Shown: positions 1-42,358 of the stretch, in pieces
Position numbering within the stretch: position 1 is the first letter of the stretch
Layout: the number at the start of each line of letters is the position of its first letter
Origin: Gammaproteobacteria bacterium
GTDB taxonomy: Bacteria > Pseudomonadota > Gammaproteobacteria > GRL18
Length of the DNA: 42,358 nucleotides
Direction of reading: 5' to 3'
Assembly: GCA_027012135.1 (NCBI GenBank)
Contig: JALUZF010000027.1
Location: 1 to 42,358, forward strand
Notes under the pieces: generated by a model
What the model was told of the DNA's origin: nothing
Database searches by the model: none
The model's input: only the letters and a program-made list of their open reading frames with translations
Program-made: the position numbers and the translations under genes

Positions 1-192
1 GATGCCCGGTCATTTATCAGCAACCTTGATTATGAGCAGGACTTGCAACAGTTATCAAATAGATTATACTTAAAAAAACTTTTGCAACTAACTGATTCAG
101 TTAATAAAGCCTATTATGAAATTCAGAGCTCAGTGAATTTTAACCTGTTACTGGAAAAATTGCTGATTGACTGGAAAGATTGCCTTAAGTAA
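1..192 (+). CDS. holB: DNA polymerase III delta-prime subunit, C-terminal end (partial)
   Basis: An open frame runs from the first base to TAA at 190-192 and gives 63 residues with no start, so only the tail of the gene is present. The tail is helical and polar, ending near LLIDWKDCLK, which resembles the weakly conserved C-terminal collar helices of HolB. The main argument is context: in many Gammaproteobacteria tmk-holB-pilZ-tatD are contiguous, and here the next two genes are a PilZ protein and tatD. HolB is part of the clamp-loader complex of the replicative polymerase. Sequence similarity of this short tail alone would not prove the identity, so the call is an inference from tail plus synteny. 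Confidence 0.7.
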   Translation, partial: DARSFISNLDYEQDLQQLSNRLYLKKLLQLTDSVNKAYYEIQSSVNFNLLLEKLLIDWKDCLK

Positions 193-270
193 CCTATTAT
201 TTAAAATTAAAAGAAAATATTCAGTAATTTTTAGAACAGAATAAAATAAACAGTAAAGAGTTTTTGTATT

Positions 271-624
271 ATGATGCGTCCCGGTCAGGCCAGACAGAGT
301 ATTTTATCACTATCCATTAAGGACAAGAGTGCACTGTATGCGGCTTATATGCCTTTTATTAAAAACGGCGGTCTGTTTATTCCCACCAATAAGCAATACA
401 AACTCGGTGACGAAGTGTTTATGCTGCTTACTCTGCTGGATGAAAAAGAAAAACTGCCTGTGGCTGGTACTATCGTCTGGATCACCCCCACCGGTTCCCA
501 GGGCAACCGTGCTGCCGGAGTTGGTGTTCAGTTCAGTGAACAGAATAATGGTCAGGCACAGAAAAAAATTGAAACCTATCTGGCCGGTGCCCTACAGTCA
601 GATCGACCTACCCATACCATGTAA
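271..624 (+). CDS. pilZ: Type IV pilus PilZ-domain protein
   Basis: A 117-residue protein covering one PilZ domain. It contains the family pattern of the pilus-type PilZ: an N-terminal segment ending in SIKDKSALYAAYMPFIKNGG, then GLFIPT, LGDEVFMLL, a VAGTIVWITP strand and a GVGVQF strand. This subclass lacks the RxxxR and D/NxSxxG c-di-GMP-binding motifs of canonical PilZ domains, and I do not see them here either. The family is required for type IV pilus biogenesis in the cytoplasm. The start is the first of two adjacent ATGs, with AAAGAG at 255-260. It follows holB and precedes tatD, the usual order. A MITE separates it from tatD. Confidence 0.88.
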   Translation: MMRPGQARQSILSLSIKDKSALYAAYMPFIKNGGLFIPTNKQYKLGDEVFMLLTLLDEKEKLPVAGTIVWITPTGSQGNRAAGVGVQFSEQNNGQAQKKIETYLAGALQSDRPTHTM

Positions 625-703
625 CTTCTCCATACTATGTAAAATTTGCTCTGATTGATTTTTCATCAGATCCTTAAATTCTGTTAAAATACCCTGTTTT
701 ATT

Positions 704-873
704 GTAATTACTCAGAATAAATTAAAGTAACGTAGAGTGAATGGCTGCAGGTACTGGATTTACAGGGTTTTGAAAACATGGATGTTTTCACAAAGCGATA
801 CATGGATGTACTTGAGCGCCCCTGGAAATTCAGTACCTGTAGACAGTCACGGTCAGGTACACTGAATAGTTAC
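704..873 (-). mobile_element. MITE copy A (170 bp), IS66-like ends, 8-bp target duplication
   Basis: A non-coding palindromic element bounded by GTAATTACTCAGA at 704-716 and, in reverse complement, GTAACTATTCAGT at 861-873. It is flanked by a perfect 8-bp direct repeat GTTTTATT at 696-703 and 874-881. Inside are subterminal inverted arms (GCAGGTACTG near 748 against CAGTACCTGT near 831) and the palindrome GAAAACATGGATGTTTTC at about 772-789. Its reverse complement matches copy C (35478-35693) over nearly its whole length, and copy B (28100-28270) is a more diverged relative. It lies between pilZ and tatD, so transcription into tatD would pass through it. Ends starting GTAA with 8-bp duplications are characteristic of the IS66 family; no transposase is encoded here. 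Confidence 0.9.
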
Positions 874-875
874 GT

Positions 876-890
876 TTTATTTAGGTTTAA
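876..890 (+). other. 15-bp shared intergenic motif, site 1 (upstream of tatD)
   Basis: The sequence TTTATTTAGGTTTAA ends 18 nt before the tatD ATG. The same 15-mer occurs at 1716-1730 before the clc gene and at 30683-30697 before the 90-residue gene, all in the same orientation as the downstream gene. Its first bases overlap the right-hand target duplication of MITE copy A. Function unknown. Confidence 0.5.
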
Positions 891-908
891 ATTTACAGGA
901 ACATCATA

Positions 909-1715
909 ATGTCTCAGGAACAGCCGCTGAAGTTTGTCGATTCACATTGTCATCTGGATATGCTGGATCTGAAGGACTTTGACCAGTCCATGGATAAGGT
1001 CATTGAGCAGGCCAAAGCGCATAATGTCACCGAAATGCTGAGTATTTCAGTGGATCTGGACTCTTTTCCACGGGTACTGGCGACAGCAAAAGATTATCCC
1101 AATGTCCATGCCTCGGTGGGACTGCATCCCTGTCATGCTCCCGATACTATGGTCAGTGTTGATGAACTGGTCAAACTGGCCGATGATCCAGATGTGATTG
1201 CCATTGGTGAAACCGGGCTGGATTATTATATGAATGAGGGTACCTGTCCCAGGGGAGAGAACTTTGAGTGGCAGAAACAGCGCTTTCGCACTCATATTCA
1301 GGCTGGCATTGCTACTAACAAACCTCTTATCATTCATACCCGCGACGCCAAAGAAGACACTCTTAAGATTCTGGAACAGGAAAATGCCAGCCAGTGCGGT
1401 GCTGTTATGCATTGTTTTGTGGAGGATATCCCCACCGCTGAAAAAGCCCTGGAACTGGGGTTTTATATATCCTTTTCCGGTATTGTAACCTTTAAAAATG
1501 CCCGTTCCATACAGGAAGTCGCCGCCATGGTGCCGGATAACCGGCTATTAATAGAAACAGATTCACCTTACCTGGCCCCGGTGCCGATGCGGGGCAAAAA
1601 AAACCAGCCGGCCTATGTGTCCTATATTGCCGAATTTCTGTCTGAACTGAGAAACTGCAGTACAGAACATATTGCCCGGATCACCCGGGATAATTATTTC
1701 CGCTTGTTTAACTGA
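909..1715 (+). CDS. tatD: TatD-family metal-dependent hydrolase / DNase
   Basis: A 268-residue TIM-barrel metallohydrolase. Visible metal-site motifs are the N-terminal DSHCHLDM (HxH), GETGLDYY with the bridging glutamate, PLIIHTRDA, MHCF, and the late ETDSPYLAPVPMRGKKNQPAYV block (aspartate ligand and substrate loop). Members are Mg2+-dependent 3'-5' exonucleases/DNases with roles in DNA repair and turnover. This gene corresponds to the family member (often called YcfH) that sits in the holB-pilZ locus. The start ATG follows ACAGGA at 895-900, a plausible ribosome site. The intergenic space upstream holds the MITE and a repeated 15-mer, so its expression may differ from the ancestral operon. 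Confidence 0.93.
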   Translation: MSQEQPLKFVDSHCHLDMLDLKDFDQSMDKVIEQAKAHNVTEMLSISVDLDSFPRVLATAKDYPNVHASVGLHPCHAPDTMVSVDELVKLADDPDVIAIGETGLDYYMNEGTCPRGENFEWQKQRFRTHIQAGIATNKPLIIHTRDAKEDTLKILEQENASQCGAVMHCFVEDIPTAEKALELGFYISFSGIVTFKNARSIQEVAAMVPDNRLLIETDSPYLAPVPMRGKKNQPAYVSYIAEFLSELRNCSTEHIARITRDNYFRLFN

Positions 1716-1730
1716 TTTATTTAGGTTTAA
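1716..1730 (+). other. 15-bp shared intergenic motif, site 2 (upstream of clc)
   Basis: TTTATTTAGGTTTAA begins immediately after the tatD stop and ends 37 nt before the GTG of the ClC gene. With its preceding TGA it forms an 18-bp identity, TGATTTATTTAGGTTTAA, with 30680-30697. Function unknown. Confidence 0.5.
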
Positions 1731-1767
1731 TTTACCGGCCTAATCTATACGGCATGAGAATATAGCA

Positions 1768-3102
1768 GTGCAAACGACGACAAAAAATAAAAAATTGTTG
1801 AGGATCTCACTGCTGGCGACACTGGTCGGCCTGATGGCCGGAATACTGGTGACCCTGTTCCGAAAATCTATTGAATTAAGCCAGTCCTGGCTGCTGCCCG
1901 GCGGGATTATCGGTAATTATGAAGTATTGCCGGGCTGGCAGCGCTGGCTTCTGCCCATTGCCGGGGCTATTATTCTGGGCTGGTGTTATGAACGGCTGCC
2001 GCCAGCCAACCGCTCAGTGGGCATTGTGCATATGCTCAACTATATGCGTTTTCGTAAACAGTCACTGCCTTTTACCAATGCAGTAGTACAGTTTTTTGGC
2101 GGTCTGCTGGCCATTGTTTCCGGTCATTCCGTGGACAGAGAAGGGCCGGGCATTCATCTGGGTGCGGCTAATGCCGCTCTGGTGGGCAGGAAAATGGCAC
2201 TGAGCCGGCATGAAGAATATCTTCTGGCCGCAGCCGGCGGTGCTGCCTCTATTGCAGCGGCTTTTAATACCCCACTGGCCGGGGTGATTTTTGTTATTGA
2301 AGTATTACGGGTACGTTATAAAATTAATAATATTGTACCGATTATTATTGCATCGGTTGTTGGTACTGTGATTAGCCGGCTGGTTTATGGGCAAAGCCCG
2401 GCCTTTGCAGTACCGGCACTGTCAATCGGTTCGCTGAGTGAACTGCCGGTGATTGTAATAATGGGTGTTCTGATTGGTTTTCTGGCGTCCGGCTTTATAA
2501 GGCTCAGTGCACTGACAGCGGAATTAAGCTATCACTGGCGGCCTTTATATGCCTTTGTCCTTGCAGGGCTGATCACGGGCACCCTGGCACAATGGGCACC
2601 AGAGATTATGGGGGTCAGTTATGATACCGTGAACAGGATCTTTCATAATGACTACGGCATACAGGCTCTGTTTATTCTATTAATGGCCAAGCTGGTCGCC
2701 ACGGCGATTTCTGCCGGTGTCCGTCTGCCCGGCGGTCTGATCGGCCCGTCCCTAATTATGGGGGGCGCCATAGGCGGCATCAGTGAATTGCTGGTTCAGG
2801 CTTATTATCCCTTTTACCAGGGGTCGGCTGGTTTCTATGCCATGATAGGTATGGTGGCCATGATGAGCGCTGTCCTGAGAGCCCCCCTGGCGGCTCTGGT
2901 AGCCTTAATGGAACTGACCGGCAATCTGCATATTATTCTTCCCGGGATGATTGTCGTGGTTACTGCTGAAATCATCTCCAGAATGCTAATTGGTAATGTC
3001 TCAGCCTTTACGGCTTTATTAAAAGTCCAGTTTAAACGAGAATCCCAACAGGCCAGCAAGACCCTGGAAGCTGATCCCCAAAACATAAAACCTGAAAGCT
3101 AA
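1768..3102 (+). CDS. ClC-family chloride channel/transporter
   Basis: A 444-residue integral membrane protein of the ClC fold. The anion-selectivity segments are visible: SVDREGPGIHLGAA with the gating glutamate E125, the helix AAFNTPLAGVIFVIEVLR, GVRLPGGLIGPSLIMGGAIGG, and the C-terminal MVAMMSAVLRAPLAALVALMELTG. It lacks C-terminal CBS domains. The residue matching the internal proton glutamate of E. coli ClC (E203, the second E of IEEM) is V179, the residue found in eukaryotic ClC channels. The position matching Y445 appears to be Phe. The start is GTG at 1768; no ATG start gives the full N-terminus. The gene overlaps the end of the convergent flhB-like gene by 4 bp. Channel versus antiporter cannot be settled from sequence. 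Confidence 0.92.
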   Translation: MQTTTKNKKLLRISLLATLVGLMAGILVTLFRKSIELSQSWLLPGGIIGNYEVLPGWQRWLLPIAGAIILGWCYERLPPANRSVGIVHMLNYMRFRKQSLPFTNAVVQFFGGLLAIVSGHSVDREGPGIHLGAANAALVGRKMALSRHEEYLLAAAGGAASIAAAFNTPLAGVIFVIEVLRVRYKINNIVPIIIASVVGTVISRLVYGQSPAFAVPALSIGSLSELPVIVIMGVLIGFLASGFIRLSALTAELSYHWRPLYAFVLAGLITGTLAQWAPEIMGVSYDTVNRIFHNDYGIQALFILLMAKLVATAISAGVRLPGGLIGPSLIMGGAIGGISELLVQAYYPFYQGSAGFYAMIGMVAMMSAVLRAPLAALVALMELTGNLHIILPGMIVVVTAEIISRMLIGNVSAFTALLKVQFKRESQQASKTLEADPQNIKPES

Positions 3103-3407
3103 AATCCCTTCGGTGTTTTCCCGGAAATAATATAAGCAAAAGCCAGTACTTCAGCTACAGCCTGGTACAGTGTTTCCGGAATATCTTCATATAAATCCAG
3201 CTGGGATAGAAGGACCGCCAGATCCGCATCCTCATGAACAGGTATATTATGCTGCCGGGCCAGTTCCAGGATCTGTTCGGCAATTTCATTCTGTCCGGTT
3301 GCCGTCACCTGCGGAACAGGTCTGCTTCGAGACTCATCATAATGCAGAGCAATAGCCTGTTTAATCACACTGTCATCGGTTGTTTTTAATGCTTTATCCT
3401 GTTTCAC
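3099..3407 (-). CDS. Stand-alone FlhB C-terminal-domain-like protein
   Basis: The reading frame gives the cytoplasmic domain of the FlhB/YscU family without its four membrane helices: IALHYD, PQVTATGQNEIAEQILELARQHNIPVHEDADLAVLLSQL and IPETLYQAVAEVLAFAY. The NPTH self-cleavage motif that precedes this region in FlhB is absent (SVIKQAIALHYD), so it should not act as the autocleaving export switch. I place the start at GTG 3407, with AGGTG 6 nt upstream, giving about 102 residues. An ATG at 3422 would overlap the fliK-like gene by 14 bp and lacks a ribosome site. Such small FlhB homologues are often encoded immediately downstream of a FliK-type gene, as here, and are thought to modulate flagellar export. 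Confidence 0.82.
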   Translation of the reverse strand: MKQDKALKTTDDSVIKQAIALHYDESRSRPVPQVTATGQNEIAEQILELARQHNIPVHEDADLAVLLSQLDLYEDIPETLYQAVAEVLAFAYIISGKTPKGF

Positions 3408-3408
3408 A

Positions 3409-5019
3409 TTACACCTGTTCATCAATGATAAAAGGACTGTCCCGGTATTCTTTTCTGGCCTGCTCAGGGATGCCATGAAAGGCTTTAAGCTGAGTGATGT
3501 TAAAGCCGGCATCACTCAGGCGTTCTTTAAGCTGGTAAAAGTTTTGCTGGAATATCTGCTGAGCATGCTGTTCTTCGGACCATACCTGAATACTGAGATC
3601 CAGTTTGTCCAGGGTTAGATAGATTCTGATGCCGCCCAGGCTTTCCAGGTGAAAGGCCAGATTAACCGTCCAGATTTTATTGCCTTTCTGCTGTTCTTTC
3701 TGTTTAAACTGCTCACGGACTTTCAGCTGCAGAACTTCTGTCTGGTTATTATGCCGAAAGGGGATCTCAAAATTATAAAAGGCCTGATCACTGCTTTCTC
3801 TGCTCTGTAACTGGGTACTGACAATACGGGCCAGGGCACCATCCAGTTTATCCAGAATATGGGCCTGGATAACCAGCGGGTTATTTAACAGGAACAGGTT
3901 CAGTTCCGCTTTTACAGGTTTCTGAACCTGGGCATGACTGACTTTAGCCGGCAATTCAAAAAAACGCTGCAACTGGTTCTGTAATTCCTGTAACTGGCTC
4001 TGAAGCATAGTATTGTAGGCTTTGCCGTAAGCGGATACGTTTTTAGGCAGCACCAGAGCCTCACCGTTCTGCAACATATTCTGTAACTGCAGCAGACCGG
4101 CCTTAAAATCTGCAGCAGTATTGCTGCCGTAGCTGGCAGCAGTAACACCTGAACCAGTGGTTCCGGCACGGGCTTCCTTTGCCAGAGCGTTTTCCAGAAA
4201 CAGTCCTGAATCACGAACAGCCTGCTGCAGAGCCTTGCTATTGTCCAGCTGAGAAAAGCGGGGTATCTGTTCAATAAATCGGTTTACCTGCTGGATAAAC
4301 TGGGGGGTAAATATTTTCTGGGCACTTGCTTTTTGCTGGTTGATTTCATTTAATGAACTGAGAATATTCACCAGTGCCTGTTGTTTATTAACGAGCAGGT
4401 TTAGATGCCGGCTGACCAGCTGGCTTTGGGCGGGTTCTGAATTCAGTTTAAAACTAAAACTACGGTTGGCTTTAATGACTTCCAGTAATAACTGCTGACC
4501 GGCCTGCAGACTCAGATCGGTTTTTATACGGACCTGTTGAGACTGGCGCATCAGGGTATCACTGAGTTTTGAGTCAGGTTTTGATTGTATTATACCGACC
4601 AGCAGGGCTGGATCGAACTGCCCCTGCGGATTGACCAGAAAAGTGGCCAGTCCATTTTTGGGAGCCTGCAGGACAATAGCCTGAATCAACTGGCCGGAAA
4701 ACCACTGGTTTACTGTGGACTGGGTTAGCGGGGCAGCCTTGATAACCTGGGCAGCCAGTTGTTCAGCGAGTTTGTGCTGCAGCAGGCGTTCCTGAATAAA
4801 CATTTGGGTAAATTCACCGGGCAGAATATTTTTAGCAGAAATCAGAGCTTTCTGGGTATCAACGCTGAGTAATCCATCACTGGCCAGACTTTTCAGGGTC
4901 TGTTTGAGCAGCAAACCGATAGCCTGACGCTGGCTTTCAACACTGCTGCTTTCGGGGGTTTTTCCTGATGTATTTTCAGACAGGCTTTTTACCAGTCTGG
5001 CAAGATCAATAGGCTGCAT
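3409..5019 (-). CDS. FliK-like flagellar hook-length control family protein
   Basis: A 536-residue, glutamine-rich, largely helical protein. The long N-terminal part is of low complexity. The C-terminal ~90 residues carry the Flg_hook domain pattern (VNLAFHLESLGGIRIYLTLD ... LSIQVWSEEQHAQQIFQQNFYQLKERLSDAGFNITQLKAFHG). FliK proteins are secreted rulers that switch export specificity through FlhB. The following gene is a minimal FlhB-C homologue, joined almost without spacing, which suggests the two proteins act together. The genes are outside any flagellar cluster, so this may be a second FliK-like protein and not the principal hook-length ruler. Start ATG at 5019; the ribosome site is weak. 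Confidence 0.8.
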   Translation of the reverse strand: MQPIDLARLVKSLSENTSGKTPESSSVESQRQAIGLLLKQTLKSLASDGLLSVDTQKALISAKNILPGEFTQMFIQERLLQHKLAEQLAAQVIKAAPLTQSTVNQWFSGQLIQAIVLQAPKNGLATFLVNPQGQFDPALLVGIIQSKPDSKLSDTLMRQSQQVRIKTDLSLQAGQQLLLEVIKANRSFSFKLNSEPAQSQLVSRHLNLLVNKQQALVNILSSLNEINQQKASAQKIFTPQFIQQVNRFIEQIPRFSQLDNSKALQQAVRDSGLFLENALAKEARAGTTGSGVTAASYGSNTAADFKAGLLQLQNMLQNGEALVLPKNVSAYGKAYNTMLQSQLQELQNQLQRFFELPAKVSHAQVQKPVKAELNLFLLNNPLVIQAHILDKLDGALARIVSTQLQSRESSDQAFYNFEIPFRHNNQTEVLQLKVREQFKQKEQQKGNKIWTVNLAFHLESLGGIRIYLTLDKLDLSIQVWSEEQHAQQIFQQNFYQLKERLSDAGFNITQLKAFHGIPEQARKEYRDSPFIIDEQV

Positions 5020-5091
5020 TATCGTTATTTAGTCAAGTGAGTGAATTTAGGCTATATTTAAGTATAAACCAAATCTGGATAATTAAAATTT

Positions 5092-5925
5092 ATGAGTCAT
5101 GATAATCAGCTCTGGTATATCCGGCGCAAGGGAAAAATCAAGGGGCCGTTTCCCACTGGTTTGATTAGTAAACAGATTTTGCTGGGCCGGGTACATCCAT
5201 CGGACATGTTAAGTCAGGATAAACAGACCTGGCGTAAGGCATCATCAATACGGGAAGTCATGCCCGAGGTATTAAAATACCGTAATGAAGATAATTATAA
5301 GGAACGCCTCAGGGCAGCCCGACGCTGGGCCGATGAAAGAGGGGAAGTCCGGGAAGTTGACGGGGATGGTAAGGAACAGATTTACCAGCCGCGTAAAAAA
5401 ATTACTCATTTAAGAATTAAAACGGTCAGTATGCTGGGCATGATATCCTTTTTTGCCATTGTAGCGGCAATAATTTATGCCATGTTTGTGTTTACTCCTG
5501 ATAAACCGCTGGACATCATTGACTGTAATGCTACAGGACAGGACCGCAGTGTTTTTGACGGCTGTCATCTGCAGCGCAGGGACTTTTCCAGACTGAATTT
5601 AAAAAACAGCAGTTTTAAAAATGCCTTATTGCAAAGCAGTCGTTTTGCAGACACTGACGCCAGAGAAAGTCATTTTGATTATGCCAATTTGTCCTTAGCC
5701 GATCTCAGTCGTGCTGATTTCAGCCGTGCCAGTTTAAAGGCAGCAGACTTAAGAGGGGCGGATCTGAGCGGAACGGATTTTAGCGGGGCGGATCTTAGTT
5801 ATGCGGATTTAACTCATGCCAAAGGCCGGGGCATTAAACTGATTGGCGCAAATCTGGATAGTACCATCTGGTTTGATGGTAAAACTTGTGCGCAACAGTC
5901 CGTAGGGCGCTGTTTCGGAAAATAA
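5092..5925 (+). CDS. GYF_2-like, single-TM, pentapeptide-repeat membrane protein
   Basis: A 277-residue protein in three parts. Residues about 7-60 resemble a GYF_2 domain (LWYIRRKGKIKGPF ... LLGRVHPSDML ... WRKA). A basic stretch (RKK, RIK) precedes one membrane helix at about 112-134, predicting N-in, C-out. Residues about 150-255 are pentapeptide repeats (A(D/N)LSxADFSRASLKAADLRGADLSG pattern), which form a quadrilateral beta-helix. The tail has the motif WFDGKTC...GRC often seen at the end of such proteins. Four cysteines lie outside the membrane and could form disulfides. Function unknown; the architecture suggests a scaffold linking cytoplasm and periplasm. It lies 16 nt before prmB and is probably co-transcribed with it. 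Confidence 0.8.
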   Translation: MSHDNQLWYIRRKGKIKGPFPTGLISKQILLGRVHPSDMLSQDKQTWRKASSIREVMPEVLKYRNEDNYKERLRAARRWADERGEVREVDGDGKEQIYQPRKKITHLRIKTVSMLGMISFFAIVAAIIYAMFVFTPDKPLDIIDCNATGQDRSVFDGCHLQRRDFSRLNLKNSSFKNALLQSSRFADTDARESHFDYANLSLADLSRADFSRASLKAADLRGADLSGTDFSGADLSYADLTHAKGRGIKLIGANLDSTIWFDGKTCAQQSVGRCFGK

Positions 5926-5941
5926 ATTGTAAGAGGAACAT

Positions 5942-6868
5942 ATGAGCGAGATTGCTTATACTAAAGAAGAAATCATTCTGTCTTTGCATGCCATTACCGA
6001 TTTTATTCGTTTTGGTGCCAGTCTATTCAAAAAGGCCGGGCTGTATTACGGACATGGCAATGCCACTGCCATTGATGAGGCGGCTTACCTGGTACTGCAT
6101 ACGCTAAATCTTGAGCCGGATACCCACTCACTTTATTTTTCTTCACAGTTAACAAAAAATGAAAAACTGGCTGTTGCCAGTATTTTATTTCGACGTGCAA
6201 AGGAAAAAATTCCGGCGGCCTATCTGACTCACGAAGCCTGGTTCTGCGGCCTGCCTTTTTATGTGGATGAACGGGTACTGGTACCGCGCTCACCGATTTG
6301 TGAATTAATTCAGAATCATTTTGAACCCTGGGTGGAACCTGAAAAGGTTGAACGTATTCTTGATTTATGCACCGGCAGCGGTTGTATCGCCATTGCCTGT
6401 GCCAGTTATTTCCCCCATGCTGAGGTGGATGCGGCTGACATTTCTGAAGATGCACTGGATGTGGCATTACAGAATATAGAACAGCATCAGATGGTGGATC
6501 AGGTTAATATTGTGCAGTCGGATCTGTTCAGCAATCTTAAAGGGCAGCAATACCATATTATTGTTTCCAATCCGCCTTATGTGGATGCACAAGATATGTC
6601 TACTCTGCCCACAGAATATCATGCCGAACCGGAACTGGGTCTGGCTGCAGGTGAAGATGGTCTGGATCTGGTTATACCCATGCTGGAGCAGGCAGCGGAA
6701 CACCTTTACCCTGAAGGAATTTTAATTGTCGAAGTGGGCAATAGTGAATATGCCCTGCAGGAACGTTATCCGGATATCCCGTTTTACTGGCTGGAATTTG
6801 AGCACGGCGGACATGGAGTATTTTTATTAACCAGAGAGCAGCTTGAGCAGTATTTTGGTGGCGCATAA
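5942..6868 (+). CDS. prmB: Ribosomal protein uL3 N5-glutamine methyltransferase
   Basis: A 308-residue class I SAM methyltransferase of the HemK/PrmB group. It has the N-terminal helical recognition domain, PAAYLTHEAWFCGLPFYVDERVLVPRSPI, the SAM motif ILDLCTGSGCIAIACA, and the catalytic NPPY at 210-213 that accepts the glutamine amide. The FCGLPFYVDERVLVPRSPI sequence favours PrmB (uL3 substrate) over PrmC (release factors). The ribosome site AAGAGGA at 5931-5937 is well placed. In many Gammaproteobacteria prmB is followed closely by aroC; here about 3.9 kb with a four-gene minus-strand operon lies between them. Confidence 0.95.
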   Translation: MSEIAYTKEEIILSLHAITDFIRFGASLFKKAGLYYGHGNATAIDEAAYLVLHTLNLEPDTHSLYFSSQLTKNEKLAVASILFRRAKEKIPAAYLTHEAWFCGLPFYVDERVLVPRSPICELIQNHFEPWVEPEKVERILDLCTGSGCIAIACASYFPHAEVDAADISEDALDVALQNIEQHQMVDQVNIVQSDLFSNLKGQQYHIIVSNPPYVDAQDMSTLPTEYHAEPELGLAAGEDGLDLVIPMLEQAAEHLYPEGILIVEVGNSEYALQERYPDIPFYWLEFEHGGHGVFLLTREQLEQYFGGA

Positions 6869-6909
6869 TGCGCTTTCAGGATTATTGAATCATGTGTTGA
6901 AAATTAAGT

Positions 6910-7965
6910 TTAAGGCTTACCGGATCCTGACTGCTGACTTAAATGCTTTTTCCACATGGCGGCTTTTTTTAAGGCGTATTTCTGCATGTCTTCAACTTTA
7001 TCCGCTTCATCAATAATTTCTCTGCCCAGCAGAGTTTCCAGAGCATCTTCAAGGGTAACAATTCCGGAAAACTGCCGGTAGGAATCGTGTACCAGGAATA
7101 AATGTTCCTTGCGGCTGATAAACTGATCCAGCAGGAAATAAACCGGCATATGTTCAGGGACACTGTGTACCGGACGGGTCAGGGTTTTTATAGGGGCAGA
7201 GACATTCTGGTTCATGGATATGGCTCGTAAAATACTTCTGGCAAACACCATTCCAGTAATATTGTCCTTGTTGTCCTGATAAACCGGGATACGGGAATAG
7301 ATAAACAGGTTGTCTTCTTTTAAAGCCGATTCAATGCTTTGATCGGCATTAAGCGTAAAAACCACGCTGCGCGGGGTCAGAATATTTTCTATCTGGGTCT
7401 GTTTCAGGGTCAGCAGGTTTTCTATCAGCTGGGTTTCATTCTCAGCCAGGATACCCGTTTCTTCGCCGATTTCAGCCATGGCCATTATTTCTTCACGGGT
7501 CAGGCCGTGTTTCTTGCTGTTTTTAATACGATTGGTCAGCTGGCTGGAAATCCATAGCAGGGGCATAAGTACGACCGTTAATATCCTGATAATATAAGCC
7601 GTGGGTTTGGCCAGTTCTCGCCAGTAGGTGGCACCAATGGTCTTGGGGATAATTTCAGAAAAATACAGGATCAGCAGGGTTAAAATTACCGCTATCAGGC
7701 TCTGCCATTCGATACCGAATATTCTGACCGCTTCCGCTCCCACACCGGCAGCGCCCATAGTATGGGCAATAGTATTAAGAATTAATATGGAGGAAATGGA
7801 GCTGTCCATATTCTGCTTTAATTGAGTCAGGGTCTTTTTGAGTTTTGGCTGTTCACCCAGAGAAGCAATATAACTGCTATGAATAGACAGAAAAACGGCT
7901 TCCAGAATGGAGCACAGGAATGACACCAGTAGAGCCAGTGCCAGATAAAAGATAAGTAATGTCAT
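6910..7965 (-). CDS. CNNM/DUF21 transmembrane protein with CBS pair
   Basis: A 351-residue membrane protein. Residues about 1-135 form the CNNM (DUF21) domain with the conserved YFSEIIPKTIGA motif. A linker with LTREEIMAMAEIGEETGIL follows, and then a CBS pair (ENILTPRSVVFTLNADQSIESAL; SRIPVYQD; GIVTLEDALETLLGREI). It ends without the CorC/HlyC transporter-associated domain. CNNM/CorC proteins are Mg2+/Na+ exporters or regulators of divalent-cation balance. It begins 39 nt after the PhoQ-like kinase gene on the same strand and is probably the last gene of that operon, which supports a role in cation homeostasis controlled by the two-component system. Substrate specificity is inferred from family and context only. 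Confidence 0.88.
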   Translation of the reverse strand: MTLLIFYLALALLVSFLCSILEAVFLSIHSSYIASLGEQPKLKKTLTQLKQNMDSSISSILILNTIAHTMGAAGVGAEAVRIFGIEWQSLIAVILTLLILYFSEIIPKTIGATYWRELAKPTAYIIRILTVVLMPLLWISSQLTNRIKNSKKHGLTREEIMAMAEIGEETGILAENETQLIENLLTLKQTQIENILTPRSVVFTLNADQSIESALKEDNLFIYSRIPVYQDNKDNITGMVFARSILRAISMNQNVSAPIKTLTRPVHSVPEHMPVYFLLDQFISRKEHLFLVHDSYRQFSGIVTLEDALETLLGREIIDEADKVEDMQKYALKKAAMWKKHLSQQSGSGKP

Positions 7966-8004
7966 ATAAAACCAGTTGGGTGGTTAAGGTTCTGTTATTT
8001 AGGA

Positions 8005-9357
8005 TTATAGCTTAAAACTCACTGCTACCTTTAAACCACCCTTATCAGATGGGCCAAATTCAATGTGGCCATTATAGGCAGTAACAATATCCTGTACAAT
8101 GGCCAGGCCGACGCCATGTCCGGGTGTCAGTTCATCAATTCGTACACCGCGTCGGGTAATGGTAGTTATTTTTTCTGTTTTAATACCGGGGCCGTTATCT
8201 TCAATAATAATACTGAGCTGAGTGGAATCCTGGCTTACTTCAATATCTATGCTGTCCTTACACCATTTACAGGCATTATCCAGCAGGTTACCCAGTATTT
8301 CCATTAAATCGCCTTCATCCATTTTAAACTGGATACCGGGCGTTATTTGAGTGGTAAATTGAATGGCTTTTTCCCGATATATTTTTTTCATACTGTCAAG
8401 CAGGGATTTTATAACCGGCTCAAGTTTCAGGTACTGGATATGAGGGGACGGGCTGGTGGTACTGGCTTTCTGTAGTTGGTATTCAACAATATTGTTAATT
8501 CGTTGTACGGCTTTATCGACCTGTTCAATATAATTTTCAGGATACTGTTTATCGAAACTCTGTCCCTGAATAATGGCCAGAGGCGTTTTCAGGCTATGGG
8601 CCAGGTCGGCGAGGGCGTTTCGGTAGCGTTCCTGCTGCTGACGTTCATAACGGATCAGTTCGTTAACATTACGGGTGAGCGGCTGCAGTTCCTGGGGGTA
8701 GTCCTGCTGTAATAGTTCCTGTTCACCCTGTTCAACGGCCTTGATTTCATATTCCACATCTCGCAGGGGTTTCAGACCCCAGCGCAGCATAACAAACAGG
8801 CTGATCAGCAGGGTAACGGACATTAATAATAAATGGCTCCAGAGGCTTTTCTGATAACTGTCAATGATCTGGTATAGTTCACTGAGATCATCACTGATAT
8901 GGTAAATAAGCGGGGTCTGGCGGTTATTTAGATTCCAGAAAATGGCAATGCTCAGGCCGATATAGTCCTTGCCGTCCACAGTAAAGGTCTGAAAAACTTT
9001 TTTACCATGAATAATGGTTCTGCCCGGCGGCAGATGGCGGGGATTGCTGCCGGAAGAATGCCATAAGATGGTTCCGTCGGCCTGAGTAATATAGGCGGAC
9101 AGGCTGACATCATGATTAAGGATGTCGACAGTCAGTTTTTGCGGACTGTTTTGCGGATTAACAGCATTGAGTTCCCGGTCTGCCATTAACAGGTAAATCT
9201 GCCCGGTCAGGCGTTCTTTTAAGGCGGAAAAGGCGTTGTTATAAAAGGCTTTATTCAGGGTATAACCGGTTAAAATAACAAACAGGCTGACCACAATGAC
9301 CGCCCCGATAATAATCCGCTTATTGATGGAGTTAAAATAAATGGACAGGTTATTCAA
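8005..9357 (-). CDS. phoQ: PhoQ-like sensor histidine kinase
   Basis: A 450-residue kinase with TM helices at about 15-34 and 172-192 enclosing a ~135-residue periplasmic sensor, a HAMP-like linker, the H-box DLAHSLKTPL (His254), N-box EILGNLLDNACKWC, G1 EDNGPGI and G2 GHGVGLAIVQDI. The segments DLAHSLKTPL, GNLLDNACKxC and RVDxLxPGxGVGLA closely follow E. coli PhoQ. The acidic patch that binds divalent cations in enterobacterial PhoQ is not evident in the sensor, so the stimulus may differ. The start appears to be TTG at 9357, 13 nt after the regulator stop; there is no ATG or GTG alternative that keeps TM1. The symbol reflects resemblance, not proven orthology. Confidence 0.88.
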   Translation of the reverse strand: MNNLSIYFNSINKRIIIGAVIVVSLFVILTGYTLNKAFYNNAFSALKERLTGQIYLLMADRELNAVNPQNSPQKLTVDILNHDVSLSAYITQADGTILWHSSGSNPRHLPPGRTIIHGKKVFQTFTVDGKDYIGLSIAIFWNLNNRQTPLIYHISDDLSELYQIIDSYQKSLWSHLLLMSVTLLISLFVMLRWGLKPLRDVEYEIKAVEQGEQELLQQDYPQELQPLTRNVNELIRYERQQQERYRNALADLAHSLKTPLAIIQGQSFDKQYPENYIEQVDKAVQRINNIVEYQLQKASTTSPSPHIQYLKLEPVIKSLLDSMKKIYREKAIQFTTQITPGIQFKMDEGDLMEILGNLLDNACKWCKDSIDIEVSQDSTQLSIIIEDNGPGIKTEKITTITRRGVRIDELTPGHGVGLAIVQDIVTAYNGHIEFGPSDKGGLKVAVSFKL

Positions 9358-9370
9358 GGGTGAGCGCCGC

Positions 9371-10042
9371 TTATTGCAGGTTAAACCGGTAACCCCGGCC
9401 GCGTACGGTTTCTATGGGCTTTAACCGGCCATCGGGAGCCAGTTTTTTGCGCAGCCGGCCCATAATAACTTCCAGTACATTGCTGTCCCGGTCCTCATTG
9501 TGAGGATAAAGATAATCAGACAGTTCGGATTTGGATATAACCTTATTGTGCCGGCGCATCAGGTATTCGAGAATTTTATATTCAAATTCAGTGAGCTCCA
9601 GAAGCTGACCGGACAGGGTGGTCTGCTGACTGTCAGGGTTTATACAGACAGGGCCATAACAGATCTCCTGTGAGCTGCTATTAGAAGCCCGGCGCAGCAG
9701 GGCATTAATGCGTGCCAGCAGTTCTTCCATATGAAAGGGCTTAACCAGGTAATCATCGGCACCGGCTTCCAGTCCCTCTACCTTGTCCTGCCAGCGGCCT
9801 CTGGCGGTAAGCACCAGTATCGGCAAAGTGCTGCCCTGTTTGCGTAAGGCTTTAATAATGTCTATGCCTGACAGTTCCGGCAGCCCGATATCAATAATGG
9901 CAATATCTACCGGGTATTCGCTGGCAAAGTACAGGCCTTCCTTGCCGTTGCCGGTCACATCGACCTGAAAATGCTCAGCCTCTAACTGGCCGCGGATCTG
10001 CTCCTGAAGCTGAACTTCATCTTCTATCAGCAAGGCTCGCAT
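9371..10042 (-). CDS. phoP: PhoP-like OmpR-family response regulator
   Basis: A 223-residue two-domain regulator. The receiver has the acidic pocket (IEDE), phospho-acceptor D51 in IIDIGLPE, LTAR and the conserved Lys in LVKPFHMEEL. The winged-helix domain contains LTEFEYKILEYLMRR, KSELSDYLYP, VLEVIMGRLRKKL and ETVRGRGYRF. The sequence LPILVLTARGRWQDKVEGLEAGADDY closely follows E. coli PhoP. It starts 1 nt after the stop of the glycine-zipper gene and is followed directly by the cognate kinase. The PhoP-box-like repeat at 10690-10706 suggests autoregulation of the whole operon. Confidence 0.92.
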   Translation of the reverse strand: MRALLIEDEVQLQEQIRGQLEAEHFQVDVTGNGKEGLYFASEYPVDIAIIDIGLPELSGIDIIKALRKQGSTLPILVLTARGRWQDKVEGLEAGADDYLVKPFHMEELLARINALLRRASNSSSQEICYGPVCINPDSQQTTLSGQLLELTEFEYKILEYLMRRHNKVISKSELSDYLYPHNEDRDSNVLEVIMGRLRKKLAPDGRLKPIETVRGRGYRFNLQ

Positions 10043-10043
10043 T

Positions 10044-10640
10044 TTAGTCCTCCACAGGGGTTGCCACCAGTTTCATGCGTAAAGTATCACCAGGTTCATG
10101 TTTAGTCTGGGTAGTGTATTCACTGCCATTATAACGGTAACGTACCCGATAGCCTACTACCTTTTCTTCTTCATAGGTTTTGTAACGGGTAGTACAATGC
10201 TGCCGGGTTTCATATCTGGCTCTGTTGAATTCAGGAATTGTACGCCGGTTATGAGTCAGGTCATAAGCAACCGCACCGCCCAGTATACCGCCGGCTACAG
10301 CTCCGGCTTTCTTATTAGACTTACTGTGACCCAGGGCATTACCGATACCGCCGCCGACCAGTGTGCCGAGTACTGTTCCAGTATATGAGTTTTGATCGAA
10401 CATGGCATCAAAATAACTGTTCTGAGCTGATTGAGTCCGGGATGGTTCAATCTGAACCTGTTCAGACCAGCAGTCCTGGTAGGGGGTTGAATGCTGGATG
10501 ATTTTGGAAACCGGTGTGGCACTGATGACCGGGACATACTCATAAGATATATGTGATTGACCTTTGGCATAAAGTGCTGTCTGGGCTGTTAAGCCAATTA
10601 ACACGGTGAGACTGATTGTCAATGTTTTGAAATTAAACAT
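10044..10640 (-). CDS. Glycine-zipper 2TM envelope protein (17-kDa antigen/SlyB-like)
   Basis: A 198-residue exported protein. Residues 1-25 are a Sec signal peptide (ends near ALYAKG) with no lipobox cysteine, unlike SlyB lipoproteins. A glycine-zipper pair occupies about 87-127 (GTVLGTLVGGGIGNALG, KKAGAVAGGILGGAVAYDL). The N-terminal VPVISATPV and CWSEQV segment and the C-terminal YRVRYRYNGSEYTTQTKHEPG strands are typical of a widespread gammaproteobacterial family. Two cysteines (C57, C149) may pair in the periplasm. The ribosome site AAAGGAG is strong. It is first in a PhoP/PhoQ-like operon; in enterobacteria the glycine-zipper protein SlyB is PhoP-regulated, so a similar envelope role is reasonable but inferred. 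Confidence 0.82.
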   Translation of the reverse strand: MFNFKTLTISLTVLIGLTAQTALYAKGQSHISYEYVPVISATPVSKIIQHSTPYQDCWSEQVQIEPSRTQSAQNSYFDAMFDQNSYTGTVLGTLVGGGIGNALGHSKSNKKAGAVAGGILGGAVAYDLTHNRRTIPEFNRARYETRQHCTTRYKTYEEEKVVGYRVRYRYNGSEYTTQTKHEPGDTLRMKLVATPVED

Positions 10641-10664
10641 GATGAACTCCTTTCCCTCTTGATT

Positions 10665-10706
10665 TACTGATATAATCTCACCCTTATCCTGAACGATTAA
10701 TGAACT
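10665..10706 (-). promoter_or_regulatory. PhoP-box-like promoter of the glycine-zipper/phoPQ/CNNM operon
   Basis: On the minus strand a hexamer AGTTCA (10706-10701), 5-nt spacer and second hexamer CGTTCA (10695-10690) form a direct repeat with 11-bp phase. That is the geometry of the PhoP box ((T/G)GTTTA-N5-(T/G)GTTTA), with C for T at one position of each half. A GATTAT hexamer (10677-10672), four of six matches to the -10 consensus, follows after exactly 12 nt, the spacing known for class I PhoP promoters of enterobacteria. A start near 10665 would leave a short leader carrying AAAGGAG. The repeat and spacings are seen directly; binding is inferred. Confidence 0.55.
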
Positions 10707-10733
10707 TTTTCACTGTAAATGCAGCAGTTTTGT

Positions 10734-10754
10734 ATCACATTCACAGAATGTGAT
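10734..10754. promoter_or_regulatory. Perfect 9-bp inverted repeat upstream of aroC
   Basis: ATCACATTC and GAATGTGAT form perfect 9-bp arms around the 3-nt spacer ACA, centred about 60 nt before the aroC start in the space shared with the divergent phoP-type operon. The half-sites have the opposite orientation to a CRP site (TCACA outside, TGTGA on the far side). No T-tract follows, so it is not a terminator. It looks like an operator for a dimeric regulator of unknown identity. Confidence 0.45.
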
Positions 10755-10803
10755 TTAATTCTCAAAAAACAGTAACTCTTTTATTTAAAACGGTTGGCGT
10801 GCT

Positions 10804-11922
10804 ATGTCTGGAAACTCCTTTGGAAAATTATTTGTTGTTAGTTCATTTGGTGAAAGCCATGGCAGGGCAATTGGCTGTATTGTGGACGGCTGTCCTCCCG
10901 GGCTGGAATTATCTGAAGCGGATCTGCAAACCGATCTGGATCGCCGTAAACCGGGTACATCCCGGCATACCACTCAGCGCCGGGAAGATGATGAAGTGCA
11001 GATCCTGTCTGGGATTTTTGAGGGTAAAACCACGGGTACGCCCATATCACTGGTTATTTATAATAAAGATCAGCGTTCCAAAGATTACGGCAATATCAAA
11101 AATACCTTTCGTCCCGGCCATGCTGATTATACTTACCAGCAGAAATACGGTTTCAGGGATTATCGCGGCGGCGGCCGTTCTTCGGCCAGAGAGACTGCTT
11201 CACGGGTAGCGGCCGGAGGTATTGCTAAAAAATATCTGAAAGATGTTTACGGCATTGAAATTCGAGGCTATCTGTCCCAGCTTGGCCCTATTAAAACAGC
11301 TCAGCCTGGTGACGATCATTTTAACTGGGAGCTGGTCAATATTAACCCATTTTTCAGTCCCGATGAGCGCCAGATCAAGCCCATGGAAGACTATATGGAT
11401 GCCCTCAGAAAAGAGGGTAATTCGGTGGGTGCTAAAGTTTCCGTAGTGGCCAGCGGTATGCTACCCGGTCTGGGTGAGCCGATTTTTGACCGTCTGGATG
11501 CAGATATTGCCCATGCCATGATGAGTATTAATGCTGTAAAAGGTGTTGAAATTGGTGCCGGCTTTGACAGCGTAGAACAAAAGGGTACCGAGCATCGGGA
11601 TGAAATCACTCCGGAAGGTTTTCTTTCTAATCATGCGGGCGGTATTCTGGGCGGTATATCCTCAGGTCAGGATATTGTGGTGCATATTGCTCTCAAACCA
11701 ACTTCCAGTCTGCGCCTGCCTGGACGAAGTGTGGATGTCAATGGTGAACCAATTGAAGTGGTTACCCAGGGGCGTCATGATCCCTGCGTCGGCATTCGGG
11801 CTACTCCGATAGCGGAAGCCATGCTGGCTATTACGCTGATGGATCACCTGCTGCGCCATCGGGCGCAGAATGCGGATGTGCAGTCAATAACACCAGTTAT
11901 TCCTGCCCAACCTGACTCATAA
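10804..11922 (+). CDS. aroC: Chorismate synthase
   Basis: A 372-residue enzyme converting 5-enolpyruvylshikimate 3-phosphate to chorismate with reduced FMN, the last shared step of aromatic amino acid synthesis. Signatures are abundant: [18 protein letters not shown] at the N-terminus, [22 protein letters not shown], the basic [21 protein letters not shown], the [18 protein letters not shown] segment, and [14 protein letters not shown] with the terminal [17 protein letters not shown]. It is full length for the family. It is divergent from the envelope/two-component operon and followed 25 nt later by an MFS gene; this aroC-MFS pair is common. The chorismate made here feeds the trp genes downstream. 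Confidence 0.98.
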
Positions 11923-11947
11923 ACACCAGGCACCCAGATCAAAATCC

Positions 11948-13087
11948 TTGATTAAAAATATTCCATATTGGCGTCTGTCCAGTTTTTACTGGTTTTATTT
12001 TGCCACTCTGGGCGCTTTTATACCCTATTGGGGTCTGTATCTGTCCGATGCCGGCTATGATCCAGTGCAAATCGGACAGTTAATTGCCGTCATTATGAGC
12101 ACCAAAATTGTGGCGCCTTATATCTGGGGCTGGATTGCCGATCACCGTGGAAACCGGCTGACTATTATCCGTATTGGTGCCATCCTTTCACTGCTGGGTT
12201 TTTCGTCGATTTTTCTGGTCAACGGCTTTTGGGCACTGTTTCTGGTATTAATGGTTTTCAGTTTCTTCTGGAATGCTATATTACCCCAGTATGAAGCCCT
12301 GACCTTTAATCATCTTGGAAAAAAAGCAGACCAGTACAGCTGGATCCGGATATGGGGCTCTCTGGGATTTGTAGTCGCAGTGACAATTATGGGCTGGGTA
12401 TTAATGTCCATGCCGGTCAGTCAGTTGCCCATAGTAGTGACTATGCTGTTAGCCGGTATTGCCGTTTCAACCTTTCTGGTCAGTGAGCATAACGGCAATG
12501 AGTATCATGAGGCCCATACCAGTATTGTACAGATCCTCAAACGCCCGGAAGTCATTGCTCTGCTAACAGCCTGCCTGCTGGTACAGGCCAGTCACGGTCC
12601 GTACTACACGTTTTATTCAATCTATGCAGAAGAGCATGGCTATGAAAAATCCTGGATAGGCCTTCTCTGGGCTATAGGTGTACTGTCTGAGGTTGTGGCC
12701 TTTGCGCTGATGCCCTGGCTGGTTAAACGCTTTGGGTTCAGAAACCTGCTGCTGGCCAGCCTGTTTTCCGGTTCTCTGCGCTGGTTGATGATTGCTTTCT
12801 TTATTGATAATGCCCTGTTAATCACTTTTGCCCAGATATTTCATGCTTCAACCTTCGGGATCTACCATGCAGTAGCCATTGCTTATATCCATCGTTTTTT
12901 CAAAGGTAATAACCAGGGCAAGGGGCAGGCGCTATACAGCAGTGTCAGTTTTGGTGTCGGCGGTGCTATTGGCAGCCTGTACGGCGGTTACCTGTGGGAA
13001 AGTCAGGGTTCCACCTTAACCTTTATTCTGGCCGCCGTATTATCCTTTGCGGCTTTTGCTATTTCCTGGAAATACACCAGAAATTAA
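11948..13087 (+). CDS. MFS transporter (HcaT/3-phenylpropionate-permease-like)
   Basis: A 379-residue, 12-helix permease of the MFS_1-like group. It opens with IPYWRLSSFYWFYFATLGAFIPYWGLYL and has the loop 2-3 motif IWGWIADHRGNR (a variant of GxxxDRxGR), followed by a second half starting near residue 200 with ILKRPEVIALLTACLL. Proteins of this group are annotated as 3-phenylpropionate or nucleoside/sugar proton symporters, but the gene conserved beside aroC is of unknown substrate. The start is TTG at 11948; no in-frame ATG would include the first helix. Located in the inner membrane and probably co-transcribed with aroC. Confidence 0.85.
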   Translation: MIKNIPYWRLSSFYWFYFATLGAFIPYWGLYLSDAGYDPVQIGQLIAVIMSTKIVAPYIWGWIADHRGNRLTIIRIGAILSLLGFSSIFLVNGFWALFLVLMVFSFFWNAILPQYEALTFNHLGKKADQYSWIRIWGSLGFVVAVTIMGWVLMSMPVSQLPIVVTMLLAGIAVSTFLVSEHNGNEYHEAHTSIVQILKRPEVIALLTACLLVQASHGPYYTFYSIYAEEHGYEKSWIGLLWAIGVLSEVVAFALMPWLVKRFGFRNLLLASLFSGSLRWLMIAFFIDNALLITFAQIFHASTFGIYHAVAIAYIHRFFKGNNQGKGQALYSSVSFGVGGAIGSLYGGYLWESQGSTLTFILAAVLSFAAFAISWKYTRN

Positions 13088-13104
13088 ACGAAAGTAAGAT
13101 AATT

Positions 13105-13136
13105 TTTACGTTCCTTAGAATAATCTGAGATATAAT
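13105..13136 (+). promoter_or_regulatory. Candidate sigma70 promoter for the gene at 13183
   Basis: A perfect TATAAT at 13131-13136 lies about 45 nt before the start. The best -35-like hexamer is TTTACG at 13105-13110, with a long 20-nt spacer, so only the -10 is convincing. Confidence 0.3.
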
Positions 13137-13182
13137 ATTAATATGTGTTAATGTTTATAAGTCGTTCAGAAGGTGCATGGTA

Positions 13183-14169
13183 ATGCATGGAAGTATTGAA
13201 CATCCGCTCACAGTAAGTCCAGATCAACAGGGCAGCTATTTTATGTCTGAGTATTTATCCGACTTTTTAACCGATTTTTTAAATTCCAGTTTTGTAAACC
13301 AGCTTTCTTCATTTATTGACCAGTTAGTTGCCCAATCATCAGATGTAAAATACCTTCTGCTGTTTCTGGGAATAGCCATGCTTTTTCTGTTTATGTTGTT
13401 TTTTTTCAGAGCCAGAGAGCAGCCGGATGATGAGTTTATTCATATACCCGTTACAAAATACCCGGACAATCCAGAAACTGATAGTTTAGATACTAATATT
13501 TCAGGGACTGACACAGCAATTAATAATACCTCTTCAGATAGTGTTGATGATACCGACGTTAAGCATTTAAAAACTCGTCTTAAAGATAAAAATATACTTG
13601 AGGCGGCGTTTCAGCCTGAATGGGATGTGCATAATACCATGGCTGATATTCAGAGTGATGAAATAAACAGCCCTTTAATGAGTGATGAAATATCTGATCC
13701 GCTCAATTCAATGGCAGAGATTAGAAAAGTTAATCAAAGTACCCTGGATCAACGGATCAGCGCCTTTCAGGAGCTCAATACTGATATTCAGATGGCTGAT
13801 GAACAATGGCTGCAGGAATTTGAAAATATCCGCAATAACGAGAAACTGGATGTTTTTATCGATGAATTTGAACAACTATTATCAGAAATAAACAGTCGTA
13901 CAAAAAATGTGGAAGATAGTCCGGAAAATCTGGATAATTTAATCCAGTTTCAGTCCTCCATTCGCTTTATTAAGGTGCTTTCTGAAATGGTACAGGCACA
14001 ACGTTTAAATCGTTTTTCCTATACCGTGGCAGAATTTCTTGACGGTCTGATTGAAGGGAAGATCAGTACATCTTCTGACACCGGCAGGCGCTTAAGCAAG
14101 GTGGCTAAATTTTATAACCAGTACAGCCGATTGTTAAAAGGCCAGTCCAGTTATAAAATTTCTGCTTAA
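13183..14169 (+). CDS. Unknown single-TM protein with acidic cytoplasmic region
   Basis: I do not recognise this protein. From the ATG at 13183 it has 328 residues; AGAAGG at 13168-13173 fits this start better than the ATG two codons upstream. One membrane helix lies at about 57-75 (YLLLFLGIAMLFLFMLFFF), followed by RAREQ, so the long C-terminal part should be cytoplasmic. Residues about 80-160 are acidic and of low complexity with many Asp, Ser and Thr. Residues 175-325 are predicted helical with a conserved-looking end (RLSKVAKFYNQYSRLLKGQ). Its stop is 6 nt from that of the convergent soxXA gene. Codon use looks like that of its neighbours. A motility or envelope role would be a guess. Confidence 0.65.
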   Translation: MHGSIEHPLTVSPDQQGSYFMSEYLSDFLTDFLNSSFVNQLSSFIDQLVAQSSDVKYLLLFLGIAMLFLFMLFFFRAREQPDDEFIHIPVTKYPDNPETDSLDTNISGTDTAINNTSSDSVDDTDVKHLKTRLKDKNILEAAFQPEWDVHNTMADIQSDEINSPLMSDEISDPLNSMAEIRKVNQSTLDQRISAFQELNTDIQMADEQWLQEFENIRNNEKLDVFIDEFEQLLSEINSRTKNVEDSPENLDNLIQFQSSIRFIKVLSEMVQAQRLNRFSYTVAEFLDGLIEGKISTSSDTGRRLSKVAKFYNQYSRLLKGQSSYKISA

Positions 14170-14175
14170 TTTAGA

Positions 14176-15393
14176 TTAATAACGGATAGCAGGCGTTTCG
14201 ATGGGCAGGCCATTCCCCCTGGCGTTGAGATAAATTTCCAGGTCGCGAAATTCATCAGAATCCTGTTCAAAGGTTTCTGCCCTCAGAGAGCGGAAACATT
14301 CCCTTAAACGCTGTGGGAGATTAATCATTTTCTGAGCTTCAAGACGGTATTCCGGAAAACCATTGGTATGTCCCTGAGACAGTTTCTGACCACGCAGCAT
14401 TTTCCCTGTATGGACATCATGGCAATGATCACAGCTCATATTCATCTGTCCGAAACGGGTATAATATAATTTTTTCCCGGCTTCATAATACGGTTTCATG
14501 GGGCCGCTGACATCTACATTGACTTTTTCACCCTGGGCCAGATAACGCAAAAAGGTTTCCAGGGCCAGTAATTCTCTGTCATCATACAGCAGGGGCAGAT
14601 TATCCAGCTGGTTTTCCCAGCAGCGTTGAATCTGATCTCGCAGGGTTAATGGTTTACCCAGTTCGGCAATAAACTTCGGGTATTGTGCAATACTGGCAGG
14701 GGAGAGCTGTTCACCGTCGGCACCGTGACAGCTGGCACAGCTTTTATCATCATCACAGGGCCGGGCAAATAATTTTTTCCCCAGTTCAATTAATTCATAA
14801 CCCGGATTCTGAAAATCATCATCCTGCATTTCCCGGGCTTCCTGGGAAATAAACTCATAACCGGATTTAAGGCCGTCAGGTATTGGCAGGGTATTGGCTT
14901 CTATAGCCTTATCCGGTGCTTTTAAGGTCTTAAGATAGGCAATTAAATCTTCTACCTCCTGAGCACTGAGAATGGTGGTACCCTCATATTGAGGTGCAAT
15001 GCGGTTAATATACCGGGTACTGAGGTAATAGCTGGGCATAATAGTAAACGGGTTTAAACGCTGCATATCCACAATCCGTAAACGCAGATCTGCCGCATTA
15101 AATTTATTACTGATATCATACAGGGCAGGACCGATAGTGCCATGGAATTCCTCTTCTGGTATCGGCAGCTGATGACAGGAAATACAGTTACCCTTATTCC
15201 TGTTCTTTGCCAGCAGACGGCCTCTAGCAGGATCGCCTGTTAAATTATTCAGAGGTTCACTAATAGCATTGTCAGTAATGGTATAAGAAGGTTCTTCAGC
15301 CTGAATGCTTATAATGCCTGACAAGCAGCACAGTAAAAACAGAAACATGGACTTGCGCACAAAATACACCTTTATAAGATAATGTTTATTCAC
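14176..15393 (-). CDS. soxXA: Fused SoxX-SoxA triheme cytochrome c
   Basis: A 405-residue periplasmic protein with a Sec signal (residues 1-32). Residues about 50-158 form a SoxX domain: haem motif CISCH (70-74), RIVDMQRLNPFTIMPSYY with the likely axial Met119, and AQEVEDLIAYLKTL. Residues about 174-405 form a diheme SoxA: REMQDDDFQNPG, CASCH (219-223) with Cys258 as probable axial ligand, CDHCH (321-325), and RLRECFRSLRAE in which C366 matches the active-site cysteine persulfide ligand. In the Sox pathway SoxXA conjugates thiosulfate to the SoxYZ carrier; normally SoxX and SoxA are separate chains. No soxYZ, soxB or soxCD lies in this window. The fusion is seen directly; activity is inferred. 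Confidence 0.9.
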   Translation of the reverse strand: MNKHYLIKVYFVRKSMFLFLLCCLSGIISIQAEEPSYTITDNAISEPLNNLTGDPARGRLLAKNRNKGNCISCHQLPIPEEEFHGTIGPALYDISNKFNAADLRLRIVDMQRLNPFTIMPSYYLSTRYINRIAPQYEGTTILSAQEVEDLIAYLKTLKAPDKAIEANTLPIPDGLKSGYEFISQEAREMQDDDFQNPGYELIELGKKLFARPCDDDKSCASCHGADGEQLSPASIAQYPKFIAELGKPLTLRDQIQRCWENQLDNLPLLYDDRELLALETFLRYLAQGEKVNVDVSGPMKPYYEAGKKLYYTRFGQMNMSCDHCHDVHTGKMLRGQKLSQGHTNGFPEYRLEAQKMINLPQRLRECFRSLRAETFEQDSDEFRDLEIYLNARGNGLPIETPAIRY

Positions 15394-15500
15394 TTATATA
15401 GTAATATTTGTTTAAGTAAAAGTCTTGTTTCTATAGGCAAAAAGACCAGAATATGGGATAATTCAACGTTAAATTGACATGGGTTTAACGGTTTTCGGAT

Positions 15501-15563
15501 GTCAGGATAGAAGGTCAGGATAAGAGCCGGGATAATGACCGAGATAAAAAGATGGCCAGGATA
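15501..15563 (+). repeat. Degenerate direct repeats running into the trpF start
   Basis: Units close to GTCAGGATAA start at 15501, 15514, 15526 (GCCGGGATA), 15537 (GACCGAGATA) and 15555 (GCCAGGATA, inside trpF codons 2-4). Spacing is 11-18 nt. They could be an accumulated simple repeat or repeated binding sites. A TTGACA at 15474-15479 upstream has no good -10 partner. Confidence 0.35.
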
Positions 15564-16172
15564 AAAATTTGCGGGATTACCAGTAGTGAAGATGCACTTT
15601 ATGCCTGCCGGGCAGGTGCAGATGCCATAGGCCTGGTTTTTTATCCGCCCAGCTCACGTCATGTAGATGTTCAGCAGGCCCGTAATATAGTGGCTGATAT
15701 TCCGCCGTTTACCAGTTCTGTGGCCCTGTTTGTTAATGCAGAACGAGCATTGATTGAACAGGTAATTGAACAGGTTAAAATCGATATCCTGCAGTTTCAT
15801 GGTGATGAAACAGAAAGCTTCTGCGCTTCGTTTACACGCCCTTATATCAAGGCCATACGAATGAAACCAGGACTGGATTTATATGAAGTTCAGGAACATT
15901 ATGCCTCTGCCCGGGCATTATTGCTGGACACTTATGTAAAAGGCGTGCCCGGCGGTACCGGGAAAGCCTTTAACTGGGATAAAATACCGCCTGATCTGCA
16001 TAAGCCGGTCATTCTGGCAGGCGGCCTGGATGCGGATAATGTCGCCCAGGCAGTGGCTCAGGTTAAACCTTATGCGGTGGATGTCAGCGGCGGTGTAGAG
16101 AAAAAAACTGAGGCAGAAAAAGGTAAAAAAGACCGGGCTGAAATCACCCGGTTTATTAATAATGCCAGATAA
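15552..16172 (+). CDS. trpF: Phosphoribosylanthranilate isomerase
   Basis: A 206-residue TIM-barrel enzyme performing the Amadori rearrangement of phosphoribosylanthranilate in tryptophan synthesis. Diagnostic segments are [13 protein letters not shown] with the catalytic cysteine, [25 protein letters not shown], the catalytic Asp in [30 protein letters not shown] and VDVSGGVE. Length is typical. It opens the run trpF-trpB-trpA-accD-folC-dedD-cvpA-purF, all on the plus strand; the trpF/accD/folC order is common in pseudomonads, and trpBA sit inside it here. It begins divergently from soxXA after a 158-nt gap. Confidence 0.97.
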
Positions 16173-16221
16173 ATATCAGATAAAAGTACGGCAATAATTA
16201 TAATTTTTAACGGTAAGATAT

Positions 16222-17445
16222 ATGACTAGCGATACGCAGACGGAAACCAGACTGTCTGACATGCCCGATAAGAAAGGCCATTTTGGTCAGTATGGCGGTA
16301 TGTTTGTGCCTGAAACCTTAATGGAACCCTTAGAGGAATTAAAACAGGCCTATATTAAATATATGCAGGATCCCGAATTCCTGGAAGAGCTGGATAATGA
16401 CCTGAAAAATTATGTGGGCCGGCCTTCACCGCTGTATTTTGCTGAGCGCATGAGTCGGGAACTGGGTGGAGCAAAAATCTACCTTAAACGTGAAGACTTA
16501 AATCATACCGGTGCACATAAAGTCAATAATACCGTTGGTCAGATGCTGCTGGCCAGGCGCATGGGTAAAACCCGAATTATTGCTGAAACCGGTGCCGGGC
16601 AGCATGGTGTGGCGACAGCCACTGTGGCTGCACGTTTAGGACTGGAGTGCGTTGTTTACATGGGGGCTGAGGATATTCAGCGCCAGGCGCTTAATGTGTA
16701 TCGTATGAAACTGCTGGGAGCCCGGGTAGTTTCTGTTGAATCCGGTTCCAGAACCCTGAAAGATGCACTTAATGAAGCCATGCGTGACTGGGTTACCAAT
16801 ATCGATAAAACTTTTTATATTATCGGCACGGCAGCCGGGCCTCATCCTTATCCCGCCCTGGTACGGGATTTTCAGGCCATTATCGGTCGTGAGACCAGGC
16901 AGCAGATCATGGAGCATGAAGGCCGTTTTCCCGATGCACTGGTAGCCTGTATTGGCGGCGGTTCCAATGCTATCGGCCTGTTTTATCCTTTTGTGGATGA
17001 TCAGGAAGTTTCCATGTACGGTGTAGAAGCAGCCGGCCATGGTCTGGAAACCGGTGAACACGCAGCCCCTTTATGTGCCGGTAAACCCGGTGTGCTGCAT
17101 GGTAACCGTACCTATCTGATGGAAGATAAACACGGTCAGATCATTCCAACCCATTCGGTTTCCGCCGGCCTGGATTACCCCGGTGTCGGTCCTGAACATT
17201 CCTGGCTAAAAGATATAGGTCGGGCTAATTATGTGGCCGTAACTGATGAAGAAGCACTTGATGCTTTTCATGAATTAACGAAGGTGGAAGGTATTATGCC
17301 GGCTCTGGAATCCAGTCATGCCATTGCCTATGTTAAAAAACTGGCACCGACTATGGATAAGGACCAAATTATTGTGGTTAATTTATCGGGCCGTGGCGAT
17401 AAAGATATCCATACCGTGGCCACTATTGACGGTATTGAATTCTAA
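16222..17445 (+). CDS. trpB: Tryptophan synthase beta chain
   Basis: A 407-residue PLP enzyme that condenses indole with serine. It has the N-terminal [12 protein letters not shown], the PLP lysine K100 in [24 protein letters not shown] with the catalytic glutamate region, the phosphate-binding GGGSNAIG, and the C-terminal LSGRGDKD. Length matches the TrpB1 class that pairs with TrpA. It follows trpF by 49 nt. Unlike the usual tight or overlapping trpBA junction, 81 nt of repetitive sequence separates it from trpA. Confidence 0.98.
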
Positions 17446-17537
17446 TTAAACCGGTTTAAACTGCTTTAAATTAAAAAGCTTTAAATTAAAAAACAGGCAC
17501 GATTTGTACAACATGAGTCTTATAACATGAGTCGTAT
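17446..17537 (+). repeat. Repetitive trpB-trpA spacer: palindrome, 15-bp tandem pair and duplicated start site
   Basis: Immediately after the trpB stop lies a perfect 14-bp palindrome TTAAACCGGTTTAA (17446-17459). A tandem pair of GCTTTAAATTAAAAA (17463-17477, 17478-17492) follows, and then a near-perfect 14-bp tandem pair AACATGAGTC(T/G)TAT (17510-17523, 17524-17537) that duplicates the trpA start region. The first ATG opens a five-codon frame whose TGA overlaps the trpA ATG. Confidence 0.6.
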
Positions 17538-18339
17538 AAAAAGCTGTTTTGAACAGCTAAAAAAACAAAATAAAAAAGCCCTGATCCCTTATGTGGCGGC
17601 GGGCGACCCTAATCCTGATATTACTGTGGATTTAATGCATGCCATGGTGCACAGCGGGGCTGATATAATTGAACTGGGTGTGCCTTTTTCTGATCCTATG
17701 GCTGATGGTCCGGTGATCCAGAAGGCCAGTGAGCGCGCTCTGGTTTACGGCACTTCCCTGACCGATGTGCTGGCTATGATTAAAACTTTCAGGGAAAAAA
17801 ATAATACCACTCCAGTAGTATTAATGGGCTACCTCAATCCTGTTGAAATTATGGGTTATGAACGCTTTGCTAAAGCGGCCCAGGATGCTGGTGTTGATGG
17901 CGTTCTGACCGTGGATATTCCACCGGAAGAAGCTGAAGACTATGTCCCTGCTTTAAAAACACATGATCTGGACCCGATTTTCCTGCTTTCACCCACGACC
18001 ACCCGTGAACGGATGCAGCATATCTGTCAGTATGCCAGCGGTTTTATCTATTATGTTTCCGTAAAAGGGGTAACAGGTACTTCTGCTCTGGATACGGATG
18101 AAGTTGCGGCTCGTTTGAAAATTATTAATGAAGTCACTGACCTGCCGGTGGGGGTCGGGTTTGGAATTAAAAATGCGGAAACGGCTGCGGCCATTGGCAG
18201 GGTTTCCGAAGCGGTAGTAGTGGGCAGTGCCCTGGTCAACCTGGTTGAACAGAATGCTCATAATGCTGACGGCAATGAAAAAATTATAAAAGATATCTCT
18301 CAGGTTTTATCATCCATGCGTACTGCGCTGGATGCCTGA
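17527..18339 (+). CDS. trpA: Tryptophan synthase alpha chain
   Basis: A 270-residue TIM-barrel subunit that cleaves indole-3-glycerol phosphate and passes indole to TrpB. It shows [12 protein letters not shown], the catalytic glutamate in [20 protein letters not shown] together with the catalytic Asp of [42 protein letters not shown] and [12 protein letters not shown]. The start ATG at 17527 is the second copy of a 14-bp tandem duplication. The upstream copy is out of frame and makes a five-codon minigene ending on the trpA start, so translation could be coupled. Confidence 0.97.
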
Positions 18340-18404
18340 TTATACACATAATGTAACTGAACAGATTTATTCTGGCTTAAGGTTACTTTGATTTGGAATA
18401 GACT

Positions 18405-19259
18405 ATGAATTGGTTTACACGCTTATTACCGTCCATTAGTACGGACGGCGCATCGAAAAAAGGTGTACCGGAAGGTTTATGGGATAAATGTCCGGCCTGC
18501 AGTGCAGTATTGTATCGGGTCGAACTGGAACGCAATCAGGAAGTTTGTCCTAAATGTAATTATCACATGCGTATTGGTGCCCGTAAACGTTTAATGAACC
18601 TGTTTGATGAGGGTTCAACCACTGAATTATTTGAAAACCTTGAACCGGTGGATGAATTAAAATTTAAGGACTCTAAAAAATACAAGGACAGGATCACGGC
18701 TTCCCAGAAGGCTACCGGAGAAAAAGATTCCCTGATTGCTATGGAAGGTAAAATCAATGATTTTCCACTGGTTGTCGCTGCCTTTGAGTTTAAATTTATG
18801 GGTGGTTCCATGGGTTCTGTGGTCGGGGAAAAATTTGTCCGCTGCGTTAATCACTGTCTTGACAATGAGCTGCCTTTTGTCTGCTTTTCTGCCAGCGGTG
18901 GGGCACGAATGCAGGAAGCCCTGTTTTCCCTGATGCAGATGGCTAAAACCAGTGCAGCACTGGGTAAACTGCGTCGCCGGGGTCTGCCTTTTATCTCGGT
19001 GATGACTGATCCGACCATGGGTGGAGTATCAGCCAGTTTTGCCATGCTGGGCGACATTAATATGGCCGAGCCTAAAGCGTTGATTGGTTTTGCCGGTCCC
19101 AGGGTCATCGAACAGACTGTTAGAGAAAAACTTCCGGAAGGTTTTCAGCGCAGTGAATTTCTGCTTGAGCATGGTGCTGTAGACATGATTGTCAGCCGCC
19201 ATGATATGGGTAAAACTCTGGTTAATGTTCTGTCCATGTTAATGAACAGGGGGGGCTGA
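18405..19259 (+). CDS. accD: Acetyl-CoA carboxylase carboxyltransferase beta subunit
   Basis: A 284-residue subunit of the carboxyltransferase that forms malonyl-CoA in fatty acid synthesis. The N-terminal zinc finger is complete (C29, C32, C48, C51 in CPAC...CPKC). The crotonase-like domain follows with [41 protein letters not shown] and [15 protein letters not shown], and ends with [32 protein letters not shown]. The gene ends in a seven-G run just before TGA, and the folC reading frame opens across that stop. Confidence 0.98.
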
Positions 19260-19261
19260 TC

Positions 19262-20605
19262 CTGCCCTCTGATCCTGCCAGTTTTACCCAACTGCAGCAA
19301 TGGCTGGACTGGCAGGAAAACCTGCACCCGTCAGAAATTGAGCTGGGGCTGAAACGCCTTAAACAGGTGCTTTATCGCCTGTATCCGCAATTCAGTCAGC
19401 CCGAACAGCAGACTGTGAATATGCCTTATACGGTGATCACTATTGCCGGAACCAATGGAAAAGGCTCTACAGTGGCGTTGCTGGAGTCGATACTGACCCA
19501 GGCCGGTTATAAGGTCGGCACTTATACTTCCCCTCATCTTCAGCAATACAACGAGCGGATCCGCATTAACCAGGTTCCAGTTACCGATCAACTTATTTGC
19601 GATGCTTTCAGCCGAATTAATCACAGCCGTGATGCTGTTTCCCTGACCTATTTTGAATTTGGTACCCTGGCGGCTATTGAGATCTTTTTCCGGCAGCAAT
19701 GCAATATTGTTATTCTGGAAGTGGGACTGGGTGGCCGACTGGATGCGGTTAATGCCATAGAACCGGATATTGCCTTTGTTTCTACTGTGGATTTTGATCA
19801 CCAGGACTGGCTGGGTGATGACCTGGACAGTATTGCCCTGGAGAAAGCCGGTATTTATCGAAATAACAAGCCGGCCATTTATGGTGATGAGCCGTTAATT
19901 AATAGTATTGCTGAAAAAGTAACGGAGGAAGCGCTGGAATTTTACCAGTTCGCTAAGGATTATAACTATCGGCTCAGAGAGCTGCAATGGGACTGGCTGC
20001 CAGCTGACAGCAGTTGTTTTGAACCATACTATAACCTGCCTTTACCTGCTCTGGGCGGTCAGATACAGCTGAAAAATGCCGCCAATGTGCTGTTTATTCT
20101 GCAGTTAATCCGTTCACAATGGCCAGTGACCCAGGCTGAAATCAAGCAGGGGTTATTAACCGCGACGCTTGCCGGGCGTTTTCAGATCCTTAAAACTGAA
20201 CCGCTGGTTATTGCGGATGTCGCACATAATGTGCAGGCTACCAGGGTTTTAATAAAGACTCTGCAGGAACTGTCAGTACCCGGTAAATGGCATATTATTG
20301 TGGGCATGCTTAAAGACAAGGATATTGCCAGCGTATTGCCTGAGTTTAAAACGCTGGCTGAGAGCTGGAGCATTATTGAACTGGATACGCCGCGAGCCAT
20401 GCCTGCTGAAGCCATTAGAACAATTGTTAAGGAACAACTGGGGCAGGGTTCTGAAATACATTGTTTTGCAGACTTTAAGCAGGCATATCAGCACTATAAT
20501 GAGTATAATAATAAGCTGCAAACCAGCGGGGGTTATCAAAACAATCTGCTTGTTTTTGGTTCTTTTTTTACAGTGTCTGAGGCTTTACGGTTTTTTGGTG
20601 AATAA
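19262..20605 (+). CDS. folC: Dihydrofolate/folylpolyglutamate synthase (non-canonical start)
   Basis: The enzyme adds glutamate to dihydropteroate and folates. It has the P-loop TIAGTNGKGSTVALLESIL, TYTSPHLQQYNERIRIN, the SLTYFEFGTLAA segment, EVGLGGRLDAVN, FDHQDWLG, GRFQIL, DVAHN and the terminal FGSFFTVSEAL. The first in-frame GTG is at 19367, but the codons before it encode the conserved N-terminal stretch (LQQWLDWQENLHPSEIELGLKRL, matching WLSYLENLH...IDLGLERV of E. coli FolC). Between the in-frame stop at 19223 and 19367 there is no ATG, GTG or TTG. The best placed candidate is CTG 19262, 6 nt after AGGGGGG and 3 nt after the accD stop; CTG 19256 overlaps that stop. Start uncertain. Confidence 0.9.
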   Translation: MPSDPASFTQLQQWLDWQENLHPSEIELGLKRLKQVLYRLYPQFSQPEQQTVNMPYTVITIAGTNGKGSTVALLESILTQAGYKVGTYTSPHLQQYNERIRINQVPVTDQLICDAFSRINHSRDAVSLTYFEFGTLAAIEIFFRQQCNIVILEVGLGGRLDAVNAIEPDIAFVSTVDFDHQDWLGDDLDSIALEKAGIYRNNKPAIYGDEPLINSIAEKVTEEALEFYQFAKDYNYRLRELQWDWLPADSSCFEPYYNLPLPALGGQIQLKNAANVLFILQLIRSQWPVTQAEIKQGLLTATLAGRFQILKTEPLVIADVAHNVQATRVLIKTLQELSVPGKWHIIVGMLKDKDIASVLPEFKTLAESWSIIELDTPRAMPAEAIRTIVKEQLGQGSEIHCFADFKQAYQHYNEYNNKLQTSGGYQNNLLVFGSFFTVSEALRFFGE

Positions 20606-20662
20606 TATGATTAACGATGGCTATGTTTTAAGAACAGTTTCAAAAGCGGATTTATAAGCGCT

Positions 20663-21298
20663 ATGATTAAAGAACAGACGGATGTTAATATAAAGCAACG
20701 CCTGATTGGTGCTATTGTTCTGGTCTCACTGGGCGTTATTATTATTCCTTTATTGCTCAATAGCGGCAGTGATTCTCAACAGGAAATTTACGGCAGCAAT
20801 ATCCCGCCGCTGCCGGCTGAACTCAATAAAAAACTGCCTGAAATTGCTCCCATTAAAAATGTACCGCTGCCAGAGGCCGTTGAATCCATACCGGTGGAAC
20901 GAGTTCCGACTGTTAAAAAACCGATTAAACAGGTGACCCAGGAAAACCTTAAAGCGGTTACCCGTAAAATTACTATCAGCAAGACAGCAAAACCGGCTAA
21001 AGTGGTACCTGCGGAAAAATTCAAACCAGCCGGTAAACCCAAAACAAAAAAAATAAGTCAAGCCTATACCTTACAGATAGCCAGTTTCAGTAATAGCAAT
21101 AATGCCTTTACTTTGCGTGACAAATTAAGAAAAAAAGGCTTTAAAGCCTATATTGAGTCGGTTAAAACATCAAAGGGTAAAATCTACCGCCTGCGGGTCG
21201 GTCCTTATCTGAAATATGAGCAGTTATTATCCATCCAGAAAAAAATAGAAAAACAGTTCCAGCTAAAGAAAACCATTATTGTTAACTATAAAACCTGA
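20663..21298 (+). CDS. dedD: SPOR-domain cell-division protein (DedD-like)
   Basis: A 211-residue protein with a short cytoplasmic head, one membrane helix at about 14-33 (GAIVLVSLGVIIIPLLL), a proline/lysine-rich periplasmic linker (residues about 50-130), and a C-terminal SPOR domain from about 132 (AYTLQIASFSNSNNAFTLRDKLRKKGFKAYIE ... YRLRVGPYLKYEQLLSIQKKI). SPOR domains bind denuded peptidoglycan at the division septum. The position between folC and cvpA is where dedD is found in many Gammaproteobacteria. Other FtsN-like SPOR proteins are possible but context favours DedD. Confidence 0.9.
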   Translation: MIKEQTDVNIKQRLIGAIVLVSLGVIIIPLLLNSGSDSQQEIYGSNIPPLPAELNKKLPEIAPIKNVPLPEAVESIPVERVPTVKKPIKQVTQENLKAVTRKITISKTAKPAKVVPAEKFKPAGKPKTKKISQAYTLQIASFSNSNNAFTLRDKLRKKGFKAYIESVKTSKGKIYRLRVGPYLKYEQLLSIQKKIEKQFQLKKTIIVNYKT

Positions 21299-21341
21299 GT
21301 ATGGTAATATAGCCTGCTTATAAAATGATTGAGAATAATAA

Positions 21342-21839
21342 GTGTCACTCATCTGGCCTGATTATATTATTATTGTCTTAATTGCCATCTCTACGGTAAT
21401 TAGCATCGTGCGGGGGTTTGTGCGCGAGTCCATGGCACTGGCCGGCTGGGTGCTGGCTATCTGGGTGAGTCTGATGTACATGCACCCCATGGCTATCTTT
21501 ATCGGTCCTTATCTTAATTTACCACCGTCTATTCTGGCTATGGTGGCCTTTGCTATACTATTTATTATCACCCTGATACTGTCTGCTCTGGTAGGCAATA
21601 TGATTGGTTCGCTGGTGGACAAAACGGGTCTGTCCGGTACCGATCGGGCCATTGGCATGTTATTCGGCATAGCCCGGGGCATCCTTATTGTCGGGGTGCT
21701 GGTACTTCTGGCCGGCTTTACGCTGGTACCCCAGGATCTCTGGTGGAAAGAATCGATTTTAATTTCTCATTTTCAACAACTCGCAGAGATGATGAAGGCT
21801 TACCTGCCGCCGGATCTCGCTGCAAAAATTCATTACTAA
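21342..21839 (+). CDS. cvpA: CvpA-family membrane protein
   Basis: A 165-residue integral membrane protein with four predicted helices: PDYIIIVLIAISTVISIVRGFVRES at the N-terminus, LAGWVLAIWVSLMY, ILAMVAFAILFIITLILSALVGNMIG, and GIARGILIVGVLVLLAG. The FVRE and GxxDRxxG (LSGTDRAIGMLFGIARG) segments are diagnostic of CvpA. The family was named for colicin V production and is linked to envelope function; the precise activity is unsettled. The start is GTG at 21342. It precedes purF by 15 nt, the classical cvpA-purF pair. Confidence 0.93.
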   Translation: MSLIWPDYIIIVLIAISTVISIVRGFVRESMALAGWVLAIWVSLMYMHPMAIFIGPYLNLPPSILAMVAFAILFIITLILSALVGNMIGSLVDKTGLSGTDRAIGMLFGIARGILIVGVLVLLAGFTLVPQDLWWKESILISHFQQLAEMMKAYLPPDLAAKIHY

Positions 21840-21854
21840 CTGGGTATAAACATT

Positions 21855-23363
21855 ATGTGTGGCATTATTGGTATTGTTGCAAAGTCCAATGTGAATCAGG
21901 ATCTTTATGATGGTTTGACCGTATTACAGCATCGCGGTCAGGATGCTGCGGGTATTGTTACCTACGATCATAATCGTCTGCATTTGCGTAAGGATAACGG
22001 ACTGGTTAAAGATGTGTTCAGTTCCATTGATATGCTTCGCTTGCAGGGTAAAATGGGAATAGGGCATGTGCGTTACCCGACGGCGGGCAGCTCATCATCC
22101 GCAGAAGCCCAGCCTCTGTATGTTAATTCACCTTATGGTATTGCTCTGGCCCATAACGGCAATTTAACCAATGCCGAAACACTCAAGGAAGAAATTTATA
22201 ATGAAGATTTAAGACACCTCAATACTGACTCGGATTCTGAAGTCCTGCTGAATATTTTTGCCCATGAAATTCAGACGCTGCACAAATTAAGAATTAATGA
22301 AGAAGATGTCTTTAATGCCATCAACCGGGTACATAAACGCTGTAAGGGCGCATATGCCAGTGTGGCCATGATCAGTGGCTATGGCATTGTCGGTTTCCGG
22401 GACCCCAATGGTATTCGTCCCATAGTTTATGGTAAGCGCGAAAGTAGTGAGGGCGTAGAATACTGTATTGCTTCAGAAAGTGTGGCTCTGGATGTACTGG
22501 GTTTTGAACTTATTGATGACATTAAACCCGGTGAGGCGGTGGTTATTACCGCTAAAGGTGAAGTATTTAAACACCAGTGTTCCGATCATCCCAGGTACTC
22601 TCCCTGTATTTTTGAACACGTTTATTTTGCCCGTCCTGATTCTATTATGGATAATATATCCGTTTACAAGGCTCGCCTGCGTATGGGTGAGAGACTGGCC
22701 AAAAAGATTAAGAAAAAATACCCTGATCATGATATTGATGTGGTGATCCCCATCCCTGATACCAGTCGTTCTTCGGCACTGGAACTGGCTAATACCCTGG
22801 GTGTGCGCTACCGGGAAGGTTTTATGAAAAACCGTTATATCGGCCGGACCTTTATTATGCCCGGCCAGACACAACGAAAAAGATCAGTCAAACAAAAACT
22901 CAATGCCATGGAACTGGAGTTTAAGAATCGTAATGTTCTGCTGGTGGATGACTCAATTGTTCGGGGTACTACCTCCAGCCAGATTGTAAAAATGGCCAGG
23001 GATGCAGGTGCCAGAAAAGTGTACTTTGCATCGGCTTCTCCGGCGGTTAAATACCCTAATGTTTATGGCATTGATATGCCTTCGGTTGAGGAATTTGTGG
23101 CTCATGGACGTACAACTGAAGAAATTGCCAGAGAAATCGGTGTTGACTGGCTGATTTACCAGGATCTTAATGATTTAATCCTCTCCTGTCATAAAGGTAA
23201 TAATGAAATAACAGAATTTGACTGTTCTGTTTTTGACGGTAAGTATGTTACCGGTGACATTGATGCAGATTACCTGGCAGCAGTAGATAAACGGCGTAAT
23301 GATAATGCCAAACAGCAGAAAAATGCCCGGAAAAATGAGATTCTGGGGATCCATAACAGTTAA
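21855..23363 (+). CDS. purF: Amidophosphoribosyltransferase
   Basis: A 502-residue glutamine-dependent enzyme committing PRPP to purine synthesis. The mature N-terminal cysteine nucleophile is in MCGIIGIV. The Ntn-hydrolase glutaminase half contains [22 protein letters not shown] and HNGNLTN, and the phosphoribosyltransferase half contains [16 protein letters not shown] and the PRPP loop [14 protein letters not shown]. There is no N-terminal propeptide and no obvious iron-sulfur cysteine set, so it is the E. coli type. Last biosynthetic gene of the long plus-strand block. Confidence 0.98.
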
Positions 23364-23460
23364 TCAACTGTTATCACTGAAAATTGCTTGAAGAAATTAG
23401 CGTTTCGACTATTCTTAGATCATACCTGATATTCTTATTGAGAAAATAACGAGATAACTC

Positions 23461-26400
23461 TTGGAAAGAAGAAACCATCATCGAACGCCACTTAGAGTCG
23501 ATGCTACAGTCTATAATAAGGAGGGGCATTCATGGCCTTTTGTTATAGAAAATGTAGGTTTTGATGGTTTGCTGCTTAAATGGCCGGAACAACAGCCGCT
23601 TCCTGATAAACTTCGTATTGGTGAACGCCTGAATGTCTCGTTCAGTATAGCTCATGAAACGGCTCCTGAAAATTTTCAACTGGAAGTAAAGATCAACCGT
23701 ATTCAGGATGATTCCATAGCCGTTGAAATTATTAATCCTGCCATTAATGCCCTGATAAATCTCAGCAGGGAACAGTTAAAGCAGGGGCTGGACAGTAAGC
23801 ATACTTCACTGGATAATAATTCCAGACAAATTGTAGAGCATATTCAGCAGGTCTTTCTTAACCATCTTTCCAAAAATACCGATATTTTCTTCCCTGTTGC
23901 CAGGGATTTTCTGTTTGAACGGGCCGAAACATCCCGGACTAACAGTACTCAGCTGCTTTTCTTTGATGCTATTGCCATTATTGATAAAGTTAAATCCACG
24001 CTTAAAATTGATTTTATTAATGCCATGGAAGAGCATTTTAAACTCTGTTGTACAGAAAAAGACAGACCATCTGAACAAAGTTATGGAGATCTGGATTTAA
24101 TCACACAGGATGATTTTGAAAACTGGCTGGCGGTTAATGAGATAATTGTTAATACCCAGCCCCATTTTAAAGAACCCCTATCTCATATTAAAAAACGGCT
24201 GGCCTTTCTTTATGGTATTGATGAAGACAAAATTATAACAAACCCATATTCAGCTGAGATTATTTTTAAAAAATTTGCTGAAGTAGTTCATAAGTATTTT
24301 GAAACTAATGAAATTGCCATTGAATTATACAAGCAATTCGAAAAAGTACTGAACAATCACCTGTTTGAGATCTATAAAGAAATCAATAATATCCTGATGG
24401 ATAACAATATCCTGCCGGTTATTGAAAAACAGAAACTGACTATTGTTAAAGCCCCGTCAGAATCAACTGAACCGGTTCAGCAAGTATCTTATTCTTCTGC
24501 AGCTAGTCTCTATCAGGCGTATTCTGACCAGCCACAGGGAATTCCACCGGCTTATTACCAGGCATCCCGTCCGGTAGAATTACTAAGCCCTGAGCTGGCT
24601 GAACATAAAACGGAAATAACAACCCTTGACAATAATTTAAACCTGGTTCCGACCTATCAGACCCTGAAGGAATTGTTAAGCTTTAAATCAGATAATGAAG
24701 CGGTAGACGGCAGTAGTGAATTTTTTGCTTCAGAAGAATACCAGCAGCAGTTACTGCAGCTGGTGGATGATTTAACAGTGGTTCAGAAACAGCATGAACA
24801 GAGTGCACTTAACAATAAAGATGAACAGTTTGTTGTTGATACTGAACTGGATAAGCATATAGATAAAGAAAAATATGCCCATGAAATGATCAATGAATAT
24901 CTCTATACCAGGGACATCATTACCCGTTTATTTAATTTTATAGCATCAGATGAGCTGTTAACAAAACCAGTAAAAAAATTATTGCTGTTTATGCATATCC
25001 CGCTGTTAAAGGTGGCACTTTTGCATAAGGATGTTTTTGAGTCCTGGTCCAATCCGGCACGAATTGTTATTAACCGCCTGGCTATGACAGATTTTGAGGA
25101 TGAAGAAAATAAATTTTATATTAAGGCGAGAGGTTTTGTTCTTTATATTCTTAAAAACTACCAAAGGAAGTTACAGGTATTTGAAAAAGTACATGAGGTA
25201 CTTAATCAGCTGCTTAAACTTCAGGCCGAATATTATAATAAAAATATTAATAAGCTTATAGATAAGTGGAATGCTCAGCAGATAGTAACCAATGAACTGG
25301 CTATGCGACTTGCAGAAAAACCGATACCGACTCTTATTGCTGATTTAATCAGTTATCAGTGGATACCGATTCTGGTGACAACGTATCTTGAAAAGGGCAG
25401 AGACTCTGTACAGTGGACTCAGTATCTGCAGGTTATTGATATGCTTCTGCTAAGCATCGATGAAAATGTGCATGAAGAATTTATTGATAATGAAACCATT
25501 CTGTATATTTTAAAACAGGGCCTCAAAGAAACTCAGCAATATGATAAAAAGTTACTTGCTAAGATAGTAAATTATCTTACAGGGCGAAAAAGTACTTCAT
25601 CGATAACTTTAAACCAGGAGTTTATTACTAAGTTATTAATCAATGGCTATGCGTTGTCAGATAAAACTGCTATTTTAAAATTAAGCAAACCAGTATCCGA
25701 TGCCCTGACCCAGCATAATAAACACATTGCAAAACGGCTTAAGGTTAATGATTACGTTATATTCATAAAGAAGAATAATAAGGAAAAACTGCAGTTTATA
25801 TGGGGTAGTGATAACCAGAATGTGTTTGTGTTTGTCGGTAAGTCAGGAACTCAGCAGGGAGTATTTACCTTATCTGAAGTTGTTTCCATGCTTAATGATG
25901 GTCGCCTGTCTCCAACTAAAGAATTTGACCTGCCGCTAATGGAACGCAGTCTGTATGCTGTTCTGGGCGATGTACATGATGATATGGCAAAAGAGTTAAG
26001 CCGGGACAAGTTAACTGGTTTAATAAAACGTGTAGAGTTTATTCGTATTTTTGATCAGGCCCTGGAAAAAATAAAGGAAACAGGTGAAGGGCGCAGCCTG
26101 TGTTTTGTTAATATTGACAAGTTTAATTTAATTAATGATGCATTTGGCTTTGAAGCTGGTGATCAATATCTGGCACAGATTGTTGGGCATATACGTCAAT
26201 CAATCGATGATGAAATATTTTTTGCTCGTTATGGTATTGATGAGTTTATTATTCTGCTGCCTGATGATGATGAACATAAAACACAGACGTTTGCAGAACA
26301 TTTGCGTAAAATTATTCAAAATTTCACTTTTAACTGGGAGCAAGACGAAGTTAGTCTGGCAGCCAGTATTGGTGTGGTTATGGTTTCTGAATACAATGAT

Positions 26401-27297
26401 GCCAAATTATTCCTGCATGCGGTGTTAATGGCTTCTAAAATCGCTAAGGAGACCGGCGGTAACCGCATCCATATTATGGAATACGATGCCATAGAGCTTA
26501 ATCATCGCCAGGAATTACAGCTTTGGGCGACCCGTATTGATCAGATGGTTAAACATAATCAACTGGATATCCGCTGTCATAGACTGCATCCTATTGTTGA
26601 TCAAAGCTTGCCCCCTCATTATGAAATGCTGCTGCTGGTAAAGGATAAAGATGGCAAACACAGTCCACCGGCAGAATTTATTGAGGCAGCAGAACTGTAT
26701 AATAAAATGGTAGATGTGGATCGTTGGGTGGTTAATTATGTACTTAACTGGTATTCAGAACACCCTGAACAACTGGAACAAATGGGCGGAGTGGCTATCA
26801 ATCTGTCCGGGCATAGTTTAAATGATATGGATTTTCTGGAGTTTATTCAGGGTGTTTTTGAACAATATACTGTTGTACCAGAGCGAATTTGTTTTGAAAT
26901 TACTGAAACCGTGGCAATTAAAAACATGAATCATGCCATTAATATTATTCATGCCATCAAGGATATCGGTTGTGAATTTTCTCTGGATGACTTCGGTACC
27001 GGCCTGTCATCCTATGCTTATTTAAAGAACCTGCCCGTAGATTACCTTAAAATTGACGGGGTGTTTATTAAAGATATCGCCAATAATCCTGAAGATCGTG
27101 CCATGGTTAAATCCATTAACGAAATTGGGCATTTTCTGGGCATGAAAACAGTCGCTGAATACGTAGAAAATGATGATATTCTGCAGGTGCTTAAAGAACT
27201 GGGTGTGGATTATGCCCAGGGCTTTGGTGTAGAAAAACCTATTTTAATCCATGATATGTTCAAGCAGGATGTATCACAGCTTAGCACAGCTCATTAA
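23461..27297 (+). CDS. PilZ-DUF1631-GGDEF-EAL c-di-GMP signalling protein
   Basis: A 1278-residue soluble protein starting with TTG. Residues about 1-110 resemble a PilZ domain (RRNHHRTPLRVDA and NVGFDGLLLKW, close to the RxxxR and DxSxxG motifs). Residues about 130-840 match DUF1631 in pattern, including the C-terminal VNDYVIFIKKNNKEKLQFIWG stretch. A GGDEF domain starts near 845, but its signature is GIDEF (925-929), so cyclase activity is doubtful. The EAL domain (about 1030-1270) retains YEM(LLL) at 1054, the Asn of INLSG, FEITET, DDFGTG (D1176, D1177), YLKID, AEYVE and AQGFG, so c-di-GMP phosphodiesterase activity is expected. It probably hydrolyses c-di-GMP under PilZ/GGDEF control. It follows purF by 97 nt. 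Confidence 0.87.
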   Translation: MERRNHHRTPLRVDATVYNKEGHSWPFVIENVGFDGLLLKWPEQQPLPDKLRIGERLNVSFSIAHETAPENFQLEVKINRIQDDSIAVEIINPAINALINLSREQLKQGLDSKHTSLDNNSRQIVEHIQQVFLNHLSKNTDIFFPVARDFLFERAETSRTNSTQLLFFDAIAIIDKVKSTLKIDFINAMEEHFKLCCTEKDRPSEQSYGDLDLITQDDFENWLAVNEIIVNTQPHFKEPLSHIKKRLAFLYGIDEDKIITNPYSAEIIFKKFAEVVHKYFETNEIAIELYKQFEKVLNNHLFEIYKEINNILMDNNILPVIEKQKLTIVKAPSESTEPVQQVSYSSAASLYQAYSDQPQGIPPAYYQASRPVELLSPELAEHKTEITTLDNNLNLVPTYQTLKELLSFKSDNEAVDGSSEFFASEEYQQQLLQLVDDLTVVQKQHEQSALNNKDEQFVVDTELDKHIDKEKYAHEMINEYLYTRDIITRLFNFIASDELLTKPVKKLLLFMHIPLLKVALLHKDVFESWSNPARIVINRLAMTDFEDEENKFYIKARGFVLYILKNYQRKLQVFEKVHEVLNQLLKLQAEYYNKNINKLIDKWNAQQIVTNELAMRLAEKPIPTLIADLISYQWIPILVTTYLEKGRDSVQWTQYLQVIDMLLLSIDENVHEEFIDNETILYILKQGLKETQQYDKKLLAKIVNYLTGRKSTSSITLNQEFITKLLINGYALSDKTAILKLSKPVSDALTQHNKHIAKRLKVNDYVIFIKKNNKEKLQFIWGSDNQNVFVFVGKSGTQQGVFTLSEVVSMLNDGRLSPTKEFDLPLMERSLYAVLGDVHDDMAKELSRDKLTGLIKRVEFIRIFDQALEKIKETGEGRSLCFVNIDKFNLINDAFGFEAGDQYLAQIVGHIRQSIDDEIFFARYGIDEFIILLPDDDEHKTQTFAEHLRKIIQNFTFNWEQDEVSLAASIGVVMVSEYNDAKLFLHAVLMASKIAKETGGNRIHIMEYDAIELNHRQELQLWATRIDQMVKHNQLDIRCHRLHPIVDQSLPPHYEMLLLVKDKDGKHSPPAEFIEAAELYNKMVDVDRWVVNYVLNWYSEHPEQLEQMGGVAINLSGHSLNDMDFLEFIQGVFEQYTVVPERICFEITETVAIKNMNHAINIIHAIKDIGCEFSLDDFGTGLSSYAYLKNLPVDYLKIDGVFIKDIANNPEDRAMVKSINEIGHFLGMKTVAEYVENDDILQVLKELGVDYAQGFGVEKPILIHDMFKQDVSQLSTAH

Positions 27298-27314
27298 TTC
27301 AAACTTCAAATCAA

Positions 27315-28055
27315 TTACTGAGCATTAATAATCTGACCATTAATGTCTTTACTGTCCACTCCCATTAAGTATAAATAAGCATTCATAATATCTGCCGGTT
27401 GGGCAATGGTATTGGGGTTTTCTCCAGGATAGGCCCTGGAGCGCATAGTGGTTGCCACTTTACCGGGGTTAATGCAGTTAAAACGAATATTGGTATTGGC
27501 TTCCATTTCATCGGCCAGGATCTGCATCATATTATTAGTGGCCGCCTTACTGATGGCATAGGCACCCCAATAGGCCTTACCTTTAATTCCCACATCATCG
27601 GTTGTAAACACTACGGAGGCAGCATCGGATTTTTCCAGCAAAGGCAGGCACATGCGAGTCAGCATATAGGGTGAATTAAGATTAACCTGCATTACCTTTG
27701 ACCAGTGTTCCATATCGTATTGACTAATTGGGGTCAGGCTACCTAATAGTGCAGCATTGTGCAGAATACCGTCCAGTCGTCCAAACTCTTTATCCAGAGT
27801 CAGCTGCATATCCTGGTAATCTTTGGCACTGGAGCCTTCAAGGTTCATGGGATAAATGGCAGGCTGAGGATTGCCGGCCTGTTCAATTTCATCATAAACA
27901 TGCTCCAGCTTTTCTATAGTTTTGCCCAGTAGTATAACGGTAGCACCATGCTGGGCATAGGCTTTGGCAGCCGCCTTACCAATGCCGTCACCTGCACCGG
28001 TAACAAGAAGTACACGATCCTTTAATAATTGTTCAGGTGCAGAGTAATCGTACAT
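27315..28055 (-). CDS. yciK: YciK-family short-chain dehydrogenase
   Basis: A 246-residue Rossmann-fold oxidoreductase. Cofactor motif TGAGDGIG (19-26), NAA in LHNAALLG, VNLNSPY, and the catalytic pair Y166 and K170 in WGAYAISK are present. The position of the usual catalytic serine (13 residues before the tyrosine) is D153 in FTTDDVG; YciK of E. coli has FTSSSVG. The C-terminal NCINPGKVATTMRSRAYPGENP matches the YciK subgroup, whose substrate is unknown. In pseudomonads the corresponding SDR gene is next to mupP-ubiG. Here the two are separated by the hpn segment and a MITE. Confidence 0.88.
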   Translation of the reverse strand: MYDYSAPEQLLKDRVLLVTGAGDGIGKAAAKAYAQHGATVILLGKTIEKLEHVYDEIEQAGNPQPAIYPMNLEGSSAKDYQDMQLTLDKEFGRLDGILHNAALLGSLTPISQYDMEHWSKVMQVNLNSPYMLTRMCLPLLEKSDAASVVFTTDDVGIKGKAYWGAYAISKAATNNMMQILADEMEANTNIRFNCINPGKVATTMRSRAYPGENPNTIAQPADIMNAYLYLMGVDSKDINGQIINAQ

Positions 28056-28099
28056 TGATAATTTCCTTTAAGATCTATGATGTATGGAATAAAAGATTT

Positions 28100-28270
28100 G
28101 TATCTATTCAGTGTATCGGGCCGTAAGTGGCTGCAGGTACTGTATTTCCGGGGGCGCTCAAGTACGTCCATGTATCGCTTTGTGAAAACATCCATGTTTT
28201 CAAAACCCCGTAAATACAGTACCTGCAGCCATTTACTCTATGTCATATTAAATTTATGCTGAATAGTTAC
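28100..28270 (+). mobile_element. MITE copy B (171 bp), IS66-like ends, 8-bp target duplication
   Basis: Ends are GTATCTATTCAGT (28100-28112) and, in reverse complement, GTAACTATTCAGC (28258-28270). It is flanked by a perfect 8-bp direct repeat AAAGATTT at 28092-28099 and 28271-28278. The core carries the family hallmarks CGCTCAAGTACGTCCATG and GAAAACATCCATGTTTTC and the subterminal inverted arms TGCAGGTACTGT / ACAGTACCTGCA. It has the same orientation as copy C. The open frame across it is an artefact of the element. It lies between the SDR gene and hpnE. Confidence 0.9.
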
Positions 28271-28308
28271 AAAGATTTTAGACATATTTTGAATGCGGGT
28301 AAAGTACT

Positions 28309-29712
28309 TTACCGTTTCCGCTGCTCAATAATATGCTGTGCTACCTGCATTCCACTTATAACAGCCCCTTCCAGTGTTGCCGGATAAGGCGTACGGGTAT
28401 AGTCTCCAGCCAGAAATAATTGTTTGTGAGAGGTCTTAAAACTCGGGCGAATAGTATTAATATTAACCGTACAGTTAAAGGTGGCTTTTTTTTCTATAAC
28501 CACCTGGTAGTCCTGCCAGAAAGGTAAATCCGGCTGCACCAGTTTCAGTTCATTATGAATGGTGTCTACAAGTTGTTCTTCAGGAAGCTGCAGATGTCTG
28601 CCCGAACTACTGATAACCACTGCAATCAGACCGGGCTGTTTATTGATACGATGATCAATGGCCCATTGGCTTAAGGTACCAAAAAAACCAGTCATGACCT
28701 GCTCTAATTTAATGTGTTCCGGATACTGAAGATAGACAGTACAGATAGGCTGGTAAGTAAATTTCAGTTTGCTCTGTTCCGGTTTCAGTCTAAAAACCCG
28801 GCCTTGCAGTTTTTGTGCTATATAAGCCGGTGTCGCCAGTATCAGGGTATTGGCCGTTATTGTCTGCTTAGAGGTACGAATTATAAAGGTGTTCGAAGAA
28901 AGTGGACCTGTCTGAAGTTCAATCTTCTCAACCCGGTATTTGAACAGGATATTACCCCGATGTTGACAGATATAACTGAGTGCTTTATTTACAAATACCG
29001 AAGACAGATCGCTTTTAAAAAATAATAAATCTGAGTCCTGACGGTTATGGTTAAAGCTTTTTTCCAGAACAGTGAGGAAAACCCGGGCAGAGGCTTCTTT
29101 TATGGGGGTGTTCATGGTTGCCAGGCATAAGGGTTCCCATAAGGCTTCAATGAGCAGTTGAGATTGAGAATAATGGTTTAACAGTTCTGCCACTGAGCAG
29201 TCTTCCGTTAGTGTAAACTTTTTTAACCGGATCCGTACTAACATTAAAACCAGTTTTAAACGGTCTTTTAAGCTAATGTTTTTAAATGTCAGCATAGCGA
29301 TCATTAAATGCCAGGGTGCAGGCAGTGCAGGTGCTGTGAGACGGATAACAGGGGAGTGGGGTGAGTATAAAACCAGGTTTAAGGATTGTCGGTGTAACAC
29401 ATCCTGTTCCTTAATGCCCAGTTGTTTAAACAGTTTTAAAGTGTGCTGATAGGCTCCCAGCATAATATGCTGGCCGTTATCGAGCAGGGTATCAGGAAAA
29501 CTTTTTCTGTACTGCACACCTCTGGCTCGTCCACCGGCCAGGGGTGCTGCTTCAAGCAGCTGAACCGAAATGCCGGCCTGGGCGAGTGTTGCGGCACAGG
29601 CCAGGCCGCTCCAGCCAGCACCGATAATATGTACTGTTGAAGAGTACGCCTGGCTGTTCTGATTCATGGCTTTTATTTTCCCGGCTGAAGGCTCTTTATT
29701 TTCCTGGCTCAA
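28309..29712 (-). CDS. hpnE: Hydroxysqualene dehydroxylase
   Basis: A 467-residue FAD-dependent amine-oxidase-fold enzyme. The dinucleotide-binding motif IIGAGWSGLACAATLAQAG, with the acidic end LLEAAPLAGGRARG, is near the N-terminus. DNGQHIMLGAYQHTL and the C-terminal LFLAGDYTRTPYPATLEGAVISGMQVA are typical of HpnE. It reduces hydroxysqualene to squalene, the last step of the HpnCDE route from farnesyl diphosphate. The start shown is TTG, overlapping the hpnD stop as TTGA; ATG 29667 (residue 16) would still include the FAD motif and is a real alternative. Cotranslated with hpnD. No squalene-hopene cyclase is in the window. Confidence 0.92.
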   Translation of the reverse strand: MSQENKEPSAGKIKAMNQNSQAYSSTVHIIGAGWSGLACAATLAQAGISVQLLEAAPLAGGRARGVQYRKSFPDTLLDNGQHIMLGAYQHTLKLFKQLGIKEQDVLHRQSLNLVLYSPHSPVIRLTAPALPAPWHLMIAMLTFKNISLKDRLKLVLMLVRIRLKKFTLTEDCSVAELLNHYSQSQLLIEALWEPLCLATMNTPIKEASARVFLTVLEKSFNHNRQDSDLLFFKSDLSSVFVNKALSYICQHRGNILFKYRVEKIELQTGPLSSNTFIIRTSKQTITANTLILATPAYIAQKLQGRVFRLKPEQSKLKFTYQPICTVYLQYPEHIKLEQVMTGFFGTLSQWAIDHRINKQPGLIAVVISSSGRHLQLPEEQLVDTIHNELKLVQPDLPFWQDYQVVIEKKATFNCTVNINTIRPSFKTSHKQLFLAGDYTRTPYPATLEGAVISGMQVAQHIIEQRKR

Positions 29713-30569
29713 GGCTGCTTCTTGAGATTTAAACGGTATTCACGGCGGGCGGTACGCCAGGCTATCCAGAGTTTTTTCAGTTTAGCCACTTTCACTCTCT
29801 GCTCCAGAACCGGGTAGTTTTTCTGCTGGATTTTTTTTAACAGGGCGTAATAAATTTCCGCCATAATAATACCGGTACGCTGAGCATAACGATCTTCAGG
29901 AGGCAGTGCCTTAAAGGCATCCTGATAGAACTGCTCTGCTCGATGAGCCTGAAATTTAAACAGTTCAAGAGCTCTGGCACCGCTTTTACCGGCAGCCAGG
30001 TCATTATTTGACAGTTCAAAGCGTTTTAGCTCATCCTGAGGGATGTAAAACCGACCGCGCAGAGTATCTTCTTTAACATCCCGCAGGATATTAATTAACT
30101 GCAAAGCTGTCCCCAGTTTTTTGGCGTATTCTATAGTCTGCTTATTCTGGTAACCCAGGATTGCAATGGTTAATAAACCGACTACACCGGCCACCCGATA
30201 GCAGTAAAGTGAAAGCGCATTAAAATCAGGATATTGGCTGGTGTGCAGATCCATTTCCATGCCCGTGATCAGTTCCTGAAAATAATCCTGTTGCAATGGG
30301 TAATGATTGATACTGGTCTGTAAGGCCCGGGCAACGGGATGATTAGGCTGACCATTAAAGAGTTCGTTAACTTCATGACGCCACCAGTTCAATTTACTGG
30401 CAGCCACCTGTGGATCAGAACATTCATCCACTACATCGTCTACTTCACGGCAAAAGGCATACAGGGCGGTCATAGCCTGACGCTGCTGCGGAGTCAGGAA
30501 CAGAAAACTGTAATAGAAACTGGAGCTGCTTTGCTGGGTTTTTTCCTGACAATATTCGTCTGGGGTCAT
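29709..30569 (-). CDS. hpnD: Presqualene diphosphate synthase
   Basis: A 286-residue trans-prenyltransferase of the squalene/phytoene synthase family. The first aspartate-rich motif is in FCREVDDVVDE, the second in INILRDVKEDTLRGRFYIP, with YCYRVAGVVGLL between them. It joins two farnesyl diphosphates to presqualene diphosphate. The RGRFYIPQDEL sequence and its operon partner hpnE support HpnD over HpnC. Its start is ATG at 30569. Confidence 0.93.
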   Translation of the reverse strand: MTPDEYCQEKTQQSSSSFYYSFLFLTPQQRQAMTALYAFCREVDDVVDECSDPQVAASKLNWWRHEVNELFNGQPNHPVARALQTSINHYPLQQDYFQELITGMEMDLHTSQYPDFNALSLYCYRVAGVVGLLTIAILGYQNKQTIEYAKKLGTALQLINILRDVKEDTLRGRFYIPQDELKRFELSNNDLAAGKSGARALELFKFQAHRAEQFYQDAFKALPPEDRYAQRTGIIMAEIYYALLKKIQQKNYPVLEQRVKVAKLKKLWIAWRTARREYRLNLKKQP

Positions 30570-30682
30570 AAATTGAGCTTTCTGGCCGGGATAATCCTAT
30601 ATTAAACAAGAATATCTGTGAATAATCACTATCATCTCACAAAATCACTTTTTATGATCTATTATTATATCATCTAACCTGA

Positions 30683-30697
30683 TTTATTTAGGTTTAA
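30683..30697 (+). other. 15-bp shared intergenic motif, site 3
   Basis: TTTATTTAGGTTTAA, identical to the sites at 876-890 and 1716-1730, ends 40 nt before the start of the 90-residue gene. It lies in the divergent space between hpnD and that gene. Function unknown. Confidence 0.5.
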
Positions 30698-30737
30698 GTA
30701 AAAAATTTTATCCTAAAGAAATTAACAGGGTCTGGAT

Positions 30738-31010
30738 ATGTCTGCAAGTGATAAAGAGGTTAATTACTCAGTGGTGTTTATGGGCGAGATTATCACCGGC
30801 TTTGATAAACAGCAGGTCATTCATAACCTTGTGAACATTACACGCCTGACGGAAAAACAGGTTGAAGAAAAGTTTTTTAATCAGGGTACCACTCGTTTAA
30901 TTATCAAGAAAACCCCGGATCTGGCTAAAGCCAGGCGTTATCATGGCAAGTTTCTCAGAGCCGGTATGGCTGTGGGTATACAGATGGACTTTGAAGATGC
31001 ACAGGATTAA
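30738..31010 (+). CDS. Small conserved-type protein of unknown function
   Basis: A 90-residue soluble protein: NYSVVFMGEIITGFDKQQVIHNLVNI, then VEEKFFNQGTTRLIIKKTPDLAKARRYHGKFLRAGMAVGIQ. This pattern (strand, VFxGEI, helix, ferredoxin-like second half ending in a helix with GxxVxI) is familiar from small domains fused at the start of some gammaproteobacterial membrane proteins, but I cannot give a function. No signal peptide or membrane helix. It is the only plus-strand gene within the minus-strand hpn segment, and it converges with the Cache-AlbA_2 gene (9 nt between stops). The 15-bp repeated motif is upstream. Confidence 0.75.
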   Translation: MSASDKEVNYSVVFMGEIITGFDKQQVIHNLVNITRLTEKQVEEKFFNQGTTRLIIKKTPDLAKARRYHGKFLRAGMAVGIQMDFEDAQD

Positions 31011-31019
31011 TGTGGTAAA

Positions 31020-32660
31020 TTAGTAACGGTTTTCAACGTACTTCAATACTTTGCTGACACTCAGTTTAACACTGGCCGGGCCGCTGCGAATATAAAAGTC
31101 TTCTTCATTTCTGTTATATAAAAATACCGGACGATTGGCTCGTTCACATTCAATCACCAGAATCGTTTTGTCTTCAACCTGATTAATGATCAGGTTCAGA
31201 AAACTGGAAAATTCCAGCCCGATATGCTGGCTGAGAAGATTTTTAAAATGCAGCATGATTTTGTCTTCATTGGCAAATTCGTCCGCATCTATACCCAGAA
31301 TTGTGCCATCATCATCCACTCCGATGAGCAGGATACCGCCATTGGTATTCATAAATCCCACCAGCCCTTTAAGCCAGGCAATTTCAATTTCCTTGCCGAA
31401 TTTTCCGCTTTTTAGATTTTTTCGCATGGTGGATTTGAATTCCAGGGTTTCACTCTCACCCTTGCGAATCAGCTCATAAATCTCATCTTCAAAGTGACTG
31501 CTGGAAATGGCTGTCTTGGGCACATCCTTAAGCTGGTGTGCGTATTTATTGACCAGAAAACGGGACATACCAAAGGCAAACAGTAATATAATTCCGCTGC
31601 CGGCCAGAACAAACGGGATATTTTCCCGAATAATTGCAGTGAGCGGCTTTTCCGGTACGATGACCCCGGCGTACAGGGAATGATGCTGGTGATCCAGGGA
31701 AAATATTTTGTACCACCAGCGCTTGCCATTACGGGAAAATCGGATAGTCTGATTAACTGGCCTTTTTTTATTGATCCAGTCAGTAACGGAGTCAAAAATG
31801 GTGTAATTGACTGAGTCATGACCAGGGGAAAATAAACTGCCTTTTTCCGGATTCCCCCTGAGGTATTGGGTGTTTCCGGGCGGCAGAATCACTTCCCCGT
31901 CCGGGCTGAGCAGGTAGGCAATATTACCGGTGTCCTGTTCCTTGCTGGATAAAGACCGGGCAATATCGGAAAGGGTAACATCATAAGCCAGAATATAGGT
32001 TTTATTGTCCTTGCCTTTCCAGCGGCTGACACCGGTAACTCCTGGGGTCTGCATGGTGTAAAAGCTATAGGGTTTGGTCCATTTACTCGGGGTTTTACTG
32101 TCCAGTGTCTGTGCCAGTTTAAACCAGGGGCGAGTCTGAGGACTGTAATCGACTTTTTCCTGCCATTTTTTTATTAACTGGTTATTGCCGTTCCATAAAC
32201 GCATTTCAGCCGAATTTTTGTTCTGTTGCGGATCAATATAACGGGATAACCAGTAATTGTCCTTGCGGGAAAAAAAATACTCTTTACCATCGGAACTGGC
32301 CAGAATAACCGAAGATATCTGGGGCAGGGTTTCCAGTACCGGAATAAATCGTTTATTAAAGGTATTTTGTTTATTCGGGGTCAGTGATTCCAGTTCAGCC
32401 CATTTGCGTGACAGCAGCAGGTTATTGCTGATGGGTTGAAAGATCTGCTGTTTTTTTTCGATGACTCGCTTTTCCGCAGCTTCAATTGCGGTCAGGGTAA
32501 TATCCTTTTGCACCTGGCGTACATAAAACCAGGATAAAACCAGGAAGGCTGTGCTTAATAGTAAAACCAGGATAATTAAATCCCGGGTCAGACGTCGGCG
32601 TACAGAAAGAGAGGCGCTTTTGTTCACGGGTGTATCTATAGATACTGGTTTTTCAGACAT
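31020..32660 (-). CDS. Transmembrane Cache receptor with Schlafen AlbA_2 output domain
   Basis: A 546-residue protein. TM1 lies at about 27-47 and TM2 at about 347-369, with a ~300-residue periplasmic region that reads as a double Cache sensor (PWFKLAQ, YSFYTMQTPGVTGVSRW, ILAYDVTLSDIARSLSS, IAYLLSPDGEVILPPGN). The cytoplasmic part (about 394-546) is a Schlafen AlbA_2 domain: GESETLEFKSTMR with acidic residues E402 and E407, GLVGFMNTNGGILLIGVDDDG with D449-D451, LVIECERANRPVFL and FYIRSGPASVKL. AlbA_2 domains bind nucleic acid, and some Schlafen proteins are tRNA/rRNA endonucleases using a three-acid site. It lies 59 nt after hpnC on the same strand. Ligand and output are unknown. Confidence 0.85.
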   Translation of the reverse strand: MSEKPVSIDTPVNKSASLSVRRRLTRDLIILVLLLSTAFLVLSWFYVRQVQKDITLTAIEAAEKRVIEKKQQIFQPISNNLLLSRKWAELESLTPNKQNTFNKRFIPVLETLPQISSVILASSDGKEYFFSRKDNYWLSRYIDPQQNKNSAEMRLWNGNNQLIKKWQEKVDYSPQTRPWFKLAQTLDSKTPSKWTKPYSFYTMQTPGVTGVSRWKGKDNKTYILAYDVTLSDIARSLSSKEQDTGNIAYLLSPDGEVILPPGNTQYLRGNPEKGSLFSPGHDSVNYTIFDSVTDWINKKRPVNQTIRFSRNGKRWWYKIFSLDHQHHSLYAGVIVPEKPLTAIIRENIPFVLAGSGIILLFAFGMSRFLVNKYAHQLKDVPKTAISSSHFEDEIYELIRKGESETLEFKSTMRKNLKSGKFGKEIEIAWLKGLVGFMNTNGGILLIGVDDDGTILGIDADEFANEDKIMLHFKNLLSQHIGLEFSSFLNLIINQVEDKTILVIECERANRPVFLYNRNEEDFYIRSGPASVKLSVSKVLKYVENRY

Positions 32661-32719
32661 AGCTGTATTGTCGTTATTTGACCTGAAGATATCAAGAAAA
32701 ATTTAGCAGCAGGAAAGTA

Positions 32720-33592
32720 TCAGAATAAAAACGGACATAACAGACCACGCCAGAGCATATTGAATTTATCCTGACGGGTTAAACGGGGACGCAGGTAAAT
32801 ATTATCGGTGTTTTGTTCCAGTTTTCTTAATACGGACATGCCGCCATAGTAAATAACCCCGATTTCAACGGCAAAGCGGCCAGACAGGTTTTTACATAAG
32901 GGCCGCCCCTGAATATAAATAGAACGTGCGCGCTGCAGCTGGAGTTTAAGCAGTTCCCTGGTATGCTCATTATTAATTTTTTGTCTTAGATCAGAAACAC
33001 TGACGGATAGCTGACTCATTTCATCCACAGGCAGATAGAGGCGATCATTTTCATCAATGTCCTGTGCAATATCCTGGTAGAAATTGATCAGCTGCAGTCC
33101 GGTGCAAATGGCATCGGAATGGTTCAGGTTTGCATTATCGGCACTGCGGTTAAGATAAAGCAGAATCCTGCCGACGGGGTTAGCGGATAAGGTACAGTAG
33201 TCCAGTATTTCAGAAAAGTTGTTATAACGGGTTTTTATGACATCCTGCTTAAACGCTTTAAGCAGATTATAAAAAAGGCTGACAGGAACCTGAAAACGAT
33301 TAATAACATCATTCAGGGCAATAAATACCGGATGAGTGGATGACAGACCGGCCTGTATTTTGTCCAGTTCCTCTTCAAAATCATTTAACAGGGATAACCT
33401 TTCAAATTCAGTGTGCTCACCTTCATCAGCAAAATCATCCGCACTGCGGGCAAAGGCATAGACGGCACTGACAGGATAACGCAGGTCTTTTTTCAGCAGG
33501 TGTGAAGCGACAGGGAAGTTTTCATAATGGCTGCGGGCCATAGCCATACAAAATTGATAAGCTTCTAGAAGCTGCGTGTCGGGAGCATGCAT
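32720..33592 (-). CDS. hpnC: Hydroxysqualene synthase
   Basis: A squalene/phytoene-synthase-fold enzyme, 290 residues from ATG 33592 (HAPDTQLLEAYQFCMAMARSHYENFPVASHLL). The open frame extends 49 codons further upstream, but that part is AT-rich, hydrophobic and absent from the family, so I exclude it. The family motifs are FARSADDFADEGE, YNNFSEILDYCTLSANPVGRILLYL and INFYQDIAQDIDENDRLYLP. It converts presqualene diphosphate to hydroxysqualene. It is separated from hpnDE by the Cache-AlbA_2 gene and a 90-residue gene, unlike the usual contiguous hpnCDE. Confidence 0.92.
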   Translation of the reverse strand: MHAPDTQLLEAYQFCMAMARSHYENFPVASHLLKKDLRYPVSAVYAFARSADDFADEGEHTEFERLSLLNDFEEELDKIQAGLSSTHPVFIALNDVINRFQVPVSLFYNLLKAFKQDVIKTRYNNFSEILDYCTLSANPVGRILLYLNRSADNANLNHSDAICTGLQLINFYQDIAQDIDENDRLYLPVDEMSQLSVSVSDLRQKINNEHTRELLKLQLQRARSIYIQGRPLCKNLSGRFAVEIGVIYYGGMSVLRKLEQNTDNIYLRPRLTRQDKFNMLWRGLLCPFLF

Positions 33593-33738
33593 TTGTTGTG
33601 ATTTTGCCGTTAAAATAAAGAAATATGTCGATATCTTTAATAAAATTTTAATATACTTTAAACTACAGATAATAACTATTACAAATACATTAAATCCTTT
33701 TGGTACAATCCGGAACTGAGGAAAATTTACCTGTATCA

Positions 33739-33761
33739 TCCGGTATTCTGACCAATATAAT
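33739..33761 (+). promoter_or_regulatory. Candidate -10 region for the small membrane protein gene
   Basis: A perfect TATAAT at 33756-33761 lies 29 nt before the start at 33791, with no good -35 hexamer at the expected distance. A short inverted repeat CCTGT-gattt-ACAGG follows at 33763-33777 in the expected leader. Confidence 0.35.
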
Positions 33762-33790
33762 ACCTGTGATTTACAGGCGAGGTAACAACG

Positions 33791-34012
33791 ATGAAAGATT
33801 TATTATTAGGCTTTTTAATTGGGGGAATTATCGGCCTGTGGATTGGGGTTAATCTGGGCAAGGATCAACCTATTATGTCCAACCCTTTTGGCGACAGTGC
33901 CCGTATGCAGGAAATGGATAAAAAGTTTCAGCAGATACAGAAAGATGTCAGTGAAAAAAGCCAGGAACTCTACAATGACACCAAACGTGCAGTTGACGAT
34001 GCCCTGGATTAA
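33791..34012 (+). CDS. Small YtxH-like membrane protein
   Basis: A 73-residue protein with one N-terminal glycine-rich membrane helix (DLLLGFLIGGIIGLWIGVNLG, residues 3-23) followed by a charged amphipathic helix (MQEMDKKFQQIQKDVSEKSQELYNDTKRAVDDAL) that may form a coiled coil. The layout resembles YtxH-like and other small envelope-stress proteins, whose functions are not defined. The start is supported by GAGG at 33779-33782, 8 nt before ATG. It is a single plus-strand gene between divergent hpnC and convergent mupP. Confidence 0.75.
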   Translation: MKDLLLGFLIGGIIGLWIGVNLGKDQPIMSNPFGDSARMQEMDKKFQQIQKDVSEKSQELYNDTKRAVDDALD

Positions 34013-34044
34013 ACTGCTTCTTAACACTTCTTAGCTCTTACCCC

Positions 34045-34695
34045 TCACAAAAAGGACTTTATTTCCCGTGGATGCTCAATCAGGGCATCCGCTCCCCAGG
34101 TCCGGGGATCATCATCCGCTTCTATATAGCCGAACAGGGCGCCCAGGGTTTTCATCCCGGCCCGCTTTCCGGCAATAATATCCCGCTGGGCATCACCCAC
34201 ATACAGGCATTGTTCCGGTGGACAGTTTATTTCCCGGCAGGCATGAAACAGGGGCTCAGGATGAGGTTTGCGTTCACTGGTGGTATCTCCGCTGACAATA
34301 GTCCCGGCCCTCTGACTATAACCCAATTGCGCCATTAATGGATCGGTCAGCCAGCTCGGTTTATTGGTAACAATTCCCCAGGCAATATCGCTGTTTTCCA
34401 GCTCTGTCACCAGCTCATCCATACCTTCAAATAAGCGGGTTAACTGGCTGATATTGTTTTTATAAATAGCCAGCAGCCGCTGTCTTAGTACCTCAAATTC
34501 CGGGCTTTCCTGGGGAATATCAAAGCCCAGTTTAATCAGGGCAATACCGCCGTGGGAAACAACCGGTCGGATATGCTCAAAGGGCAGGGCAGGCTTACCC
34601 TGCTCCTGAAGTACCTGGTTAAGAGCGGCGGCCAGATCCGGTGCCGTATCGGCAAAGGTGCCGTCCAGATCAAATAGTACTGCCTGAGTGGACAT
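34045..34695 (-). CDS. mupP: HAD phosphatase, MupP/Gph-like
   Basis: A 216-residue HAD-superfamily phosphatase starting at ATG 34695, 4 nt after ubiG; the longer open frame runs back into ubiG coding sequence and is not a likely start. Catalytic motifs are FDLDGTFADTAPDL (nucleophile Asp and acid/base Asp), GIVTNKP, the lysine in ERKPHPEPL and YVGDAQRDIIAGKRAGM. It would commonly be annotated phosphoglycolate phosphatase. The gene immediately after ubiG in pseudomonads is mupP, the N-acetylmuramate 6-phosphate phosphatase of cell-wall recycling, and the RLFEGMDELV, HPEPLFHAC and GYIEADDDPRTWGAD segments fit that group. The substrate assignment is inferred. Confidence 0.82.
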   Translation of the reverse strand: MSTQAVLFDLDGTFADTAPDLAAALNQVLQEQGKPALPFEHIRPVVSHGGIALIKLGFDIPQESPEFEVLRQRLLAIYKNNISQLTRLFEGMDELVTELENSDIAWGIVTNKPSWLTDPLMAQLGYSQRAGTIVSGDTTSERKPHPEPLFHACREINCPPEQCLYVGDAQRDIIAGKRAGMKTLGALFGYIEADDDPRTWGADALIEHPREIKSFL

Positions 34696-34699
34696 GGTT

Positions 34700-35434
34700 T
34701 TAACTGGCGGGTCTGGCGTGAACCAGATAGTTGATATCGGTATCATCACTGAGTTTGCAGTGACCGGTAAAGGGATTATAGGTCATACCAGAAATATGCT
34801 GAGTTTTCAGTCCGGCAGCCCGTATCCACTGATCCAGTTCTGAAGGACGGATAAATTTTTTATAATCATGGGTGCCTTTTGGCAGCAGTTTAAGGACATA
34901 TTCAGCCCCTAAAATAGCCATAGCATAAGATTTGGCATTGCGGTTAACGGTAGAGAAAAACACATCACCATCGGGTTTAACCAGAGTTTTACAGGCCTGT
35001 ATAATGGAACCCGGATCGGGAACATGCTCCAGCATTTCCAGACAGGTGACTACATCAAAGGCCCCAGGCTGTTCCTGAGCCAGCTCTTCAACGGTAATTT
35101 TCCGGTATTTAACTTTTTCACCGGATTCATACAGGTGCATCCGGGCAATAGTCAGATTGGCATCACCCATATCAATACCGGTAACATCCGCCCCTTCATG
35201 CGCCATACTTTCCGATAAAATACCGCCGCCGCACCCCACATCCAGCACTTTTTTACCTTCCAGCCCCTGTGCTCTCTGCTTAATATAGGCCAGCCGGGCA
35301 GGGTTCAGGTCATGCAGCGGCTTAAACTCACCACCCTTATCCCACCAACGGGTAGACATAGCCTCAAACTTGGCCACCTCCTGCAGATCTACATTCCCCT
35401 GCGAAGAACTATCATTAACACTATTCATATTCAT
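34700..35434 (-). CDS. ubiG: Ubiquinone biosynthesis O-methyltransferase
   Basis: A class I SAM methyltransferase performing both O-methylations of ubiquinone synthesis. It has [29 protein letters not shown], the SAM motif [47 protein letters not shown] and [16 protein letters not shown]. Possible starts are TTG 35449, ATG 35434 and ATG 35428. I take 35434; 35428 gives a length closest to the E. coli protein. It is the first gene of a ubiG-mupP pair. MITE copy C lies just upstream, 29 nt beyond the TTG. Confidence 0.96.
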
Positions 35435-35477
35435 AAACTCATTATCCAATATATACCCAATATTTACAAAAAAATCG

Positions 35478-35693
35478 GTAACTATTCAGTGTACCTGCCG
35501 TGACTGTCTACAGCTACTGAATTCCCAGGGGCGCTCAAGTACGTCCATGTATCGGTATAGAACTTTTCAAAACTTGTTTTGTAAAAAGTTCTTATCCCGG
35601 TGATTGTGAAAACATCCATGTTTACAAAACCCTGTAAATCCAGTACCTGCAGCTATTCACTCTACGTTACTTTAATTTATACTGAGTAGTTAC
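35478..35693 (+). mobile_element. MITE copy C (216 bp) with internal hairpin insertion
   Basis: Ends are GTAACTATTCAGT (35478-35490) and, in reverse complement, GTAACTACTCAGT (35681-35693), 12 of 13 matching. The flanks AAAAATCG (35470-35477) and AAAAACCG (35694-35701) are a 7/8 target duplication. It matches the reverse complement of copy A except for an extra ~47-bp segment near 35555-35605 that itself forms a hairpin (AGAACTTTT at 35559-35567 with AAAAGTTCT at 35584-35592). It lies between ubiG and mtaD. Confidence 0.9.
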
Positions 35694-35718
35694 AAAAACC
35701 GAAACATCTAAGCTCTTT

Positions 35719-35753
35719 CTGAACGCTGAACGTTCAACCCTCAACCCTCAACG
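35719..35753 (+). repeat. Five tandem heptamers at the 3' end of mtaD
   Basis: Consecutive 7-bp units CTGAACG, CTGAACG, TTCAACC, CTCAACC, CTCAACG fill this interval. On the minus strand they read as (C/G)GTT(G/C)A(G/A/C) units that contain the mtaD stop codon (35741-35743), so the last residues of that protein are repeat-derived. Confidence 0.6.
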
Positions 35754-37066
35754 CTCTCTTTCCATTCCCGAGTCTGCTGCATAACCTTTCCCTCATCAAT
35801 AGTCATCAACTTCCGCTCCTTCAACAAATGTTTCCCATGTACCCACACATCACTGATCTGTTCCCTTGATGCTGAATAAACAACCTGTGAAACCGGATGG
35901 TAAACCGGCTGAGTTTCAATAGTATCCAGATCAATAGCAATAATATCTGCAGCCTTGCCTTTTACCAGGGAGCCGGTGATTCTATCAATACCCAAAGCTT
36001 TTGCCCCGTTTATGGTGGCTATACGCAGAGCTGAATAAGCCGGTACTGAGGCAGCATTGCCGCTCACCGCTTTAGCCAGTAAAGCAGCAGACTGTAATTC
36101 TCCCAGCATATCCAGATCATTATTACTGGCTGCACCGTCAGTACCCAGGGCGGTATTGATATTATTTTCAAGTAACCGACTGACCGGACAGAAACCACTG
36201 GCAAGTTTCATATTTGATTGCGGGCAATGTACTACATTAACTCCATAACGCTGCAGCACTTCAAACTCATCTTCCTGCAACTGGGTCATATGCACAGCCA
36301 GTAGGGAAGGGGATAACAGGCCCAGTTGTTGCAGTCGTTTAATTGGGCGCAGGGCTGTGTTGCTCAGAGACTGCTGAATTTCATCCGTTGTTTCATGCAG
36401 ATGGATATGCACAGGAATATCCAGCTCTTCTGCCAGGGCATTGAGTTTAATTAAATTGTCATCCGATACCGTATAGGGTGCATGGGGAGCAAAGGCTGTA
36501 GTGATCAGGGGGTGATGACGGTACTGCTCATACAGTTCCAGTCCCTTGTGCAGGTATTCAGCCCCGTCTTTGGCCCAGGCAGATGGAAAATCAATGACAA
36601 TCAGACCAATGCATGCCCGAATACCGCTTTGTTCTGCAGCTTTGGCAGCGGCATCGGGGAAAAAGTACATATCATTGAAGGTGGTGGTGCCGCTGCGCAG
36701 CATTTCAGCGATGGCCAGTTCCGTACCCTGTTTCACAAATTTATAATTGACGCATTTTGACTCGGTCGGCCAGATATAATTGTTCAGCCAGTCCATTAAA
36801 GGCAGGTCGTCAGCCATACCGCGCATCAGTGACATGGCAGCATGGGTATGGGTATTAATAAAACCGGGCAGCAGGGCATGCTTATCCAGGTGATGCTCTA
36901 TAGTCCCCTGGTACTTTTTCCTGCATGTATCGGCTGACAGAATATCCACAATGATGCCGTTATCGATAACCACAGCATAATGTTCTAAAACGCTTTTGTC
37001 TGATTCTGTTTCAGCTTCTAAAGGTATTACCCAGCGACCATAAATGATCTGCTCCACATTCAGCAC
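35741..37066 (-). CDS. mtaD: 5-methylthioadenosine/S-adenosylhomocysteine deaminase family
   Basis: A 441-residue amidohydrolase (TRZ/ATZ group). Metal and catalytic residues are in LLPGFINTHTHAAMSLMRGMADDLPL (HxH), VHIHLHETTDE, LLAVHMTQL and LGTDGAASNNDLDM; the tail holds the GSLVKGKAADIIAIDL strand. It deaminates 5'-methylthioadenosine and related adenosines. The start is GTG 37066 with a strong GGAGGA 5 nt upstream. It is divergent from mtnA, which acts two steps later in methylthioadenosine salvage, so deamination to methylthioinosine followed by phosphorolysis and MtnA is a reasonable pathway. The usual neighbour ubiG follows after MITE copy C. Confidence 0.92.
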   Translation of the reverse strand: MLNVEQIIYGRWVIPLEAETESDKSVLEHYAVVIDNGIIVDILSADTCRKKYQGTIEHHLDKHALLPGFINTHTHAAMSLMRGMADDLPLMDWLNNYIWPTESKCVNYKFVKQGTELAIAEMLRSGTTTFNDMYFFPDAAAKAAEQSGIRACIGLIVIDFPSAWAKDGAEYLHKGLELYEQYRHHPLITTAFAPHAPYTVSDDNLIKLNALAEELDIPVHIHLHETTDEIQQSLSNTALRPIKRLQQLGLLSPSLLAVHMTQLQEDEFEVLQRYGVNVVHCPQSNMKLASGFCPVSRLLENNINTALGTDGAASNNDLDMLGELQSAALLAKAVSGNAASVPAYSALRIATINGAKALGIDRITGSLVKGKAADIIAIDLDTIETQPVYHPVSQVVYSASREQISDVWVHGKHLLKERKLMTIDEGKVMQQTREWKESVEG

Positions 37067-37182
37067 AAATTCCTCCGCAAATTGGCCTGTTTCTTTATAG
37101 GAATTGATTATATGATATTACGTTTAAGTTTTGTTATAAAAACGGTTTTTAACACATAAACAAGTAATTTAAGGTAATTTCC

Positions 37183-38253
37183 ATGCACCTGAAAGCCTAT
37201 GACTCTATAAAACCCATTGTCTGGAAAGAAGATAAACTGTTTCTCCTGGATCAGCGCCTATTGCCGCAGGAGGAAATTTATATTGCTCTTGATAATATTA
37301 AGGCCGTAGCACAGGCCATTACTGATATGGTGGTCAGAGGTGCACCTGCCATAGGTATTACCGCTGCCTACGGTATTGTTATTGCTGCCCGTGAGCGCCT
37401 GAAAGAGCAGTCAGAAAACTGGAAAAGTGCCATTGAGGATGATCTGAATATCCTGGCTCAATCCAGACCGACTGCTGTAAACCTGTTCTGGGCCATTGAT
37501 ATGATGCGGAAAATCATTAAAGGTTTAAATAGTGATGACCCGGTCGCAACGCTGCTGAGTATAGCCAGACAGGTACATGAGGATGATATTGCAGCTAATG
37601 TGAAAATGGGGCAGTTGGGTGCCGATTTAATGACAGAATCCTGTGCAGTTCTGACCCATTGCAATGCCGGTGCTCTGGCTACCGGGGGCTATGGAACCGC
37701 CCTGGGGGTTATACGCAGTGCTTTTGCCCAGGGTAAAATCAGCCATGTTTATGCTGATGAAACCCGTCCCTGGCTGCAGGGTGCCCGTTTAACTGCCTGG
37801 GAAATGGTACAGGAGAATATACCGGTGTCGTTACTGGTGGAAGGGGCAGCGGCACATATGATAAAAACCTCTCAAACAACCGAACAGCCCATCCGCTGGA
37901 TCATTGTCGGCTCGGACCGCATTGCTGCTAATGGTGATGTGGCCAATAAAATCGGGACTTATGCTCTGGCAGTAATGGCCAGATATCATGGTATTAAATT
38001 TATGGTAGTGGCACCCACTGCTACAGTTGATATGAATATCAGCAGCGGTGAGCAGATCCCTATTGAAGAACGTTCTGATACTGAGGTTCTGGGCTGTTCA
38101 GGACAGCCGGTAGCCGCCTCTGGAGCACAGGCCAGAAATCCGGCCTTTGATGTTACTCCGGCAGAACTGGTGGATGTGATTGTGACTGAAAAAGGGGTAG
38201 TGTTAAAGCCCGATTTTGAGAAAATGAGGGCTTTAATGACAAATGTATTATAA
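37183..38253 (+). CDS. mtnA: Methylthioribose-1-phosphate isomerase
   Basis: A 356-residue enzyme of the eIF2B-like fold that isomerises methylthioribose 1-phosphate to methylthioribulose 1-phosphate in methionine salvage. It shows MVVRGAPAIGITAAYG, the catalytic cysteine C160 in LTHCNAGALATGGYGTALG, ADETRPWLQGARLTAWEM, the catalytic Asp in VGSDRIAANGDVANKIGTY, and IPIEERSDTEV. Length and the position of C160 equal those of well-studied MtnA proteins. It is divergent from mtaD with a 116-nt gap and precedes gyrA, the order seen in pseudomonads. Confidence 0.97.
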   Translation: MHLKAYDSIKPIVWKEDKLFLLDQRLLPQEEIYIALDNIKAVAQAITDMVVRGAPAIGITAAYGIVIAARERLKEQSENWKSAIEDDLNILAQSRPTAVNLFWAIDMMRKIIKGLNSDDPVATLLSIARQVHEDDIAANVKMGQLGADLMTESCAVLTHCNAGALATGGYGTALGVIRSAFAQGKISHVYADETRPWLQGARLTAWEMVQENIPVSLLVEGAAAHMIKTSQTTEQPIRWIIVGSDRIAANGDVANKIGTYALAVMARYHGIKFMVVAPTATVDMNISSGEQIPIEERSDTEVLGCSGQPVAASGAQARNPAFDVTPAELVDVIVTEKGVVLKPDFEKMRALMTNVL

Positions 38254-38452
38254 ATGCTAAAAAAACAGTTTTTTTACGCCGGTTTTCGGGCACTTCAGGG
38301 CGGTTTTGTGTTAGAATAATTCGGTTTTCAGTACATCAGGACAGGCCTTCTGTTCTGCAAGCGTTATGCATTAATGGGCACAATAATCGCCACCGTCTTA
38401 ATGCTGTATTTTTTGCCTAACTAAAGATAAAAAACGGAAATATAACCACTAA

Positions 38453-41062
38453 ATGTCAGATTTTGCAAAAGAACTCCTCCATATAAATATTGAGGAGGAG
38501 ATGAAGCAGTCCTATATGGATTATGCCATGAGTGTAATCGTCGGACGTGCACTCCCTGATGTCCGGGATGGACTCAAACCCGTTCACCGCCGGGTCATTT
38601 ACGCCATGCACGAAACCGGCATGGACTGGAACAAACCTTATAAAAAGTCAGCCCGTATTGTCGGTGACGTACTGGGTAAATATCATCCCCACGGTGATAC
38701 TGCGGTTTACGATACCATTGTGCGTATGGCTCAGGATTTTTCCCTGCGTTATATGCTGGTAGACGGGCAGGGCAACTTCGGTTCAGTGGATGGTGATTCA
38801 CCTGCCGCCATGCGTTATACCGAAGTGCGCATGGCTAAAATTGCACATGAACTGCTGGCAGATATCGATAAGGAAACGGTTGACTTCAGTCCAAACTACG
38901 ATGAATCTGAACACGAACCCACTGTACTGCCTACCAAAATACCTAACCTGCTGATCAACGGCTCATCCGGTATTGCCGTGGGTATGGCCACCAATATTCC
39001 GCCGCATAATCTGACTGAAGTCATTAACGGCTGCCTGGCCTATATTGATAATCCTGAAATTACCATCGCTGAACTGAGCAAGCTGATCCCGGGGCCGGAT
39101 TTCCCGACGGCAGGTATTATTAATGGTTCACGTGGTATTCATGAAGCCTATCATACCGGACGTGGCCGGATCCGTGTGCGTGCCCGGACAGAAATTGAAG
39201 ATATGGGTAATAACCGCGAACGTATCGTAGTAACCGAATTACCTTATCAGGTTAATAAGGCTCGTCTGCTGGAACGTATTGCCGAACTGGTTAAAGAAAA
39301 GAAAATTGAAGGTATTTCCGAACTTCGTGATGAGTCGGATAAAGACGGCATGCGTATGGTTATTGAAACCAAACGCGGCGAACCGGCTGATGTTCTGCTC
39401 AATAACCTGTTTAAGCACACGGCAATGCAGAATGTATTCGGCATTAATATGGTGGCACTGGTTGATGGTCAGCCTAAACTGTTTAATTTAAAAGAACTGA
39501 TTGAACAGTTTATCCGTCACCGCCGTGAAGTGGTTAACCGCCGTACGGTATACGAATTACGCAAGGCACGTGAACGGGCGCATATACTGGAAGGTCAGGC
39601 CGTTGCTCTGGCTAATATTGATCCGTTGATAAAACTGATTAAAGAATCCGCCAATCCGCAGGAAGCCAAGGCTAAACTGATTTCCACGGCCTGGGAGCCA
39701 GGTCTGGTTAAAGAACTATTGTCCGGCGGCGGCGAACAGTCCCGTCCCGACGGCCTCGAAGCTCAGTTCGGTCTGGCCGAAGACGGTTATCACCTGTCGC
39801 CTGTGCAGGCACAGGCCATTCTGGATCTGCGTCTGCATCGTCTGACCGGACTGGAAATTGAAAAAATTGTGGCCGAATATAAGGAAATCATTGAAAAAAT
39901 CAAATGGTATCTGGAAATTCTGGGCAGTCAGTCGATTCTTATGGCCGTTATACGTGAAGAACTTGAAGCCATGATTAGTCAGTACGGTGATGAACGCCGT
40001 ACTGAAATACGTGAGTCTGAAGATGATCTGTCCTATGAAGATATGATTGTAGAGGAAGACCGGGTGGTAACACTGTCTCACGAAGGGTATGTAAAAACCC
40101 AGCCTCTGGCCGATTATACGGCTCAGCGTCGTGGTGGCCGGGGCAAGTCTGCTACTTCCATGAAAGATGAAGATTTTATTGATAAGCTGTTTGTCGCCTC
40201 CAGTCACGACACTATCCTGTGTTTTACCAATGCCGGTCAGGTGTACTGGAAAAAAGTCTACGAACTGCCGCTAGCCAGCCGCGGTTCCCGTGGTCGCCCC
40301 ATTATCAATATTCTGCCGCTGGATCCGGATGAAAAAGTTAATGCCATCCTGCCTATTAAGGAATTTGTTGATGGGCAGTTTATTTTACAGGCGACGGCTA
40401 ACGGCACAGTTAAGAAAACCCCGCTGCTGGATTATTCACGTCCCAGGAGTAATGGTATACATGCCATTGAACTGCGTGAAGGTGATAAGTTAATCGATGT
40501 CCAGCTTACTGACGGTCAGCAGGATATTATGCTGTTTTCCACTGAAGGCAAGGCCATTCGCTTTAATGAATCACTGGTCCGTTCCATGGGACGTGTGGCA
40601 ACCGGTGTTCGGGGAATTAAACTCCCTGAAGGGCACAAAGTTATTTCCCTGATTGTGGTACCGCCAGAATGCGAAGACCGTTATGTACTGACTGCCACAG
40701 AAAACGGTTATGGTAAACGTACCCGCATTTCAGAATATCCTGTTAAGGGACGGGGCGGTATGGGTGTTGTAGCTATTAAGACTTCGGAACGTAATGGTTC
40801 TATGGTCGGCGCCTGTCTGCTGGATGAAAACAGTGAAATTATGCTGATTACCGATGGCGGAACCATAGTCAGAACCCGTTCTTCAGAAGTCTCAGTAGTC
40901 GGCAGAAATACCCAGGGCGTTCGTTTAATACGTCTGACCAATGATGAAAAACTGGTTCAGATTGCCCGGGTTTGTGAAACTGAAAATGATGAAACTGAAA
41001 ATGATGAAGCCCAAAATGTAGCTCCGGAAAATGGTGAAGCAGAGGGCGAAGATAACAATTAA
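38453..41062 (+). CDS. gyrA: DNA gyrase subunit A
   Basis: An 869-residue type II topoisomerase subunit that introduces negative supercoils with GyrB. The catalytic tyrosine is Y122 in [10 protein letters not shown]. The quinolone region reads [10 protein letters not shown], so Thr occupies position 83 and Asp position 87; Thr83 is the natural residue in, for example, Pseudomonas aeruginosa and by itself does not indicate resistance. The GyrA box QRRGGRG is present in the C-terminal beta-pinwheel. The protein ends in an acidic tail with short repeats ([12 protein letters not shown]). A 199-nt gap separates it from mtnA and presumably holds its promoter; I could not identify one with confidence. 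Confidence 0.99.
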
Positions 41063-41073
41063 TTCAACATCAG

Positions 41074-41110
41074 ATTCAAGCGCTGTTTAAAGCGCCTGAG
41101 TTTGAATTTT
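41074..41110 (+). terminator. Bulged hairpin between gyrA and serC, possible weak terminator
   Basis: ATTCAA plus GCGCT (41074-41084) can pair with AGCGC (41091-41095) and, after a 5-nt bulge, TTGAAT (41102-41107), closing a 6-nt loop. It is followed by TTT. The stem is imperfect and the T-tract short, so attenuation or mRNA processing is as likely as termination. Confidence 0.3.
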
Positions 41111-41136
41111 AACTCAATTTTAATCAAGGAATTGCA

Positions 41137-42219
41137 ATGTCAAGAGTGTTTAATTTCAGTGCAGGGCCAGCCATGTTACCCGAGGCTGTTATCAAAAAAG
41201 CCAGTGAAGAAATGCTGGACTGGCATGGAGAAGGCATGTCTGTTATGGAAATGTCCCACCGTGGTAAGGCTTTTATGTCTATTGCCAGCAAGGCCGAAGC
41301 TGATTTAAGAACCTTGATGGCCATTCCTGATAATTATAAAGTGCTATTTTTACAGGGTGGTGCCAGTATGCAATTTGGTGCTATTCCACTTAATTTATTA
41401 GGCGACAAAACAACAGCTGATTATATTAATACTGGTATGTGGTCTAAAAAAGCCATTGCTGAAGCTAAACGTTATTGTGATGTTAACGTTGCAGCCAGCT
41501 CAGAAGATTCCGGCTTTACCACTATACCTGATTTTGCTGACTGGAAACTGAATCCTGATGCAGCCTATGTGCATTACACACCGAATGAAACCATTGGCGG
41601 TGTGGAATTTGACTATATTCCTGATACCGGTGACGTGCCACTCATAGCGGATATGTCTTCTACCATACTGTCTCGCCCTGTTGATGTTTCAAAGTTCGGT
41701 ATGATTTATGCCGGTGCCCAGAAAAATGTCGGCCCTGCCGGGCTGACGCTGGTAATTATTCGTGACGATCTACTGGGCCATGCGGCAGACATTACCCCCA
41801 CCATGCTTAACTATAAAACCCATGCCGATGCAGATTCCATGTACAACACGCCGCCAACCTACAGCTGGTATATGGCTGGTCTGGTTTTTGAGTGGCTGCT
41901 GGATAATGGCGGACTGCAAGCTATGGGTAAAATAAACAAGTCTAAATCAGATAAATTATACGCCGCCATTGACGGTAATGATTTTTATGCCAACCCGGTT
42001 GAAAAACGTTACCGCTCCTGGATGAATGTCCCCTTTACCCTGAAAGATGCCGATCTGGATGCGGCCTTTTTAGAGCAGGCCGCAGCAAAAGGCCTGGCTA
42101 CTCTGAAGGGCCATCGTTCCGTTGGCGGTATGCGTGCCAGTATTTACAATGCCATGCCTGAATCTGGTGTGGATACTCTGGTTGAGTTTATGGCTGAATT
42201 TGCCAGGGCTAACGGTTAA
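41137..42219 (+). CDS. serC: Phosphoserine aminotransferase
   Basis: A 360-residue class V PLP aminotransferase converting 3-phosphohydroxypyruvate to phosphoserine, and also serving pyridoxal phosphate synthesis. It has FNFSAGPAMLPEAV at the N-terminus, MEMSHRGKAF, LFLQGGASMQFGAIPLNLL, the PLP lysine K196 in YAGAQKNVGPAG, the TPPTYSWYMAGLVFEWL segment and GHRSVGGMRASIYNAMP. ATG follows AAGGA at 41127-41131. It is placed after gyrA and immediately before a serA-like gene. Confidence 0.98.
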   Translation: MSRVFNFSAGPAMLPEAVIKKASEEMLDWHGEGMSVMEMSHRGKAFMSIASKAEADLRTLMAIPDNYKVLFLQGGASMQFGAIPLNLLGDKTTADYINTGMWSKKAIAEAKRYCDVNVAASSEDSGFTTIPDFADWKLNPDAAYVHYTPNETIGGVEFDYIPDTGDVPLIADMSSTILSRPVDVSKFGMIYAGAQKNVGPAGLTLVIIRDDLLGHAADITPTMLNYKTHADADSMYNTPPTYSWYMAGLVFEWLLDNGGLQAMGKINKSKSDKLYAAIDGNDFYANPVEKRYRSWMNVPFTLKDADLDAAFLEQAAAKGLATLKGHRSVGGMRASIYNAMPESGVDTLVEFMAEFARANG

Positions 42220-42234
42220 CAGGGGACGGCTAAA

Positions 42235-42358
42235 ATGAATAAAATTTTAACACTGAATAATATCTCTGTGGCAGGTCTTGAAAAATTCCCCAGGGATAAC
42301 TACGAAATTGCTTCTGAAATTCAGAACCCGGATGCTATTTTACTGCGTTCCTACAAGA
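42235..42358 (+). CDS. serA: D-3-phosphoglycerate dehydrogenase, N-terminal part (truncated by window end)
   Basis: The open frame starts at ATG 42235, 15 nt after serC, and runs off the window after 41 residues. It reads ILTLNNISVAGLEKFPRD, then EIQNPDAILLRSYK, which is the typical opening of the 3-phosphoglycerate dehydrogenase found beside serC in many Gammaproteobacteria. It catalyses the first step of serine synthesis. Only the N-terminal substrate-domain part is visible; the NAD-binding domain lies outside. Confidence 0.82.
   Translation, partial: MNKILTLNNISVAGLEKFPRDNYEIASEIQNPDAILLRSYK

Follow-up and report, generated by a model that had tools for sequence, protein, structure and literature searches.

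The window examined here, a stretch of 42,358 nucleotides taken as a whole, carries a gene whose product is very probably a working trihaem (type-I) SoxXA that is exported as one chain and that arose when a soxX-soxA pair fused in place. As judged from its sequence, the protein most likely acts as a type-I SoxXA in the coupling of thiosulfate to SoxYZ. The fused architecture is already known, and what is new here is another member with an unusually clear origin. In thiosulfate-using Halorhodospira, 'SoxX is fused to the N-terminus of SoxA' to give a trihaem protein (PMC8877833), and fused SoxAX has been reported for Beggiatoaceae (PMC11172852). The Halorhodospira protein, which belongs to a different organism and is compared by description only, has the same domain order, a dihaem SoxA following SoxX in a single trihaem protein (PMC8877833). 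The Beggiatoaceae SoxAX is likewise one fused protein; however, those genomes reportedly lack individual soxX, whereas the genome studied here has separate soxX genes as well (PMC11172852). Given these published cases and the further fused frames found in this work, the novelty implied by the earlier note does not stand.

The gene is a single open frame of 405 codons plus a stop, free of internal stops and located on the minus strand, which the earlier note had left unstated (table 1). Its first codon is the GTG at 15393, but the true start is probably the GTG at 15360 (residue 12), which is the likelier of the two because it has AAAGG 8 nt ahead and leaves a normal signal peptide. Sequence and structure model agree on one signal-like helix at the N-terminus and none between the SoxX and SoxA domains. 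A SoxX domain thus precedes a dihaem SoxA domain in one frame behind one signal peptide. Both halves score above the cutoffs of their NCBIfam models (SoxX, TIGR04485, 80.1 bits against a cutoff of 61; SoxA, TIGR04484, 199.6 bits against 110), and the original description of one polypeptide, SoxX then dihaem SoxA with all three haem sites, is borne out, as are the residue positions assigned to CISCH, Met119, CASCH, Cys258, CDHCH and Cys366.

The SoxX half has the CxxCH motif and the distal Met expected of a His/Met haem; M119 aligns with the Met of 'TVMPAYY' in SoxX 1h31_B. The SoxA half appears to be of type I (dihaem), with two CxxCH motifs and predicted cysteine axial ligands, C258 and C366 aligning with cysteines 114 and 222 of Rhodovulum sulfidophilum SoxA 1h31_A (chain numbering counted from the alignment). 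Two arginines of the thiosulfate site are invariant in SoxA (PMC4423706), and the alignment places both in the fused protein, at R362 (C-4) and R350 (C-16). An extra cysteine, Cys213 (14755-14757, minus strand), lies six residues ahead of CASCH; the three fused proteins of the genus all have it, and the unfused sister proteins lack it.

Table 1. Features of the fused soxXA gene, in coordinates of the window.
Feature	Position	Strand	Basis
Fused soxXA gene	14176..15393	-	405-codon frame, GTG start
Predicted signal peptide, residues 12-32 (VRKSMFLFLLCCLSGIISIQA, cleavage after IQA)	15298..15360	-	Inference from sequence; helix 3-27 in structure model
SoxX domain, residues 66-157	14923..15198	-	TIGR04485; 1h31_B, 1h32_B
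SoxX haem motif CISCH, residues 70-74	15172..15186	-	Sequence
Met119, expected distal ligand of SoxX haem	15037..15039	-	Alignment
Linker, residues 159-174	14872..14919	-	Replaces SoxX tail and SoxA signal peptide of unfused relatives; pLDDT <50 at 162-173
SoxA domain, residues 197-404	14182..14805	-	TIGR04484; 1h31_A Z 24.4
First SoxA haem motif CASCH, residues 219-223	14725..14739	-	Sequence
Cys258, axial ligand of first SoxA haem	14620..14622	-	Aligned with R. sulfidophilum SoxA Cys114
Active-site SoxA haem motif CDHCH, residues 321-325	14419..14433	-	Sequence
Cys366, active-site haem ligand	14296..14298	-	Aligned with R. sulfidophilum SoxA Cys222

Among proteins of solved structure, the closest sequences to the SoxA half are Paracoccus 2c1d_A (E 1.5e-46) and Rhodovulum 1h31_A, and the closest to the SoxX half is Rhodovulum 1h31_B. 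A structure model of the fused chain, built from a 24-row alignment with haems not included, is of moderate confidence (mean pLDDT 72.5, pTM 0.57), with a low-confidence linker. Its SoxA part (residues 169-403) matches 1h31_A with a Z of 24.4 (2.6 Å over 221 residues), and its SoxX part (31-158) matches 1h32_B with a Z of 13.3 (3.1 Å over 112 residues). With such a linker and unmodelled haems, the relative placement of the two domains in the model is tentative. The type-I SoxXA proteins of R. sulfidophilum (1h31) and Paracoccus pantotrophus (2c1d) resemble the fused protein in having three haems, the same ligands by alignment and the same fold in each domain, but they are heterodimers of two chains encoded by two genes, whereas the protein in the window is one chain.

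The thiosulfate dehydrogenase TsdA also joins two cytochrome modules, with a class I cytochrome c domain placed after the SoxA-like catalytic one. TsdA shares with the fused protein the SoxA-like catalytic domain and a haem ligated by cysteine, but differs in its second domain, in domain order and in a weaker structural match to the model (Z 8.3 over 102 residues). An identity as TsdA or another dihaem cytochrome is rejected: here the class I cytochrome precedes a dihaem SoxA, SoxA scores above its cutoff and the TsdA Z is lower. By family model and by structure alike, the C-terminal half is closest to SoxA, and the concern that it might align better with a non-Sox dihaem cytochrome falls away.

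The source assembly is fragmented (325 contigs, 4.59% contamination), which might suggest that an assembly or sequencing error had joined two genes. Such an artefact is rejected and has a negligible probability, because two other genomes of the genus carry the same frame with its linker conserved, at 95% identity in G002 (JANELJ010000218.1) and at 93% in G003, where it is truncated by a contig end; a frame error would need to have recurred. The possibility raised in the earlier note, that the halves are separate genes misjoined in assembly, is thereby answered by three genomes with the fusion. The fused gene is under purifying selection, with dN/dS of about 0.05-0.13: among the three copies the values are 0.11-0.13 for SoxX, 0.05-0.06 for SoxA and 0.05-0.10 for the 16-residue linker, the last from very few sites. 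That several relatives are without the locus might be taken to mean that a decaying gene has been caught in the fused state; this is very improbable, since all three segments are under the same constraint, stops are absent and every ligand is kept.

The origin of the fusion can be traced in place because relatives hold both unfused genes at the matching chromosomal spot. In the sister genus g4, an unfused soxX-soxA pair occupies the corresponding slot in the same orientation. Both flanks of the slot (MFS/aroC and trpF) match in G013, G014, G016 and G017, while the trpF flank alone is available before the contig ends in G008, G011 and G018. The g4 pairs (e.g. L059, L061, L062) are orthologous in position and of the trihaem type, with about 64-71% identity to the fused protein in SoxA and about 46-64% in SoxX. 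They differ in consisting of two genes with separate signal peptides and mostly a 4-base overlap (in L059, L061, L062 and L064), whereas the fused gene is one frame. The g4 SoxX ends with a short tail and SoxA begins with its own signal peptide; the fused protein bridges this point with some 16 linker residues (APDKAIEANTLPIPDG). A coupled soxX-soxA pair would thus have fused in place, with a short linker taking over from both the tail and the signal peptide. The slot is empty in some relatives: G001, a member of the same genus, has trpF directly followed by a relative of the 330-aa protein that neighbours the fused gene, and in G009 and G020 the MFS gene comes directly after trpF. A search of the empty slot of G001 for a soxXA remnant gave nothing convincing (E 0.91). 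At two further loci (L070:6244-7671 and L071:7441-8721), soxX and soxA lie nearly end to end and are returned by the genome search as one frame interrupted only by stops, an arrangement that could give rise to a fusion.

Fused frames are not confined to this genus. In a class sample of 369 genomes searched at a threshold of 1e-30, 36 had a match, and uninterrupted single frames over SoxX and SoxA were found in G000, G002, G144, G156, G305 and G361, with a weaker frame over both halves in G042. A phylum sample, thin and searched at a strict threshold, gave matches in 48 of 398 genomes and no other single match over both halves. A plasmid of Indioceanicola has a fused frame followed by putative soxY, soxZ, soxB, soxC and soxD, named from translations since the region is unannotated in its record; a hit in Allomeiothermus (H16) consists of separate, unfused genes. 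The closest other fused frame, in G144, is 50% identical to the gene of the window and does not group with it. Instead, trees place the gene with its unfused sister genes (support 100/100 for SoxA and 100/99 for SoxX), apart from the other fused forms. AU tests reject trees in which all fused rows are held together (p 0.001 for SoxA and 0.009 for SoxX) and trees that hold the gene with G144 (p 0.0008 and 0.002, respectively). A single origin of all sampled fused forms is therefore rejected, with the caveats that several rows have long branches and that the sample was chosen. The trees require three or more changes of state, again with several rows long-branched. The results point to more than one origin of SoxXA fusion.

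Within the window the gene is solitary, as first described, with soxYZ and soxB absent and non-Sox neighbours on both sides. One flank holds the 330-aa protein, an MFS transporter and aroC, and the other trpF/trpB/trpA/accD/folC. The 330-aa protein (13177-14169, plus strand) has one hydrophobic segment and gave no match in Pfam and NCBIfam searches; its relatives are patchy at the corresponding slot, with or without soxXA. Elsewhere in the source genome, the search proposed in the earlier note found soxY and soxZ adjacent on one contig (C162), soxB on another (C108) and two further, separate soxX-soxA pairs whose SoxA has a single CxxCH (monohaem). The first pair lies on C99, and after it comes a 104-aa protein, a possible SoxK by its place and size. 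The second is split across C107 and C133 of G000, whose ends (in L009 and L008) have 127 identical bases in common inside soxA; the two contigs evidently join to give one pair. Family searches, on which statements of gene absence in this genome are based, gave no match for soxC. They found a single SoxY and a single SoxZ. No other trihaem-type SoxXA turned up in the genome, but the fused gene is not its only SoxXA, and the stronger case that the earlier note had envisaged, a complete Sox set lacking any other soxXA, does not apply. Several genomes of the family (G011, G014, G016, G017, G018, and at L007:3625-5228) likewise match SoxA at two more places in addition to the trihaem type, with ~30-35% identity.

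SoxAX joins thiosulfate to a cysteine of SoxYZ, probably via a thiosulfonate formed at the cysteine that ligates the haem; an alternative scheme based on copper has been put forward and is disputed (PMC4423706). The residues needed for the thiosulfonate scheme, C366, R350 and R362, are kept in the fused protein by alignment, and the mechanism beyond this conservation is one that we infer from the family. Once the chain had been exported and its haems attached, thiosulfate would be coupled oxidatively to C366, at the second haem of SoxA. From there the thiosulfonate would move to the carrier cysteine of SoxY, and two electrons would travel via the first SoxA haem and the haem of the tethered SoxX to an external acceptor. 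Sulfate release would then be the task of SoxB.

The fused copy need not be the main enzyme, because the genome has two other soxX-soxA pairs. It is conceivable, though rather unlikely, that it is a specialised isozyme serving another condition, partner or direction beside the two monohaem pairs, which would share the one SoxYZ. Thiosulfate-SoxYZ coupling would then fall mainly to the separate pairs, and the tethered SoxX might have been favoured for an altered electron exit or for stability under particular conditions, itself a doubtful proposition. The additional pairs, the single SoxY and SoxZ, and the other SoxA genes kept by several relatives without the locus would all suit such a division of labour. 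Against it, every SoxA-specific residue is kept and the neighbouring genes give no hint of another substrate. A specialised isozyme would still be compatible with a working type-I SoxXA, which is the preferred explanation of the gene.

One slot thus occurs in three states among related bacteria, empty, with a soxX-soxA pair and with the fused gene, which provides a natural before-and-after pair. With about 70% identity in SoxA, the fused and unfused enzymes lend themselves to comparison, and are useful for asking whether a tethered SoxX affects electron transfer.
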